Positions 1 to 64,000 of a stretch of 64,000 bases of DNA are shown in pieces. Each line of letters opens with the position of its first letter. Within the stretch, counting starts at the first letter, position 1. The translations under genes and the position numbers were made by a program. The notes beneath the pieces are model-generated. The model ran no database searches. It worked only from the letters and a program-made list of their open reading frames with translations, and was not told the DNA's origin. The DNA lies in contig JACFMS010000005.1 of NCBI GenBank assembly GCA_019455285.1, positions 62,001-126,000 on the forward strand, given 5' to 3'. This stretch comes from Sphingomonadales bacterium. GTDB taxonomy: Bacteria > Pseudomonadota > Alphaproteobacteria > Sphingomonadales > Govanellaceae.

Positions 1-15
1 CGCGTTGCGCGGACC

Positions 16-414
16 ATGGACCGCGCCATCCGCCGCCTGGAAGGCACGCCGGTGCGCACCCCATCGGCCCGCCGTCTCGATCAGGAATCCCCTGCCGTTC
101 AAACCCCGGCAACCGCCTTGACCGCGGTTCAGGAAACCGTGCTGCAGGCGCAAGCCGCGGCGCTCGAAGGAATAATCGCTACGGCCGGCGCCAGCTCCCC
201 GGCGACGGCCGGCCAAACCGTCAAGGCCTTGGCGGATGAGGCGCTGCTGCTCACCGAGACGGTCACCGCATTGGCCGCGGAGACGACGGGCGCGCCGAAG
301 CCGCACGGCCGGCGCGAGCCGGTATCGGCCGCCACCTTGCCCGGCCGCGTCATCTCCTTCAAGGAGGCCGCGGAAGCCCTGAACAACCGCACCGGCAGCC
401 GCCGCCGGGCTTAA
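16..414 (+). CDS. Hypothetical protein, possibly 5'-truncated
   Basis: The frame is open from base 1, so the ATG at 16 may be internal and the gene may begin outside the window. The 132 visible residues are rich in Ala, Thr and Arg. A predicted helical stretch with many Ala/Leu lies at about residues 30-90, and the C-terminus is basic and ends in RRRA. I see no signal peptide, membrane segment or familiar motif. Its TAA overlaps the ecm stop codon on the other strand, so the two genes converge with no spacer. Function unknown; it could be the tail of a larger protein. Confidence 0.5.
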   Translation: MDRAIRRLEGTPVRTPSARRLDQESPAVQTPATALTAVQETVLQAQAAALEGIIATAGASSPATAGQTVKALADEALLLTETVTALAAETTGAPKPHGRREPVSAATLPGRVISFKEAAEALNNRTGSRRRA

Positions 415-2414
415 GCCGCCTCGGTGGCGGTGCCGTCCACCAGGGTGATGATGTCGCCCATGATGTCGTTGACCTGAAAATCCTTGGGCGTGTAGATCCG
501 GGCAACCCCCATCGCCTGTAATTTGGCGGCGTCTTCCGGCGGGATGATGCCGCCCACCACCACCGGCACATCGCTAAGGCCGGCGTCCCGCATCCGCCGC
601 ATCACCTCACTGACAAGCTCCAGATGGCTGCCCGACAGGATCGACAGCCCCACCACATGGACATTTTCCTCAGCCGCTTTCTCGACGATCTGCGCCGGCG
701 TCAAGCGGATGCCGTCATAAACCAGGTCCATGCCGCTATCCCGGGCCCTGACCGCGATTTGTTCTGCGCCGTTGGAATGGCCGTCAAGCCCCGGCTTGCC
801 GACGAGAATTTTCAGCCGCCGGCCGAGCTTGGACGACACCGCCGCCACCCGACCGCGCAAGGCGTCCAACGCGTCATTGCTCTGGTTGCTGACCGCCCGG
901 CCGACGCCCGTCGGCGCGCGGTATTCGCCGTAGATGTCGCGTAACGTCGCCGCCCATTCGCCGGTGGTGACGCCGGCCTTCGCCGCGACGATGGATGGCT
1001 CCATGATGTTGCGCCCTTCGCGCGCAGCGGCGCGCAGCCCACTTAATGCCGCCGCCACCGCCGTTGCGTCGCGGGATTGGCGCCAGGCGTTGAGCCGCCT
1101 GATCTGCTCGGCCTCCGCCGCCGGATCGACGGTCATGAAGCCGCCGTCGTCGCTGTCGGTCAAGGGCGACGGCGCACTGTCGGTAAACTTGTTGACGCCC
1201 ACCACCGCTTGCTCGCCGGCTTCGATGCGCGCCAATCGCGCCGCGTTCGACTCCACCAGCCGCTCTTTCATATAGCTTGATTCAATGGCGGCGATGGCGC
1301 CGCCCCGATCGCCGATGCGGTGCAATTCTTCCCGCGCCGCCGCTTTCAATTCCTCAACCTTGGCGTCGATCACGCTGGAGCCATCGAAGATGTCGCCGTA
1401 TTCCAATAGATCGGTTTCGTAGGCGACGATCTGCTGCAGGCGCAGGCTCCATTGCTGATCCCACGGCCGCGGCAAGCCCAACGCTTCGTTCCACGCCGGC
1501 AATTGCACTGCCCGCGCTCGCGCCTTCTTCGATAAGACCACGGCGAGCATTTCAAGAAGGATGCGATAGACATTGTTTTCCGGCTGCTGCTCGGTCAGTC
1601 CTAAGCTGTTGACTTGCACGCCGTAGCGAAAGCGCCGCAGTTTTTCATCCGTCACGCCATAGCGCTCGCGGGTAATTTCATCCCACAGCTCGACAAAGGC
1701 GCGCATCTTGCACATCTCGGTGATGAACTTCAGGCCGGCATTGACGAAGAAGCTGATGCGTCCCACCACCTCGGGAAAATCTTCAGGAGCGATCTGGCCG
1801 CCGTCTTTCAACGCATCGAGAATGGCGATGGCGGTGGCGAGCGCGAAGGCCAGCTCCTGCACCGGCGTCGCCCCGGCTTCTTGAAGATGATAGGAGCAGA
1901 CGTTAGTGGGGTTCCATTTGGGAATTTCCCGGTAGGCGAAGCTGATGACGTCGGTGGTCAGCTTCAAGCTCACTTTCGGCGGGAAGATGTAGGTGCCGCG
2001 CGACAGATACTCCTTGATGATGTCGTTTTGCACCGTACCTTGCAGCTTGGCGCGGTCCGCCCCCTGCTCTTCCGCCGCCGCCACGTAAAGCGCCAGGAGC
2101 CAGGGCGCGGTGGCGTTGATGGTCATGGAGGTGTTCATGCGCTCCAAGGGAATGCCGTCAAACAGCGCCCGCATGTCGCCCAGGTGGCAGATCGGCACCC
2201 CCACTTTGCCAACCTCGCCCCGCGCCAGCACATGGTCGCTGTCATAGCCGGTCTGGGTCGGCAGGTCGAAGGCCACCGACAACCCGGTCTGGCCACGGGC
2301 CAAGTTGGTGCGGTAAAGTTCATTGGACGCCGCGGCCGAGGAATGGCCGGAGTAGGTGCGAAACAGCCAGGGCGCATCGCGCTTAATGTGTGGCCTATCG
2401 ATTCGGTCGGTCAT
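411..2414 (-). CDS. ecm: Ethylmalonyl-CoA mutase (AdoCbl-dependent)
   Basis: Converts (2R)-ethylmalonyl-CoA to (2S)-methylsuccinyl-CoA in the cytoplasm with adenosylcobalamin, as the step after Ccr in the ethylmalonyl-CoA pathway. The 667-residue protein has an N-terminal acyl-CoA mutase barrel (about 10-520) and a C-terminal B12 domain. The cobalamin motif DGHSNGA (about 544-550) supplies the DxHxxG lower-ligand signature. The Ser-Asn after the His differs from the DGHDRGA usual in methylmalonyl-CoA mutase and fits the Ecm clade. I chose ATG 2414; a TTG at 2441 would add nine residues. It is transcribed away from ccr across a 260-bp regulatory region, which supports Ecm over methylmalonyl-CoA mutase. 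Confidence 0.93.
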   Translation of the reverse strand: MTDRIDRPHIKRDAPWLFRTYSGHSSAAASNELYRTNLARGQTGLSVAFDLPTQTGYDSDHVLARGEVGKVGVPICHLGDMRALFDGIPLERMNTSMTINATAPWLLALYVAAAEEQGADRAKLQGTVQNDIIKEYLSRGTYIFPPKVSLKLTTDVISFAYREIPKWNPTNVCSYHLQEAGATPVQELAFALATAIAILDALKDGGQIAPEDFPEVVGRISFFVNAGLKFITEMCKMRAFVELWDEITRERYGVTDEKLRRFRYGVQVNSLGLTEQQPENNVYRILLEMLAVVLSKKARARAVQLPAWNEALGLPRPWDQQWSLRLQQIVAYETDLLEYGDIFDGSSVIDAKVEELKAAAREELHRIGDRGGAIAAIESSYMKERLVESNAARLARIEAGEQAVVGVNKFTDSAPSPLTDSDDGGFMTVDPAAEAEQIRRLNAWRQSRDATAVAAALSGLRAAAREGRNIMEPSIVAAKAGVTTGEWAATLRDIYGEYRAPTGVGRAVSNQSNDALDALRGRVAAVSSKLGRRLKILVGKPGLDGHSNGAEQIAVRARDSGMDLVYDGIRLTPAQIVEKAAEENVHVVGLSILSGSHLELVSEVMRRMRDAGLSDVPVVVGGIIPPEDAAKLQAMGVARIYTPKDFQVNDIMGDIITLVDGTATEAA

Positions 2415-2674
2415 GCTGTTCTTTCTTATATGTTCGGACAAGTTTATTATTTAATTTGCCTAACTTACGGCAATATTATAATAAACTGTCGCAAAACTGG
2501 TTTACGGACGAAATTTACTTGCTATTATTGCAACGCAAAAAAGCGCCCGTAAACTAGGAAACACATACTATAGTGTGCTCTTTGGGGCAACCGAAGCAAA
2601 ACCTTGGATGAAAAATTAAGGAATTTTGCTGCGCCGCACCGAAGACCGCCGCCCGAACGGAGAGTTTTTCGACC
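2415..2674. promoter_or_regulatory. Divergent ecm/ccr control region
   Basis: AT-rich 260-bp spacer between the ecm and ccr starts. It holds two TGC-N3-GCA palindromes (2529-2537 and 2630-2638) of the kind reported for PhaR. One TTGTCCGAACA site (2431-2441, minus-strand reading) is shared with the etfB and phaB upstream regions. TTACGG occurs three times (2465-2470, 2502-2507 and inverted at 2547-2552). A likely ccr -10 lies in the palindromic ACTATAGT around 2567-2574. Promoter positions are inferred from sequence only. Confidence 0.6.
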
Positions 2675-3985
2675 ATGACCAGCGCCGCCGACCATGCCGC
2701 CACGCCGCAGGACGCCGCCACCGCCGACCTGCCCAAGAAAGACCTCTATGAAATCGGCGAGATTCCGCCCTTGGGCCATGTGCCGAAGCAGATGTACGGC
2801 TGGATCATCCGCCGCGAACGGCACGGCGAGCCGGAAAAGGCGATGCAGATCGAGGTCGTCGACACCCCTCAGATCGGCGACGACGAGGCGCTCATTCTGG
2901 TGATGGCGGCGGGCGTCAACTACAACGGCGTGTGGGCGGGACTGGGGGTGCCGATTTCCCCCTTCGACGTGCACAAGGCCCCCTATCACATCGCCGGCTC
3001 GGACGCTTCCGGCATCGTCTACAAGGTCGGTGCCAAGGTGAAGCGCTTCAAGGTCGGCGACGAGGTGGTGGTCCATTGCAACCAAGACGACGGCGACGAT
3101 GAGGAGTGCAACGGCGGCGATCCCATGTTCTCGCCCTCCCAGCGTATCTGGGGCTATGAGACGCCGGACGGCTCGTTCGCCCAGTTCGCCCGCGTCCAGG
3201 CCCGCCAGCTGATGAAGCGGCCGAAGCATTTAACCTGGGAGGAGAGCGCCTGCTATACCCTGACGCTGGCCACCGCCTACCGCATGCTGTTCGGCCATCG
3301 CCCGCATATCCTGCGCCCCGGTCACAACGTGCTGGTGTGGGGCGCATCGGGCGGCCTTGGCTCCATGGCGATTCAGCTCATCGCCACCGCCGGGGCCAAC
3401 GCCATCGGCGTCATCTCGGATGATTCGAAAGCCGACTTCGTCTTGGCGCTGGGCGCCAAGGGCGTCATCAACCGCAAGAACTTCAATTGCTGGGGCCAGA
3501 TGCCGCCGGTCAACTCGCCGGAGTTTGGCGAGTTCATGAAGGAAGCGCGCAAATTCGGCAAGGCGATTTGGGACATCACCGGCAAGGGCAACGATGTCGA
3601 CTTCGTGTTCGAGCATCCCGGCGAACAGACCTTCCCGGTGTCCTGCTTCGTGGTCAAGCGCGGCGGCATGGTGGTGTTCTGCGCCGGCACCACGGGCTAC
3701 AACATCACCTTCGACGCCCGCTTCGTGTGGATGCGGCAAAAGCGCATCCAGGGCAGCCACTTCGCCAACCTGTTGCAGGCGAGCCAAGCCAATCAGCTGG
3801 TGATCGAGCGGCGCTTGGATCCGTGCATGTCGGAAGTGTTTTCCTGGAAGGATATTCCGCGCGCCCACACCAAGATGTGGAAGAACCAACACAAGCCCGG
3901 CAACATGGCGGTGCTGGTCAACGCGCAATACCCGGGCTTGCGCACCTTCGAGGACGTCATTGATGCCGGCAAGGAAAGGGCGTAA
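2675..3985 (+). CDS. ccr: Crotonyl-CoA carboxylase/reductase
   Basis: Carries out NADPH-dependent reductive carboxylation of crotonyl-CoA to (2S)-ethylmalonyl-CoA, the signature reaction of the ethylmalonyl-CoA pathway. The 436-aa protein is a medium-chain dehydrogenase/reductase. It has an N-terminal GroES-like fold and a nucleotide-binding loop in the segment VWGASGGLGSMAIQL (about residues 222-236). The insert around residues 142-160 (CNQDDGDDEECNGGDPMFS) and the C-terminal GNMAVLVNA segment are typical of Ccr. The RBS CGGAGAG lies just upstream of ATG 2675. It is divergent from ecm and four bases ahead of mcd, so consecutive pathway enzymes are co-located. Confidence 0.96.
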   Translation: MTSAADHAATPQDAATADLPKKDLYEIGEIPPLGHVPKQMYGWIIRRERHGEPEKAMQIEVVDTPQIGDDEALILVMAAGVNYNGVWAGLGVPISPFDVHKAPYHIAGSDASGIVYKVGAKVKRFKVGDEVVVHCNQDDGDDEECNGGDPMFSPSQRIWGYETPDGSFAQFARVQARQLMKRPKHLTWEESACYTLTLATAYRMLFGHRPHILRPGHNVLVWGASGGLGSMAIQLIATAGANAIGVISDDSKADFVLALGAKGVINRKNFNCWGQMPPVNSPEFGEFMKEARKFGKAIWDITGKGNDVDFVFEHPGEQTFPVSCFVVKRGGMVVFCAGTTGYNITFDARFVWMRQKRIQGSHFANLLQASQANQLVIERRLDPCMSEVFSWKDIPRAHTKMWKNQHKPGNMAVLVNAQYPGLRTFEDVIDAGKERA

Positions 3986-3989
3986 CGCA

Positions 3990-5693
3990 ATGACGGCCGA
4001 AATAGTGGCGATGCGCGACAGCGCGACGGCGAGCCTGCTCGACACCTGCGAAGAGGCGTTGGCCGCCGCGGAAACGCTGCTGGCGCAAGCGCGCGACAGC
4101 GTAGCCCAGCACGTGATGACGGCGGGTCAGCTTGATCGCCGGGCGGCGGAGGAAAATCAATTTGCGGTGCATGGCTTCGCCTGGTTTGCGACATATGTCG
4201 AGACCTTGCGCCAAACGCTCGATTGGGCGCGCCGCCTTCATCACGACAGCAAACTCGGCGAGTTGGAAACGCTGATTCTGCAAGCCGGATTCGGCGAGTA
4301 TCTGGCGCAGCTTGCCGGCGGCATCAGCATGAGCCAGGGCGAGATCGTGCGCGCGGCCGATTTGTGGCTGAGCGCCGAGGCGGTGGCAGACTTCGCGGCG
4401 CAACCGGCGGTCATGGCGCTCACGGAAGCCGGCAATGCGCCCGACGTGCGCGCCCGCATCGCCGAGCTGGTGGAGCACAGCGTCGATACCGGCGTCTTTG
4501 GCGAGTTGGGCCTGGAAGAAACCTACGTCATGATCCGTGACGAGTTCCGCCGCTTCGCCGCCGAGGAAGTGATTCCGTTCGCCCACGACTGGCATCTGCG
4601 CGATGAGTTCATCCCGATGGATGTCATCGCCAAGATGAGCGAGCTTGGCGTCTTCGGCCTGACCATTCCCGAACAATATGGCGGCTTGGGACTCGGCAAG
4701 ACGTCGATGTGCGTCGTCTCCGAAGAATTAAGCCGCGCCTATATCGGCGTCGGCTCTTTGGGCACCCGCTCGGAGATTGCCGCCGAATTGATCTTGAACG
4801 GCGGCACCGAGGCGCAAAAACAAAAGTGGCTGCCGCTCATCGCTTCCGGCACGGTGCTGCCCACCGCGGTGTTCACCGAACCCAATACCGGCTCCGATTT
4901 GGGCTCCTTGAAAACTCGCGCCGTCAAAAGCGTCAACGACACGGGCGAAGCGGTCTATAAAGTCACCGGCAACAAGACCTGGATCACCCACGCCGCGCGC
5001 GCCGACATCATGACCTTGCTGGCGCGCACCAATCCCGATCAGCCGGGCTATAAGGGCTTGAGCATGCTGATCGCCGAAAAGCCGCGCGGCGATGACGCCA
5101 ACCCGTTTCCGGCCAAGGGCATGACCGGCGGCGAGATCGAGGTGTTGGGCTATCGCGGCATGAAGGAGTACGAGCTTGGCTTCGACAATTTCGAGGTCAA
5201 GGCCGAAAACCTCTTGGGCGGGACGGAAGGCAACGGCTTCAAGCAGCTGATGGCGACCTTCGAATCGGCGCGCATCCAGACCGCGGCGCGGGCCTTGGGC
5301 GTCGCCCAGTGCGCTCTGGAACTGGGCTTGAAATACGCCACCGAGCGGGTGCAGTTCGGCCAGCCGATCTACGCCTTCCCCCGGGTCCACGGCAAGCTTG
5401 CCTGGAGCGTGGTCGAGATCATGATGGCGCGCCAACTGTCCTACTTCGCCGCCCGCCAGAAGGATCAGGGCAAGCGCTGCGACCTGGAGGCCGGTATGGC
5501 CAAGCTTCTGGCCGCCCGCGTCGCCTGGGCCACCGCCGATAACGCGCTTCAAGTCCATGGCGGCAACGGCTACGCCATGGAATATCCCATCAGCCGCGTC
5601 TTGTGCGACGCCCGCATTCTCAATATCTTCGAGGGCGCGGCGGAAATTCAGGCCGACGTGATCGCGCGACGGCTCTTCGGCGCCGCGAATTAA
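3990..5693 (+). CDS. mcd: (2S)-methylsuccinyl-CoA dehydrogenase
   Basis: FAD enzyme that oxidises methylsuccinyl-CoA to mesaconyl-CoA and passes electrons to ETF. The 567 residues exceed a usual acyl-CoA dehydrogenase (about 380). An extra N-terminal region of about 150 residues precedes the acyl-CoA dehydrogenase core, which is the architecture of Mcd. Core signatures include FTEPNTGSDLGS and VHGGNGYAMEYPISRVLCDA. ATG 3990 lies four bases after the ccr stop; an in-frame ATG at 3960 inside ccr is less likely. Its operon position after ccr, with etfBA nearby, supports the assignment. Confidence 0.93.
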   Translation: MTAEIVAMRDSATASLLDTCEEALAAAETLLAQARDSVAQHVMTAGQLDRRAAEENQFAVHGFAWFATYVETLRQTLDWARRLHHDSKLGELETLILQAGFGEYLAQLAGGISMSQGEIVRAADLWLSAEAVADFAAQPAVMALTEAGNAPDVRARIAELVEHSVDTGVFGELGLEETYVMIRDEFRRFAAEEVIPFAHDWHLRDEFIPMDVIAKMSELGVFGLTIPEQYGGLGLGKTSMCVVSEELSRAYIGVGSLGTRSEIAAELILNGGTEAQKQKWLPLIASGTVLPTAVFTEPNTGSDLGSLKTRAVKSVNDTGEAVYKVTGNKTWITHAARADIMTLLARTNPDQPGYKGLSMLIAEKPRGDDANPFPAKGMTGGEIEVLGYRGMKEYELGFDNFEVKAENLLGGTEGNGFKQLMATFESARIQTAARALGVAQCALELGLKYATERVQFGQPIYAFPRVHGKLAWSVVEIMMARQLSYFAARQKDQGKRCDLEAGMAKLLAARVAWATADNALQVHGGNGYAMEYPISRVLCDARILNIFEGAAEIQADVIARRLFGAAN

Positions 5694-5703
5694 GTCATCA
5701 CGC

Positions 5704-5793
5704 CCCCCTCACCCTACCCTCTCCCTCGAGGGAGAGGGATACGTAGGGTTGGCGAGCTATTACGCGAGCCTTACCCGTAGTTGGGTGAGGGGG
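5704..5793. repeat. Palindromic intergenic repeat (CCCTCACCC type)
   Basis: Element of about 90 bp bounded by a perfect 11-bp inverted repeat, CCCCCTCACCC (5704-5714) and GGGTGAGGGGG (5783-5793). It contains a perfect 22-bp palindrome at 5717-5738 (CCCTCTCC...GGAGAGGG). A related arrangement occurs at 57452-57551. It lies between mcd and the next gene and could also act as an RNA hairpin that ends or stabilises the mcd transcript. Confidence 0.75.
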
Positions 5794-5815
5794 AGCACTA
5801 ATAACGAAGGCGAAT

Positions 5816-6013
5816 ATGGACGCATTACGCTATCTGCTCCCCTTCCTGGTGGCGATCGTGGTCGCCATCTTGTTTGCCGGCGTCATCGTCATGGCGCGCG
5901 GCGGCGAAACCGCCAAGCGGTGGAGCAACAAGCTGATGCAGGCGCGGGTCTGGGCGCAGTTCGTCGCCATCCTGGTGATCGCCATCCTGCTTTATTTTGG
6001 AAGCAAATCCTGA
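5816..6013 (+). CDS. Twin-transmembrane HIG1-like small protein
   Basis: The 65-residue protein has two membrane helices (about residues 5-27 and 45-61) joined by a short basic loop ending in RWSNKLMQARV. That pattern is typical of bacterial twin-transmembrane/HIG1-domain proteins found next to PduO-type adenosyltransferases in alphaproteobacteria. It probably sits in the inner membrane. Its biochemical role is unknown; eukaryotic HIG1 relatives associate with respiratory complexes. The stop overlaps the next start (TGATG), so the two genes are probably translationally coupled. Confidence 0.8.
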   Translation: MDALRYLLPFLVAIVVAILFAGVIVMARGGETAKRWSNKLMQARVWAQFVAILVIAILLYFGSKS

Positions 6014-6576
6014 TGGTCAAGCTGACGAAGATTTACACCCGGGGCGGCGACAAGGGTGAAACCTCGCTGGTGGACGGCTCGCGGGTGCGCAAGGATGATC
6101 CGCGGATCGCCGCTTATGGTACGGTGGATGAGGCCAACGCCGTGATCGGCATCGTCCGTCTGCACACCGAGGGCGACATCGACGCCCTGTTGGCGCGCAT
6201 TCAGAACGAGCTCTTTGATCTCGGGGCCGACCTGGCGACGCCGGGCGAGAACTTCGATGACCCCCAGGCGCTGCGCATCCTGCCGGCGCAAACCGCCCGG
6301 CTGGAAGCCGATATCGACCGCCTGAACGCCGAGCTTGCGCCCTTGACCTCCTTCATTCTGCCGGGCGGCGCCGCCGTCGCCGCCTACCTTCACCTCGCCC
6401 GCACCGTCACCCGCCGGGCCGAGCGGCTGATGGTGACCGCCGCCGCCGAAGTCGCCATCAACCCGGAAGCCATCAAGTACTGCAATCGGCTCTCCGACCT
6501 GCTGTTCGTCCTCGGCCGCTATGTCAACGACAAGGGCATGGGAGATGTTTTATGGACGCCGGGCGGCACCCGTTAA
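6013..6576 (+). CDS. Cob(I)alamin adenosyltransferase, PduO type
   Basis: Transfers the adenosyl group of ATP to cob(I)alamin, giving adenosylcobalamin. The 187-aa protein has the PduO-type ATP-binding N-terminus (TRGGDKGETSLVDGSRV), the segment YGTVDEANAVIG and the C-terminal NRLSDLLFVLGR helix with the conserved Arg/Asn. ATG 6013 overlaps the stop of the twin-TM gene; a longer frame from 5749 would run through the repeat and the preceding gene and was rejected. Its location beside ecm fits cofactor supply to Ecm, and NrdJ elsewhere in the window needs the same cofactor. Confidence 0.95.
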   Translation: MVKLTKIYTRGGDKGETSLVDGSRVRKDDPRIAAYGTVDEANAVIGIVRLHTEGDIDALLARIQNELFDLGADLATPGENFDDPQALRILPAQTARLEADIDRLNAELAPLTSFILPGGAAVAAYLHLARTVTRRAERLMVTAAAEVAINPEAIKYCNRLSDLLFVLGRYVNDKGMGDVLWTPGGTR

Positions 6577-6756
6577 AACAGCGTTTTAAGGCATATTGTC
6601 CGTACAGCTTTGATTGACTTCATGCCGACCCTGGAGTAGTTGTGCAAGGCTCCATTGCTGCGCCGCAATAGAATCGGTGCGGCGGGAGCCCGACAAGGGT
6701 CGCCATAGGGGCGGCGGGATGGTCAGAAGAACCAGCTAATAAGGAGAGACCTCCGG
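6577..6756 (+). promoter_or_regulatory. etfB upstream region with putative PhaR-type operator
   Basis: 180-bp spacer before etfB. A plausible sigma70 promoter is TTGACT (6614-6619), a 17-bp spacer and TAGTTG (6637-6642). Just downstream lies ATTGCTGCGCCGCAAT (6654-6669), a near-palindrome that contains TGC-GCC-GCA (6659-6667). Upstream is TTGTCCGTACA (6596-6606). Both motifs recur at ecm/ccr and phaB. An operator overlapping the start site would suit repression. The RBS AAGGAG precedes etfB. Confidence 0.55.
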
Positions 6757-7506
6757 ATGAAAATCGTGGTCGCGGTAAAGCGGGTCGTTGACTACAACGT
6801 CAAAATTCGCGTCAAGGCGGATCAGACCGGCATCGAGCTTGCCGGCATCAAGATGTCGATGAACCCCTTCGACGAAATCGCCGTCGAAGAGGCGTTGCGC
6901 ATCAAAGAAGCCGGCAAGGCTAAGGAAGTCATCGCCGTCTCGGTCGGACCGGCGCAGGCCCAGGAAACCATCCGCACCGCGCTCGCCATGGGCGCCGACC
7001 GCGGCATCCTGGTCAAGGCCGAGGGCGAGGTCGAACCCTTAGGCGTAGCCAAGATCCTGAAGGGCATCGTCGAGGCCGAACAGCCGCAGCTGGTCATTCT
7101 CGGCAAACAGGCCATCGACAACGATTGCAACCAGACCGGCCAGATGCTGGCCGAGCTTCTGGGCTGGCCGCAGGGCACATTTGCCTCCAAGGTCGAGCTT
7201 GGTGCCGGAGAGGTGAAGGTGGTGCGGGAAGTGGATGGCGGTCTGGAAACCGTCGAGCTGAAGCTGCCGGCGGTGGTCACCTCCGACCTGCGTTTGAACG
7301 AGCCGCGTTATGCCTCGCTGCCCAATATCATGAGCGCCAGAAAGAAGCCCATCGCCGAAAAGGCGCCGGCGGATTTCGGCGTCGATACCGCGCCGCGGCT
7401 CAAGGTCCTCAAAGTCAGCGAACCCGCCAAGCGCCAAGCCGGCGTCAAGGTGGCTAACGTGGCCGAACTCGTCGACAAGCTGAAGAATGAAGCAAAGGTG
7501 ATCTGA
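6757..7506 (+). CDS. etfB: Electron transfer flavoprotein beta subunit
   Basis: Small subunit of ETF, which takes electrons from acyl-CoA dehydrogenases and passes them to ETF:ubiquinone oxidoreductase. The 249-aa length is standard. It begins [20 protein letters not shown] and carries the conserved segment [20 protein letters not shown] and the nucleotide-binding motif [21 protein letters not shown] 6757 has AAGGAG upstream. It is two bases from etfA. In this context Mcd and the acyl-CoA dehydrogenase at 57.6 kb are likely electron donors. Confidence 0.97.
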
Positions 7507-7508
7507 CC

Positions 7509-8438
7509 ATGGCTGCTCTGGTACTTGCCGAACACGACAACAAATCCCTGAAAGACGCGACTCTGGTGGCGGTCACCGCGGCCAAGGCGCTTGGCGGTGA
7601 TGTCGATGTGCTGGTGGCCGGATCGGGCTGCCAGGCGGTCGCCGACGCGGCCTCCCAAATCGCCGGCGTGCGCAAGGTGCTCTTGGTGGATGATGCAGCC
7701 AACGAGCATCCGCTGGCGGAGACCCTGTCCGCTATTCTTGTCAAGCTGGCCGGCGGCTATGACGCCGTGCTGGCGCCGGCCACCACCACCGGCAAGAACG
7801 TCATGCCGCGCGTCGCCGCCCGGCTCGACGTGGCGCAGATTTCCGATATCACGGCAGTGATCTCGCCCGATACCTTCGAGCGGCCGATCTACGCCGGCAA
7901 CGCCATCGCCACCGTGCAGTCGTCTGATGCCAAGAAGGTCATCACCGTGCGCGGCACCGCCTTCGACAAGGCCGCCGCATCGGGCGGCTCGGCGGCCATT
8001 GAAAAGGTTGATGGCGCGGGCAATCCCGGCCTGTCCAAATTCATTGGCCAGGAACTGTCGAAGTCGGAGCGCCCCGAACTGACCAGCGCCAAGATCATCG
8101 TCTCCGGCGGCCGCGGCATGGGCTCGGGCGAGAACTTCAAGCTCATCGAGGCGGTGGCCGACAAGCTCAACGCCGCGGTGGGCGCGTCGCGCGCGGCGGT
8201 GGACGCCGGCTTCGTGCCCAACGACTATCAGGTCGGCCAAACCGGCAAGATCGTCGCGCCGCAGCTCTATATCGCGGTGGGCATCTCGGGCGCCATTCAG
8301 CATCTGGCCGGGATGAAGGATTCGAAAGTCATCGTCGCCATCAACAAGGACGAGGAAGCGCCAATCTTCCAGGTCGCCGATTATGGCCTGGTGGCCGACC
8401 TGTTCAAAGCGCTTCCGGAGCTGGCGGAAGCGTTGTAA
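7509..8438 (+). CDS. etfA: Electron transfer flavoprotein alpha subunit
   Basis: FAD-carrying subunit of ETF, 309 aa, usual length. The C-terminal FAD domain is intact: [12 protein letters not shown] (about 199-210), [16 protein letters not shown] and the signature [16 protein letters not shown], followed by [15 protein letters not shown]. It starts two bases after etfB in the same operon and is followed by hbd after 61 bp. Confidence 0.97.
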
Positions 8439-8499
8439 GCTGCCCGGCACGTATGAATGCCGGCAAAAATTAAGATCAAACAGCCGGTAGGTTGATCTC

Positions 8500-9390
8500 A
8501 TGGGGTCTGTTGAGCTGATGTTCAAGAAGGTTGGCATAATCGGCGCGGGACAGATGGGCAATGGCATTGCCCATGTCAGCGCCTTGGCAGGGTTCGACGT
8601 TCTGTTGAAGGACGTCGATATGGAGCACGCCAAGGCCGGCCTGGAGGTCATCAAACAGAACATGGGCCGACAGGTCCACCGCGGCAAGATCACCCAGGCC
8701 GAAAAAGATGCGGCGATGAAGCGCATTGTGCTCATCGACAGCTACGAGCCGCTGCGGGACGCCGATCTGGTGGTGGAGGCGGCCACCGAAAAGGAACCCA
8801 TCAAGCGGGAAATTTTCAAGGCGTTATGTCCGGTCTTGAGCAAGGACACCATCCTTGCCTCCAATACCTCGTCGATCTCCATCACCCGGCTCGCCGCCGC
8901 CACCGACCGGCCGGAAATGTTCATGGGCCTGCACTTCATGAACCCGGTGCCGCTGATGCAGCTCGTGGAGCTTATCCGCGGCATAGCCACCAACGAGGAA
9001 ACCTTCCAAAAGATCAAGGCGTTTACGGAAAAGCTGGGCAAGACCACGGCCAACGCCGAGGATTTTCCCGCCTTCATCGTCAACCGCATCCTGCTGCCGA
9101 TGATCAATGAGGCGGTCTATACCCTTTATGAAGGCGTGGGATCGGTGCAGGCCATCGATACCGCCATGAAGCTTGGCGCCAACCACCCCATGGGGCCGTT
9201 GGAGCTCGCCGATTTCATCGGCCTTGATACCTGCCTGTCCATCATGCAGGTGCTTTATGAGGGGCTGGCGGATTCCAAGTACCGGCCCTGTCCGCTTTTG
9301 GTGAAATATGTCGAGGCAGGCTGGCTTGGCCAGAAGACGCAGCGTGGGTTTTACGATTATCGCGGCGAGACGCCGATCCCGACGCGCTAG
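8500..9390 (+). CDS. hbd: 3-hydroxybutyryl-CoA dehydrogenase
   Basis: NAD(H)-dependent interconversion of acetoacetyl-CoA and (S)-3-hydroxybutyryl-CoA. The N-terminal Rossmann motif GAGQMGNGIAHV, the catalytic-His segment LHFMNPVPLMQLVE and the C-terminal GFYDYRG end are typical. ATG 8500 has GTAGG eight bases upstream. The family more often starts at MFKKVGIIGAG, which would be ATG 8518, so the first six residues are uncertain. Cotranscription with etfBA suggests use in acyl-CoA oxidation, separate from the NADPH-linked PhaB. A hairpin terminator follows. Confidence 0.95.
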   Translation: MGSVELMFKKVGIIGAGQMGNGIAHVSALAGFDVLLKDVDMEHAKAGLEVIKQNMGRQVHRGKITQAEKDAAMKRIVLIDSYEPLRDADLVVEAATEKEPIKREIFKALCPVLSKDTILASNTSSISITRLAAATDRPEMFMGLHFMNPVPLMQLVELIRGIATNEETFQKIKAFTEKLGKTTANAEDFPAFIVNRILLPMINEAVYTLYEGVGSVQAIDTAMKLGANHPMGPLELADFIGLDTCLSIMQVLYEGLADSKYRPCPLLVKYVEAGWLGQKTQRGFYDYRGETPIPTR

Positions 9391-9426
9391 GATTTCAACT
9401 AGGATTTCAAATCGTGCGCTATCGGC

Positions 9427-9460
9427 ACAGGGTTGTCCCGAAATGGCACAACCCTGTTTT
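9427..9460 (+). terminator. Rho-independent terminator after hbd
   Basis: Perfect 10-bp stem ACAGGGTTGT (9427-9436) with ACAACCCTGT (9448-9457), an 11-nt loop, then a T run to 9460. It closes the etfBA-hbd operon. It also abuts the stop codon of the small minus-strand gene that begins at 9624, so it may serve both directions. Confidence 0.8.
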
Positions 9461-9624
9461 CATTGCCGACGGTCGGGGCTGGCGCTGAGCGCCAGAATTT
9501 CATCGTAAAGCCCCTGCCAATGGTAGCTGTAGCAATATTCCAGCGCGGCCCGAGAGCCGATGCAACGCACTAATTTCACAGCGGTTTCCCGTAACGACCG
9601 GGTTTCCTGAACCGATTTCATCAT
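9460..9624 (-). CDS. Small 54-aa protein of unknown function
   Basis: Reads MMKSVQETRSLRE... and ends SASPDRRQ. It has a strong ribosome binding site (GGAGGAG, seven bases before ATG 9624), a proper stop at the terminator edge and a mixed amphipathic composition with two Cys and several aromatic residues (EYCYSYHWQGLYDE). No signal peptide or membrane helix is visible. It lies just downstream of phaR on the same strand, 138 bp after its stop. The RBS and composition argue for a real gene. I do not recognise a family. Confidence 0.65.
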   Translation of the reverse strand: MMKSVQETRSLRETAVKLVRCIGSRAALEYCYSYHWQGLYDEILALSASPDRRQ

Positions 9625-9762
9625 CTTCCGTCTCCTCCGATTCCGGCTTCCCTGCTCGATCTACTGTGCACAGAGCGTGCCAGAAGACCGTGGCATCCAT
9701 GGTGCGAAGGTATGGCGGTTTCGTGGAATTTTCCGTGACGTTTGTCACAATGTGGCGAAGGA

Positions 9763-10374
9763 TTACTTCTCGGACTTGCGGCTCAAGGCGTCGATTTGCG
9801 CCTGCATGGCCTTCAATTGCTCCTTCAGGTCGTCCAAGGTGGCCGATGGCGACGCGGGAGCGGTCTTGTCCTCCGCCGCTCCCTCGCCCTTCATGAACGG
9901 CGAGAACATGCGGGTGGCGCGCTCGAAGGCGGCCAAGTTTTGCCGCGCCATTTCCTCGAACGGGGCGGCGAAGGCCTGGGCGGGAGCAAACGCCTTGGCG
10001 GCGGAGAGCTGCTTTTCGAAATATTCGCGATAGCGCTCCTGATTGCGGGTAAACGTCTCCATGGTCGCTTCCAGGTAACCCGGCACCACGGCGTCGAGAC
10101 CCTGGCCGTAGAAGGTGATGAGCTGGCGCAGGAAGTTCACCGGCAGCAGGGTCTGGCCCTTGCTTTCCTCCTCGAAGATGATCTGGGCCAGGACCGAGCG
10201 GGTGATGTCCTCCCCGGTCTTGGCGTCCTTGACCACGAACTCCCGGCCGTCCTTGACCATCTGGCAGAGATGATCAAGGGTGACGTAGCTCGACGTCTCG
10301 GTGTTATAGAGCCGGCGGTTGGCGTATTTCTTGATCACCACCGGTTCCGCTTTGCCCGCCGTAGTTTCAGTCAC
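9763..10374 (-). CDS. phaR: PHB synthesis repressor PhaR
   Basis: Transcriptional repressor that senses PHB and controls phasin and PHB genes. The N-terminal PHB_acc_N DNA-binding region (about residues 10-70; KKYANRRLYNTETSSYVTL) and the following region ending near YREYFEKQLSAAKAF are intact. The C-terminus ends in a coiled-coil-like stretch (LDDLKEQLKAMQAQIDAL). I chose GTG 10374, with AGAGGA six bases upstream, giving 203 aa; TTG 10380 is the alternative. Divergent from phaC, with TGC-N3-GCA at 10393-10401 in its own promoter, consistent with autoregulation. Confidence 0.95.
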   Translation of the reverse strand: MTETTAGKAEPVVIKKYANRRLYNTETSSYVTLDHLCQMVKDGREFVVKDAKTGEDITRSVLAQIIFEEESKGQTLLPVNFLRQLITFYGQGLDAVVPGYLEATMETFTRNQERYREYFEKQLSAAKAFAPAQAFAAPFEEMARQNLAAFERATRMFSPFMKGEGAAEDKTAPASPSATLDDLKEQLKAMQAQIDALSRKSEK

Positions 10375-10492
10375 GGCCAATCCTCTGTCTGGTGCGCTGC
10401 AAAAACCTTGCGCTGAATAATCACGCGGAATTGCTGCACGGCGCAAGAGATTTGTTGCGCCACAGCACAATCGGCCTCAGAGTCATCCTGCA
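10375..10492. promoter_or_regulatory. phaR/phaC divergent control region with TGC/GCA motifs
   Basis: 118-bp spacer. TGC-GCT-GCA occurs at 10393-10401. Two looser TGC...GCA pairs follow: TTGCTGCACGGCGCAA starting at 10431 and TTGTTGCGCCACAGCACAA starting at about 10453. This clustering beside phaR fits PhaR control of both directions. No clear -35/-10 pair was assigned. Confidence 0.5.
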
Positions 10493-10663
10493 ATGGCTCG
10501 AAAATCCGCACCATCCGCGCCGCAACAACCGGAGGCCGCGCCGTCGGCGGCGACGGCGCTGACCTTGCTGGCGGCGCGCTACCTCGATTTCTGGCAGCGC
10601 AACCTGTTGGCTTGGTCCAATGACATCTCCTTGCCGCCCTTGGAGAAAAGCAAAGATGACTAA
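10493..10663 (+). CDS. 56-aa protein translationally coupled to PhaC-like enzyme
   Basis: Small frame reading MARKSAPSAPQQPEA..., with an Ala/Pro-rich start, then an amphipathic helix (LTLLAARYLDFWQRNLLAWS) and an acidic/basic tail ending SKDD. Its TAA lies inside the start region of the phaC-like gene (ATGACTAA), and the phaC RBS lies within it, so translation is probably coupled. The aromatic WQ-rich helix recalls segments in PHA synthase N-termini and PhaE-like partners, but I cannot assign a family. Its own RBS is weak. Moderately sure it is translated. Confidence 0.6.
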   Translation: MARKSAPSAPQQPEAAPSAATALTLLAARYLDFWQRNLLAWSNDISLPPLEKSKDD

Positions 10664-11882
10664 GGCCGGCGTTCCCGCCCACCGGGCGATTTCGCCGCGG
10701 CCCTTCGCCTTTCATCTTGCCGCTTGCCAGTCCACTTGGCTATCAGGCGCGGCGGCGCTGCCGGCGTTTGTCCAGGGGCTGGCCCCCACGCATCCCGCCC
10801 TCGCCGCCGAGGCGGCGGCGCTGCGCCAGGACCTGTGCGCCGCCGAGGGCGTCAAACTGGCCGAGGCGGTGATGAGCACGGCGTTGGCGCGGGTTGGCGC
10901 CTTCCTGGACGGAGTCAAACGTTACCAGGCGCATCCCGCGCACCGCCGCCTGCAAGACGCCCCGGCGGCGCTGGAACTGGGGAGCGCTATCTTACGGGAC
11001 TTCGGCGGCCCGGCCGGCGCGCTGCCAGTGCTGGCCGCGCCATCGCTGGTCAACCCCGCGCACATCCTCGACCTGGAGCGCGGCATGAGCCTGATGCGCT
11101 ATTTAAAGCAGCGGGGATTTCATCCCTACCTGATGGATTGGGGCGAGCCCGGCGCCGCCGAGGCCGATTTTAGCGTCGACGATTACATCGCCCGCCTGGA
11201 GACCGCGCTCGCCCATGTGGCGGCGCAGACCGGCCAGCCGGCGGCGCTCCTCGGCTACTGCATGGGCGGCAATCTGGCGCTGCCGGTGGCGCTGCGCCGG
11301 CCGGAGCTGGTGCGTGGCGCGGCTTTTCTCGCCACGCCATGGGACTTTCACGCCGAGGGCATCGCCTACCGCCGGGCGGTGGCGGCGGCGCTGGGCGGGT
11401 CGCTGGCGCTGCTGCCGCCCAACGAGCCGGTACCGGTGGACGTGCTGCAAATATTCTTCGCCAGCCTCGACCCGACGCTGACCGACCGCAAATTCCGTCG
11501 CTTCGCCGTCCTCGACCCCGACAGTCCGTCCGCCCGTGCCTTCGTGCTGATGGAGGATTGGGCCAACGGCGGCGCGCCGCTGCCGCGGCGGGTGGCCGAC
11601 CAATGCCTCAACCAATGGTATGCCGAGAATGCGCCCGGCCGTGGCGTCTGGCGGGTTGCCGGCGAGGTGATCGATCCTCGCCGCCTGAGCTGTCCCGCCT
11701 TCGTCGCCGTGCCCCGCGCCGACCGCATCGTGCCGCCAGCCTCCGCCCTGGCGCTGGCGGAGGCCCTGCCCAATGTCCACATTCATCGCACCGCCACCGG
11801 CCATGTCGCCATGGTCGCCGGCGGCGGCGCGCGACAAGGATTATGGCAACCGCTTGTTGCTTGGCTTTTTACTTTATGTTAA
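10656..11882 (+). CDS. phaC: PHA synthase-like alpha/beta hydrolase (PhaC)
   Basis: Predicted to polymerise 3-hydroxybutyryl-CoA into PHB. The 408-aa alpha/beta-hydrolase has the synthase lipase-like box GYCMGGN, with Cys202 in place of Ser, and plausible Asp356 (PRADRIVP) and His383 (TGHVAMV) to complete the triad. LVNPAHILDL and LMDWGEP are also synthase-like. It is shorter than class I enzymes and lacks most of their N-terminal domain, resembling class III-sized catalytic subunits, which makes the preceding 56-aa protein interesting. ATG 10656 has GGAG about ten bases upstream; ATG 10620 is the alternative. The context (phaR, phaB) strongly supports PHB synthesis. Confidence 0.85.
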   Translation: MTKAGVPAHRAISPRPFAFHLAACQSTWLSGAAALPAFVQGLAPTHPALAAEAAALRQDLCAAEGVKLAEAVMSTALARVGAFLDGVKRYQAHPAHRRLQDAPAALELGSAILRDFGGPAGALPVLAAPSLVNPAHILDLERGMSLMRYLKQRGFHPYLMDWGEPGAAEADFSVDDYIARLETALAHVAAQTGQPAALLGYCMGGNLALPVALRRPELVRGAAFLATPWDFHAEGIAYRRAVAAALGGSLALLPPNEPVPVDVLQIFFASLDPTLTDRKFRRFAVLDPDSPSARAFVLMEDWANGGAPLPRRVADQCLNQWYAENAPGRGVWRVAGEVIDPRRLSCPAFVAVPRADRIVPPASALALAEALPNVHIHRTATGHVAMVAGGGARQGLWQPLVAWLFTLC

Positions 11883-12069
11883 AAAGTTGTCCGGACAAAT
11901 TTTTATGTTGCACCGCAATATAATTTGACGGATAAACCGATCGCTTCAGCTCAATAAGGGTCATCGCCGCTTTCGCTTAAGCCGACATCAGATCGGCCGG
12001 CGCGATCATTCGGGGAATGAGGTGTTGCGATAACCTACGGATGGCACAGCAAGAGAGGATACATACCCC
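11881..12069 (+). promoter_or_regulatory. phaB upstream region with two palindromes
   Basis: Starts with a 24-bp near-perfect palindrome (11881-11904, 11 of 12 pairs) centred on TTGTCCGGACAA (11887-11898). TTGCACCGCAA follows (11908-11918) and contains TGC-ACC-GCA. Both motifs recur upstream of etfB and ecm/ccr. The rest of the spacer contains no gene that I can see; GAGAGGA before ATG 12070 is the phaB RBS. Confidence 0.55.
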
Positions 12070-12792
12070 ATGACGCGAGTAGCGTTAGTCACCGGCGGAA
12101 CCCGGGGCATCGGCAAGGCAATTTCCCAAGCGCTCAAGACGGCGGGCTATAAGGTGGCCGCAACCTATGCCGGCAATGGCGCGATGGCTAAGCAGTTTGA
12201 AACAGAAACCGGCATCAAGACCTTTCAATGGGACGTGGCCGACTACGAGGCGTGCCAGAAGGGCGTGGTGGAAGTGGTCGCGTCCGTGGGGCCGGTGGAC
12301 GTCTTGATCAACAACGCCGGCATCACCCGCGACGGCACCCTGTTGAAAATGTCCTTCGAGGCCTGGCGGGCGGTGATCGATACCGATCTGACGTCCTGCT
12401 TTAACATGGCCAAGGCGGTATTTCCCGGTATGGTCGAGCGCAAATTCGGCCGCATCGTCAACGTCAGCTCCATCAACGGCCAGGGCGGGCAGTACGGCCA
12501 GGTCAATTACTCGGCGGCCAAGGCCGGCATCCATGGCTTCACCAAGGCGCTGGCGCTGGAAGGCGCGCGCTACGGCGTTACCGTCAATTCCCTGGCCCCC
12601 GGCTATACCGACACCGACATGGTGGCGGCGGTGCCGCCCCAGGCCATGGAGAAGGTCATCGCCAAGATTCCGGTGGGCCGCTTAGGCAAGGCGGAAGAGA
12701 TCGCCCGCGGCATCCTGTTCCTGGTTGCCGATGACGCCGGCTTCATCACCGGCTCCACGGTATCTATTAACGGCGGCCAGCATATGTACTAA
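12070..12792 (+). CDS. phaB: Acetoacetyl-CoA reductase
   Basis: NADPH-dependent reduction of acetoacetyl-CoA to (R)-3-hydroxybutyryl-CoA, the PHB monomer. The 240-aa short-chain dehydrogenase has cofactor motif TGGTRGIG (8-15), NNAG, catalytic Ser in VNVSSINGQ and the YSAAK pair. SSINGQGGQYGQVNYSAAK is the PhaB form rather than that of FabG. It lies downstream of phaC after a 187-bp spacer that carries its own motifs, so it may have a separate promoter. Confidence 0.95.
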   Translation: MTRVALVTGGTRGIGKAISQALKTAGYKVAATYAGNGAMAKQFETETGIKTFQWDVADYEACQKGVVEVVASVGPVDVLINNAGITRDGTLLKMSFEAWRAVIDTDLTSCFNMAKAVFPGMVERKFGRIVNVSSINGQGGQYGQVNYSAAKAGIHGFTKALALEGARYGVTVNSLAPGYTDTDMVAAVPPQAMEKVIAKIPVGRLGKAEEIARGILFLVADDAGFITGSTVSINGGQHMY

Positions 12793-12794
12793 AA

Positions 12795-12818
12795 CTGATC
12801 TCCCGAAGGGGGAGGTCA
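12795..12818 (+). other. Hairpin between phaB and methyltransferase
   Basis: Stem CTGATCTCCC (12795-12804) pairs with GGGAGGTCAG (12809-12818), including one G-T wobble, over a 4-nt loop. No T tract follows, so it is not a standard terminator. The right arm contains GGAGG (12811-12815), the likely RBS of the gene starting at 12826, so the stem could limit its translation. Confidence 0.5.
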
Positions 12819-12825
12819 GGTCGGT

Positions 12826-13602
12826 ATGCAAATCGATGTCGTTCGGCTGCGCGATTTTTACGCCTCCCCGCTCGGCGTCGTAACGGCGCGCTTGGTCAGC
12901 GCGCGGCTGGGCGAGATGTGGCCCGATGTCGCCGGTCGCCGGGTGCTGGGGCTCGGCTATGCCGTCCCCTATCTTGGCGCGCTGGTGCCCGATGGCGTCG
13001 TCTCGCGCCGCCAGGCCGAGCGGGTGATCGCGCTGATGCCGAGCCATCAGGGCGTTCATCCTTGGCCGGCTAGCAGCCGGCGCGGCAATCTCGCCGCTCT
13101 TGCCAACGAAGCGACGCTGCCGCTCGCCGACGGTGCCGTCGATCTCATCTTGATGGTGCATTATCTGGAAACCAGCGAAAGCCTGAAGCCCATGCTGCGG
13201 GAGGCCTGGCGGGTGTTGGCTGACGGCGGGCGGCTCTTGGTGGTCGCTCCCAACCGCACCGGCAGTTGGGCGTTTTTCGAGCGCACGCCGTTCGGCTATG
13301 GCCGCCCCTACAGCGTCGGACAATTGGAGGCGGTGCTGCGTACTCACCTTTTCACGCCGACGCGGCGGTGCGCTTCGCTGTTCGCGCCGCCGATGACGTC
13401 AAGTGCCGGTCTGCGGGCGCTCATGGCTGTGGAAAGTATCGGCGGGCGATGGTGGCGGCGACTGGGTGGGGTGGTGCTGATGGAAGCGGAAAAGCGGCTT
13501 TACGCGCTCAATGCCACCATGGAGCCGGCCCGCGCCCGCCGGCTGGCGCCGACGCCGGCGGTGTCGACAATGAACCGCAATCACAAAGAGCCGCGGCCAT
13601 GA
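12826..13602 (+). CDS. SAM-dependent methyltransferase (class I-like)
   Basis: 258-aa protein with a class I methyltransferase-like core: RVLGLGYAVPYLG (about residues 39-51) in the position of the SAM loop, ADGAVDLILMVHYLE and LREAWRVLADGGRLLVVAPN. It resembles alphaproteobacterial methyltransferases of unknown substrate. The C-terminal 40 residues are basic and Pro-rich. Its TGA overlaps the ATG of the next gene (ATGA), so the pair is probably made together. Substrate unknown. Confidence 0.8.
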   Translation: MQIDVVRLRDFYASPLGVVTARLVSARLGEMWPDVAGRRVLGLGYAVPYLGALVPDGVVSRRQAERVIALMPSHQGVHPWPASSRRGNLAALANEATLPLADGAVDLILMVHYLETSESLKPMLREAWRVLADGGRLLVVAPNRTGSWAFFERTPFGYGRPYSVGQLEAVLRTHLFTPTRRCASLFAPPMTSSAGLRALMAVESIGGRWWRRLGGVVLMEAEKRLYALNATMEPARARRLAPTPAVSTMNRNHKEPRP

Positions 13603-15227
13603 TCGTCAGCGATCGTCTGCTCATTCGCCTCTCTCCTCATGGCGCGGCCGAGGTGGCGGCGGCGGGCTTTCACTGCCGCCGCCTGGGCAGGGCGACCATT
13701 GCCTGGATGGGAGACGATGCGGCTGCGGGGCACGGCGAGGAGATCGAGATTCTCGATACTTTTGCTGCGGAAACGGCATCACCCGCGCCGCAAATCTTCA
13801 ACCGCATCGCCTGGCGCGACGATACGCTGTCCATCGCCAGCGATCCCTTGAATTTGAAGCCGCTTTATGTCGCCCGCGACGGCGAGGAGGTTTTCTTTGC
13901 CTCCCGGCTTCTCGATCTGGTGAAGCTGCGCCCGGCATTGGCGCGGCCGCTGGATCGCGAAGCGTTGCTGGCGCTCCTTGTCTTCGGCCATGTCCTCGAC
14001 GAACAAACTTTGCATCAGCGCATACGTCGCCTGCCGGCGGACAGCGCCACCACCTGGTCGGCCGCCGCCGGCCTGCAAACGAGGCTTCGCCATGGCTTGA
14101 TCAGCAACCTGCCCGATGTGACGGGGGCGCTGGCCCGTTCTTTGTTGACTGACATCGACGCCATCATCAGCGAACGCCTGCGCGCCCTGCCCATGTCGCC
14201 CGGGCAACGCCCGGTCATCGCCTTAAGCGGCGGCTTCGACAGCCGCATTCTGGCGGCCAGGGCGTGCGCCATGAACATACCGCTGCACGCCTATACCTAT
14301 GGCCGCTGGCGTGATCGCGACGCCGTTATCGCTCGCTGGATCGCCCGTCGCTTGCGGCTCGATCACCAGTTGCTGCCTTACCCCGATGATGTGCTGCGCC
14401 GCCATCGCGTGCACTTTCTCGACGTCACCGAAGGGCAAGACGATCCGTCGCTCTTACAAATCGCCAATTTGCTGTCGCTGCCTCATCCCCAAGGAACAGT
14501 CTTGCTCCATGGCTACGGCGGCGGCTCGCTTCTTGGCGATAACGTCAGCAACTGGATGCATGACGATGCGCAAAGCCGTCCGGCCTTGTTGGCGGCGATC
14601 GTCCGCAAAGCCGGCATACCGGCAGCCAAGGCATCCGCCCTCGCCGCCTCCCTTGGTGTGGCGGATGACGCCCTCCCCCGCCGCGTCAGCGCGGCGGCAG
14701 AAGCCGAAGCGTATCCCTACCATCACCAGGCGCTGATGGCCTGGGACTTGAAAAACCGCCAGCGACGCTTCATCGGCGAGCACTTCGGATTGCTCGGTCA
14801 TCGCTTCAAGGTCCGCGCGCCGTTCTATGATGCGCGATTGATGAAGCTGTGCATGGCGCTGCCCGCCGGCCTGCTGGAAGAGCGGTTGCTTAACCGACTT
14901 TATCTCAAGCAATTCTTCCCGCGTCTGGCGCAGATTCCCCACGATCAGGAAGCAACGCCGGTGCTACCCGACGTGAAGGATGAATTGCTGATGGCGCTGA
15001 TCGATAAGTTGCTGCGTCCCACCAACATCTGGCGACACACTCTTGGCCATGACGATCGGGAGGCGCAACGCCTGATGACGGAAAGCGTGGCGGCGTTCTC
15101 CAGCATCATGCGCGAGATCTGGGACGAAGCGGTTGATCTGCCCGCCGCTGCCGCATCGGACCAACGGGTGCGCAAGCGAATCTGGGGCTTTGTGGATTAT
15201 TCGCGGCGGTTGGCGAAACTTATTTAA
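13599..15227 (+). CDS. Asparagine synthase-like protein lacking glutaminase Cys
   Basis: 542-aa protein with the two-domain plan of asparagine synthetase B. The N-terminal domain keeps class II amidotransferase fold signatures (ASDPLNLKPLYVARDG, FFASRLLDL), but the second residue is Ile, so the catalytic Cys1 is missing. The C-terminal domain has an intact ATP-pyrophosphatase loop, SGGFDS (210-215). It may activate a carboxylate and join it to ammonia or an amine, as lasso-peptide cyclases and other AsnB relatives do; this is inference. ATG 13599 overlaps the methyltransferase stop. It converges with metW with a 4-bp overlap. Confidence 0.75.
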   Translation: MIVSDRLLIRLSPHGAAEVAAAGFHCRRLGRATIAWMGDDAAAGHGEEIEILDTFAAETASPAPQIFNRIAWRDDTLSIASDPLNLKPLYVARDGEEVFFASRLLDLVKLRPALARPLDREALLALLVFGHVLDEQTLHQRIRRLPADSATTWSAAAGLQTRLRHGLISNLPDVTGALARSLLTDIDAIISERLRALPMSPGQRPVIALSGGFDSRILAARACAMNIPLHAYTYGRWRDRDAVIARWIARRLRLDHQLLPYPDDVLRRHRVHFLDVTEGQDDPSLLQIANLLSLPHPQGTVLLHGYGGGSLLGDNVSNWMHDDAQSRPALLAAIVRKAGIPAAKASALAASLGVADDALPRRVSAAAEAEAYPYHHQALMAWDLKNRQRRFIGEHFGLLGHRFKVRAPFYDARLMKLCMALPAGLLEERLLNRLYLKQFFPRLAQIPHDQEATPVLPDVKDELLMALIDKLLRPTNIWRHTLGHDDREAQRLMTESVAAFSSIMREIWDEAVDLPAAAASDQRVRKRIWGFVDYSRRLAKLI

Positions 15228-15838
15228 CGTCGCAGCACGAACAAGCCTTGATCGGCGGCGAGGTTCGCCACCCACAGCGAATGGGCCCAGGGAATGGGGC
15301 GGCCGCTGGACGATATCGCCATGCTTTTTTCGATGGTGATGCCAAGCTCGTTGCACAAATTCACGAAATCCCGAATGGTGCAGAAGTGAATATTGGGCGT
15401 TGAATACCATGGATTGTTCAACGTGCCGGTATTGGGCATGCAGCCTTTGAAAAACAGTCCGCCGCGCACCCGCCAATAGCCGAAGTTGGGAAACGAGACG
15501 ATGGCGCGTTTGCCGATGCGCAACAGCTCGATAAGCACATTCTTCGGATTGCGCGTCGCCTGCAAGGTCTGGCTTAGGATTGCATAATCAAAAGCGCCCG
15601 ATGGATAGTCCTTCAAGTCGGTGTCGGCGTCGCCCTGCACCACGGAGAGCCCGCGCGCCACGCAGGCGTTGACGCCAGCCTGACTGATCTCGATGCCGCG
15701 GGCGTCCGCGCCGCGTTCGCTGACGAGGTAATCCAGAAGCGCGCCATCGCCGCAACCGACGTCCAGCACCCGCGAGCCGGAGCGCACCATCTGACCGATG
15801 AGCAGCAGATCGACGCGGATATCTTGCGGCCGGTTCAT
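15224..15838 (-). CDS. metW: Methionine biosynthesis protein MetW
   Basis: 204-aa methyltransferase-fold protein paired with MetX in many proteobacteria. The SAM loop [15 protein letters not shown] (about 24-38), [11 protein letters not shown] and [17 protein letters not shown] are MetW signatures. Its exact reaction is not settled; it is needed for or supports homoserine acyl transfer. It overlaps metX by four bases (ATGA), so they form one operon. Confidence 0.95.
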
Positions 15839-17025
15839 CGCGCGCTACCTTGCAGGCCGCGCTGGCGCGCCGCGGAATCGAGAAAGCCGCGCAAGATGGC
15901 GAACATCTCCGGCACATCGAGGAGAAACGAGTCATGCCCCTTGTCGCTCTCAATCTCGACAAAGCTCACCGGCGCCGCGACCGCATTCAAGGCGTGCACG
16001 ATGGCGCGGCTTTCGGCGGTGGGATAAAGCCAGTCGCTGGTGAATGACATGACGCAAAAGCGCGCGCGGCTGCGTTCGAACGCCTTGGCCAAAACGCCGC
16101 CGTAGTCCGCCGCCAGATCAAAATAATCCATGGCGCGGGTGATATAAAGATAGCAGTTGGCGTCGAAGCGATCGACGAAGGTGATGCCCTGATGACGCAG
16201 GTAGCTTTCCACCTCGAAATCGGCGTCAAAGCCATAGGTGAAGGCGTCGCGATCCTGCAACGCCCGGCCGAAGCGGCGGGTCAAGCCCGCTTCCGACATG
16301 TAGGTGATGTGCGCCGCCATGCGCGCCACCGCCAGCCCGGCGTGCGGCGTCACGTTATGGCGAAAATAGGCACCGCCATGCCAATGGGGATCGGCCATCA
16401 CCGCCTGACGGCCGACCTCGTGAAAGGCGATGTTTTGCGCCGAATGCTTGGAGGTGGCAGCGATGGGAATGGCCGAGAACACCCGCTCCGGGTAATTGAC
16501 CACCCATTCCAACACCTGCATGCCGCCCATGGAGCCGCCGATGACGCAAAACAGATCGGCAATGCCTAAATGATCGAGGAGCATCGCCTGGGCGCGCACC
16601 ATGTCGCGGATGGTGATTACCGGAAACGCCAGACCCCACGGCTCGCCGGTGGCCGGATTGATGTCGCGCGGGCCGGTGGTGCCATAGCAACTGCCGAGCA
16701 CATTAGGACAGATCACGAAGTAGCGGTCGGTATCCAGCGGCTTGCCGGGGCCGACCATCAAATCCCACCACCCGGCCTTGCCGGTAAAGGGATTATCACC
16801 GGCGCAGAAGTGGTCTCCGGTCAGCGCATGGCAGACGAGCACGGCGTTGGACTTGGCGGCATTGAGCGCGCCATAAGTCTGATAAGCAACGGTAAACGGC
16901 CCCAGTTCGGCGCCGCAATCCAGGCGCAAGGGTGCAGCGGCGCCTAAGATAGCGCTCAATCCCGCCTGCTCGCCGGGCGCGAAGCCCGCCAGCCCACGAG
17001 GCTTTTTTCCCTTATTTCCGGTCAT
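15835..17025 (-). CDS. metX: Homoserine O-acyltransferase MetX
   Basis: Acylates homoserine as the first committed step of methionine synthesis. The 396-aa alpha/beta-hydrolase has the nucleophile Ser165 in IGGSMGG, an Asp in FTSDWLYP and the His in SDKGHDSF. MetX-fold proteins use acetyl- or succinyl-CoA; I cannot decide which from sequence alone. ATG 17025 has AGGAAGG upstream; ATG 17067 and TTG 17094 lack a good RBS. No SAM-II riboswitch was recognised in the leader. Confidence 0.93.
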
Positions 17026-17192
17026 CTTGTCCCGGCCGCCTTCCTGCCAATCGTCAAGACCGCTCATTGCTAACAGCCCGGGGGGTAATGTCAATATCGC
17101 CGACTGCCCGGCAGTACTTAATTTGAATTTCTTTTCTTGTAAGTTTTAGACCATCCGTGACTTAGCAGCACAGGCATCAATCAAACATAAAA

Positions 17193-18269
17193 TTACTTCA
17201 CAATTGTAAGCCTCGGCCGTTGCGGCGCATTGTCATTGACTTGATAGAGGGCTGTCAGGTCAGTTTCTCCCAGGTGGAGCAGCGCAGCCAGTTCTGTTAT
17301 GGAGTAGCCAAGAGCGCCGCGATGGACCTCCAGAAGATTGCGTAGGATGGTTGGCTCTTCCCGAAGAAAATCCAACTCCGGCGGCTCACGCAATCTATAC
17401 CCACGGGCGCTCATCTGCTTCCATAAATATTGCTTTTGATTTGGCAAGAGGCGACCATGCTTGTCTGCCGCCATCAGCAAAGCGCCCATCGATACCCGCC
17501 ACTCTGGCTTTAGGGCCGCCAGCAATGCCAAATCAATTTTTCGGCCTACAAAATATGGTTTGATATCCGATGAGGGCAATAGCAATTCTGATGCAAACGC
17601 ATTGGCCTCTTCTTCCATCTTGGGATTTGGGAACCGATGCATAACCAGATGCCCAAGCTCATGTGCCAACGTAAAGCGAAGCCTATCGGCCGGCTGTTCA
17701 CTGTTTAAAATAATGAGCGAGGGCATTCCGGGGGTTGAGAAGGTTACCCCACTGATGGAAGCACCATCCATAGGTGAATAAACGACGATGACACCGGATT
17801 TTTCGACATGAAGCGTCAAATCCTTTATGGGACCGCGCGGCAATCCCCAATGTGAACGAACAACACCAGCCACTTTCTCAGGACTGCCATAATCATCAAT
17901 ATCAAGACGGGGTAAGTTACCGGTAAATCCGATTTCAACTCCTTCCAAAAACCGCCTCAGGTGCATGATGCGTAGATTGATTTCGGCCACAACGGAATCG
18001 ACCTCTCGCACACTTACATCTGTTTTTTTTCTCCACATGGGGTGGACGCTGACAGGCGCTCCATAAATTGGGTCTCGCTGATAAAAGAAGGTTTGAGGAA
18101 AACCATAAACTATTGCGGCGCGGACCAGTAGATCATTACGAACTTCGACCATTCCATTCTCGATGCGAGACAGCATCGATTGGTCAATGCCGAGACGCTT
18201 GGCCGCTTCAGTTTGTTGGAATCCCCTACGATGCCGCGCCAAGCGCAGCATATCTCCGTTTGCCTGCAT
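17193..18269 (-). CDS. XRE-HTH / ImmA-IrrE family metallopeptidase
   Basis: 358-aa protein with an N-terminal XRE helix-turn-helix (about 7-60; RRGFQQTEAAKRLGIDQSML) and a central ImmA/IrrE zinc-protease domain with HELGH (His203, Glu204, His207). A downstream EEEANAFASELLLP supplies the third ligand. Such proteins cleave a partner repressor or antitoxin, or act as the regulator of a toxin-antitoxin or stress cassette. It starts five bases after the 195-aa gene. Both genes are clearly less GC-rich than their neighbours, and AT-rich DNA flanks the pair, suggesting transfer. Its substrate is unknown; the partner gene is the first candidate. Confidence 0.85.
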   Translation of the reverse strand: MQANGDMLRLARHRRGFQQTEAAKRLGIDQSMLSRIENGMVEVRNDLLVRAAIVYGFPQTFFYQRDPIYGAPVSVHPMWRKKTDVSVREVDSVVAEINLRIMHLRRFLEGVEIGFTGNLPRLDIDDYGSPEKVAGVVRSHWGLPRGPIKDLTLHVEKSGVIVVYSPMDGASISGVTFSTPGMPSLIILNSEQPADRLRFTLAHELGHLVMHRFPNPKMEEEANAFASELLLPSSDIKPYFVGRKIDLALLAALKPEWRVSMGALLMAADKHGRLLPNQKQYLWKQMSARGYRLREPPELDFLREEPTILRNLLEVHRGALGYSITELAALLHLGETDLTALYQVNDNAPQRPRLTIVK

Positions 18270-18274
18270 AGCAT

Positions 18275-18862
18275 CTACTCTGAAGCTTCGTCTTCCAATG
18301 GGCGCTTCTTTGGAGTGACGGACGGTGGCGTCGCGTCTGGGCCACCCATGTCAGGAAAATGGACAATTTTCACATCCGAGAGCGAACCATCGATCGGATA
18401 AGACCAGATACGACGTGTGCGATCGCGGGCAACAATGGCAAGTTGTTCAAATTGCGTCCCAAGTCCGTCCGTCTTGTAGCAAGCTTCTACCTTATAAACA
18501 TCCGGTAAGCCAGGAATGGTCAATTGAGGGTCAACAAAATCAAGAACCGATTGGGTCAAGATATTTGACCCGATACCCTTGGCGTTCTCTTTCTTAAACC
18601 GGACCAGTACTCGGTCACGGAACAAGAATTTTAAGGTGCCATTCTTTCCGATGATGTGGATGTCAGGGTCGTCTGCAAACTCGATTGCTGCATACTGGCA
18701 GATACAATCAAAAATAATGTTGGAGCGGGTGCGGCCGAACATGAAACGACCACGTCCGGGCATTTCCTTCCAGTCGTTCCATGCGCGGTTTACAACATCA
18801 TAGATACGAGACTCGAAGTCAGACAAGACAGACTGAACCTCATCGATATTGGCAATAGGCAT
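18275..18862 (-). CDS. Unknown 195-aa partner of the ImmA/IrrE protein
   Basis: First gene of a two-gene operon with the XRE/ImmA protein (5-bp gap). ATG 18862 is preceded by GGGGG. Soluble, with no signal or membrane helix. Conserved-looking blocks are GRFMFGRTRSNIIFD (about 37-51), FRDRVLVRFKKENAKG and LTIPGLPDVYKVEACYKTD, followed by ARDRTRRIWSYP. The last 30 residues are charged and Pro-rich, probably disordered. It could be a toxin, sensor or protease substrate. I know no named family for it. Base composition is lower in GC than the surrounding genes. Confidence 0.75.
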   Translation of the reverse strand: MPIANIDEVQSVLSDFESRIYDVVNRAWNDWKEMPGRGRFMFGRTRSNIIFDCICQYAAIEFADDPDIHIIGKNGTLKFLFRDRVLVRFKKENAKGIGSNILTQSVLDFVDPQLTIPGLPDVYKVEACYKTDGLGTQFEQLAIVARDRTRRIWSYPIDGSLSDVKIVHFPDMGGPDATPPSVTPKKRPLEDEASE

Positions 18863-19036
18863 GCTACCCCCTTCAAAAGGAATTTTTATAAATATAACAT
18901 CGATTTTACCAAATTCAAGAAAAATTATGCATATTCTATGATTTGTCCTAATACTTCGCCGCCGCTTTCCTTTTGCTTTTGCCCGGGCTTATGACTAGGT
19001 TCCGACCAGAAACACCCCTAGAGCAAGACCATTGCC
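18863..19036. other. AT-rich flank of the 17.2-18.9 kb cassette
   Basis: 174-bp spacer between divergent genes. The left two-thirds is strongly AT-rich (for example AAATATAACATCGATTTTACC near 18890), unlike the rest of the window, and probably carries the promoter of the two-gene cassette. No gene, direct repeat pair or tRNA fragment was seen. Confidence 0.4.
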
Positions 19037-19840
19037 ATGACGGAGCCTAAACTTCAGTCCAACGCAAGCCTTGCGGACTTGCGCCGCGCCATCGACAAGA
19101 TTGATGCGCAAATCCACGATCTGTTGATGGCGCGGGCCGAAATCGTCGAGACCTTGGGCCAAAGGAAACGCCAGGCGGGGAGCGATGGCGCGTTTTTCCG
19201 TCCCGGGCGCGAGGCGCAGATCCTGCGCCAGGTGGCGGCCCGCCATCACGGAAGCTTGCCGGCGGAGGCCGTGTTGTCGCTGTGGCGCACCATGGTTTCC
19301 GCCTACTTGCGCCTGCAATGGCCATTTAAGGTGATCGCGGTCGAGGATATGGAGGTGCGCGATCTCGCCCGCCGTCATTTCGGTGCGGCGACGCCGATCA
19401 CGACCGCCGCTGCCGCCAATGACGCCATCGCCGCCGTGGCCGACGGCGGGGCGGTCCTGGCGGCGGTTGGCGACCCGGGACAAGACGCCTGGTGGCTCAA
19501 TCCGCTATTTCGCTCGCCAGCGGGGCCGCGCATCGTTGCGCGGCTTCCTGTTTTTGGGCCCCCTTCACCCACCGCCTTTGTCATCGCCAAGGACATGCCG
19601 GACGCCAGCGGCGACGATCTGACGCTCCTCGTTATCCCCGGCCTGGCGAAGGAGGCGGTGGCGCGCTTGCCTCTCGACCTTTCCTCCCTTGCGACGTATA
19701 AAGCGCCCGACGGCACGACCGCGCTCCTGGCGACGGCTCCCGGCTTCGGCTGCGATGCCGCGGCGGTGGAACGGGCCCTGAACGCCAAGGTGTATGTCGT
19801 CGGCGGGCATGCGCGGCCGCTCGATCTCTCGCGCCCTTGA
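19037..19840 (+). CDS. Chorismate mutase with PDT-like C-terminal extension
   Basis: 267-aa protein. Residues about 10-95 form an AroQ chorismate mutase domain (LADLRRAIDKIDAQIHDLL, GQRKRQAG, FFRPGREAQILRQV), which converts chorismate to prephenate. The remaining 170 residues (from about FKVIAVEDMEVRDLARRHFG) loosely follow the pattern of a prephenate dehydratase domain, but I do not see its TRF motif, so it is probably not a dehydratase. Operon with hisC and tyrA supports a role in aromatic amino acid synthesis. Confidence 0.8.
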   Translation: MTEPKLQSNASLADLRRAIDKIDAQIHDLLMARAEIVETLGQRKRQAGSDGAFFRPGREAQILRQVAARHHGSLPAEAVLSLWRTMVSAYLRLQWPFKVIAVEDMEVRDLARRHFGAATPITTAAAANDAIAAVADGGAVLAAVGDPGQDAWWLNPLFRSPAGPRIVARLPVFGPPSPTAFVIAKDMPDASGDDLTLLVIPGLAKEAVARLPLDLSSLATYKAPDGTTALLATAPGFGCDAAAVERALNAKVYVVGGHARPLDLSRP

Positions 19841-19851
19841 GTTTGACGCCG

Positions 19852-20952
19852 ATGTCATCCCTGAAGCCTAATCCCTGGCTAAAGAAGCTTGACGTGTACG
19901 AGGGGGGACGCTCCAAAGCCCCCGGCGCGGCGCGGGTCATCAAGCTGTCGTCCAACGAGTCGGCGCTCGGCACCAGCCCGCGGGTGCTGACCGCCTACCG
20001 CGACGCCGCAACCACGCTCCACCGCTACCCCGACGCCACCTCCTGGGATTTGAAGGAAGCCATCGGCGCGGCCCATGGGCTTGATCCGGCGCGTATCGTC
20101 TGCGGCCTAGGTTCCGACGAGATTTTAAAATTGGCCTGCCGCGCCTACGCCGGCCCCGATACCGAGGTCATCTACAGCCGCTACGGCTTCATGATGTACC
20201 CCATCGCCGCCCGCTCGGTGGGGGCCACCCCGGTGGAAGCGGCGGACGTCAATTACTCCGCCGACGTCAAGGCCATCCTCGACGCGGTGACGGCGCGCAC
20301 CCGCATCGTGTTTCTCGCCAACCCCAACAACCCCACCGGCACCTACCTGCCGCGCCATGAGATCGAGCGGCTGGCCGGCGGCCTGCCGCCCCATGTGCTG
20401 TTGGTGCTGGACGCCGCTTACGCCGAGTACGTCGACAGCGACGATTATGTGGCCGGCCATGAGCTGGTGGCGAGCTTTCCCAATGTGCTGGTCACCCGCA
20501 CCTTCTCGAAGATTTATGGCATCGCCGCCCTGCGCTTGGGCTGGGGCTACGGCAGCACCGAGGTGACCGAGACGCTGGAGCGGTTGCGCGATCCCTTCAA
20601 TGTGCCGGCTCCCACCCAGGCCGCCGGCATCGCCGCCGTGCGCGATCAGGAATGGGTGGCGCGCGCCCGCAACTACAACGCCATCTGGCGGCAGCAGATG
20701 ACGGATGCGGTCAGCGACCTTGGACTGACGGTGGTGCCGAGCGCCGCCAACTTCATCCTCATCCGCTTTCCCGAGCGTGACGGCGTCACGGCCGAGGCGG
20801 CCAACGCGTTCTTGACCAAGAACGGCGTACTATTGCGCTGGCTGCCCAAACAGGGCCTCGGCGATTGCCTGCGCATGACCATCGGGCTGGAAGAGGAAAA
20901 CCGCGAAGCGTTGCGGCTTCTGAAAGCCTTTCTGGAAAGCACAGGGCGATGA
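19852..20952 (+). CDS. hisC: Histidinol-phosphate / aromatic aminotransferase
   Basis: 366-aa PLP aminotransferase of the HisC family. It has the substrate-binding segment SSNESALGTSP, ANPNNPTGTYL (Asn), LDAAYAEYV (Asp/Tyr) and the PLP-lysine segment TRTFSKIYGIAALRLGWGYG. Between chorismate mutase and tyrA it probably also transaminates prephenate or hydroxyphenylpyruvate. ATG 19852 lies 12 bases after the mutase stop; TTG 19837 is less likely. Its TGA overlaps the tyrA start. Confidence 0.93.
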   Translation: MSSLKPNPWLKKLDVYEGGRSKAPGAARVIKLSSNESALGTSPRVLTAYRDAATTLHRYPDATSWDLKEAIGAAHGLDPARIVCGLGSDEILKLACRAYAGPDTEVIYSRYGFMMYPIAARSVGATPVEAADVNYSADVKAILDAVTARTRIVFLANPNNPTGTYLPRHEIERLAGGLPPHVLLVLDAAYAEYVDSDDYVAGHELVASFPNVLVTRTFSKIYGIAALRLGWGYGSTEVTETLERLRDPFNVPAPTQAAGIAAVRDQEWVARARNYNAIWRQQMTDAVSDLGLTVVPSAANFILIRFPERDGVTAEAANAFLTKNGVLLRWLPKQGLGDCLRMTIGLEEENREALRLLKAFLESTGR

Positions 20953-21881
20953 CCACCACGCAACCGGAACCGCTGTTTGATACCGTGGCCTTGATCGGTG
21001 TCGGGCTGATCGGCTCCTCCGTCGCCCGCGCCGTGCGTCGGGATCGGGTGGCGCGGCGGGTGGTGGCCGGCGTGCGGCCGGGAGCCAGCGCCGAGACCTT
21101 GAAATCGCTCAACATCGTAGACGCGGTGATCGAGGATATTCCGGCCGCGGTCAAGGGCGCCGACCTGGTGATCCTGTGCACCCCCGTCGGCAGCTATGGC
21201 GAGATCGCCAAGGCGATCGCGCCCCAGTTGAAACCCGGCGCCATCATCAGCGACGTCGGCTCGGTCAAGCAGGCGGTGGTGGACAGCGTTGGCCCAGAGC
21301 TGCCGGCTGGCGTCCATTTCGTGCCCGCCCATCCGGTGGCCGGCACCGAGCACTCGGGTCCGGCGGCGGGTTTTGCCGAACTGTTCGACGGCCGCTGGTG
21401 CATTCTCACCCCCGCCAACGGCACGGACAAGGATGCGGTGGCCAAGGTCAAAGCGTTCTGGGAGCGCTGCGGCAGCACGGTCGAGATCATGGATGCCAAG
21501 CATCACGACCTGGTGCTGGCGATCACCAGCCACGTGCCGCACCTTATCGCCTACAACATCGTCGGCACCGCCTCCGATCTGGAAGCCGTAACCAATTCGG
21601 AAGTGATCAAATACAGCGCCGGCGGCTTTCGCGATTTCACCCGCATCGCCGCCTCAGACCCCACCATGTGGCGCGATGTGTTCCTGACCAACAAGGACGC
21701 GGTGTTGGAAATGCTCGGCCGTTTTTCGGAAGACCTCACCGCCTTGCAGCGCGCCATCCGCTGGGGCGATGGCCAAGCGCTTTATGAGCTGTTCTCGCGC
21801 ACCCGCGCCATCCGCCGTCAGATCATCGACGCCGGCCAGGAAACCGCGCGCCCCGATTTCGGCCGTCAGGAAAAAAGTTAG
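20949..21881 (+). CDS. tyrA: Prephenate/arogenate dehydrogenase
   Basis: NAD(P)-dependent oxidative decarboxylation of prephenate or arogenate for tyrosine synthesis. The 310-aa protein has Rossmann motif GVGLIGSS (16-23), DVGSVKQ, the catalytic-His segment FVPAHPVAGTEHSG and ITSHVPHLIAY. It starts within the hisC stop (ATGA). It converges with the DUF2125 gene, overlapping four bases. Confidence 0.95.
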   Translation: MTTTQPEPLFDTVALIGVGLIGSSVARAVRRDRVARRVVAGVRPGASAETLKSLNIVDAVIEDIPAAVKGADLVILCTPVGSYGEIAKAIAPQLKPGAIISDVGSVKQAVVDSVGPELPAGVHFVPAHPVAGTEHSGPAAGFAELFDGRWCILTPANGTDKDAVAKVKAFWERCGSTVEIMDAKHHDLVLAITSHVPHLIAYNIVGTASDLEAVTNSEVIKYSAGGFRDFTRIAASDPTMWRDVFLTNKDAVLEMLGRFSEDLTALQRAIRWGDGQALYELFSRTRAIRRQIIDAGQETARPDFGRQEKS

Positions 21882-23020
21882 GGTTTTGCTGAAAACGCCA
21901 GCGGCTCTATCAGCGGCGGCAGATTGGCCACCGGCAGCGGTCCTAAAAACATCCGACCAGCCTGCATGGTGATCGGCACCGGCAGCCGGCCCTTGTCGCC
22001 GTTGACGATAGATTTCAAGGTTTCCTTGGCCGCCGACGCTTCCTCGGGCGAGATATCGCCCTTGGCGCGCAAGTGATCAATCGCCGGTTCGTAGCCCGTA
22101 ACCTCGGCGGTAAAAGCGCCCAAGGGCCGGAACTGCTGATCGAGCGTGGCGCTGCCCGACAGCGTCAGATCGAGCGCGCCCCACGCCAGCTTCAGGCTCG
22201 GCACCTCCACCGTGCCGCCCGTGTCGCGCCAGGCGGCGATGGTGGCCGGCGTCGCTTGCGGGTTAAGACCGCCGCCGCGCAACTCCACCACCAGCGCCAG
22301 CTCGGCGATCTTATCGCCATAGGGCGACGCCGCCAGGCGCGGATTAGTGATATCCTTGCCTTTCACTGCCAACTGCCAGGCCAGCGGCTCCCGCACCCCT
22401 TCCTCCGCTTCCGCACCCACCGCCGGCGTCAGGTGCGACGCCTGCGCGCCGGCGCGCCAATGCGCCTCGCCGTCAGCCACTTCGAGCGCTGCGCCGGCGC
22501 TGTTCTCTCCTTTGGCCAGCAAGCGCTCCGCCGTGATCGACAGCCGCTCCAAGGCGTTATCGTCTGCCGTCACAACGCTGGCGCGCAGCGCGCTTGCCGC
22601 CAACGTCGCCGCCGCGCCGTTGGCCGGCGCGAGACGCGCGGTCGCCTCTTTGGCGAACAGGATGAGGTGATGCGGCCGCCACGGCAGGATGACCCCGGCA
22701 AACGCCGGCGCATTGAATTCCCAGGCCATGCCGGCGGCCGTGCCGCTGACGTGAAAATCGCGCAGCGTCGCTTCGATGCGGTAGGGGTAGCCGCCGACGT
22801 CGAGCGCGCTATAGCGAATATCGTGGCCCTGCGCCTTCTCGTTCTCTATCCAGGCGACAAGATTCGCTTCCGCTCGCCGCGCCGCCATCACCCAGTAGAC
22901 GCTGTAGGCGGCGAGCAGCGCCGCCAGCGCCGCAATCATCAGCTTGAAGCGCCAGCCGCCGCCGCGCAGCCTTCGTCCATAGGACAGGAAATGCTGCCAA
23001 AATGCGCCGCCTAGCCGCAC
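21878..23020 (-). CDS. DUF2125 domain protein
   Basis: About 380 aa. One N-terminal membrane helix (LMIAALAALLAAYSVYWV) is followed by a large periplasmic beta-rich domain with ALDVGGYPYRIEATLRDF, typical of DUF2125 proteins of alphaproteobacteria. Their role is not known; the fold recalls AsmA-like outer-membrane assembly or lipid-handling proteins. The start is uncertain: GTG 23020 overlaps the nrdJ end, while ATG 22939 lies directly before the membrane helix. Cotranscription with nrdJ is probable. Confidence 0.8.
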   Translation of the reverse strand: MRLGGAFWQHFLSYGRRLRGGGWRFKLMIAALAALLAAYSVYWVMAARRAEANLVAWIENEKAQGHDIRYSALDVGGYPYRIEATLRDFHVSGTAAGMAWEFNAPAFAGVILPWRPHHLILFAKEATARLAPANGAAATLAASALRASVVTADDNALERLSITAERLLAKGENSAGAALEVADGEAHWRAGAQASHLTPAVGAEAEEGVREPLAWQLAVKGKDITNPRLAASPYGDKIAELALVVELRGGGLNPQATPATIAAWRDTGGTVEVPSLKLAWGALDLTLSGSATLDQQFRPLGAFTAEVTGYEPAIDHLRAKGDISPEEASAAKETLKSIVNGDKGRLPVPITMQAGRMFLGPLPVANLPPLIEPLAFSAKP

Positions 23021-25356
23021 TTTGAATATCCGCAGCTGACGCAGGTGTCGCATCCTTCCTGACGAATGAGCGACGGCGAATTGCATTTCGGGCAGGTGCG
23101 CAAGCCCCCCAGCTTTGGTTCTTCCGGATCTCCGGCGGCGACCTTGCGCCGCGCTGCTTCGACAAACGAGGCGTCGGGCGGCGTAATGAATCCGATGGCG
23201 ATCATGTGCTGCTCAATCACCTCGCCGATGGCGGCGAGGAGCGACGGCACATAATGACCGTTGACCCAATGCCCGCCGCGGGGATCGAAAACCGCCTTTA
23301 GTTCCTCGACCACGAACGAGACGTCGCCGCCGCGGCGAAACACGGCGCTGATCATGCGGGTGAGCGCCACCGTCCAGGCGTAGTGCTCCATGTTTTTTGA
23401 ATTGATGAACACCTCGAACGGCCGGCGGCGGCCGTCCTGGATGACATCATTCAAGGTGATGTAGATGGCGTGATCGGAATCGGGCCAACGCACCTTGTAG
23501 GTCTGCCCCGGCAGCACTTCGGGACGATCCAACGGCTTCGTCATGTAGACGATGCCGCCCGCCTCATAGACATCTTTCGGCCGCGCCGCCGGCGCACTCA
23601 GCGGCAATTCAGCTTGCGCCTCAGACTTTTTCTTATCCTCTTTTTTCACTTCCAGCACCGCCCCCGTCACCTCGTTGGGGCGATAGGTGGTGCAGCCCTT
23701 GCAGCCAAGGTCGAAGGCTTCCAGGTAGACGTCCTTGAAATCCTCGAAGCTGATGTCCTCCGGACAGTTGATGGTTTTTGAGATCGAGCTGTCGACGAAT
23801 TCCTGCACCGCCGCCTGCACCCGCACATGGTCAAGGGGAGACAGCGACAGCGCGGTGACGAAACTGTCAGGCAACGGTGCGTTATCGCCATGCATACGGC
23901 GATAGAGGCGATAGGCGTAATCGCTGACCTCCTCCTCGGCGCGGCTGCCGTCGGGCATCAGCACCTTGCGCATGTAGGAGAAGCTGAACACCGGCTCCAG
24001 GCCCGAGGACACGTTATCAGCAAACAGCGAAATGGTGCCGGTGGGCGCGATCGAGGTCAAAAGCGCGTTGCGAATGCCCTTCGCCGCGATCGCCGCGCGG
24101 ATATCGTCGTCGAGACTCAGCACGGTCTGGCCGGCCAGGAATTTATCCTTATCATAGAGCGGAAATGACCCCTTCTCGGCAGCGATGTCGGCGGATGCGC
24201 CATAAGATGCGCGCTCCAGCGCGCGCATCCAGCGCCGGATGAGGCTGAGCGAGTCCGGGCTGCCGTAACGCTTGCCGCACATGATCAATGCGTCCGCCAA
24301 ACCGGTGACGCCAAGACCGATGCGGCGTTTCGCCTGCGCCTCGTGACGCTGCGCCGGCAAGGGGAAGCGCGAGATGTCGATGACGTTGTCCATCATCCGC
24401 ACGGCGACGGCGACAAGATCCTGCAAGGCATCTTCATCGATATGGGCGCTGTCAGTGAAAGGCTCGCTCACCAGCCGCGCCAGATTGATCGAGCCCAACA
24501 AACACGCGCCATAGGGCGGCAGCGGCTGCTCCCCGCAAGGATTCGTAGCAAAAATTTCTTCGCAGTAATAAAGATTGTTCTTGGCGTTGATGCGGTCGAT
24601 GAAAATCACGCCCGGCTCGGCGTAGGCGTAAGTGGCGCGCATGATCTTGTCCCACAGCGCGCGGGCGCGCAGGCTCTTCCATACCCGGCCGTCGAACTTT
24701 AATTCCCACGCCTCGTCATTCTTCACCGCCGCCATGAAAGCGTCGCTGACCAGCACGGAAAGATTGAACATGCGCAGGCGGCCCTGTTCCGCCTTGGCGT
24801 CAATGAAGGCTTCGATATCGGGATGGTCGCAACGCATGGTGGCCATCATGGCGCCGCGGCGATAGCCCGCCGACATGATGGTGCGGCACATGGCGTCCCA
24901 CACGTCCATGAACGACAGCGGCCCCGAGGCGTCGGCACCCACCCCCTTGACCGGCGCGCCCTTGGGCCTGAGCGTCGAGAAGTCATAGCCGATGCCGCCG
25001 CCCTGCTGCATGGTCAGCGCCGCTTCCTTCAAATGCTCGAAGATGCCATCGAGGCTGTCGGGAATGCGGCCCATGACGAAGCAGTTGAACAAGGTCACGT
25101 CGCGGCCGGTGCCGGCGCCGGCAAGAATGCGGCCAGCGGGCAGGAATTTGAAATCTATCAGCACTTGATAAAATTTTTCCACCCAGGCGTCCCGCGCCTC
25201 CGGCCGCTCCGGAGCGGCAAGGGCCGTCGCCACCCGCCGCCAGGTGTCCTCCACGGTCTTGTCTTCCGCGATCGCCGCCTCGGTTGTGCCAGGGGACGGC
25301 TTGAAGCGGTATTTCATGTCCCAGATCTGCTGCGAAATGGCGGCGATGGCGGTCAT
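23011..25356 (-). CDS. nrdJ: Class II (B12-dependent) ribonucleotide reductase
   Basis: Reduces ribonucleotides to deoxyribonucleotides using adenosylcobalamin as radical source, independent of oxygen. 781 aa, cytoplasmic. It has the active-site loop NPCGEQPLPPYGACLLGSIN, APTGTISLFADN and a C-terminal Cys-rich tail (CPKCNSPSLIRQEGCDTC...CGYSKCG) that relays reducing equivalents. I see no nrdA/nrdB in the window. The upstream spacer holds a DnaA-box match. Confidence 0.96.
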   Translation of the reverse strand: MTAIAAISQQIWDMKYRFKPSPGTTEAAIAEDKTVEDTWRRVATALAAPERPEARDAWVEKFYQVLIDFKFLPAGRILAGAGTGRDVTLFNCFVMGRIPDSLDGIFEHLKEAALTMQQGGGIGYDFSTLRPKGAPVKGVGADASGPLSFMDVWDAMCRTIMSAGYRRGAMMATMRCDHPDIEAFIDAKAEQGRLRMFNLSVLVSDAFMAAVKNDEAWELKFDGRVWKSLRARALWDKIMRATYAYAEPGVIFIDRINAKNNLYYCEEIFATNPCGEQPLPPYGACLLGSINLARLVSEPFTDSAHIDEDALQDLVAVAVRMMDNVIDISRFPLPAQRHEAQAKRRIGLGVTGLADALIMCGKRYGSPDSLSLIRRWMRALERASYGASADIAAEKGSFPLYDKDKFLAGQTVLSLDDDIRAAIAAKGIRNALLTSIAPTGTISLFADNVSSGLEPVFSFSYMRKVLMPDGSRAEEEVSDYAYRLYRRMHGDNAPLPDSFVTALSLSPLDHVRVQAAVQEFVDSSISKTINCPEDISFEDFKDVYLEAFDLGCKGCTTYRPNEVTGAVLEVKKEDKKKSEAQAELPLSAPAARPKDVYEAGGIVYMTKPLDRPEVLPGQTYKVRWPDSDHAIYITLNDVIQDGRRRPFEVFINSKNMEHYAWTVALTRMISAVFRRGGDVSFVVEELKAVFDPRGGHWVNGHYVPSLLAAIGEVIEQHMIAIGFITPPDASFVEAARRKVAAGDPEEPKLGGLRTCPKCNSPSLIRQEGCDTCVSCGYSKCG

Positions 25357-25440
25357 GGCGTGAAGGATACCTTGTGGCTGGCCCAGGACGGGGGCGACTC
25401 TTTGCCGAAGTGTAGGCGCGAGGGGGCGGCGAGGTCAACC

Positions 25441-25479
25441 ACATGTTCACGTTATGTTTCCACATGGGGCTGTGGATAA
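25441..25479 (-). promoter_or_regulatory. nrdJ upstream palindromes and DnaA box
   Basis: ACATGTTCACGTTATGT (25441-25457) and CCACATGGGGCTGTGG (25460-25475) are inverted-repeat-like. TGTGGATAA (25471-25479) is a perfect DnaA box read on the minus strand (TTATCCACA). NrdR or DnaA control of nrdJ is a possibility; the spacing differs from typical NrdR box pairs, so this is tentative. Confidence 0.35.
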
Positions 25480-25532
25480 CTTGCGCCTGAAACCGGCGCG
25501 CCGCCGCGCTGTTTTGGGGTTTTCCCCATAAT

Positions 25533-26264
25533 TCACAAGGACGAAGCGGTCTCCAGGGCTTCCAAGAGGCGGGTCGCCGGCTCGATTCGCGCCGTCAAGA
25601 GGTCGAGGAAGGCGCGCTTGTCGAGGCCTGGTGGAATGGGGTCGAGATATTCCAGACGAATGATCCCCCGCCGACCGGTCAGCCCGGCCTTGGGCCAGAA
25701 CAGGCCGGAGTTGAGCGCTACCGGCAAAACCGGCACGTTGAGGATCTTGTAAAGGCCGGCGACGCCCGGCTGGTAAAGGCGATGCTCGCCCGGCTTTACC
25801 CGCGTGCCTTCGGGGAAGATGACGATGGAGCGGCCTTCGGCAAACCGTTTCTTGGCCAGGCGCTGCAACGCGCGCAGCGCCAACGCGCCGCCGTCGCGGT
25901 CGATGGGCAGCATGCCGGCCTTCAAGCAATACCAGCCATAGACCGGAATCTTGATGAGTTCCTTTTTCAAGACAAAAGCGGGCGGCGTTTCTTCCAATAG
26001 CAGAAAAATCACCGTATCCCACATCGACTGATGCTTGGAGGCGATCAGGATGGGACCCGGCGGCCGTTTCTCCCGGCCGATGATCTCAAAACGCACGCCG
26101 GCGAAGAGGCGCAACAAGACCAGTACGCCATGTCCCCACCACCGTTGAATGACGAAGGCGGCGCGGCGATGCAAGAAGAGCGCCGGGAAGCCGATGACGC
26201 CGCCGATGAAAACCGTCCATAGCGCGAGGCAACAACGAAACACCGCCGATTTTAGCGCCGTCAT
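25533..26264 (-). CDS. plsC: 1-acyl-sn-glycerol-3-phosphate acyltransferase
   Basis: Makes phosphatidic acid from lysophosphatidic acid at the inner membrane. 243 aa with one or two N-terminal hydrophobic segments, catalytic HX4D (His78-Asp83 in KHQSMWDT) and the FPEGTR motif (150-155). It begins directly after the YdcF-like stop codon with no gap, in the ftsE-ftsX-ydcF-plsC minus-strand run. Confidence 0.95.
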   Translation of the reverse strand: MTALKSAVFRCCLALWTVFIGGVIGFPALFLHRRAAFVIQRWWGHGVLVLLRLFAGVRFEIIGREKRPPGPILIASKHQSMWDTVIFLLLEETPPAFVLKKELIKIPVYGWYCLKAGMLPIDRDGGALALRALQRLAKKRFAEGRSIVIFPEGTRVKPGEHRLYQPGVAGLYKILNVPVLPVALNSGLFWPKAGLTGRRGIIRLEYLDPIPPGLDKRAFLDLLTARIEPATRLLEALETASSL

Positions 26265-26885
26265 CTAGAGCGCCTCCTGCAGCGCGCGCCACAGCTCGGC
26301 GCTCCAGACGCTGAGCGCGACCCGGGAAAATTTCAGATATTCCAGCGCCAGACGACCGAGGCCGGCGGTTTTCATGTCCTTGCCGACGGTATAGCGCGAT
26401 ACCGGATGGGCGATCAGTTCGACTGCGGGCATGGCGCGCTGCAACTCCTTCAAGCTGCGCGGCATGTGGTCATAATCGGTCACCACCCGCAGCGAGCGGT
26501 AGTTATGGTCCGCCGCCCACGCCGCCGTCTCCTGCGCGTTCCCTGCGGTATTGGTGGCGGCGCGGCCGAGATCGACGCAGCAGGCGAAAAGCTCGGGCGA
26601 GATGCCGACGCTGCGGCGCAAGGTTTCATCATCAACGAGGTTATAAACGCCCGATACCAACATCCGCTCGGCCATGCCGTCGGCAAGCAGCCGTGAGGCG
26701 AGCGCGATGCGATACGCGCCGCCGGTCAGCACGACGATGCCGTCGGTTCGCCGCGTCGGCTGCTGCGGCGCCTCCGGCAGCGCCGCCACGAACCAGACAA
26801 AGCCGCCGAGCCAGAGCGCCGCCAGGATCGCCAGCGCGTTAAGGATATAGACGGTCTTTCTCGGTCGACGGCGGGGACGGGCCAT
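26265..26885 (-). CDS. YdcF/SanA-like DUF218 membrane protein
   Basis: 206 aa. A basic N-terminus and one membrane helix (about 10-32) are followed by a DUF218 domain with DGIVVLTGGAYRI, ANTAGNAQETAAW-type conserved residues and VVTDYDHMPRSLKEL. DUF218 proteins are linked to envelope or cell-wall functions; the reaction is unknown. It lies between ftsX and plsC. Confidence 0.88.
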   Translation of the reverse strand: MARPRRRPRKTVYILNALAILAALWLGGFVWFVAALPEAPQQPTRRTDGIVVLTGGAYRIALASRLLADGMAERMLVSGVYNLVDDETLRRSVGISPELFACCVDLGRAATNTAGNAQETAAWAADHNYRSLRVVTDYDHMPRSLKELQRAMPAVELIAHPVSRYTVGKDMKTAGLGRLALEYLKFSRVALSVWSAELWRALQEAL

Positions 26886-26894
26886 GGCGAAGTC

Positions 26895-27779
26895 TCATAC
26901 CATGCGCCGCAGCGCGGCAAGGACGGTAAAGCGCGCCGTCAACATGGTGACGAGCGCGGCAAAAAGCGGCAGGATGAAGAGCGCCGCCAGTTCTGCCATG
27001 CTGATCGTCATCGGCCCCAGAACGCCAACGCCAAGCTCACTGATGATGCGGCGCGCAATGAAGACCGAGGCCGCCGCCAGCGCCAGACCGATGAGTCCGC
27101 CTTTCAAGCCTAAGAAAAGAAAGCGGTCCTGAAATTCCCGCGCGATCATTTTATCATGCGCGCCGATGATGTGCAGCGTCTCAATGGTGGCGCGGTGGGC
27201 GGCAAGCCCGGCATGGGTGCCGAACACCACGATGGCGACGGTGGCCAAGGTCACCAATGTCAACACTGCAATGGCGATGCCCTCGATCATCATCGCCAGA
27301 TCACGCACCCGGCCGAGCCATTGCTCATGATCGTCAAGCGAGGCATCGGGGGCCACTGTTTTCAGCCGCGCCGCGACCGCCGAAGGATGCACCGTCGCCC
27401 CTTGGGTGATGGTGACGTCAATCAGCGCCGGCACCGGCAGGTCGCCGTCGACGTTGCCGGCGCCCAGCCATGGCTCCAAAAGGTCAAGGATTTCCCGGTC
27501 AGCCAAAATATGCACCGCCTCGACGCCGGGCAGCGCGCGCAGGTAGGCGGCGGCGGCGCTCACTTGACGCTCGCGCGCCGCGCTATCGCCGGTCGTCACC
27601 TGCACCGTCAGTTTGCGCTCCATATCGCCCGTCCAGGTCGCAACCGAGCCGTGGACCGCCAGCAGGGCGGCCAGCGCCAACGCTGACAGAAAGACCATCA
27701 CCGCCACCACCCACGGCAACAGCCGCGTGCTGACGCGATCGGCGCCATCGGCCAGGGCCTTTAATCGCCTACGCGCCAT
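26895..27779 (-). CDS. ftsX: Cell division protein FtsX
   Basis: Membrane subunit of the FtsEX ABC complex that controls peptidoglycan hydrolysis at division. 294 aa with a basic N-terminus, a first TM (about 19-45), a periplasmic domain (about 50-165) and three C-terminal TMs around 170-290. ATG 27779 overlaps ftsE by 11 bases; a longer upstream frame inside ftsE was rejected. Confidence 0.93.
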   Translation of the reverse strand: MARRRLKALADGADRVSTRLLPWVVAVMVFLSALALAALLAVHGSVATWTGDMERKLTVQVTTGDSAARERQVSAAAAYLRALPGVEAVHILADREILDLLEPWLGAGNVDGDLPVPALIDVTITQGATVHPSAVAARLKTVAPDASLDDHEQWLGRVRDLAMMIEGIAIAVLTLVTLATVAIVVFGTHAGLAAHRATIETLHIIGAHDKMIAREFQDRFLFLGLKGGLIGLALAAASVFIARRIISELGVGVLGPMTISMAELAALFILPLFAALVTMLTARFTVLAALRRMV

Positions 27780-28452
27780 GACCGTTCCCCCGCGCGCCGA
27801 CCAGCCGCAGCACGCCGTCTTCCAGATGCAGCTGCGCCGCGCCCAGGCTGCTGACCACCGCCATGTCATGGGTGGCGATCAGCATCGTGGTGCCATGCTT
27901 GTTCAATTCCATGAGGAGATGCAACAAGCGATCGGCCATCTCGGAATCGACATTGCCGGTGGGCTCATCGGCCAAGAGAAGATCGGGCTTGGCGATCACC
28001 GCCCGGGCGATCGCCACCCGCTGCTGCTCGCCGCCCGACAAGGTGGACGGCCGGGCGGCCATGCGATCGCCCAGGCCTACCCAATGCAGGAGCTCCTCGG
28101 CATGCTCGCGAATGAGCTTTTCCTCGCCGCCAGCAATGCGCAACGGCAGCATGATATTTTCCAGCGCCGTCAAGTGCTCCAACAAGCGAAAATCCTGAAA
28201 CACCACGCCAATGCGCCGCCGCAATGCCGGCAACTCGTCGCGCCGCGCCGCCGCCACATTCTTGCCGAACATGGTGATGCTGCCGCGCGACGGGCGATGC
28301 GCCAAGTATAACAGCCGCATCAAGGACGACTTGCCGGCGCCGCTTGGCCCGGTGAGAAAATGGAAGGAGCCCGCCCTCAGCTCGAAGCTGATGTTGTGCA
28401 GCACCTCGGGCCCCAACCCATAGCGCATGCCGACATTTTCAAACAGAATCAA
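27769..28452 (-). CDS. ftsE: Cell division ATP-binding protein FtsE
   Basis: Cytoplasmic ATPase of FtsEX. 227 aa with Walker A GPSGAGKSS, the Q-loop VFQDFRLLEH, signature LSGGEQQR, Walker B LLLADEPTGNVD and the switch His in ATHDM. The start is TTG 28452 with GAGG just upstream; no ATG is available in a suitable place. Confidence 0.95.
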   Translation of the reverse strand: MILFENVGMRYGLGPEVLHNISFELRAGSFHFLTGPSGAGKSSLMRLLYLAHRPSRGSITMFGKNVAAARRDELPALRRRIGVVFQDFRLLEHLTALENIMLPLRIAGGEEKLIREHAEELLHWVGLGDRMAARPSTLSGGEQQRVAIARAVIAKPDLLLADEPTGNVDSEMADRLLHLLMELNKHGTTMLIATHDMAVVSSLGAAQLHLEDGVLRLVGARGNGHGA

Positions 28453-28623
28453 CTCAACCTCACCGCTGGCCTGCTGGCTGACAAGCCCCGACCATCATTC
28501 GGCGCTCAACATGGCACAGGCGGGGGCAAGGCGTCCAGGGGCAACGGCCCGGCGGCGGCGCTATTGCGTTATATGGGGGCAGCCCCTATAAAGGCCGAAA
28601 TGGGCGTCTTAACAGGGCATTAG

Positions 28624-29391
28624 ATGATTCTCACCTGCCCAGATTGCGCGACCCGGTATCTGGTGAATGACGCGCTCCTCAGGCCGAGCGGACGCACCGT
28701 TCGGTGCGCCCGCTGCGGGCATACCTGGTTTGAGACGCCGCCGCCCCTGCCGCCCGGCGCGGAAGAGCCGCCGTCGCCGCCCGAGCCGCCTGCCGCCGGC
28801 GGCGCTCCTGACGCAGCGGAAACCGATGCCGATGCCGGCGATGCGCGCCGGCCGCGGCGTCCCGCGCCCCGCGCCAATCTGCCGGCCTTGCCGCACCGGC
28901 GCCAGGCGGCCGGCGTCTGGGGCTGGGTCGGGCTATTCGGCTTTGTCGCCTGCGTGGTCGGCGCCCTGGCGGCGTTTCCGCGTCCGCTCGTCACCGCCTG
29001 GCCGCAGCTCCATCATCTTTATGCGCTTATCGGCGTCGATCCGATGACCGCGTGGCAGGCAAGCAACGAGCAACGCGCGCGGTCGCCGCTCACCCTCAAC
29101 GAGCGATTGAAGTTTCGCGATCTGGAACCCTCGCAGCGTTTCATCGAGGGCGTGCTGACGCTGGTCATTCGCGGCAAGATCGAGAATATCGGCGAGAATG
29201 CCGTCCGCCTGCCGCCCATCGAGGTGGTGCTCTTGGACAACCGCGAGCTGGATTTAAAGACCTGGGTTTTTGAAGCCAAAGCAAAAACCGTAGCGCCGGG
29301 CGAGGTGGTGGAATTCGAAACCAGGCTCGCCAATCCGCCGCCGGATGCGCAGGACATCCGCGTCACCTTTGTCGGCGGCGACAACAAGTAG
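28624..29391 (+). CDS. Zinc-ribbon (MJ0042-type) single-pass membrane protein
   Basis: 255 aa. An N-terminal zinc ribbon (Cys5, Cys8, Cys28, Cys31) is followed by a long Pro/Ala-rich linker (about 38-95), one membrane helix (about 97-121) and a C-terminal DUF3426-like periplasmic domain. Family members are common near ftsE in alphaproteobacteria. Function unknown. It is divergent from ftsE. Confidence 0.85.
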   Translation: MILTCPDCATRYLVNDALLRPSGRTVRCARCGHTWFETPPPLPPGAEEPPSPPEPPAAGGAPDAAETDADAGDARRPRRPAPRANLPALPHRRQAAGVWGWVGLFGFVACVVGALAAFPRPLVTAWPQLHHLYALIGVDPMTAWQASNEQRARSPLTLNERLKFRDLEPSQRFIEGVLTLVIRGKIENIGENAVRLPPIEVVLLDNRELDLKTWVFEAKAKTVAPGEVVEFETRLANPPPDAQDIRVTFVGGDNK

Positions 29392-29403
29392 GGGCGCAGC
29401 GCC

Positions 29404-29763
29404 ATGGCGAACATCCTAGTAGCCGAAGACGAAGAAACAGTGCGCGCCTTCGTCTGTCGCGCCCTGGAGCATCATGGCCATCGCGTGCGGGCGGTGGCCG
29501 ACGGCGGCGCGGCGCTACAGGCGCTTGAGGAAGAACCGTTCGATCTGTTGCTCACCGATATCGTCATGCCGGTAATGGACGGCATCGCGCTGGCGCTTAA
29601 GGTGACCGCCGCCTACCCCGCCATGCCGGTGCTGCTGATGACCGGCTACGCCGCCGAGAAGCAGCGCGCGCACAATCTTGAGGAACTCATCCACGAGGTC
29701 ATTTCAAAACCGTTCTCCCTCGATGAGATCGGCGCCGCCGTGGCGCGGGCGCTGAAGGAGTAG
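29404..29763 (+). CDS. Stand-alone response regulator, CpdR-like
   Basis: 119-aa single receiver domain with phosphoacceptor Asp52 (LLTDIVMPVMDG), a Thr/Lys pair (LLMTGYAAE, SKPF) and the CpdR-type stretch KQRAHNLEELIHEV. In Caulobacter CpdR is a ClpXP adaptor controlled by phosphorylation. It starts 12 bases after the zinc-ribbon gene. Whether it works with ClpXP here is inference. Confidence 0.88.
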   Translation: MANILVAEDEETVRAFVCRALEHHGHRVRAVADGGAALQALEEEPFDLLLTDIVMPVMDGIALALKVTAAYPAMPVLLMTGYAAEKQRAHNLEELIHEVISKPFSLDEIGAAVARALKE

Positions 29764-29770
29764 GCCTAAC

Positions 29771-29914
29771 TGTCATTGCGAGGATCCCGGACTTGAGCCG
29801 GGAGACGAAGCAATCCACAAAGCGATAGGCGACAAGAAAATGGATTGCTTCGCGGCGTGTAGCGCCGCAATTATAAAATCTGCGCGCAAAGCGCGCGGGA
29901 CGCTCGCAATGACA
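29771..29914. repeat. 144-bp MITE-like palindromic repeat
   Basis: Bounded by a perfect 12-bp inverted repeat TGTCATTGCGAG (29771-29782) and CTCGCAATGACA (29903-29914). Inner inverted pairs are GAAGCAATCCA (29807-29817) with TGGATTGCTTC (29841-29851) and a CCCGG/CCGGG stem near 29785-29803. Repeats with this sequence theme are widespread in alphaproteobacterial genomes. It ends five bases before the stop codon of the next minus-strand gene. Confidence 0.85.
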
Positions 29915-29918
29915 GATT

Positions 29919-31904
29919 CTAAGGTTTTCCGCGGCCGACTTCGTTGTCGACGCCGGTGCCGGGAAGCGGCGGCAGCGGCCGGCCCAAGGGATCGTGAAGC
30001 CGGCCATCGGGCGCAGTAGCGAGCGGCGACGGCACGGCGGCGAGCGCCTTTCCCGCCACATCGAGCGCGGTGAGCGCCTGCGCCTGCGACATTGCCGCTT
30101 CTTTTGCTTCGCCGGCGGCCAACTGCCGCAAGGCTTCGTCCATGGCCGCCTTGGCGCGGCGCAGCGATTCGATGTTGTCGACGCCGGCGCGGTCGAGCTG
30201 CTCGATGATGCCGGCGATAATCTCGCGCAACGCCGCCTGATCGCCGGCGGCGGCATCGGCTGCCGGCTCCACCGACCGCGACAGCAGCTGGCGCTGTTCG
30301 CGCGCCACGTCGTCCAACAGCCGGCGGGCATAATTGGCCACCAGGAAACGACGATAGGCGATCGCCGACAACATGAGCGCGCCGCGCTCCTCCAGTCCGG
30401 ATTCCAGATCGGACAACTGCGCTACGGCGGCGACGGCGTCGCCCGCCGTCATGACGTCGGCAAGCCGTGACAAAAAGCGCTGCACCGCCACCCAATCAAA
30501 ATTTTCGCGATCGCCAAGCGCGCCGCCCAAACGCCGGCTACGGGCGCGGCCATACGCTTCAAAGGCTGAGGCCAGCTCTTGCATCGCCGCCTCGGTTGCA
30601 GTGGGGTCCATACCTTTCTTTAAGGCGATTTTCAGGTTTTCTATGGCGTCGTGGAGTTGCGTTTCGGTCTGACTTAATGCGCCATCCTCAGCGCGCTGCG
30701 CCAGATCCCACAACAAATTGATGATGTCCTGACGTCCCGCTTCATCAACGCCCGAGCGCAGGCGCTGATAGGCGGTGCGCACCCCGAGTTGCACCGTCAC
30801 GTCGGCATGAACGGCCGCCGATTCGGAAACCGCCGCCAGTCGACGCGTCGCCTGTTCCAGATCTTCAATGCTGCCATCCCTGATCGTCTCGCGGATCGCC
30901 GCCAAGGATTGCGCAGCGGCATTCTTGAAGCGCTTTTGGGGCAGCTTGAACGGCAATGGCTCGCTGACGCCTTCCTGGGAGCGGCCATCCACCGCCACCA
31001 CCTGCAGCATCACCTGCGCACCGGCGAAAGCATGGGCGCGCAGATCACGATAAAAAATTTCCTCCACTTGCTTTACGCCGAATATGGGCAGATCAATGAG
31101 CGTCTCGTCGCCGCCATCGATGCGGCGCAGCCGTATCGCGGCATAGTCGATGCCATAGTCATCGCTGGCCTCGACATGCAACCGCAGCGATCCCCGCGCC
31201 GTCACCACGGGCGCGGCCGCCAGAGCGACTTTCGGCGGCGCGTCTTCAATTACCTTGAAACGCCAGCCCGCCAACGTGCGCCCGGCGAAGGTGACCCGCA
31301 CGTCGCCGTCACGCCGCACCTCGCCCTCGATGGCGAAAACGCCGGGCTTCTCCGGCCGCAACAACACCGACTCATTGCCCCAGGCCAAGAGCGGCGCAAA
31401 GCGCGCGCCCGATGCCCGCACTTCAATCCGCGACTCCACCGGCACTGCAATGACATTGCCGTCGCTAGGGATTTTCAAGCGGATCACCGGCTGGCGGGTA
31501 TAGGCTGGCGGCGTCGCCGTCGCCTCGATCTCCATGGGCGGCGGCGCAAACAGCAAGCCGGGGCGAAAGCCGACCGTCAGCCGCCGCTGCCAATCATCGC
31601 CGGCGGCGAAGCTGCCGATGATCAACAACGGCGGCAGTGTCAGATACCACGCCCAATGCAAGGCGCGCCGCGGCGAGGGCGCAATCAGCGCCCGCAGCGC
31701 GTGCAGCACGCTGATCGCGCCCACCACCAGGGCAGCGATGAAGATCAGGGCATGGAGCGCCGGCGGCGTGTTGTCCCACAAATTCAGGAGCGACAGCGCG
31801 GTAAAGCCGGCGGCGATGCCCAGCGCCGGCATCAGCGCCTTGGCGGCCGCCAGCGTCCGGCTGCGAACGCGGCCCACGGTGGGCAGATGTTGATCTGTTC
31901 GCAA
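29919..31904 (-). CDS. TIGR02302/DUF4175-type membrane protein
   Basis: 661 aa. Three N-terminal membrane helices (about 23-42, 50-71, 83-101) are followed by a large periplasmic region with beta-rich repeats and then long helices rich in Ala/Glu/Arg (about 330-620). This matches the alphaproteobacterial TIGR02302/DUF4175 family of unknown function. The start is TTG 31904 with GGGGAG about nine bases upstream. It follows lysA by 25 bp on the same strand. The repeat element abuts its 3' end. Confidence 0.82.
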   Translation of the reverse strand: MRTDQHLPTVGRVRSRTLAAAKALMPALGIAAGFTALSLLNLWDNTPPALHALIFIAALVVGAISVLHALRALIAPSPRRALHWAWYLTLPPLLIIGSFAAGDDWQRRLTVGFRPGLLFAPPPMEIEATATPPAYTRQPVIRLKIPSDGNVIAVPVESRIEVRASGARFAPLLAWGNESVLLRPEKPGVFAIEGEVRRDGDVRVTFAGRTLAGWRFKVIEDAPPKVALAAAPVVTARGSLRLHVEASDDYGIDYAAIRLRRIDGGDETLIDLPIFGVKQVEEIFYRDLRAHAFAGAQVMLQVVAVDGRSQEGVSEPLPFKLPQKRFKNAAAQSLAAIRETIRDGSIEDLEQATRRLAAVSESAAVHADVTVQLGVRTAYQRLRSGVDEAGRQDIINLLWDLAQRAEDGALSQTETQLHDAIENLKIALKKGMDPTATEAAMQELASAFEAYGRARSRRLGGALGDRENFDWVAVQRFLSRLADVMTAGDAVAAVAQLSDLESGLEERGALMLSAIAYRRFLVANYARRLLDDVAREQRQLLSRSVEPAADAAAGDQAALREIIAGIIEQLDRAGVDNIESLRRAKAAMDEALRQLAAGEAKEAAMSQAQALTALDVAGKALAAVPSPLATAPDGRLHDPLGRPLPPLPGTGVDNEVGRGKP

Positions 31905-31929
31905 CAGGAAGGCTCTCCCCTCTCAGCGC

Positions 31930-33201
31930 TCAATCCTTCAGCCAATCGGGCAGGCTTTCAAATGCCAGCCATTCCTCAGCCGTCACACGTCGCCGAGCCA
32001 CAGCGAACGCCTCACCGTCCACCAAGACTTCCGGCACCAACGCCCGTGAATTATAGGTCGACGCCATGACCGCGCCATACGCCCCCGCCGACAGGATGGC
32101 CACCAGATCATCCGCCGCCAACGGCGGCAACGCGCGATCGGTGGCAAAGACGTCGCCGGTCTCGCACACCGGGCCGACCACATCCGCCGCCGCCATAATG
32201 GCGTTCGGCGCGGCTGCGCGCACCGGCACGATTTCGTGGTAGGCGTCATAAAGGCTCGGCCGAATGAGATCGTTCATCGCCGCGTCGATGATGACGAAGC
32301 GGCGGCTTTCCCCTTCCTTGACATAGATCACCTTGGCCACCAGCACCCCGGCGTTGCCGGCGATCAGCCGCCCGGGCTCCAGGATGATCTGACAATCAAG
32401 ACCGGATACCGCGCGCCGCACCACCTCGGCATAGCGCTCCGGATGCGGTGGCGGCGCGCCGGCGCGGTCATAAGGAATGCCGAGCCCGCCGCCGAGATCG
32501 ACCCGCCGGATGGCGTGTCCGTCCGCCCGCAAGGCGCGCACCAGGTCGACGACCCGGGCGAAGGCTTCATCAAACGGACCCAGTTCGGTCAATTGCGAAC
32601 CGATATGGACATCGACACCGACAACCTCGATGCCCGGCAACTGCGCCGCTCGTGCATAAATTTCCCGCGCCCGCGACCATGGCACGCCGAATTTGTTTTC
32701 CGCCTTGCCGGTGGAAATCTTGGCATGGGTCTTGGCGTCGACATCCGGATTGACGCGAAACGCCACCGCGGCGCGGCGGCCAAGCCGGGAAGCTACCGCC
32801 GACAACACCGCCAGCTCGGCCTCCGATTCGACGTTGAACTGCAAAATGCCGACATTCAGCGCCGCCGTCATTTCATCGGGCGTCTTGCCGACGCCGGAAA
32901 ACACGATGCGTTGCGCCGGCACGCCAGCGGCCAACGCCCGCTTCAGTTCGCCGCCCGACACCACGTCGGCGCCAGCGCCTTGGCGGGCCAGCGTGCGCAG
33001 CACCGCCAGATTGCTGTTGGCCTTGACGGCAAAGCAGACGAGCGCGTCCATTCCCGCCATGGCGTCGCGAAAGACGCGATAGTGACGCACCAGGGTCGCC
33101 GTCGAATAGCAATAAAACGGCGTACCCACCGCCGCCGCGATCGTTCGCAGCGGCACGTTTTCGGCATGAAGCTCGCCGTTCTTATACTGAAAATGATCCA
33201 T
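31930..33201 (-). CDS. lysA: Diaminopimelate decarboxylase
   Basis: Final step of lysine synthesis, decarboxylating meso-diaminopimelate with PLP. 423 aa with the PLP-Lys in CFAVKANSNLAVL, HIGSQL, the phosphate-binding GGGLGIPY, EPGRLIAGNAG and CETGDVFA. ATG 33201 has TAGGGGC upstream; the longer TTG/ATG start at 33228 lies in the preceding lipoprotein gene. Operon argH-lptM-lysA. Confidence 0.96.
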   Translation of the reverse strand: MDHFQYKNGELHAENVPLRTIAAAVGTPFYCYSTATLVRHYRVFRDAMAGMDALVCFAVKANSNLAVLRTLARQGAGADVVSGGELKRALAAGVPAQRIVFSGVGKTPDEMTAALNVGILQFNVESEAELAVLSAVASRLGRRAAVAFRVNPDVDAKTHAKISTGKAENKFGVPWSRAREIYARAAQLPGIEVVGVDVHIGSQLTELGPFDEAFARVVDLVRALRADGHAIRRVDLGGGLGIPYDRAGAPPPHPERYAEVVRRAVSGLDCQIILEPGRLIAGNAGVLVAKVIYVKEGESRRFVIIDAAMNDLIRPSLYDAYHEIVPVRAAAPNAIMAAADVVGPVCETGDVFATDRALPPLAADDLVAILSAGAYGAVMASTYNSRALVPEVLVDGEAFAVARRRVTAEEWLAFESLPDWLKD

Positions 33202-33208
33202 GCTGCCC

Positions 33209-33310
33209 CTACTTCGCCGGCGCTTCATAGCCGGGGGGCGGCATCAGATCCCCCTTCTTGCCGCAGGACACCGCCGCCAGACACAACAGGAGAAGCGCGA
33301 GTAATCTCAT
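33209..33310 (-). CDS. lptM: LptM-like small lipoprotein (33 aa)
   Basis: Short lipoprotein reading [20 protein letters not shown]... The lipobox VSC precedes [11 protein letters not shown], the signature of the LptM/YifL family, which in Escherichia coli assists LptD maturation. Its ATG overlaps the argH stop (ATGA) and it sits directly before lysA, the usual place for this gene in proteobacteria. Confidence 0.9.
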
Positions 33311-34722
33311 GACAATCTCTCCCGCGCGCGGCGCGCCGCCTCGCGCACCCGCGTTGGCGCCGTGCCGCCGAAACTGGTGCGGCTTTTTACCGAATTTTCC
33401 ACCCCGAGCACCGTGAATACCTCAGCCGTGATGGCCGGCTCCACGCCTTGCATGTCGGCCAACGTCAAGGCTTCCAAGCCGCAGCCTTTTTCTTCCGCCA
33501 ACTTCACCAGCGACCCGGCGACGTGATGGGCGCGCCGAAACGGCATCGACAGGCGCTGCACCAGCCAGTCGGCAAGGTCGGTGGCGGTGGTAAAGCCGAC
33601 GCCGGCGGCCGACGCCATGCGCTGACGATTGGCGGTCAGATCGCGCACCATGCCGGTCATCGCCGCCAGCGATAGCGCCAGTGCATTCGCCGCATCGAAG
33701 GTCGCCTCCTTGTCTTCCTGCATGTCCTTGGAATAGGCGAGCGGCAGTCCCTTCATGACGATGAGCAGACTATTGAGCGCGCCGATCACCCGTCCCGCCT
33801 TGGCGCGGGCGAGTTCGGCGGCATCGGGATTGCGCTTTTGCGGCATGATCGATGAGCCGGTGGTAAAGGCGTCGCTCAAGGCGATAAAGCCGAACTGCGC
33901 GCTTGCCCACAGCACGATTTCCTCGGCCAGCCGCGACAGATGCACCGCCGTGATCGACGCCGCCGATAAAAATTCCAACGCGAAATCGCGATCGGATACC
34001 GCATCGAGGGAATTGGCGGTGGGCCGATCAAAGCCAAGCGCCGACGCGGTCATCTCGCGGTCGATGGGATAAGACGTACCGGCCAGCGCCGCCGCGCCTA
34101 AGGGACATTCGTTCAGACGCCGGCGGCAATCGGCGAAGCGGCCGCGGTCGCGGCTGAACATCTCGCCATAGGCCAGCAAGTGATGGCCAAAGGTCACCGG
34201 CTGCGCCGCTTGCAAATGGGTAAACCCCGGCATCACCGCATCGGCGTAGTCCTCCGCCCGATCGATAAGCGCCGCCAGCAACTCATGAAGCGCGCCGTCG
34301 ATGGCGTCGATGGCGTCGCGGACCCAGAGACGAAAGTCGGTGGCCACCTGATCGTTGCGCGAGCGCGCGGTATGGAGCCGCCCGGCCGCCTCGCCGATGA
34401 TTTCCTTGAGCCGCGATTCCACGTGCATGTGAATGTCTTCGAGCTTGGGGTCGAAGACCATCTTGCCGGCGGCGATCTCCGCCTCCACCTGGTCCAGGCC
34501 CTGCAAGATCGCCGCACTATCGGCCTCGCTGATGATCCGTTGCGCCACCAGCATGCGGCAATGGGCGCGCGAGCCGGCGATGTCCTGGCGATAGAGCCGA
34601 TGGTCGAAGCCGATGGAGGCGTTGATCTTTTCCATGATCTCCGCCGGCCCGGCGCCAAACCGTCCGCCCCACAGCGCGTTGGCCGCGGGGATCGTTTTCG
34701 CCTTGTCTTTCTTGCCCGTCAT
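33307..34722 (-). CDS. argH: Argininosuccinate lyase
   Basis: Cleaves argininosuccinate to arginine and fumarate. 471 aa with [36 protein letters not shown] and the superfamily signature [15 protein letters not shown] 34722 is preferred; the TTG at 34737 would add five residues. It is divergent from tlpA by 32 bp. Confidence 0.97.
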
Positions 34723-34754
34723 GGTCACATTCCGCAAAAGCAGGAGAGCTTGGC

Positions 34755-35354
34755 ATGCGCCGGATTATCATCATCGCCGCCGCCCTAAGCGTGGCGGCCG
34801 CCGCTATCTATCTGGCGCTGAAAGAAATCAGCGCCGACCGAGGGAATACGCCAAACACCGCCTGGCTGCAAGGGCATGCCGTGGGCGGCCTCGCCAACCT
34901 GGCGCCGGCGGCGGAGGCCAAACTCTTACCCGAGCGACCCTTTCTCGACCCGACGGGCAAGCCAGTATCCTTTGCCGAGTTTAAAGGCAAGGTGGTGGTG
35001 GTTAACTTTTGGGCCACTTGGTGCGCCCCCTGCCGGGAGGAAATGCCCGCTCTCGACCGCCTGGCGGCGGCGACCAAGGACAAGCCTATCACCGTCCTCG
35101 CCATCTCCATCGACCGCGGCGGGGTGGCCACCGCCCAGCCTTTCCTTGACGGCATCAAGGTCAAATCCTTGACCGCCTACACCGATCCCGGCGGGCCATT
35201 GAGCCGCGAGCTCGGCATCTTCGGGCTGCCGGTGACCTTGATCGTCGACCGGAACGGCTATGAGATCGCGCGCCACAGCGGCCCGGCGGCCTGGGATTCG
35301 CCCGCGGTACTCACCCTGCTGGACGCCGTGCTGAAGGCTTCACCCCCCATGTGA
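34755..35354 (+). CDS. tlpA: TlpA-like thiol:disulfide reductase
   Basis: 199-aa membrane-anchored periplasmic thioredoxin. An N-terminal TM helix (about 3-21) is followed by a thioredoxin fold with WATWCAPC (Cys90, Cys93) and cis-Pro in [10 protein letters not shown]. Likely reduces cytochrome apoproteins or copper chaperones, fitting the c-type haem protein encoded nearby. Its 3' end overlaps the convergent MFS gene by 44 bp. The RBS CAGGAG is clear. Confidence 0.93.
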
Positions 35355-36603
35355 CCAGGAGCGCCGCCGGCAGGCTCGCCGCGCCGGCAAGCGCCAGGAA
35401 GACGGGCACGCTCACCCCCGAGGCCAGCGCCGCCAGCCCCAGAATCGAGGACGCCACCATGAAAGCGGCGTCGGTGATGTTAAGGCCGGCGATGGCGCGG
35501 GCGCGGTGCGCCGGGTCGCTTCGGGTTTGCAGGATGGCGTAAAGCGGCACCACATAAAGACCCGCCGCCAGGGACAGCCCGAACAAGTCGGCCAATAGCC
35601 GCCAGCCCCCAAGGTTGCTTAAGAAAGCCGGGATATCGCGCAAGGCGGCGCTGCTGACCATCTCCACCTGCAGGAGGTCAAGGGAGAACAGCGCCATCGC
35701 CGCCCCCGCCCACGGCACGAAGCGGGCCGAGATCTGCCCGTGCAGCAGAATGCCGGCGAGAAGCGAACCCGCGCCGATGCCGGCGGCGAACACCATCAAA
35801 AACAGGATGACCACGCTTTCATCCGCCGCCAGCACGCCCTTCGCCAGATTGGGAAACTGCGCCATATAGGCCGAGCCCAAGAACCAGAACCAGGCGATGC
35901 CCAGGACGGCGGCGAGAACCGCCCGCGTGTGCGCCACATGAACCAGCACCCGCGCCGTGGCGGTAATCGGGTTCCAGTGAATCTTCAAACTTGGATCGCC
36001 GGCGCGGGTGGATGGAATGTTGCGGCTTGCCCCATAACCGATGACGGCAACCATGACCGTCATCGCCGAGACCATGACGATGCCGCCGTACTTCAAGACG
36101 AATAGCCCGCCGATGATGGTGCCGGCGAGAATGGCGAGAAACGTCGCCGCTTCAATCAGCGCATTGCCGCCAACCAGTTCATCCTCTGCCAGATGATCGG
36201 GCAGGATGCCGTATTTCAACGGTCCGAAAAACGCCGATTGCGTCCCCATCAACAACAAAACGCCCAACAGAAACCACACATCGCCGATGGCGAAACCGAT
36301 CACCCCCGCCGCCATGATCAACACTTCCGCGATCTTGGTCCAGCGGATGAGCAGGGCCTTGTCGTAGCGGTCGGCCAGCTCGCCGGCAACGCCGGAAAAA
36401 ACAAAGAATGGCAGGATGAAAATGCCCGCCGCCGCCGTCACCAAGAGTTCGGGCGAAACACCCGTGCTCGCGCCAAGGCGATAGGTGATGAGGATCACCA
36501 GCGCATTCTTATAAAGATTGTCATTGAACGCGCCCAGGAACTGGGTGGCGAACAGCGGCCCGAAACGCCGCGTTTGCAGAAGCTTGAATTGCCGATATGC
36601 CAC
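35311..36603 (-). CDS. LplT-like MFS transporter
   Basis: 430 aa with about 12 membrane helices. The N-terminus FGPLFATQFLGAFNDNLYKN and FFGPLKYGILPDHL match lysophospholipid transporters of the LplT/Aas-MFS group, which flip lysophospholipids inward for reacylation. GTG 36603 with AAGGAAAC upstream. It follows the amine dehydrogenase beta gene by 24 bp, but a functional link is not obvious. Confidence 0.88.
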   Translation of the reverse strand: MAYRQFKLLQTRRFGPLFATQFLGAFNDNLYKNALVILITYRLGASTGVSPELLVTAAAGIFILPFFVFSGVAGELADRYDKALLIRWTKIAEVLIMAAGVIGFAIGDVWFLLGVLLLMGTQSAFFGPLKYGILPDHLAEDELVGGNALIEAATFLAILAGTIIGGLFVLKYGGIVMVSAMTVMVAVIGYGASRNIPSTRAGDPSLKIHWNPITATARVLVHVAHTRAVLAAVLGIAWFWFLGSAYMAQFPNLAKGVLAADESVVILFLMVFAAGIGAGSLLAGILLHGQISARFVPWAGAAMALFSLDLLQVEMVSSAALRDIPAFLSNLGGWRLLADLFGLSLAAGLYVVPLYAILQTRSDPAHRARAIAGLNITDAAFMVASSILGLAALASGVSVPVFLALAGAASLPAALLVTWGVKPSARRPAG

Positions 36604-36627
36604 AGGTGTTTCCTTATAAAGCCGGCA

Positions 36628-37737
36628 TCATTTCCCAAGATCAAGCCGCACGACGCGCACCGCCGCGCCCGCCATATCCGCACAATCAGGCAATAGAACG
36701 ACGGCCTTTTTTTCAAGGTTACCAGCGTCGTGGATCACGATATCGCACATGGCGCCGCTGATATAAACCTCGCGGCCGTCGCGCGAGACATTGAACTGGT
36801 AATAGCTGCGGTCAAGATCGACGCGCTTGACCAGCGCGCCTTTCTTCAGGTCGATCTTGCTCAGCGTGCGAAAGCCGCCAAAAGCGAATCTTTTATCCGG
36901 ACTGGCCGCCACGGCGAACAGCGTATCTTGCACGCCCTTGATGGGGGAGACAGTAAAGACGCCTTGCTTTAAATCCAGATGAAAAAGGGCGGTAACATCG
37001 GTGTTTTGATAACTGCGCGCAACCTCGGCGCGGCCATCAACCACCACCGCCGTGAACACATCGCTGCTTTCCGGCGTCGGCCAGAAATTGAGCGTATCAT
37101 AGGGCGAGGCATCGGGCTCCTGCCATTGCCGCAAGGGATAGGCGGCGATGATCCTGCCGGTCTCTGGGTCAAGGGTGTAGAAGTTCGAGCCCAGCGCGTA
37201 AAGATGCTGGCCGTCCTTGGAGAACAACAAGAGGCGGATGCGGCGCGGCATATTGATGAACACCGCTTCCGCTTTGGCGTCAAGGCCGCCGTTGGCGGCG
37301 TAGACGGCGATGCGATTGGGCTGCGCTTCATAGCGATCAAGCTTGGCCTGCACTGGAATTTCGTAGGAATAAATTTTTGCGCCATCAGGACTGACCGTAA
37401 GACCAAAATTGACCACACGTTCATTTTTCACCTGCGGCATGTGGGCGCGAAACACTTCCTTGCCGCTGGTCAACTCAATGCCGATGATATCCCTGGCCTG
37501 GTTGGCGACGACATAAGCGATCCTGCCGTCAGGCGAAGGTTCGATGAAGCTCGGTCCGACAGCGGGATCGGGAAGCTCGTAGGCGCGCGCCACGGCGCGC
37601 CGCTTGAGATCAATGAGGTAAAGCTTGTTGGGATTGGCGGCGGTGAGAATATAGTCCTTCTCCGCCGCGTGCGCCGACGCGGCAAGGGCAAACAACAGCG
37701 CGCCTAGAATTGTTGTTAGAGTTACTTGCCGCCTCAT
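36628..37737 (-). CDS. qhpB: Quinohemoprotein amine dehydrogenase beta subunit
   Basis: 369-aa periplasmic beta-propeller. A signal peptide ends near SAHA|AEKD (about residue 24). Repeated blades such as PSPDGRIAYVVANQARDIIG, LTVSPDGAKIYSYE and NVSRDGREVYISG follow, with the family end NLEKKAVVLLPDC. It starts inside the alpha-subunit stop (ATGA). In characterised enzymes the complex oxidises primary amines to aldehydes. The CTQ-bearing gamma subunit gene normally present between these genes is absent here. Confidence 0.9.
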   Translation of the reverse strand: MRRQVTLTTILGALLFALAASAHAAEKDYILTAANPNKLYLIDLKRRAVARAYELPDPAVGPSFIEPSPDGRIAYVVANQARDIIGIELTSGKEVFRAHMPQVKNERVVNFGLTVSPDGAKIYSYEIPVQAKLDRYEAQPNRIAVYAANGGLDAKAEAVFINMPRRIRLLLFSKDGQHLYALGSNFYTLDPETGRIIAAYPLRQWQEPDASPYDTLNFWPTPESSDVFTAVVVDGRAEVARSYQNTDVTALFHLDLKQGVFTVSPIKGVQDTLFAVAASPDKRFAFGGFRTLSKIDLKKGALVKRVDLDRSYYQFNVSRDGREVYISGAMCDIVIHDAGNLEKKAVVLLPDCADMAGAAVRVVRLDLGK

Positions 37738-39353
37738 GCGCCGCCTCTTTGCGTTGGCGGCAGCGGCTTGGTGACGATCAGGTGCGCTTCGCCGGTCAAG
37801 GTCACATCGCCATCGGCCACCGTGGCGATCACTTTCAGGTCGCCGGCATTGCTGGCGCCATAGAGACGTTCGGGATTGCCGCCCGCTTCCGACGGCAGAA
37901 AACGACCGTGCGGCGTGATCTTGCCGGCATAAAGATGGTCCTTCATGCGCGATGCTTCTTCGTCGTAGGGCGCCACATCCCAGGCGGCGGCAACCACGCC
38001 GATGCGAAAATCGTCATCCGTTCCCGCGATGCCGTCGCCGCCGCTGGCGTAGGCCACCGCCTCGAACTGCGCCGAAACCGGAGCGATTTTGTCGCTGCCA
38101 AGACGCGCCGTAGCTTGGCCGGGCGTTACTTCGATTCGGTCTATCTTATCGTAGACTGCCACCGCCTGAGCCATCACCGCGTCACCCACCCGGACATCCC
38201 GCCGGCCAAGGGGAGCATCGGCCGCAACCTCCGCCATGACGACGATCTTATCCTCGCTCCGGCTGGTCACACGGACGGCAATGCCGTCGCCCAGCGATAC
38301 TTCGCCTTTCATGCCGACGCCAAGAATAGTGATTTCAGTGCTCGCACCACGCTTCAACCCTTCCTTGGTCACTGCCAGGGGACGCTGAAGACCGCGATCG
38401 GCGCGCACCACCACGAAATTACTGCCCATCTCCGGCGCGTCGCGCCAATAGCTGCGGCCAGTCATGGTCACGCCATCGGCTTGAAGCGCCGCCGCTTCAT
38501 AAAAGTCGCGATTATCGCGCTTGCCGCTGCCGCGCCATTCATACTTTGAGTAGATGATCGCCGCATAATTGACATTGATGGCGGCGCCGTCGGCTGTTTG
38601 CTCCTCTGCGGCGACGAGATACTCATCAACAGCGTTGCGGGTGACGGTCATAACGCCCTCGGCAAAGCCCTCGCCGGGCATATAGCCGACAAATCGCCAG
38701 CGCCCCTGGAAATCGACCGCCGGCGCGGCGGACCACTCGCGCCAATCCGAGGTATCATAAGGAAAGTGGCTGCCGAGCGCGGTGGCGACCCAGCCTTGCG
38801 CCTCCTCCCACCAATCGCGGTCACGGGCCAGCACCTGATACTCCAGCGTCGGCCACAGGCCGAGGTGGGTATGAAACAGCCGCCGCCATTCCTCCGCGTC
38901 GCGGCGCTGCAAGGCAACCCGGGCGAAGGCATGGCAGCGCGCGCACATGCTCGTTAAATCGGCGTTCCGGCCGGATTCGACGACATTGGGCCGCCGCTCC
39001 AGCTCGTAGCGATAGGGCGCGGTTTCCGACGGCGCCAGCCCCTGGGTGTCAGCGAGAAACTTGACGGCGGCGCGATGGTCCTGCGGCGACAGCTTGACGC
39101 CGCGCGTGGATTCCATGCGCGCCAGCGTCATCTCCCAGCCTTCCGGCGTCTTGCGAATGCCCGAGAGGCGGCTGAGCGAGCCGTCGGCGGCGGCGCGGTG
39201 GCAGAGCGAGCATTCCCGGGCGACCACTTCCGCGCCTAGATCGCGCAAGGTGAGCGGCGGCGGCGCTGGCGTTTCCTTTTCTTCACCGCAGCTGGCCAGC
39301 GCCATCAGCGCCGCTGCGACTGCGACCGCCTTTAACCCTGCCGGCAACCTCAT
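37734..39353 (-). CDS. qhpA: Quinohemoprotein amine dehydrogenase alpha subunit
   Basis: 539-aa dihaem subunit with CSLCH (Cys48-His52) and CARCH (Cys137-His141) c-type haem sites, then three beta-rich domains. The N-terminus carries a lipobox, LASC with Cys22, so it is predicted to be a lipoprotein. It overlaps the beta gene directly. Upstream on the same strand is an aldehyde dehydrogenase. No qhpC (gamma) or radical-SAM qhpD gene lies in the 3 kb on either side, which is unusual for this family. Confidence 0.9.
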   Translation of the reverse strand: MRLPAGLKAVAVAAALMALASCGEEKETPAPPPLTLRDLGAEVVARECSLCHRAAADGSLSRLSGIRKTPEGWEMTLARMESTRGVKLSPQDHRAAVKFLADTQGLAPSETAPYRYELERRPNVVESGRNADLTSMCARCHAFARVALQRRDAEEWRRLFHTHLGLWPTLEYQVLARDRDWWEEAQGWVATALGSHFPYDTSDWREWSAAPAVDFQGRWRFVGYMPGEGFAEGVMTVTRNAVDEYLVAAEEQTADGAAINVNYAAIIYSKYEWRGSGKRDNRDFYEAAALQADGVTMTGRSYWRDAPEMGSNFVVVRADRGLQRPLAVTKEGLKRGASTEITILGVGMKGEVSLGDGIAVRVTSRSEDKIVVMAEVAADAPLGRRDVRVGDAVMAQAVAVYDKIDRIEVTPGQATARLGSDKIAPVSAQFEAVAYASGGDGIAGTDDDFRIGVVAAAWDVAPYDEEASRMKDHLYAGKITPHGRFLPSEAGGNPERLYGASNAGDLKVIATVADGDVTLTGEAHLIVTKPLPPTQRGGA

Positions 39354-39442
39354 GACGCCCTCCCACGTCCAACGGCGCGGGACACGATCCCGCGCCGTCT
39401 CGGCCGCCGATTAAACTCGAAAACGTTCAAGAAGCCAAATAT

Positions 39443-40951
39443 TTAGACCGTCATGCACACCGACTTTGTTTCGGTATAAAGGTCAAACACCGCCCGTCCC
39501 ATTTCACGGCCAATGCCCGAGTTCTTGTAGCCGCCGAAGGGCAACGCCGGATCCAACAGATTATGGCCGTTGACCCACACCGTGCCGGCCTTGATTTTCG
39601 GGATCAGGCGATGGACGAAGTTCAAGTTGGTGCTCCACACGGAAGCGCCGAGGCCATAGATGGTGTCGTTGGCCATGGCCGGGATCTGCGACACATCGTC
39701 GATCGCTTGCGCGCACACCACGGGACCAAAGATTTCCTCGCGCACCATCTTCATGTCGGGCTTGACGTCGACGAAGATGGTCGGCTCGACAAAACAGCCG
39801 GTCGCGCCGACCTTTTTACCGCCGGCGAGCGCCTTGGCCCCTTCCGAGAAACCGGATTGGATGTAACGCAACACCCGCTCCTGCTGCTCCTGGGAAACCA
39901 GCGGCCCGACCTGGGTGGACGGATCAAGGCCGGGGCCTACCTTCATCTGTTTGGCGAAGGCGGCAATACCCTCGGTCACCTTGTCGAACACCTTGCGTTC
40001 CACAAAAAGCCGCGATCCCGCCGTGCACACCTGACCCTGGTTGAAGTAGATGGCCATGGCGGCGCCGGGGATGGCCTGCTCCAGGTCGGCGTCGGCCATG
40101 ACGACCACCGGCGACTTGCCGCCGAGTTCCAGCGATACCCGCTTCAGATTCTTCATGGCGTTGACGCCAATGAGCTTGCCGATCTCGGTGGAGCCGGTAA
40201 AGGCGATCTTGTCCACCTCGGGATGCTCCACCAGCGCGCCGCCGGCGGTGGGGCCAAAACCGGTGATGACGTTGACGACGCCTTTCGGGAAGCCCGCTTC
40301 CATCGCCAGCTCACCCAGCCGAAGTGCGGTCAAGGGCGTCTGTTCGGCGGGTTTTAGGACCACCGTGCAGCCGGCGGCCAGCGCCGGTCCGATCTTCCAC
40401 GCCGCCATCAGGAGCGGGAAGTTCCAGGGAATGATCTGGCCGCATACCCCCACCGGCTCCTTGCGGGTATAGGCGAAAAATTGGCCCTGAGGCACGTATG
40501 AGAGGGAGACGTCGATGGTGCTGCCCTCGATCTTGGTCGCCCACCCCGCCATGTAGCGTAAAAATTCCGCGGTCATGACCACATCGCCATGGCGCGCCAT
40601 CATCACCGGCTTGCCGTTGTCGAGGGATTCGAGCTGCGCCAGTTCGTCAGCGTTAGCCTCCACCAGATCAGCCAGCTTGTGGAGCAGACGCTCGCGCTGC
40701 ATCGGCCGCAGGCTGGGCCATTCGCCGCTTTCAAAGGCGCGGCGCGCCGCCTTTGCCGCCTTGTCCACGTCGGCCTTGTCACCCTCGGCGACGCGGCCCA
40801 CTTCCTTATTGGTCGCCGGATCGATGACGGCGAAGGTCTTGCCGCTGGCGGCTTCCACCCATAGGCCGTCGATCAACAGCTTTTTTGGCTGGGAGATGAA
40901 TTTCTTGGCAGCATCGCCTAAACGGGCGCGTTGGTCGCTGATGGCATCCAT
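39443..40951 (-). CDS. Aldehyde dehydrogenase (phenylacetaldehyde-type)
   Basis: NAD(P)-dependent oxidation of an aldehyde to a carboxylate. 502 aa with Asn177 in PWNFPL, Glu275 in LELGGKSP and nucleophile Cys309 in NQGQVCTAG. It resembles the aldehyde/phenylacetaldehyde dehydrogenase group. It lies 89 bp upstream of the amine dehydrogenase alpha gene on the same strand, so amine to aldehyde to acid is a plausible route. AAAGGAG precedes ATG 40951. Confidence 0.93.
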   Translation of the reverse strand: MDAISDQRARLGDAAKKFISQPKKLLIDGLWVEAASGKTFAVIDPATNKEVGRVAEGDKADVDKAAKAARRAFESGEWPSLRPMQRERLLHKLADLVEANADELAQLESLDNGKPVMMARHGDVVMTAEFLRYMAGWATKIEGSTIDVSLSYVPQGQFFAYTRKEPVGVCGQIIPWNFPLLMAAWKIGPALAAGCTVVLKPAEQTPLTALRLGELAMEAGFPKGVVNVITGFGPTAGGALVEHPEVDKIAFTGSTEIGKLIGVNAMKNLKRVSLELGGKSPVVVMADADLEQAIPGAAMAIYFNQGQVCTAGSRLFVERKVFDKVTEGIAAFAKQMKVGPGLDPSTQVGPLVSQEQQERVLRYIQSGFSEGAKALAGGKKVGATGCFVEPTIFVDVKPDMKMVREEIFGPVVCAQAIDDVSQIPAMANDTIYGLGASVWSTNLNFVHRLIPKIKAGTVWVNGHNLLDPALPFGGYKNSGIGREMGRAVFDLYTETKSVCMTV

Positions 40952-41000
40952 GACGGGACTCCTTTCTACTCATGTCTCTGCGCTAAAATTAATCGTACGC

Positions 41001-41056
41001 CGATCCAAGCTTTGGAGTCTAGCGAGAGCGTGGCGGCATCTGCTAGGCTTGGATCG
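41001..41056. promoter_or_regulatory. Spaced inverted repeat in divergent promoter region
   Basis: Perfect 10-bp inverted repeat CGATCCAAGC (41001-41010) and GCTTGGATCG (41047-41056), 36 bp apart, between the aldehyde dehydrogenase and isochorismatase genes. It may be a pair of operator half-sites for a regulator of either gene. No regulator is adjacent. Confidence 0.4.
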
Positions 41057-41084
41057 ATCGACACGCTGTAAAAAGGAGACCGCC

Positions 41085-41639
41085 ATGCTGTTGGAGCGCC
41101 ATCGCTCACAGCTTCTTGTTGTTGATATTCAAGACCGTTTGTTGCCGCACATCGCCAACAAGGCGGAGGTGGTGGCCAATACCGAGGTGCTGTTGACCGC
41201 CGCCCGCCGGTTGGACATTCCGGTCACCGTGTCCGAACAGTATCCGAAAGGCCTAGGCCCCACGGCGGCCCGGCTCTCGCCCTTCCTCGAAGGCACCAAG
41301 ATCTTTGAAAAGATGCACTTTTCCTGTGCCGCCGATGCGGAAATCCGTCGCCATATCCGCCACCTCGACCAAGCGTCGGGGCGCGACCAGATCGTCATTT
41401 GCGGCATCGAGTCGCACGTCTGCGTGCTGCAAACGGCGCTGGGGTTGGCCCAGGCCGGGCATTACGTCGCCGTGGTGGTCGATGCCGTGGGTTCGCGGCG
41501 GCGGGAAAGCTGGGACGCCGCCATCGACCGGCTTCTCAAAAACGAGATCGAGATGGTAACCACCGAGATGACCCTCTTTGAATGGCTGGGGGTGTCGGGA
41601 ACCGAGGAGTTCCGCGACCTCTCCAGGCTCATCAAATGA
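41085..41639 (+). CDS. Isochorismatase-family hydrolase
   Basis: 184-aa cysteine hydrolase with Asp14 (LLVVDIQDRLLP) and Cys113 in CGIESHVCVLQTALGL as likely catalytic residues. This is the YcaC/isochorismatase-like group, so the substrate may be an amide or a small carbamoyl compound. AAGGAG lies upstream of ATG 41085. Its stop overlaps the P450 start. Confidence 0.9.
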   Translation: MLLERHRSQLLVVDIQDRLLPHIANKAEVVANTEVLLTAARRLDIPVTVSEQYPKGLGPTAARLSPFLEGTKIFEKMHFSCAADAEIRRHIRHLDQASGRDQIVICGIESHVCVLQTALGLAQAGHYVAVVVDAVGSRRRESWDAAIDRLLKNEIEMVTTEMTLFEWLGVSGTEEFRDLSRLIK

Positions 41640-42871
41640 CCGCCAAGACCTGGAGCGACGAGGCGGCGCGCCGGGCGGCGCAAAGCTTTGACCTCGTCCA
41701 TCTCCCGCCGGGATTTCTCGACGACCCTTACCCCTATTACCATGCCCTGCGCCGCTTCGATCCGGTGCACCGCATGCCCGACGGCTCGCTCCTTCTCACC
41801 CGTTATGCCGACGTGGTGGCGGTCTATAAGGACCGCCGCTTTTCCTCCGACAAGAAAATCGAGTTCAAACCGAAGTTCGGCGACGGCTGGCTTTACGTCC
41901 ATCACACCTCCAGCCTGGTGTTCAACGATCCGCCGCTCCATACCCGGGTGCGCCGCTTGATCATGGGCGGGCTCAATCCCCGCGCCCTGTCGGCGCTGGA
42001 GCCCAAGCTCATCGCCCTCGTCGATCGGCTGCTGGACGCCGCCGCCGCGCGCGGCGGCATGGACGTGATCGAGGACTTTGCCTCGGCGATCCCCATTCAG
42101 GTGATCGGCGATCTTCTGGGCGTGCCGCAAGCCGACCGCGGCCCGTTGCGCGGCTGGTCGCTCCTCATCCTCGGCGCATTGGAGCCGGTGCTGACGGCGG
42201 AACAACTGGCTACCGGCAATAAAGCGGTGGCGGATTTTCGCGATTATCTCATTGAGCTGGTGGCCGATCGCCGCCGTCATCTTGGTGATCCTGAAAGCGA
42301 CATGTTGAGCCGTCTCATCATCGGCGAGGCGGATGGCGAGAAGCTGACGGAAGAGGAGCTGTTGCAAAACTGCATTTTCTTGCTGAACGCCGGGCACGAG
42401 ACCACCACCAACCTCATTGGCAACGGCATTGCGGCGTTGTTGGAAAACCCCCAGGAACTGGCGCGGCTGCGCGCCGATCCAACGCTGATCAAGTCGGCGG
42501 TGGAGGAGTTTTTGCGCTACGAAAGCTCCAATCAGCTCGGCAACCGCCGCGCCGCGGAAGCGGTGGAAATCGCCGGCCAGACCTATCCCGAAGGAACTTT
42601 GATCACCCTCGGCATCGGCGCTGCCAACCGCGACCCTGAGGAGTTTCCCAATCCCGACCGCCTCGACATCACCCGCGCCCCCAACCGTCACTTGGCCTTC
42701 GGCAGCGGCATGCATGCTTGCGCCGGCATGACGCTGGCGCGCCTGGAGGGCCAGATCGCCATCGGCCGCCTGTTGGCGCGGTTTCCCAAGATCGAGCGTG
42801 CCGGTGCGTTCAAACGCGGCGGCCGCGCCCGCTTTCGCGGGTTCTTGAGTTACCCAGTGACATTTAAATAG
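41636..42871 (+). CDS. Cytochrome P450
   Basis: 411-aa soluble bacterial P450, a haem-thiolate monooxygenase. The I-helix motif is AGHETT (252-257), ExxR at Glu291-Arg294, and the haem-binding segment FGSGMHACAG has Cys362. No ferredoxin or reductase gene is adjacent. Its start overlaps the isochorismatase stop (ATGA), so the two are likely coexpressed. Substrate unknown. Confidence 0.95.
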   Translation: MTAKTWSDEAARRAAQSFDLVHLPPGFLDDPYPYYHALRRFDPVHRMPDGSLLLTRYADVVAVYKDRRFSSDKKIEFKPKFGDGWLYVHHTSSLVFNDPPLHTRVRRLIMGGLNPRALSALEPKLIALVDRLLDAAAARGGMDVIEDFASAIPIQVIGDLLGVPQADRGPLRGWSLLILGALEPVLTAEQLATGNKAVADFRDYLIELVADRRRHLGDPESDMLSRLIIGEADGEKLTEEELLQNCIFLLNAGHETTTNLIGNGIAALLENPQELARLRADPTLIKSAVEEFLRYESSNQLGNRRAAEAVEIAGQTYPEGTLITLGIGAANRDPEEFPNPDRLDITRAPNRHLAFGSGMHACAGMTLARLEGQIAIGRLLARFPKIERAGAFKRGGRARFRGFLSYPVTFK

Positions 42872-42949
42872 GTAGCGTGCGTTGAGAATAGGTGGCGCGG
42901 GTTTGCTTCGCTTACCCCATGCTGCACAATTCATCACAAAAAGTTTTTT

Positions 42950-43723
42950 CTAAGCCTTTTCCTCGCGGTCGAGCCAGGAAGTGTAGGTGAAGCGCGTGCC
43001 GGGATAGAGGTTGCTGGAAACCTCGATCAGCGACCCGTCATCCTCGTAATAGCGGCGCACCACCTTCAAGGCCGCCGCGCCGTCCTTGACGTCGAGCCGC
43101 TCGGCCTCGGCCTTGGTCAGATTGATCGCCTGGATGTCCTGACCGATACGGGCGATGCGGACCTTGAAATGCTCCTCGATGAGCGCGCAGATCGGCCCGC
43201 GATGATCGACGATGGCGTCAAGCGCGCTGTCGAAGCGGCGGGCGAGATAAAGCTCAGTCAACGAGAACGGGCGAGAGCTTAGCGCCTGGAAACGGCGGCC
43301 GCGCAGCCGGATGAGCGGCGCGCCCGGTTCGCAGATGAGAAAATCGGCCAGCGCCTGGGACGCCTTGAGCCGCCGCACATCCTCGATCTCAAACCGGGTT
43401 TCATGGGCATAGCGAAACAGATCGTCGATGCTGGACAGCATCTGCACGTACTTGGCCTTGGGCCGGTTCGATTCCACGTATGTTCCGGCGCCGCGGCGGC
43501 GCGAGACGTAGCCCGCCTGCTCCAATAGCCGCAGCGCGTCGCGGGCGGTGTGGCGGCTGATGTCGAACTGATCGCAGAGCTGGTTCTCGGTGGGTAGCGA
43601 GCTGCCGACGGCGTAAAAGCCGTTTTCGATATCGCCGCGCAAGCTGTCGGCGACTTGTTGATATAGCGGGATCGATGGATCGTTGGCGGTCAGGCGGCGG
43701 GGCGGCATTGCGGTTAATTGCAT
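42950..43723 (-). CDS. GntR-family regulator (UTRA ligand domain)
   Basis: 257 aa. An N-terminal winged helix (about 15-80; PTENQLCDQFDISRHTARDA) is followed by a UTRA ligand-binding domain to about 250, as in the HutC group. ATG 43723 has AAGG just upstream; ATG 43708 is an alternative, and the long upstream extension lacks support. It converges with the P450 gene and is divergent from the MAPEG gene, which may be its target. Confidence 0.9.
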   Translation of the reverse strand: MQLTAMPPRRLTANDPSIPLYQQVADSLRGDIENGFYAVGSSLPTENQLCDQFDISRHTARDALRLLEQAGYVSRRRGAGTYVESNRPKAKYVQMLSSIDDLFRYAHETRFEIEDVRRLKASQALADFLICEPGAPLIRLRGRRFQALSSRPFSLTELYLARRFDSALDAIVDHRGPICALIEEHFKVRIARIGQDIQAINLTKAEAERLDVKDGAAALKVVRRYYEDDGSLIEVSSNLYPGTRFTYTSWLDREEKA

Positions 43724-43822
43724 CCTTGTGGGCAAGTCGCTTGGCTTCAGGCATAGTAGCGGGCGCGAGCCGGCTTGCCTAGGCGCACTCTCGGTATCGC
43801 GAAAAAGGGGAGATGAAAAATC

Positions 43823-44221
43823 ATGAAAGTCTACTTTTCGACGGCACTCGTCAGCGTGCTGGCGTTGGCTTATTTCATCTGGACCGGGATGGCGGTGGGC
43901 CGCGCCCGCGCCAAGCACGGGGTCAAGGCGCCGGCGGTGACCGGCCCGGAGGAATTCAACCGCACCTTCCGCGTGCAGCAGAACACCCTGGAGCAGATCG
44001 TGGTCTTCCTGCCGTCCCTGTGGCTGGCGCAGGCCCTGGCCAACGCCATCTGGGTGCCGCTCGTCGGCCTGGTGTGGATCGTCGGCCGCATCCTTTACGG
44101 CGCTAGCTACCAGCGTGATCCAAAGAGCCGCAGCACTGGCTTCATGCTGACCTTCGTGCCGACGGTGGTGCTGCTGTTGACCGCTCTTATCCTGTCGCTT
44201 AAGGGGCTGTTTAGCGGCTAG
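43823..44221 (+). CDS. MAPEG-family membrane protein
   Basis: 132 aa with four membrane helices. FRVQQNTLEQIVVFLPSLW is the MAPEG hallmark, as in bacterial glutathione-S-transferase-like membrane enzymes. The function in bacteria is mostly untested; detoxification of lipophilic electrophiles is one possibility. It converges with the crotonase gene, overlapping four bases. Confidence 0.9.
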   Translation: MKVYFSTALVSVLALAYFIWTGMAVGRARAKHGVKAPAVTGPEEFNRTFRVQQNTLEQIVVFLPSLWLAQALANAIWVPLVGLVWIVGRILYGASYQRDPKSRSTGFMLTFVPTVVLLLTALILSLKGLFSG

Positions 44222-45003
44222 CGATACGGGAAGTTGGGCTTGCGGCGGGCCAGGAAGGCGGCGACGCCTTCCTGGTGATCGACGCCGCTGAAGCTGTCGC
44301 GAAACATCGCCTCGGTTTCCGGCGTGTCGTCACTGACGCCATCGAGGATCAGGCGTACGATGCGCTTGATGCCGCGCACCCCCCATTGCGAGTTGGCGGC
44401 GATGGTCGCGGCAAAGGCGCGGGTCTCGGCGGTCAGGCTGTCGGCAGGGTAGAGGGCGTTGACGAGCCCGATCCGGAGCGCCTCCTCGGCATCCACCAAG
44501 CGGCCGGTAAACAGCATCGATTTGGCGTGCGCCGGGCCGATGAGATCGACCAGGTTCTTGGCGTCCTGCACGCTGTAGATCAAGCCAAGCTTGGCCGGGG
44601 TGATGCCGAGCCGGGCCGACGGCGCGGCGAAACGGATATCGCACGCAAGCGCCAGGCCGCAGCCGCCGCCGACGCACGAGCCGTCGATCATGGCAATGGT
44701 GGGCTTCGACAGCCGGGCCAGCCGGCGCTGCGCCTCGCGCACCGCCACCCGGTTGGACTCGCGCCGCGCCGGGTCGCTGGCGATGGCCTGAAACTCGCCG
44801 ATGTCGGCGCCGGCGCTGAACACCTCAGCGGTCACCGAGCGCACGATCAGCACTTTGACGGCGGGATCGGCGTCGATTTCGGCGGCCAACGCCGCAACGG
44901 CCTCCCACATCGCCTGGGTGAGGGCGTTCTTCTTGTCGGCGCGGTTGAGCACCAGTTCGGCGATGTCGCCGGAACGATCAAGATAAATCGGCGCGTCGGT
45001 CAT
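44218..45003 (-). CDS. Crotonase-superfamily protein lacking both catalytic Glu
   Basis: 261 aa with crotonase fold signatures (FSAGADIGEF, oxyanion-hole GSCVGGGCGLALACD). The two glutamates of enoyl-CoA hydratase are replaced: Gly in GGGCGLA and Pro in GITPAKLG. It is therefore probably not a standard hydratase. It is last in the MarR-led operon, suggesting a step in the same aromatic or CoA-ester pathway. ATG 45003 has AAGGGAG upstream. Confidence 0.85.
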   Translation of the reverse strand: MTDAPIYLDRSGDIAELVLNRADKKNALTQAMWEAVAALAAEIDADPAVKVLIVRSVTAEVFSAGADIGEFQAIASDPARRESNRVAVREAQRRLARLSKPTIAMIDGSCVGGGCGLALACDIRFAAPSARLGITPAKLGLIYSVQDAKNLVDLIGPAHAKSMLFTGRLVDAEEALRIGLVNALYPADSLTAETRAFAATIAANSQWGVRGIKRIVRLILDGVSDDTPETEAMFRDSFSGVDHQEGVAAFLARRKPNFPYR

Positions 45004-45026
45004 GTTGTCTCCCTTGTCGCCGACGG

Positions 45027-46229
45027 TTATAGCGAGGGCGTCGCGGCCGCGCCAGTGACCTTGTTCAAGGCCAGTCCCAGCACCGCCGCGCCGGCGGCGG
45101 CGATCAGGAACAGCCACAGGCCATCGTTCCACTGGCCGCTCCAGGCCACCACCGCCGCCAGCGCCGGCGGCCCAGCCAGGAGCCCCATGTTGGTGCCCTG
45201 CACGATAAGCCCGTTGACGGCGCCGATGTAGGCCGGATGGGGGGCGATCTCGGGCGCCGAGGCGAGCACGGCGGCGGGCAGCACGCCGCCGGTGGCGGAG
45301 AGCGCGGCGCAGGCGACATAGCGCGCCAGATCCGGCAGATCGGAAAAAATAACGAGCGCCGAGAGCGCCATCAGAACCGAGGAGACGGTAATCAGGCTGC
45401 CGTGACGATGGCCGGCGCGCAACAAGACGCCAGTCAGCAGGTTGCCGGAAATGTTCGAGGCCATGACCACGGCGGTCAAGGCGGCGGCGAGCGCGATTGA
45501 CAAGCCCCGCTCAGCTACCAGGAAGCTCGGCAGCCAGGCCATCACCGCCACGTATTGCAGGGCATAAAGCGCGAAAGCCCCGGCGGCGCACCACGGCCCG
45601 GGATGGCGCACGGCGGCGATCAGGGTGCGGTGAAACGGCGCGCCGCGCGTGCCGTGATGGGGACGGCCCTTCAATCCCATGGACGCCAAGAGGGTCAGCA
45701 CCGCAACGGCGATGCCGCTCAAGGTGAGCCACAATCCCTGCCAGCCCACGGCGCGCATCACCATTGGCGCCAAGAGGATCGTCAAAGACCCGCCGCCCGG
45801 CGAATAGACGGTCCACCACGAGAGCGCCAGCGGCCGGTCGCGGGGAATGGTTTCGCTGACCATCAGCGACGGCGCCGACACCACCACCGATAAAAATCCC
45901 GCGCCCTCCAATAGCCGGCACAAGAACAACAGCGGCGGCGCGGTGGCAAGGGTGGCCAATGCCGAGGCGACGGCCATGATGGTCAGACCGAAAAACAGCA
46001 CCCGCCGGTAGCCAAAGCGGTCGGCGGTGACGCCGGCGGCGACGCCGGTCAGCGCCGCCAGGATGTTGGTGGTGGAAAACAGCCAGCCGCCAGCCACCAG
46101 ATCAAGGCCGAAGTCGGCGCGCACCATCGGCATGGCGGGTGACAGTTTGAAGATATGGCCAGCGGCGATCATGCCGGCGGCGACCAAGGCGGCCACCGCC
46201 AGCCAGCGGGTCTTGGCGTCCTCGCTCAC
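45027..46229 (-). CDS. MFS transporter
   Basis: 400 aa with about 12 membrane helices and the loop-2/3 signature ADRFGYRRVLFFG. Likely imports the substrate of the neighbouring hydroxylase. GTG 46229 with GGAG upstream lies just after the DUF2783 stop; an earlier ATG start at 46274 would overlap that gene and is less likely. Confidence 0.88.
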   Translation of the reverse strand: MSEDAKTRWLAVAALVAAGMIAAGHIFKLSPAMPMVRADFGLDLVAGGWLFSTTNILAALTGVAAGVTADRFGYRRVLFFGLTIMAVASALATLATAPPLLFLCRLLEGAGFLSVVVSAPSLMVSETIPRDRPLALSWWTVYSPGGGSLTILLAPMVMRAVGWQGLWLTLSGIAVAVLTLLASMGLKGRPHHGTRGAPFHRTLIAAVRHPGPWCAAGAFALYALQYVAVMAWLPSFLVAERGLSIALAAALTAVVMASNISGNLLTGVLLRAGHRHGSLITVSSVLMALSALVIFSDLPDLARYVACAALSATGGVLPAAVLASAPEIAPHPAYIGAVNGLIVQGTNMGLLAGPPALAAVVAWSGQWNDGLWLFLIAAAGAAVLGLALNKVTGAAATPSL

Positions 46230-46233
46230 CGGC

Positions 46234-46428
46234 TCACCGCTCCGCCGCGCGCAGGGCCATGGCGATGGCGGCATCGACCTCGGTGAGGCCGGCCATCCTG
46301 CCGGCCAGCGTCAGGGCCAGGGCGGCGAGAAAGCTCCGCTCCTTGTCCTCGCCCACCGCATCGAGCGCTTGGGCCAACCGATCGAACGCTTGTTCAAGAT
46401 CACTGTCGCTCAGGCCCAGGCTCATCAT
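46234..46428 (-). CDS. DUF2783 small protein
   Basis: 64-aa protein beginning MMSLGLSDSDLEQAFDRLAQ, all predicted helix. DUF2783 genes typically sit beside FAD-dependent aromatic hydroxylases, as here. GGAGTGACG directly precedes ATG 46428. It may modulate or stabilise the hydroxylase, but this is untested. Confidence 0.85.
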   Translation of the reverse strand: MMSLGLSDSDLEQAFDRLAQALDAVGEDKERSFLAALALTLAGRMAGLTEVDAAIAMALRAAER

Positions 46429-46447
46429 CGTCACTCCGTAAAGGTTG

Positions 46448-48064
46448 TCAGGCGTTGCCTTGCGCGCGCTTGAGCGCCGCCTCCAGGTCGGCCAGCGATG
46501 GCCGCGCCTTGAACCGCGCTGCCACGTGGCCATCGGGACGCAACAGATAGAGGCTTGCAGGCGCGGCGTCAAAGTCCGCTCGCAGGTCGTCGGTCAGCAC
46601 CGTCAGCGACACCCCGGCCTGCGCGGCGAGCCATGGGCCAAGATAATCGCGCATGGCGTCATCGAATGCCAGCAGGGTAAAGGCGCGGCCGATCAGGTCG
46701 CACAGATAGCCGCCGTCGGTCAACCGCCGTCCGGGCGGCAGCGCCCCCGGCGGCGGGCCGCCGGCAAAAGCTCTATCATCCGTATTCAAGGCGCTTTCCC
46801 GGTAATAGAACGGCTGCGACTGGCGGGGGTTGATCAACGGCCGGGTCAGCGCCTGATCGACGGCCAGGCGCAATGCCGCCTCGCGCATCACGGCATAGCC
46901 GCGGCTCGGCGGAGTCATGAACAGGGTGCTTTTGCCGGCGTTGGCGAAGACGTCGAAGGTGGCGGCGCGACGCTCCGCGCCATAGCTTCGCAAGAGCGCC
47001 GGCGGGGCTTTGCCCTCAATCACCAGAGCCAGCTTCCAGCCGAGATTGTTGGCGTCGGCGATGCCGGAATTCAAGCCGCGCACGCCGAAGATCGGCACCA
47101 GATGGGCGGCGTCGCCGGCGAAGATCACCCGATCTTCTACATAATCGTCAAGGCACAAGCTGTGCGCCTTATAAAGGCTGAACCAATCCAATTCCCAAGG
47201 CTTGGTCTCGCCGATGAACGACAGATGAGCGGCGATGCGCTGGCGGATGCGCGGCTCCTGCAATTGCTGCTCCGCGTCCTCGTCGTCCCGCAACTGATAG
47301 TCGATGCGCCAGATATCGTCGGGCTGCTTGTGCATCAGCACGGTGGAGCCGGGATTGGATGGCGGATCGAACCAGGCGCGGCGCTCGGTGGGATAGTCAG
47401 ACCGCAATACGATATCGGCGATGAGGTAGCGTCCTTCATAGGATTGGCCATGGAGCGACAGCCCCAGCAACTGCCGCATCACGCTGCGCGCGCCGTCGGC
47501 GGCAATCACGTAACGGGCGCACAGGGGATAGCGGCCTTCCGGCGTCTCGATGTCGAGGGTGACCTTATCGGCTTCTCTTGTCAGGCCGACGACGCGGCTT
47601 TGCCAGCGGATGTCGATCAAGGGTTCGGCGGCGGCGCGATCGGTGAGGAATTTTTCCAGGTAGCATTGTTGCAGATTGACCATCGGGTAGAACTTGTCAT
47701 GTTCTCCGTGGGGCATCTCCAGGCGGAATACCGGCTTGTCCTTGTAATAGGACGTGCCGTGGGTCCACGGCAGTGCCTTTTTCATCACCGCCCCGGCGAC
47801 GCCGAGCGCGTCGAGAATTTCCAGCGTGCGGCGGGAGAAGCAGATGGCCCGGCTGCCTTCGGCCAGGGTGTCGTCGGCCTCGATGACCACCGAAGGCACG
47901 CCGAAACGGGCGAGCTCCAAGGCGGCGGTCACGCCCACCGGGCCGCCGCCGACAATGGCCACCGGATGCAGTTGACCGCCGCCTTCAAGCTCAGCCGGCC
48001 GCCGGAAGGCGAAATAGGGATAGGTGAAGTAATGCGACCTGGCTTGATCCTTAAAACTTGCCAT
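46448..48064 (-). CDS. FAD-dependent aromatic hydroxylase
   Basis: 538-aa flavoprotein monooxygenase of the phenol hydroxylase/MhpA group. It has the N-terminal FAD dinucleotide motif VAIVGGGPVGVTAALEL (about 35-51), the DG motif IAADGARS and the second FAD motif GDAAHLVPIFGVRGLNSGI. Hydroxylates an aromatic ring with NAD(P)H and O2; substrate unknown. ATG 48064 lies three bases after the marR stop. Confidence 0.92.
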   Translation of the reverse strand: MASFKDQARSHYFTYPYFAFRRPAELEGGGQLHPVAIVGGGPVGVTAALELARFGVPSVVIEADDTLAEGSRAICFSRRTLEILDALGVAGAVMKKALPWTHGTSYYKDKPVFRLEMPHGEHDKFYPMVNLQQCYLEKFLTDRAAAEPLIDIRWQSRVVGLTREADKVTLDIETPEGRYPLCARYVIAADGARSVMRQLLGLSLHGQSYEGRYLIADIVLRSDYPTERRAWFDPPSNPGSTVLMHKQPDDIWRIDYQLRDDEDAEQQLQEPRIRQRIAAHLSFIGETKPWELDWFSLYKAHSLCLDDYVEDRVIFAGDAAHLVPIFGVRGLNSGIADANNLGWKLALVIEGKAPPALLRSYGAERRAATFDVFANAGKSTLFMTPPSRGYAVMREAALRLAVDQALTRPLINPRQSQPFYYRESALNTDDRAFAGGPPPGALPPGRRLTDGGYLCDLIGRAFTLLAFDDAMRDYLGPWLAAQAGVSLTVLTDDLRADFDAAPASLYLLRPDGHVAARFKARPSLADLEAALKRAQGNA

Positions 48065-48067
48065 CGC

Positions 48068-48550
48068 TCAGGCCTCCGATAGAGGAGATAACCGGTCGAT
48101 CAAGGTTTTCAGCATCTGCTTCAAGGTCTGACGCTCAGCGGCGCTGTAGCTCGATAGCACCGACTCCTCGTGTTCGACCGCCCGGGCGATCAGGCCCTCG
48201 ACCATGGCCCGGCCCTTAGGGCTAATGGACACGCGCACCCGACGGCGGTCGGCCGAGGAGGCGCTGCGGCTGACCAGACCCTCGGCGATCATGCGGTCCA
48301 ACGCCTTGCTTAAGGTCGGCTGCTTCAAAAGCACGATTTTCGCCAACTCGCCCACCGTCAGGCCGTTGCTGTCGGACAGGGTAGACAGCACCCGCCAGGT
48401 CGGCGCCGCCACGCCCAAAGCGGTCAATTGGGCATGAAACTCAGCGCTTACCAAATGGCTGGCCCGGGCCAGGAGATAGGCAAAGTAGTCGTCGACGAAT
48501 CTGACGGTGGGATGGGGGGCGGCGGCGCGTTTTGGTATCTGTCGGGCCAT
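48068..48550 (-). CDS. MarR-family regulator
   Basis: 160-aa winged-helix regulator with the recognition region LTVGELAKIVLLKQPTLSKALDRM and the wing RSASSADRRRVRVSIS. It is the first gene of the five-gene operon MarR, hydroxylase, DUF2783, MFS, crotonase, and probably represses it until an aromatic ligand binds. I chose ATG 48550 with AGGA upstream; ATG 48562 is possible. Confidence 0.9.
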   Translation of the reverse strand: MARQIPKRAAAPHPTVRFVDDYFAYLLARASHLVSAEFHAQLTALGVAAPTWRVLSTLSDSNGLTVGELAKIVLLKQPTLSKALDRMIAEGLVSRSASSADRRRVRVSISPKGRAMVEGLIARAVEHEESVLSSYSAAERQTLKQMLKTLIDRLSPLSEA

Positions 48551-48618
48551 GGCGTCCTGCATCGGTTTTCATGCCGCAGCCTATCATGATTTTAGCGGGA
48601 AAAAATCGCTACCTCTTT

Positions 48619-48655
48619 TAGGGTCCAGACCCATAAATAATGGCTCTGGACCCTA
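48619..48655. other. Long intergenic hairpin
   Basis: TAGGGTCCAGA (48619-48629) pairs perfectly with TCTGGACCCTA (48645-48655). After one C-C mismatch, CCAT pairs with ATGG around the loop AAATA. Neither strand has a T run after it, so it is not a typical terminator. It lies between the divergent marR and lipoprotein genes, as an operator, a small structured RNA or a repeat relic. Confidence 0.6.
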
Positions 48656-48724
48656 GGCTCGATAATCTCCTTGGCACGGCTAGGAACGGACAGGTAAAAC
48701 AGAACCCACGGTAGCGAGGGTTGG

Positions 48725-49258
48725 ATGGTATCGATTGGAGTGCGGCTAGTGGTCATCGCCTTGGCGGCAGGCCTGGCCACGGGCTGCAGCCGTCTGCGGG
48801 ACGGTTGGCAAGGCTTCTGGGGGACGGAACGGGCGGCCAAGCAATCGGAGGCGTCCGCCGCATCAGACCAGGATGCGCCGCCGCCGGCGCAAGGTACGCC
48901 GTTGCCGGAATCAACGCCGCAAAGCGCCGCCGCCGTGCCGGAGCCCGAGCCAAAGCAGCGGCCGATGATCGAGGCCCGCCTGGAGCCGCCGCCGCCAACC
49001 CGGCTCACGGAGCGCCTGACGGGGCTTGATTTTGACGCCATGCGCGGCCTGTTGGGCGAACCTGTTGCGATCACAGAGGTGCCGCCGGGGCAGGAATGGC
49101 TTTATCGCGACGGCGATTGTACGCTGGCTATCCGCTTTTTTCCTGAACTGGAAAAGCTGCACTACCGCGCCCTCTCGGTGAGCGTTCACGACGAGGGACA
49201 GACCGACGGAGATCCACACCGCTGCCATGAATGGTTCATTGCGCGACTTAAATTCTGA
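48725..49258 (+). CDS. Lipoprotein of unknown function
   Basis: 177 aa. A signal peptide with lipobox LATGC (Cys21) is followed by a Pro/Glu/Ala-rich linker to about 85, then a compact domain (LTGLDFDAMRGLLGEP, EWLYRDGDCTLAIRFFP) loosely like BamE/OmlA-type folds. Alphaproteobacterial homologues often precede this type of response regulator. It overlaps the regulator gene by 32 bases. Confidence 0.82.
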   Translation: MVSIGVRLVVIALAAGLATGCSRLRDGWQGFWGTERAAKQSEASAASDQDAPPPAQGTPLPESTPQSAAAVPEPEPKQRPMIEARLEPPPPTRLTERLTGLDFDAMRGLLGEPVAITEVPPGQEWLYRDGDCTLAIRFFPELEKLHYRALSVSVHDEGQTDGDPHRCHEWFIARLKF

Positions 49259-49988
49259 ACTTGCGGCGTCCAATGGCGGAGCGGCGCTCAAGGTCGCCAT
49301 CGTCGACGATGATCCCCTGTTTCGCGAAGCCTTGCGCCTCAATCTGGAAGACGAAGGCTATCGGGTGGCGGAATTCGCCGACGGCAGCGCCATCGTCAAC
49401 TATGCGGCGTTGGACAAGGATTTCGACCTTATCCTGCTCGATTGGAAAATGCCCGCCATGGACGGCATCGAAGTGCTGCGGGTGTTGCGCGGCCGCGGCG
49501 TCAAGACGCCGGTGATTTTCCTGACCCTGTTGTCCGACGAGGTCTACGAGGAAGCGGCGCTGGCCGGCGGGGCAGTGGATTTTGTCGATAAATCCCGCAG
49601 TTTTTCCATCTTGTTGCGGCGTATCGAGGTGATCCGCCTGGGTGTCAAGAAGCCGGACCTGCCCGTGGATGCGGAAAGCGATATCGGCCCCTTGTGCTTG
49701 AAGCTGGCCAGCAAGCGGGCGGAATGGCGCGGCCAGGCGGTGGAGTTGACGGTGCGCGAATTCGATATCGTCGCGGCGCTCGCCGCCCGCGCCGGCATTG
49801 ATATGAAATACCGCGACATTTACGACACCGTGCACGGCCAAGGCTTTCACGCCGGCGACGGCGAGGAAGGCTTGCGCGCCACGGTGCGCGCCATCATCAA
49901 GCGCATCCGCGGTAAGTTCCGCGCCATCGATCCCGAGTTTGACCACATCGAAACCTTTGCCGGCTTCGGCTACCGGTGGCGGCCATGA
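49227..49988 (+). CDS. OmpR-type response regulator
   Basis: 253 aa. The receiver domain has phosphoacceptor Asp72 (LILLDWKMPAMDG), followed by a C-terminal winged-helix output (VELTVREFDIVAALAARAG ... FGYRW), in the ChvI-like style. The upstream lipoprotein and downstream kinase genes overlap it, making a three-gene unit. Targets unknown; the acyltransferase gene just downstream is a candidate. Confidence 0.92.
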   Translation: MNGSLRDLNSELAASNGGAALKVAIVDDDPLFREALRLNLEDEGYRVAEFADGSAIVNYAALDKDFDLILLDWKMPAMDGIEVLRVLRGRGVKTPVIFLTLLSDEVYEEAALAGGAVDFVDKSRSFSILLRRIEVIRLGVKKPDLPVDAESDIGPLCLKLASKRAEWRGQAVELTVREFDIVAALAARAGIDMKYRDIYDTVHGQGFHAGDGEEGLRATVRAIIKRIRGKFRAIDPEFDHIETFAGFGYRWRP

Positions 49989-51493
49989 GCACCCTCGGCG
50001 TGGCCGACGGCAAGCGGCGCGCCGTCATGCCGTTGGCGCTGTGGCTGGCGGCGCTGGCGGTGATTTTTCTCACCCTGCCCTTCGGTCTTTATCGCCTGCT
50101 GGAAGCGGCGGACGCCGACAAACGCGAACTATTGCTTGATAGCGTGCGCGATCGCGGCCGGCTGGCCATGGAAGTGCTGCGCCCGGTATTGTCAGAAACG
50201 GCCGATCGCGGGCTGATCGAGGCGCCGGCGGTGATCAATACCGTGGCCGCCGACGACAATGTGCTGCGGCTTTTTTTCCGTCCCGCCGACAGTGCGGCCG
50301 CCGGCTTCTATTATGTCGCCGCTGCGCCGGCGCGCAACAGCGATGAACTGGAACGGGAGCGCCAGTCGTTGCAGGGGCTGGGGGTGTTTGCGCATTTAAG
50401 CGCCGCCTGCGGCGATGGCCGCGCCGTGGTCGGCCGCCACCGCCTAGCGGAAACCGAGGAGGAAGTGGTGACGGCGGTGACGCCGCTCCTGACCGCCGAC
50501 GGCTGCTGGGCGCTGTTGACGGCGCTGTCCACCGCCGCTTATCAAAATTCCTCCATCGGCCGGCCCTATTGGGAGACGCCGGAAATCCGCTTCGGCGCCA
50601 TCGCCTATGTCGGCAGCCTGGTGGTGGCGGCGATGATCGTCTGGCTGATCTGGCGCGGCCTTCGTCAACTCATGGAGCGGGCGCGGGCCATTCGCCTTGC
50701 CGGCGGCGGTAGCGGTGGCTTTGCCGACGATATTGGGCCGCGGGAATTCGTCGAGGTCGGCCGCGAGCTCGACCGCCTGGTCAGCGCGCTTGATCGCTCG
50801 GCGCAGCTAATCCGCGAGGTGGCAGTGGAAAACGCCCATGCCTTCAAGCGGCCGGTGGCGATCATCCGGCAATCGATAGAACCGGTGCGCCGGCGCGCCG
50901 ACGATGCGCGGCTGGCCCGGGCGGTGGAGGTCATCGATCAAGCCCTCGACCGGCTGGAAAGCCTGATCACGGCGGCGTGGCGGGTCGATGATCTGGTCGC
51001 CTGTCTCATCCATCCCCGCCGCGAGGTGATCGATGTGTCGGCGCGGCTGCGGGAAATCGCCGCCGCTTATGGCAAGATGGGCGCCGGTGGCGGCATCAAC
51101 TTCAGCGCCGACATTACGCCGGAAATCAGCTTGCGCGCGGCGGTCGAACTCATCGACGGCATCGTGGAAAATCTGCTCGACAACGCCTTAAGTTTCACCC
51201 CCGCCGGCGGGGCCATTTCATTGTCACTCAGACACGCCGCCGCCGGGATTGAAATAGTCGTCTCAGACACAGGATGTGGTGTGCCTGAAATTTCTCTTCC
51301 CAAGATCTTCGATCGCTATTACACCAAAAGAACGGGGACGAGTAATCGCGAGGAAATCGGCCATTTAGGTCTTGGATTGTGGCTCGTGCGTCGCAACGCC
51401 GAAGCGCTCGGCGGCAGCGTCGCGGCGCGCAATAAATCCACCGGCGGCCTGGAAATCAGCGTCAAATTCCCGATCAGCGACGGCAACGGTTGA
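49985..51493 (+). CDS. Membrane sensor histidine kinase, atypical H-box
   Basis: 502 aa. TM helices at about 14-36 and 205-227 enclose a periplasmic sensor domain of about 170 residues. The dimerisation helix reads AHAFKRPVAIIRQS, so the usual HELRTPL box is changed, though a His is kept. The ATPase domain is intact: DNALSFTPAGG (N box), DTGCGVPE and GLGLWLVR. ATG 49985 overlaps the regulator stop; GTG 49976 is possible. Confidence 0.9.
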   Translation: MSTLGVADGKRRAVMPLALWLAALAVIFLTLPFGLYRLLEAADADKRELLLDSVRDRGRLAMEVLRPVLSETADRGLIEAPAVINTVAADDNVLRLFFRPADSAAAGFYYVAAAPARNSDELERERQSLQGLGVFAHLSAACGDGRAVVGRHRLAETEEEVVTAVTPLLTADGCWALLTALSTAAYQNSSIGRPYWETPEIRFGAIAYVGSLVVAAMIVWLIWRGLRQLMERARAIRLAGGGSGGFADDIGPREFVEVGRELDRLVSALDRSAQLIREVAVENAHAFKRPVAIIRQSIEPVRRRADDARLARAVEVIDQALDRLESLITAAWRVDDLVACLIHPRREVIDVSARLREIAAAYGKMGAGGGINFSADITPEISLRAAVELIDGIVENLLDNALSFTPAGGAISLSLRHAAAGIEIVVSDTGCGVPEISLPKIFDRYYTKRTGTSNREEIGHLGLGLWLVRRNAEALGGSVAARNKSTGGLEISVKFPISDGNG

Positions 51494-51641
51494 TTGGCCG
51501 GCTTCGGCGCTGTCACAGAATTGTCCCAGGCATTTTTGTGATTGGGCTGATAGATGTTTTCATCAACAAGCCGACGATAGAAAGCGTCGCCGTCATCATC
51601 TCCAACAATGTCCGATGTGTGAGTAAGGGTGGGTACGACAA

Positions 51642-52361
51642 TTGAGTAACGGAGAAGGGACGGCGGCGGCCCATGACGGGTCGGCGGCCAGCGCGCTCGA
51701 CTGCTTGCTGTCGGACGCTGGGATCCAAGTGGTGCTGGCGGAGACGCCGGCGCTGTTGGAGCGGGTGTTTCGCCTGCGCTATCAGGTCTACTGCATGGCG
51801 CGGGGGTTTGAGGATCCGGCGCAGCAGTTGTCCGGCCTCGAACAGGATCGCTATGACGAGTTTTCCGTCCACAGCCTGCTGTTGGACGGAGAAAGCGGCG
51901 ATGACCTCGGGTCGGTGCGTCTGGTGCTGCCCAATACGGTGGTGAGTCTGCCGAGCTACGCCATCGCGCCCGAGGTGAAAGAGCTTGCCGATCGCGACTT
52001 TCCGGCGGCGACCACCGCTGAAGCGTCACGGTTCCTGCGGGCGGTGGATGCCGGGCGGCCGAGCCGCTGGCGCAGCGCTGAGGAGACGCTGGCGTTGATG
52101 GCGGCCATCGTGCGGATGAGCGCCGAGCATGGCATGACCCATGTGTTGGCGCTGGTGACTGAGCCGATGCTGCGGCTGTTGCGGCGCTATCGGCTGAACT
52201 TTCGGCCTTTAGGGGAGCCGGTGGCCTTCAATGGCCTGCGCTACCCCACGGTTCTCGACTTGACGACGGACTTGGACGTCGTCGCGGCCGAGCGACCGGA
52301 GGTCTGGCGGATCTTGACGGCGGGCGGCGCATTGTATTCCCGCTCCGTCCCAAGTCTCTGA
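51642..52361 (+). CDS. Exosortase-associated-type / LuxI-like acyltransferase
   Basis: 239 aa. The segment VFRLRYQVYCMARGF and the Glu/Asp-rich FSVHSLLL region match the GNAT-fold acyltransferase family annotated as PEP-CTERM/exosortase-associated, a relative of N-acyl amino acid and autoinducer synthases. No exosortase gene is in the window. The probable start is TTG 51642; no ATG lies near the N-terminus. It follows the kinase by 148 bp and may be under its control. Confidence 0.75.
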   Translation: MSNGEGTAAAHDGSAASALDCLLSDAGIQVVLAETPALLERVFRLRYQVYCMARGFEDPAQQLSGLEQDRYDEFSVHSLLLDGESGDDLGSVRLVLPNTVVSLPSYAIAPEVKELADRDFPAATTAEASRFLRAVDAGRPSRWRSAEETLALMAAIVRMSAEHGMTHVLALVTEPMLRLLRRYRLNFRPLGEPVAFNGLRYPTVLDLTTDLDVVAAERPEVWRILTAGGALYSRSVPSL

Positions 52362-52699
52362 CCCCCAACCCACCGCCAGATCTCCGGCTCGCCCGAGCCG
52401 TCATCCGTCACACCGACAGCGCTTGAAGCGTCTCCCTCCCAGACGGCGGATGGCAAGGAACACTCTCCGGCCATCCCCCTGAGGCTGGAGGGGCCCATTC
52501 CCGAAGACCCTCCTCTTTCCATCCGTCGTCCCCCTGCTTTTCATTATCGTTTTAGCGCATTCTTATGCTTTAAAATAGGTAATTTGCGCAATTTAATGCT
52601 TATATTTCCCAATAACTGAACGCCTTCAGCGGAAAATTTCCCGGCAGTCGTGCCATAATACGCCCATCATACGCAACGGCTTAGGATATGAGGCGCGCC
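52362..52699. other. 338-bp non-coding spacer before IOR
   Basis: The left half is GC-rich with no convincing frame. The right half from about 52540 is AT-rich (TTTAAAATAGGTAATTTGCGC, TTATATTTCCC) and probably carries the promoter of the oxidoreductase gene. I found no TGC-N3-GCA motif, terminator, repeat or RNA gene here. Confidence 0.45.
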
Positions 52700-55600
52700 A
52701 TGGACATGCGGCAGGTGACACTGGACGACAAATATACCCTGTCGGCAGGCTCGGTTTATATGTCGGGCACCCAGGCGCTGGTGCGGCTGCCCCTCGTGCA
52801 GCGCCGCCGCGATATCGCCGCCGGGCTCAATACCGGCGGCTTCATTTCCGGCTACCGCGGCTCGCCCCTGGGCGCCTATGACCAGGCGCTGGACCATGCC
52901 CGGCATACGTTGACTGAGCACGACATCGTGTTCCGCCACGGCGTCAACGAGGATTTGGCCGCCACCATGGTGTGGGGCAGCCAGCAGCTCAATCTGTTCC
53001 CTAAGGCCAAGAAGGATGGCGTGTTCGGCATCTGGTACGGCAAGGGGCCGGGGGTCGACCGCAGCGGCGACGTGTTTCGCCACGCCAACGCCGCCGGAAC
53101 ATCGAAATACGGCGGCGTGCTGGCCATCGCCGGCGATGATCACGGCGCTAAATCCTCCACCCTGCCGCATCAGACCGATCATACTTTCTACGGCCTGATG
53201 ATGCCGATTCTTTATCCTTCCAGCGTTCATGAATATGTGGAATACGGCCTTCTCGGCTTCGCCATGTCGCGCTATTCGGGATGCTGGGTCGCCTTCAAGG
53301 TGCTCTCGGAGACCATCGAGGTCACCGCCTCGGTGTCGCTGGAGGGCGAGCGGCGCGCCATTCTGCTGCCCGGCGACGATGAATTCGACATGCCGCCCGG
53401 CGGCGTCAACATCCGCATCCTCGATGATTGGAAGGATCAGGACTTTCTGCTGCAGCGCTACAAGCTGTTCGCGGCGTTGGCGTTCGCCAAGAAAAACCAC
53501 ATCAACCGCATCGTCTGGGACAGTCCCACCCCACGCTTCGGCATCATCACCTCGGGTAAATCCTATGAGGACGTGCGCCAAGCCTTGGATGAAATCGGCA
53601 TCACGGCGGAAATCGCCGCGCGTATCGGCCTTAGGCTCTACAAGGTCGGCATGCCGTGGCCGTTGGAGCCCGACGGCGTGCGGCACTTCTCCGAAGGCCT
53701 GGAAGAAGTGTTGGTGGTGGAGGAGAAACGCGAGCTCATCGAAAACCAGATCAAGCAGCAGCTTTTCAACTGGCGGGCCGACGTGCGGCCATTGGTGGTG
53801 GGCAAGGTCGATGAGAAGGGCGACTGGCTGCTGCACCCGGAAAACGACTTGAGCGTCGGCGAGATCGCCCACGTGATCGCGGCGCGGCTCTCCCGCTTTT
53901 ACCACAGCGAGCGGGTGCGCGAACGGCTGGCTTATTACTCGGCGCGGGAGGCGGCGCAAAAAGCCTTTGCGCCGGCGATCATCCGCAAGCCTTATTTCTG
54001 TTCCGGCTGTCCCCACAACACCTCGACCAAGGTGCCCGCGGGCAGCCGGGCGCTGGCCGGCATCGGCTGTCACATCATGGCCACCTGGATGGACCGCAAC
54101 ACCATGACCTTCACCCAGATGGGCGGCGAAGGCACGCCATGGTGCGGCCAGGCGCCGTTCACCGAGGAACGTCATGTGTTCGCCAACCTGGGCGACGGCA
54201 CCTATTACCACTCGGGGCTGTTGGCCATCCGCCAGTCGGTGGCGGCGGGCGTCAACATCACCTACAAAATCCTCTTCAACGACGCCATCGCCATGACCGG
54301 CGGCCAGGAGTTCGACGGGCCGTTAAGCGTGCCGCTGATCGCCCGACAGGTGGCCGCCGAAGGGGTGAAGCGCATCGTCGTCGTCACCGACGAGCCGGCA
54401 AAATACGACATGGACGGCTTGCCGTCGGGCATTGCCGTTCACCACCGCGACGAGCTTGAGACGCTGCAACGGCAACTGCGGGAACAACACGGCGTCACCA
54501 TCTTGATTTACGATCAGACCTGCGCCGCCGAAAAACGCCGGCGGCGCAAGCGCGGCAGCTATCCCGATCCCAATAAGCGGGTGTTCATCAACGAGCTGGT
54601 GTGCGAGGGCTGCGGCGATTGCTCGGCGCAATCCAACTGCGTGTCGGTGGAGCCATTGGAAACCGAATTTGGCCGCAAGCGCATTATCAATCAATCCACC
54701 TGCAACAAGGATTACTCGTGCTTGAAAGGGTTCTGCCCGTCGTTTGTCACGGTCTACGGCGGCGAATTGAAAAAAACCGAGGTCACAGGATTTGACGACC
54801 TGTTGCGCGATCTGCCGCCGTCAACGCTGCCGCCGCTCGTCGAGCCCTACAATATCTTCATCACCGGCATCGGCGGCACCGGCGTTGTCACCATCGGCGC
54901 GCTTCTCGGCATGGCGGCGCATCTGGAAGGCAAGGCGGTGAGCGTGCTCGACATGGCCGGGCTGGCGCAAAAAGGCGGCGCAGTGTTCAGTTACGTGCGC
55001 TTTGGTGCACCCGACAGCGATCTGCACGCGCCAAAAATTTCCACCGGCGACGCCGACGCGCTCATTGCCTGCGACGCGGTGGTGGCGGCCAGCCCCGCTG
55101 GCGTCGACATCATCAGCAAGGAACGCACGGCGGCGGTGATCAATACCCACCGCACGCCGGTGGCCGACTTTGTGCTCGACAAGGACGTTGATTTTCGCGA
55201 TACGGCAGTGCGCGATATTCTCACCGCGCGCACCCGCGACGACGTCCGCGCCTTCATTGACGCCAGCCTTATCGCCACCGCGCTCTTTGGCGATTCCATC
55301 GCCACCAACATGTTCATGCTCGGCTATACCTATCAGTGCGGGTTGATCCCGGTATCGGCGGACGCCATCGAACGGGCGATTGAATTGAATGGCGTCGCCA
55401 TCGAGATGAACGTGCGCGCTTTTCGCAGCGGCCGCCTGGCGGCCCATGATGAAGCCGCGATCACCAAGCTTATGGCCGCGTCGCTGCTCGCCGCCGCGCC
55501 GATGGCGCAAACGCTCGATGAGATCATCGACCGGCGGGCGCAGTATTTGACCTCCTATCAGAACCGCGCCTACGCCGAACGCTACCTAGAGCGGGTGGAG

Positions 55601-56170
55601 CGGGTGCGCGCCGCCGAACGCCAAGCCGTTCCTGGCTCAACCGAACTTACGGATGCGGTTGCTCGCGGTTACTTCAAGCTTCTCGCCTACAAGGATGAAT
55701 ACGAGGTGGCGCGGCTTTACGCCGAAAGCGGCTTTATTGATCGCGTCAAGGCACAATTTGCCGGCGACGTGCGCCTGGAGTTCAACCTCGCCCCGCCCTT
55801 CCTGTCGCGCCCTGATCCGACAAGCGGCCGGCCCAAGAAATGCCGGTTCGGCTCCTGGATCCTGATTGCGTTTAAAATCCTGTCAAAGTTCAAAGGCTTG
55901 CGCGGCACGCCCCTTGATCCCTTCGGCTATGCGGAAGAGCGCAAGCTGGAGCGGGCGCTGATCGCCGAGTATGAGGCGGATATGGCAACAATCATCGCTA
56001 CCCTGGATCGGCGGAACCATGACCAAGCAGTGGCCCTTGCCCGTCTGCCGCAGGACATCCGGGGCTTCGGGTCGGTCAAGGCGGCGGCCGTGGACAAGGC
56101 CCGGGCGCGGCGGCGGGAACTGCTGTCCGCCCTGACCCAAGGGGCAGCGCCGCAGCGCAACGCGGCATGA
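52700..56170 (+). CDS. Indolepyruvate ferredoxin oxidoreductase (fused)
   Basis: 1156-aa fused alpha/beta 2-oxoacid oxidoreductase, decarboxylating arylpyruvates such as indolepyruvate to aryl-acetyl-CoA with reduction of ferredoxin. An N-terminal pyrimidine-binding domain, ThDP-binding GDGTYYHSG (about 500), Cys motifs CEGCGDC and CNKDYSCLKGFCPS near 635-680, and a C-terminal gamma-like domain (GIGGTGVVTIGALLGMA) are in order. I chose ATG 52700 with GAGG upstream; ATG 52688 adds four residues. Acyl-CoA enzymes downstream may take its products. Confidence 0.93.
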   Translation: MDMRQVTLDDKYTLSAGSVYMSGTQALVRLPLVQRRRDIAAGLNTGGFISGYRGSPLGAYDQALDHARHTLTEHDIVFRHGVNEDLAATMVWGSQQLNLFPKAKKDGVFGIWYGKGPGVDRSGDVFRHANAAGTSKYGGVLAIAGDDHGAKSSTLPHQTDHTFYGLMMPILYPSSVHEYVEYGLLGFAMSRYSGCWVAFKVLSETIEVTASVSLEGERRAILLPGDDEFDMPPGGVNIRILDDWKDQDFLLQRYKLFAALAFAKKNHINRIVWDSPTPRFGIITSGKSYEDVRQALDEIGITAEIAARIGLRLYKVGMPWPLEPDGVRHFSEGLEEVLVVEEKRELIENQIKQQLFNWRADVRPLVVGKVDEKGDWLLHPENDLSVGEIAHVIAARLSRFYHSERVRERLAYYSAREAAQKAFAPAIIRKPYFCSGCPHNTSTKVPAGSRALAGIGCHIMATWMDRNTMTFTQMGGEGTPWCGQAPFTEERHVFANLGDGTYYHSGLLAIRQSVAAGVNITYKILFNDAIAMTGGQEFDGPLSVPLIARQVAAEGVKRIVVVTDEPAKYDMDGLPSGIAVHHRDELETLQRQLREQHGVTILIYDQTCAAEKRRRRKRGSYPDPNKRVFINELVCEGCGDCSAQSNCVSVEPLETEFGRKRIINQSTCNKDYSCLKGFCPSFVTVYGGELKKTEVTGFDDLLRDLPPSTLPPLVEPYNIFITGIGGTGVVTIGALLGMAAHLEGKAVSVLDMAGLAQKGGAVFSYVRFGAPDSDLHAPKISTGDADALIACDAVVAASPAGVDIISKERTAAVINTHRTPVADFVLDKDVDFRDTAVRDILTARTRDDVRAFIDASLIATALFGDSIATNMFMLGYTYQCGLIPVSADAIERAIELNGVAIEMNVRAFRSGRLAAHDEAAITKLMAASLLAAAPMAQTLDEIIDRRAQYLTSYQNRAYAERYLERVERVRAAERQAVPGSTELTDAVARGYFKLLAYKDEYEVARLYAESGFIDRVKAQFAGDVRLEFNLAPPFLSRPDPTSGRPKKCRFGSWILIAFKILSKFKGLRGTPLDPFGYAEERKLERALIAEYEADMATIIATLDRRNHDQAVALARLPQDIRGFGSVKAAAVDKARARRRELLSALTQGAAPQRNAA

Positions 56171-56254
56171 CGCAAGTGCGAAAAGGAGTGGCGGGACCCC
56201 GGAATGCTGGGTAAGATCGGCCATGGAATCGCATTCTTGAAGGAGTTTTAAATC

Positions 56255-57442
56255 ATGGCTCAGGATCCAGTGGTCATTGTCGGCATGGCTCGCACCGCCA
56301 TGGGCGGGTTTCAGGGAGATTTTTCGTCCGTCACTGCCCCCGAGCTGGGCGCGGCCGCCATCAAGGGCGCGCTGGCCCGCGCCGGCATTTCAGCGGCCGA
56401 TGTGGACGAAACCATCATGGGCTGCGTCCTGCCGGCCGGTATCGGCCAGGCCCCGGCCCGTCAGGCGTCGAAGGGCGCCGGCATCCCCGACGCCGCCGGG
56501 GCCACCACCGTCAACAAGATGTGCGGTTCGGGCATGAAGGCGGCGATGTACGCCCATGACGCGCTTCTCGCCGGCACCAACAAGGTGCTGGTGGCGGGCG
56601 GCATGGAGAGCATGACCAACTCGCCCTATCTGCTGCCCAAGGCCCGCGCCGGCTACCGCATCGGCCATCAGGAGGTCAAGGACCACATGTTCCTCGACGG
56701 CCTGGAAGACGCCTATGACCGGGGCCGCCTGATGGGCACCTTCGCCGAGGATACGGCGCAGCATTACCAGTTCACCCGCGAGGCGCAGGACGCCTTCGCC
56801 ATCGAGTCGCTGAAAAGAGCCCAGAAGGCGATCACCGGCGGGGCATTCGTCAGCGAAATCGTCGCCGTCACCGTGCAGGGCCGCGGCGGCGCCCAGGAGA
56901 TTTTGATCGACGAGCAGCCGGGCAAGGCCAAGCCCGATAAAATCCCGACGCTGAAACCCGCTTTCCGTAAGGACGGCACGGTGACGGCGGCCAACTCCTC
57001 GTCCATTTCCGACGGCGCGGCGGCGTTGGTGATGATGCGCCGCAGCGAAGCGGACAAGCGGGGCTTGAAGCCCCTCGCCACCATCCTGGGCCATACCACC
57101 AACGCGCAAGCTCCGGCATGGTTCACCACCGCGCCGGTGGGCGCGATGCAAAAGCTCTTCGACAAGGTGGGCAAGTCGGCCAAGGACTTTGATCTCTTTG
57201 AAGTCAACGAAGCCTTCGCGGTGGTCACCATGGCGGCGATGAAGGATTTGGGCCTGCCGCACGACAAGGTGAACGTGCACGGCGGCGCCTGCGCGTTGGG
57301 GCACCCCATCGGCGCCTCGGGCGCGCGCATTGTGGTGACGCTGATCGCGGCGTTGCAAAAGTACGGATTGAAGCGCGGCGTCGCCTCGTTGTGCATCGGT
57401 GGCGGCGAAGCCACCGCCATGGCGGTGGAGCTGGCGGCGTGA
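56255..57442 (+). CDS. phaA: Acetyl-CoA C-acetyltransferase (thiolase)
   Basis: Condenses two acetyl-CoA to acetoacetyl-CoA for PHB and ethylmalonyl-CoA pathway entry, or runs in reverse in degradation. 395 aa with nucleophile Cys in NKMCGSGMKA, the GGMESMTNSPYL stretch, His in GGACALGHPIGASGAR and the second Cys in SLCIGGGEAT. AAGGAG precedes ATG 56255. It lies 84 bp after IOR, not in the phaCB cluster. Confidence 0.93.
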   Translation: MAQDPVVIVGMARTAMGGFQGDFSSVTAPELGAAAIKGALARAGISAADVDETIMGCVLPAGIGQAPARQASKGAGIPDAAGATTVNKMCGSGMKAAMYAHDALLAGTNKVLVAGGMESMTNSPYLLPKARAGYRIGHQEVKDHMFLDGLEDAYDRGRLMGTFAEDTAQHYQFTREAQDAFAIESLKRAQKAITGGAFVSEIVAVTVQGRGGAQEILIDEQPGKAKPDKIPTLKPAFRKDGTVTAANSSSISDGAAALVMMRRSEADKRGLKPLATILGHTTNAQAPAWFTTAPVGAMQKLFDKVGKSAKDFDLFEVNEAFAVVTMAAMKDLGLPHDKVNVHGGACALGHPIGASGARIVVTLIAALQKYGLKRGVASLCIGGGEATAMAVELAA

Positions 57443-57451
57443 TCTAATAAA

Positions 57452-57551
57452 CCCTCTCCTATGAGGAGAGGGTGGACGCGTAAGCGTTCGGGTGAGGTGA
57501 TGCCTTGAGGTGAAAGTCACCTCACCCCGGCCCTCTCCTCAAAGGAGAGGG
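57452..57551. repeat. Palindromic intergenic repeat (CCCTCTCCT type)
   Basis: Stem CCCTCTCCT/AGGAGAGGG at 57452-57472, the same stem again at 57531-57551, and between them GGGTGAGGTGA (57490-57500) paired with TCACCTCACCC (57517-57527). It belongs to the same family as 5704-5793. It may end the thiolase transcript. Confidence 0.75.
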
Positions 57552-57587
57552 AGAAGTGGGCAGCGGTCTGACTTGGGTAGGGACGTT

Positions 57588-58724
57588 ATGATCCTCAGCG
57601 ACGATCAGCGCATGATCCGCGACATGGCGCGGGATTTCGCGCGGGAAGAACTCGCGCCCCATGTCGAGGCCTGGGAAGCGGCGGGGGAAATTCCCGCCGA
57701 AATTTTTGCCAAGATGGGCCGGCTCGGCTTCATGGGCATGACGGTGCCGGAACGGTGGGGCGGCGCCGGCGCGGATTACGTCTCCTACGCGCTGGCGTTG
57801 ATGGAAATCGCCGGCGGCAATGGCGCCTTGTCCACCATCATGAGCGTCAACAACGCGCCGGTATGCGCGGCGCTTCTAAAAGACGGCAATGACGCCCAGA
57901 AGGAGCGGTTTTTAATACCGCTGGCGCAAGGGAAAATGATCGGTGCGTTCTGTTTGACCGAGCCGCAGGCCGGATCGGACGCCGCGGCCTTGAAGGCGCG
58001 CGCCAAACGCAGCAACGACGGCTACGTGCTTACCGGCGCCAAACAGTTCATCACCTCGGGCAAGATTGCGGCGGCGGCGATCATCTTCGCCGTCACCGAT
58101 CCGGAGGCGGGAAAGCGCGGCATTTCCGCCTTTGTCGCGCCCACCGACACGCCGGGCTATGTGGTCTCCAAGATCGAACACAAGATGGGGCAAAAGGCGT
58201 CCGATACCTGCGCCATTACCTTCGAGGACATGAAGCTGCCGGCGGACTGTCTCCTCGGCGCGGAGGGTGACGGCTATAAGATCGCGCTCGCCAACTTGGA
58301 GGCGGGCCGCATCGGCATCGCCGCGCAAAGCGTCGGCATGGCGCAAGCCGCGCTTGATTACGCCATCGCTTACGCCAAGGAGCGCCAAAGCTTCGGCAAG
58401 CCGATCATCGAGCATCAGGCGGTGGGCTTTCGCCTCGCCGACATGGCGGCGCGCCTGGAGGCGGCGCGGCAGTTGGTGCTGCATGCCGCCGCCTTGAAGG
58501 ACACCGGCGCGCCGTGCCTGACGCAAGCCTGCATGGCCAAGCTCATCGCCTCGGAAACCGCGGAAGCGGTGTGCTCGACGGCGATCCAGACCTTGGGCGG
58601 TTACGGCTATTTGCAGGACTACCCCATCGAACGCATTTATCGCGACGTGCGGGTATGCCAGATTTATGAGGGCACGTCCGACATTCAGCGCCTGATCATC
58701 AGCCGCGATCTGATGGCGGCGTGA
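57588..58724 (+). CDS. Short/branched-chain acyl-CoA dehydrogenase
   Basis: 378-aa FAD dehydrogenase: LTEPQAGSDAAALKA, TGAKQFITSG, QTLGGYGYLQDYPIERIYRD and the catalytic-Glu segment QIYEGTSDIQR. That Glu position suits short- or branched-chain substrates (butyryl-, isobutyryl-CoA type). ATG 57588 with GTAGGGA upstream; a longer frame from 57510 runs through the repeat. Electrons likely go to EtfBA. Confidence 0.93.
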   Translation: MILSDDQRMIRDMARDFAREELAPHVEAWEAAGEIPAEIFAKMGRLGFMGMTVPERWGGAGADYVSYALALMEIAGGNGALSTIMSVNNAPVCAALLKDGNDAQKERFLIPLAQGKMIGAFCLTEPQAGSDAAALKARAKRSNDGYVLTGAKQFITSGKIAAAAIIFAVTDPEAGKRGISAFVAPTDTPGYVVSKIEHKMGQKASDTCAITFEDMKLPADCLLGAEGDGYKIALANLEAGRIGIAAQSVGMAQAALDYAIAYAKERQSFGKPIIEHQAVGFRLADMAARLEAARQLVLHAAALKDTGAPCLTQACMAKLIASETAEAVCSTAIQTLGGYGYLQDYPIERIYRDVRVCQIYEGTSDIQRLIISRDLMAA

Positions 58725-58751
58725 GGGATCGCCGCCGCAAGGAGCAGACCC

Positions 58752-59552
58752 ATGCTCAATTCCAAGATCGAAAATCACGTCGCCATCGTCACCTTGGCGC
58801 GGACAGAGGCGCGCAATGCGTTGAATGCCGCCTTCTGGCAAGGTTTTCCGGCGCTGATGCGAAGCCTTGACGATAACCCGTCGGTGCGCGCCGTGGTGGT
58901 CGCCGGCGAGGGGCCGCATTTCTGCGCCGGTATCGATCTTGATTATTTACGTTCTCTCGTGCCCGCAACGGCGGAGGCGGCGCGCGGCAGCGAACGTCTG
59001 CGCCGTCAGGTGATGGAGCTGCAAGCGGCGCTCAACGTCATGACCGCCATTAGGAAGCCGGTGCTGGCCGCCGTGCACGGCGCGTGCATGGGCGCAGCGC
59101 TTGATCTCGTCGCCGCCGCCGACATGCGCTACGCCGCAACGGATGCGTTTTTTCAGATCCATGAAATCAACATCGGCATGGTGGCCGACTTAGGCTCGCT
59201 GCAACGATTGCCGCAACAAATTCCCAATGGCCTGTTGCGTGAGCTGGCGTTCACCGGCCGCCGCCTGGGCGCGGAGGAAGCCCGCGCTTGCGGCTTTGTC
59301 AACGCCGTGCTGCCGGATGCCGCCGCCGTGCTGGCGCACGCCCTTAAAATGGCCCATGAGATCGCCGAAAAATCGCCGTTGGCGGTGGCCGGAACCAAGG
59401 CCGTTCTCAATCACGCCCAGGAACATATGGTCGCCGAGGGGCTTGATTACGTGGCGACCTGGAACGCCGGACAGTTGAGTTTTCAAGATGTCGCCATGGG
59501 CGCGGCGGCGTCGCTGCAACGCCAGAAGGCGAAATTTTCCGATCTGTCATAG
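58752..59552 (+). CDS. Dienoyl-CoA isomerase-like crotonase
   Basis: 266-aa crotonase with HFCAGIDLDYL and HGACMGAALDLVAAADMRY, then IHEINIGMVADLGSLQRLP. The Asp/Glu/Asp arrangement (ALD, IHE, VAD) is that of delta3,5-delta2,4-dienoyl-CoA isomerase rather than hydratase, so it may shift double bonds of unsaturated acyl-CoAs. It is 27 bp after the dehydrogenase, and its end overlaps the convergent kinase gene by six bases. Confidence 0.88.
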   Translation: MLNSKIENHVAIVTLARTEARNALNAAFWQGFPALMRSLDDNPSVRAVVVAGEGPHFCAGIDLDYLRSLVPATAEAARGSERLRRQVMELQAALNVMTAIRKPVLAAVHGACMGAALDLVAAADMRYAATDAFFQIHEINIGMVADLGSLQRLPQQIPNGLLRELAFTGRRLGAEEARACGFVNAVLPDAAAVLAHALKMAHEIAEKSPLAVAGTKAVLNHAQEHMVAEGLDYVATWNAGQLSFQDVAMGAAASLQRQKAKFSDLS

Positions 59553-61826
59553 AGGAGCGGCGGGATTTCGCAGGATTTCCTCGATGCGCAGCGCCAAATC
59601 CTGCTTGCGGTAGGGCTTGCTCAGTAAATTACAGCGCTTGACCTCGGATGATCGGTGTCCATTTTCGATGGAAGCTTCCGCGAAGCCGGAAGTAAATAGC
59701 ACTTTAATCGCCGGCCGCAGAAGGCGCGCCTGACGCGCCAATTCGTCGCCTCTCATGCCACCGGGCATCACCACGTCGGTAAAGAGGAGATCGATGGATT
59801 GGTCCTGGGCAAGGATTCGCAGCGCATCCTCGGCGTCCTGGGCCTCGATCGTCCGGTGTCCGAGTTCGTTAAGTTGACGGACCGCTACGCTGCGCACATC
59901 GGGATTGTCATCAACCACGAGGATAACGGCAGCTGCCGGCGGCTGCGCCATCGCCGGTTCCTGATTAAGGTCGACTGCAGCGGTCTTTTCCAGCATTTCC
60001 GCCCGCGGCAGGTAAAGCCGGACGGTGGTGCCGTACCCGACTTCGCTGTATATTTTGATGTGTCCGCCAGATTGTTTGGCAAAGCCGTAAATCATGGCCA
60101 AGCCCAAGCCGGAGCCCTTGCCGTCCTTTTTGGTGGTGAAAAAGGGCTCGAATACCTTGCTCATCACCTCCGGCGGGATGCCGGCGCCTGTATCCGATAC
60201 CGCCAGCATGACGTAATCGCCGGGCGTTACTTCGGTATTTTCTTGCGCATATTGCTCGTCAAGATGCCTATTGCTGGTTTCAATGGTCAAATAGCCGCCG
60301 TTCGCCATGGCGTCGCGGGCATTGATCGCCAGATTGGCCAGCGCCGATTCGACCTGGGTCGAGTCGGCGAATACCGGCCACAGATCATCCGCCAAGTGGG
60401 TGATAATCTCGATGTCCTCGCCCAGCGTTCGACGCAGCAGCCGTATGGTGCCGTTGACCAGATCATTTAGATCAAAGGCTTGCGCCTGCAACGTCTGCTG
60501 ACGAGAGAAAGCCAGCAACTGACGGGTTAATTCGGCGCCGCGCAAGCTGGCTTTCAAAGCCATGGCCGCCAGCTCGCCTGCCTTGGGATTATTTCTCAGC
60601 TCTTCTTCCAAGAGATCAAGATTGCCGATGATCACCGCCAACAGATTGTTGAAATCGTGCGCCAGCCCGCCGGTAAGCTGGCCGACCGCCTCTAGGCGGT
60701 GGGCATGCCGCAACTGCCGCTCGGTGGCTTTGCGCTGGGTGATGTCGCGCAAGATGACCAGAATACCCAATTCGCCTTCATCCATGAATGATACGGACGT
60801 CACGTCCACCTCAATGGTATTGCCATCGAGACGGACCACCCGTTGTTCGTTAATGGGCAGTCGAACGCCTGGTTGCTGTAGCGCCTTGATGCGTTCGACA
60901 ATGATGGATTTATCATCGGGATGGGTAAAATCCAGCGGCGAGCGGCCGATCACCTGCTGCGCTGAATCGGCCCCGAGCAGGCGCAGGCATTCATCATTGA
61001 CAAAAACAATACGTCCGCCCTTGTTGATGAACAGGCCATCATGCATGTGAGTGAGAGTGGCGCTCAAAAATCGGCGCTGCCGCTCGATTTGCGCAGTCCG
61101 CTTCCGCACCCGCTGCTCCAGTTCATCATTTACAAGGCGCAACTCCGCCTCGGCGGCTCGCCGCCGCTTGATCTCCTGGATCACCAACCAGAAGACAACG
61201 CCAATGCCGATGGTGCTGATGACGATGCCGAGGAAAAGCGCCTGCATGGAGGTGCGGGCTTCTTCTTCGGCCAGCGCCTTGACTTGGCTGTAGCGCGCCG
61301 ATTGCTGGGCTATAACCGCGGCAACTTCGTCACGGACTTTATCCATGGTCGCCTTGCCGTGATGAAGGCGATCAATAGCAAACGGCGCTGACCCTTGGCT
61401 GCGACGAAGGTCGATATTGGCCGCAATCTGCGCTAGTCGCTCGATTACTAGCGCTTCGAGGTTATCCAGGCGGCGGCGCTGTTCCGGATCGTCAGTGATC
61501 AAAGCATGCAAAGCCGCCAGGACTTCGTGAGTTTGAGTCTTGGCGGCCTCGTAAGGCTCAAGGTAGGCGTCATCGCCGGTAATGATGAAACCGCGCTGTC
61601 CGGTTTCGGCGTCTTTCAACAGCGATAGCAGCCGCTCGGCTTCATAGCGCACATTCTGCGCCCGATCGGCTTCCAGGCCGGTCGCTGTCAGCTCATGCAA
61701 GGTAAAATAGGTGAAAGCCCCAAGCGCCCAGATCAGCAGAACAGCGACCCAGAGGACGCTGGAACGGATAAATCGCCGCCAGCGCCTAGTGGGTGTGCTT
61801 ATTGTTGGAGACTCCGGCGCCGCCAT
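59547..61826 (-). CDS. CHASE3-PAS hybrid histidine kinase
   Basis: 759 aa. Two TMs (about 22-45 and 192-215) enclose a CHASE3-like sensor domain. Then follow a PAS domain (about 255-380; LTHMHDGLFINKGGRIVFVN), the phosphoacceptor His in GGLAHDFNNLLAV, an ATPase domain (SDTGAGIPPEV, GSGLGLAMIYGFAKQSGG) and a C-terminal receiver (LLFTDVVMPGG). ATG 61826 overlaps the REC-EAL gene by 41 bases, so the two are coupled and probably work together. Confidence 0.92.
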   Translation of the reverse strand: MAAPESPTISTPTRRWRRFIRSSVLWVAVLLIWALGAFTYFTLHELTATGLEADRAQNVRYEAERLLSLLKDAETGQRGFIITGDDAYLEPYEAAKTQTHEVLAALHALITDDPEQRRRLDNLEALVIERLAQIAANIDLRRSQGSAPFAIDRLHHGKATMDKVRDEVAAVIAQQSARYSQVKALAEEEARTSMQALFLGIVISTIGIGVVFWLVIQEIKRRRAAEAELRLVNDELEQRVRKRTAQIERQRRFLSATLTHMHDGLFINKGGRIVFVNDECLRLLGADSAQQVIGRSPLDFTHPDDKSIIVERIKALQQPGVRLPINEQRVVRLDGNTIEVDVTSVSFMDEGELGILVILRDITQRKATERQLRHAHRLEAVGQLTGGLAHDFNNLLAVIIGNLDLLEEELRNNPKAGELAAMALKASLRGAELTRQLLAFSRQQTLQAQAFDLNDLVNGTIRLLRRTLGEDIEIITHLADDLWPVFADSTQVESALANLAINARDAMANGGYLTIETSNRHLDEQYAQENTEVTPGDYVMLAVSDTGAGIPPEVMSKVFEPFFTTKKDGKGSGLGLAMIYGFAKQSGGHIKIYSEVGYGTTVRLYLPRAEMLEKTAAVDLNQEPAMAQPPAAAVILVVDDNPDVRSVAVRQLNELGHRTIEAQDAEDALRILAQDQSIDLLFTDVVMPGGMRGDELARQARLLRPAIKVLFTSGFAEASIENGHRSSEVKRCNLLSKPYRKQDLALRIEEILRNPAAPL

Positions 61827-63051
61827 CGTGTCCCGCCCCCGAACGCGCCAACGGCATGGCTGGCTGCGTTCTGCCCTGCGTCTTTGCGGAGGCCAGCGTA
61901 GCATCATTTACCGCCTGCGCGCCAATCCATTCCACCAGCTTGGGCAAGGCAAGCGGCCGGCTGATGCCGTAGCCTTGGGCGCAGGTTGCGCCGGCATCGG
62001 TCAGCGTGGTTAAGATTTGCGCGTCCTCCACGCCTTCAGCGACGGTGTTCAGACCCATATTCTGGGCCATCGCCAGCACCGCCTTGACGATGGCCATGGC
62101 GTCGTGGGAAGCGAGAATGTCCTTGACGAAGGAGCGGTCGATTTTCAGCTCCGAGTAAGGCAGCCGGCGCAGCATGGAGAGGGAAGAATAGCCGGTGCCG
62201 AAATCATCCACCGCCAGGGTAAAGCCGCGCAAGCGGAGCCGCACCAGCACGTCCAGCGACACCAAGGGATCGGTCATCGCCGCGGTTTCGGTAAGCTCCA
62301 AGGTCACTTGCTCGGCGGGCAGGCCGCGCTCTTGGATCAGGGACGCGAAACGCTCGGGAAAATCCAGACGGCGCAGGTTCTGCGCTGAAATATTCAGCGC
62401 CACATGGCCGGTAAAGCCAGATTTTGATATGACGTGCCAGTCCTGGGCGGCATGTCCGGCGATGGCGAAAGTCAGTTCATCCATCAACTCCGGCTCGGCC
62501 TCGGCGATGGGGATGAACTGGTCCGGCGGCACTCGGCCGCCCTCCGGTCGCTGCCAGCGCACCAATGCTTCCAGGCCGGACAGTTTGCCGTTGGCGCAGG
62601 TGATGATCGGCTGATATTCGAGCACCAGTTCGCCATTCCTAATGCCGGCGGCCAGCGCCTCGGCATTGATCGCCGCCGCTTCCGCTTCGATTGGAGTCAG
62701 AGCGCCGCGCAGCGCCGCGGCGCGCACCGGCTTGCTTAACGCCGCGCCGACATTCAAGCCGACGTTTTCCGCAAAGGCCCGCGCCGCGTCCAGGGTGCGG
62801 TTGTCGGTGCCGCTCAAGAGGATAATGCGCGCCCGGCAGCCTTGGGCCGAGAGAAAGCGCAATACCTCGATGCCGTCGCTTTGACCCAACCACAAATCGA
62901 GCACGATTTCATCCGGCGTCTGCGCCCAGAAATGCGCCCGGAATGCCTCCACGGTGGTGGAGGTGCGCACGGCATATCCCATCTCGGCGGCCAGACGCCG
63001 GACGAATGCGCCCACCAATTCATCATCATCCAAAACCAGAAGATTTCTCAT
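61786..63051 (-). CDS. REC-EAL c-di-GMP phosphodiesterase
   Basis: 421 aa. An N-terminal receiver with Asp52 (DLWLGQSDG) is followed by an EAL domain from about 125: LEALVRW (Glu161), a DDFGTGYSSL metal site and AEGVED, so the catalytic residues look intact. Likely hydrolyses c-di-GMP when phosphorylated by the downstream overlapping kinase. I chose ATG 63051; ATG 63066 and GTG 63078 are alternatives. Confidence 0.92.
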   Translation of the reverse strand: MRNLLVLDDDELVGAFVRRLAAEMGYAVRTSTTVEAFRAHFWAQTPDEIVLDLWLGQSDGIEVLRFLSAQGCRARIILLSGTDNRTLDAARAFAENVGLNVGAALSKPVRAAALRGALTPIEAEAAAINAEALAAGIRNGELVLEYQPIITCANGKLSGLEALVRWQRPEGGRVPPDQFIPIAEAEPELMDELTFAIAGHAAQDWHVISKSGFTGHVALNISAQNLRRLDFPERFASLIQERGLPAEQVTLELTETAAMTDPLVSLDVLVRLRLRGFTLAVDDFGTGYSSLSMLRRLPYSELKIDRSFVKDILASHDAMAIVKAVLAMAQNMGLNTVAEGVEDAQILTTLTDAGATCAQGYGISRPLALPKLVEWIGAQAVNDATLASAKTQGRTQPAMPLARSGAGHDGGAGVSNNKHTH

Positions 63052-63321
63052 GCCCGCGCCATCCATCCCGCCAAACACCGTCGATGATATCCAATGGCTT
63101 TCTCACCCCATGCGATACCGCCCTGAAAAGAACTGCGGATAAGGCAATCAGCCAATGAACAAGTAATCGGCGATACGACTAAGCGTATATAATTATTATT
63201 ATTTAAAAGTAGTTTAGATAAGATTAATGTAGTTAACAAAAGATACCATATTATTGATTTAAATCGATTTATGGGGGCTGTGGCGAAACCGGGAGATGTC
63301 TGATCGTCTTGCGCCTGCCGC
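63052..63321. other. AT-rich non-coding spacer
   Basis: 270 bp between two minus-strand genes. The middle (about 63180-63270) is very AT-rich, with runs such as AATTATTATTATTT and ATTGATTTAAATCGAT, and probably carries the promoter of the REC-EAL/kinase pair. No coding frame, terminator or recognised operator was seen. Confidence 0.4.
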
Positions 63322-64000
63322 CTACCGCGTCATACCGTTACCGTCGGCGGTATGCTCCAGGCAACCGGCAAGGGTATCTATCAAACGCTCCATCATCTTT
63401 TGGTAAAGGTCCGGGCCGGCCGGCAGCCCTCGGCCCAGGGGATCGAGGTAGTGCACCCGAGTCGTGTTCTGGAAGAGGCGCAGGGAGGCAGCGGCGAACT
63501 GCGGCTCGGCGAAGATGCAAGCGACGTTGGCGGCTTTTGCGTCATGGGCGATGCGACGCAGGCGCCGCGCGCTGGCCCCCTGCTCGGGATGGCTGCGAAT
63601 GATGCCGACGTTATTCAGCGGAAAACGGTATTCAAGATATTGGTAGGCATCATGAAAAACCATGAAGGGTGTATCGTGCAACGGCTCCAATCTGGCCGCG
63701 ATGGCGTGCGACAGCGCGCGCAGGCGCGCGTCGGCCTGGGCCGCATTGCGGGCGTAAAGCGCGGCGTGGGCAGGGTCCAGCGTCTGCAACCGCGTTGCGA
63801 TCAGGCGGATGATGTGGCGGGCGTTGTCGGGATCGAGCCACAGATGGGGATCGATGACGTCGCCGACGCCGGCTTGACGGCTGCGCTCGGCGGCCTGGCG
63901 GCGGTTCGCCAGCCGCTGCAACGCGCGGGACTCGATTAAGGTCAAAACCTGCTGGCGCGGCGGTAGGGAGGCGATGACGCTTTGGAGCGACGGCTCCAAG
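63322..64000 (-). CDS. znuA: Zinc ABC transporter substrate-binding protein, 5' end off window
   Basis: C-terminal 225 residues of a ZnuA-type periplasmic zinc-binding protein. Metal-binding His in DPHLWLDPDNA and VFHDAYQYLEYRF, the latter family-typical, and the C-terminal Asp segment VHYLDPLGRGLPAGPDLYQ are present. The start, signal peptide and any His-rich loop lie beyond base 64000. Whether znuC/znuB follow cannot be seen. Confidence 0.88.
   Translation of the reverse strand, partial: LEPSLQSVIASLPPRQQVLTLIESRALQRLANRRQAAERSRQAGVGDVIDPHLWLDPDNARHIIRLIATRLQTLDPAHAALYARNAAQADARLRALSHAIAARLEPLHDTPFMVFHDAYQYLEYRFPLNNVGIIRSHPEQGASARRLRRIAHDAKAANVACIFAEPQFAAASLRLFQNTTRVHYLDPLGRGLPAGPDLYQKMMERLIDTLAGCLEHTADGNGMTR

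Follow-up and report, generated by a model that had tools for sequence, protein, structure and literature searches.

Quinohemoprotein amine dehydrogenase (QHNDH; encoded by qhpABC, with the P. denitrificans enzyme solved as 1JJU and that of P. putida as 1JMX) is known as an obligate three-subunit enzyme, in which the gamma subunit does the chemistry. Methylamine dehydrogenase (MADH) with MauG is similar to QHNDH in combining a propeller subunit, protein-derived tryptophylquinone chemistry and c-haems nearby. MADH keeps its TTQ subunit, whereas the gene pair described here stands without a quinone subunit. In the characterised QHNDH the CTQ that reacts with the substrate is located in gamma, and in Paracoccus an active enzyme requires every qhp gene, a qhpG mutant being inactive (PMC7876137). 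The QHNDH reaction should therefore be impossible in a cell lacking gamma, QhpD and QhpG.

The window (the whole stretch of DNA that was analysed, 64,000 nucleotides) belongs to a genome of 3.3 Mb (G000) with a completeness rating of 100% and a contamination of 0.43%. The sequence-only reading had recognised in it the alpha and beta genes of a quinohemoprotein amine dehydrogenase, overlapping by ATGA, with gamma and qhpD nowhere near (Table 1). Profile searches bore out the assignment: alpha scored 572 bits against NCBIfam TIGR03908 (cut-off 274) and beta 304 bits against TIGR03907 (cut-off 223), and the overlap was found in G000 as well as in its congener G001. Alpha matched all four Pfam domains of the QH-AmDH alpha subunit (PF09098/14930/09099/09100) and has the dihaem c domain, with two CxxCH motifs (C48-H52 and C137-H141), followed by domains II-IV; beta has the propeller expected of the QHNDH beta subunit. 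The closest solved relatives were the alpha chains (37-40% identity) and the beta chains of 1JMX and 1JJU. The predicted models matched these folds with TM scores, normalised by target, of 0.89-0.90 for alpha (1jmx_A, 0.89) and 0.92-0.95 for beta (1jju_B, 0.95). The alpha protein ends in KPLPPTQRGGA where QRWNxPPI is usual. As a diagnostic mark the absent tail counts weakly, since three alphas of the gamma-bearing clade (L034, L036 and L038) have other tails too.

Table 1. Features of the alpha/beta locus (positions in the window)
Feature	Position	Strand	Description
MFS transporter	35311-36603	-	directly downstream of beta
QhpB-like beta	36628-37737	-	369 aa; Sec-type signal peptide; seven-bladed propeller; His310 to Arg
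ATGA overlap, alpha stop/beta start	37734-37737	-	qhpD and qhpC occupy the same place in relatives
QhpA-like alpha	37734-39353	-	539 aa; lipoprotein-type signal (LASC); domains I-IV
Aldehyde dehydrogenase (ALDH)	39443-40951	-	StyD phenylacetaldehyde dehydrogenase-like, below equivalog cut-off; directly upstream of alpha

The locus was compared with those of two members of the same family that carry complete qhp operons. In G002 the order is P450, ALDH, alpha, D, gamma, beta, F, MFS, TlpA, ArgH, LysA; in G003 it is ALDH, AraC regulator, TonB receptor, alpha, D, gamma, beta, F, E, G (on the opposite strand), MFS, TlpA. In the window and in G001 the order is reduced to ALDH, alpha, beta, MFS, TlpA, ArgH, LysA. 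ALDH lies upstream of the operon in all of them. In G002 and G003 the MFS gene is found beyond qhpF and the genes that come after it, and it therefore delimits the lost segment on the right. Between alpha and beta, D and gamma have disappeared; the interval from beta to MFS has lost F and also, if G003 is taken as the reference, E and G. This took at least two removals, or one event with rearrangement. The AraC-type regulator and TonB-dependent receptor that separate ALDH from alpha in G003 (L077:6380-9708) occur neither at the window locus nor at the matching place in G002.

In trees the gamma-less pair G000/G001 was nested inside the gamma-bearing sequences, as sister to G003, which indicated that the loss is derived. 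Since the same junction is present in both species, the loss must be older than the split between G000 and G001.

Gamma was searched for throughout the genome of the window. The Pfam model PF08992, which matched none of 14 control genomes and whose sensitivity was shown on 19 relatives and via a second profile on G003, had no match in G000. The second profile (A1), built from nine gammas of relatives, returned nothing at E<=10 from G000 or G001 and gave 2.4e-58 with the same-family control G003; run against the window with all filters off it produced chance-level scores only. The best QhpD match in G000 reached 27 bits, compared with a cut-off of 453 and with 666-772 bits in relatives, and was rejected on inspection as a generic radical-SAM protein. 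QhpG was present in G003, G016 and G026 and partial or fragmentary in G002; none was detected in G000 or G001. QhpE and QhpF, searched for at the window locus only, were absent from it; G003 has both at this place and G002 has F. Thus neither a gamma subunit with CTQ nor QhpD and QhpG were found in G000 or G001, the two members of the genus that the searches covered. The sequence-only reading had offered two explanations, and the first of these, that the missing parts lie elsewhere in the genome, was not supported; gamma, QhpD and QhpG went undetected in the whole genome and in the congener. It is very improbable that gamma and the maturases are present but were missed through assembly gaps or relocation. 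Both assemblies are indeed in many contigs, and maturase genes may become separated from the operon, as seen in G016 (L003, L066; G016:C1), where QhpD is situated about 136 kb from alpha and gamma. However, G000 is rated complete, in both species the usual location between alpha and beta lies on unbroken sequence and holds no gene, and three independent genes (C, D and G) are missing from both genomes. We conclude that the locus once held an alpha-D-gamma-beta-F operon from which qhpD, qhpC and qhpF were lost, and that gamma, D and G have disappeared from the genome as a whole.

Elsewhere alpha was regularly accompanied by gamma. Among 147 relatives alpha scored above the cut-off in 21, and gamma was found in 19 of these, the two without it being G000 and G001. 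All six other alpha-positive genomes of an even class sample had gamma, as did 6/6 in a phylum sample; outside the genus of the window this held for 31 of 31 alpha-positive genomes over all samples. D and gamma adjoined alpha in each of the 19 genome-contig loci with enough flanking sequence. On plasmids, 26 of the 27 alpha-bearing records carried gamma and the remaining one had an alpha fragment only (NZ_CP044080.1:119245-119877, a Paracoccus yeei plasmid; probably a remnant). No further intact alpha without gamma was encountered on plasmids or in the phylum sample. The gamma-less pair is known from two species only, and no description of a gamma-less qhpAB was found in the part of the open-access literature that was searched.

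Compared with QHNDH, the window has orthologues of QhpA and QhpB at the same locus, with ALDH beside them. It differs from QHNDH in lacking gamma (QhpC) and with it CTQ, in the absence of QhpD and QhpG from the genome and of QhpE and QhpF from the locus, in the direct overlap of alpha and beta, and in the altered alpha tail, P492, N501, Q166 and beta H310. Because a defining feature, gamma with CTQ, was looked for and not found, the pair would, on its gene content, be no working QHNDH, though its subunits are true orthologues of QhpA and QhpB.

Alpha and beta are full length in both species, at a dS of 0.25-0.33, and the export signals, both CxxCH motifs and the conserved haem-domain residues M80 and H163 have been kept. 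Between G000 and G001 dN/dS was 0.187 for alpha and 0.157 for beta, against 0.06-0.20 for the neighbours; gamma-bearing pairs gave similar values, 0.10-0.25 in alpha and, for the most part, 0.06-0.15 in beta. Neutrality was rejected by Fisher's test (p 7e-26 for alpha, 9e-17 for beta). By these measures alpha and beta have been retained as intact, predicted exported proteins under purifying selection, and the pair can be described, as far as substitution patterns tell, as a gamma-less QHNDH derivative maintained by selection.

The residues that had changed were compared with 55 positions of alpha invariant in 28 gamma-bearing alphas, the controls being counted by leave-one-out. Alpha keeps 52 of them; I63L, G270K and P492G/R differ in both species, and lowering the threshold to 95% adds Q166L and N501S. 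The count of 3/55 is within the control range (0-3), and the changes at invariant sites of alpha are for this reason suggestive only. Conserved hydrophobic residues of alpha were replaced by polar ones at seven positions, compared with at most five in controls. Several of the changes adjoin the conserved H163 of the haem domain or fall within domain IV, close to the C terminus, in a region that is also of lower model confidence. Beta keeps 15 of 16 invariant positions with H310R as its sole change, and one gamma-bearing sequence (L043) has Tyr at position 310. Substitutions such as P492G/R, G270K and H310R at otherwise invariant sites, the slight excess of hydrophobic-to-polar changes and a dN/dS of alpha in the upper part of the range are what one might see if the two genes were decaying leftovers of the operon loss, as yet undisrupted. 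This explanation is improbable: intact genes in two species together with low dN/dS reject decay since the species split, neutrality failed at p<1e-15 for both genes, and the nonsynonymous share of alpha was not significantly different from that of gamma-bearing pairs.

What the retained proteins do can be proposed with moderate confidence: alpha and beta would constitute a CTQ-free dihaem/propeller complex in a role other than amine dehydrogenation, parts of the qhp operon having been lost before the species split. This is the second of the explanations offered by the sequence-only reading, to which the derived loss at a syntenic locus and the purifying selection add weight; the other job itself is something we infer. 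Alpha and beta would still form a periplasmic, lipid-anchored dihaem/propeller complex, which without CTQ would be unable to oxidise amines by the QHNDH mechanism, and the former gamma pocket would be open, or filled by something else. Most likely the complex would now serve another periplasmic donor, either as a c-type dihaem electron relay or as a haem-based redox protein; passage of electrons from another donor, or action via the haems, seems the most economical reading, and the role of the retained complex is probably one in electron transfer. It is fairly probable that the alpha-beta pair either constitutes a novel CTQ-free periplasmic redox complex, exapted from an amine dehydrogenase that had lost its catalytic subunit, or recruits a new, non-homologous cofactor subunit.

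The main alternative to a new role is that a small subunit encoded elsewhere, either unrelated to gamma or extremely diverged from it, has taken the place of gamma, possibly with another quinone cofactor, the complex still being an amine (or other) dehydrogenase. The retained syntenic ALDH, which is strongly conserved between G000 and G001 (dN/dS 0.08) as expected if aldehyde is still made, would fit continued production of aldehyde from amines, for which some cofactor would be needed. With most invariant positions of alpha and beta preserved, the pocket may have kept its ability to bind a gamma-like subunit. Yet QhpC belongs to the best-conserved components of the qhp system and its profile found nothing even at the permissive threshold used; D and G, the enzymes known for crosslinking and hydroxylation, are absent too; and no small candidate gene adjoins alpha or beta, alpha being preceded by a gap of 89 bp and beta followed by one of 24 bp. 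We regard a replacement subunit as unlikely.

A lineage that discarded gamma and the maturation genes and kept alpha and beta under selection suggests that the dihaem/propeller scaffold by itself serves a function visible to selection, and represents a natural knock-out in which to ask what this function is. An annotation pipeline relying on the alpha and beta equivalog models would name the pair an amine dehydrogenase despite the missing catalytic subunit.

Some variation was seen among the gamma-bearing loci. The order in L049 is alpha-gamma-beta-D, as opposed to the usual alpha-D-gamma-beta. Two loci of Gemmatimonadota (L051 and L053) have alpha-D-gamma, and no beta was detected there with the window beta as query; their beta is perhaps very diverged or missing. 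The alpha open frame of L020 (G145) is about 100 residues longer than usual at the N terminus. Two alpha/gamma sets are carried by several genomes of one genus (G026, G040, G062, G068, G071, G080, G097 and G112), and G108 gave three gamma matches.
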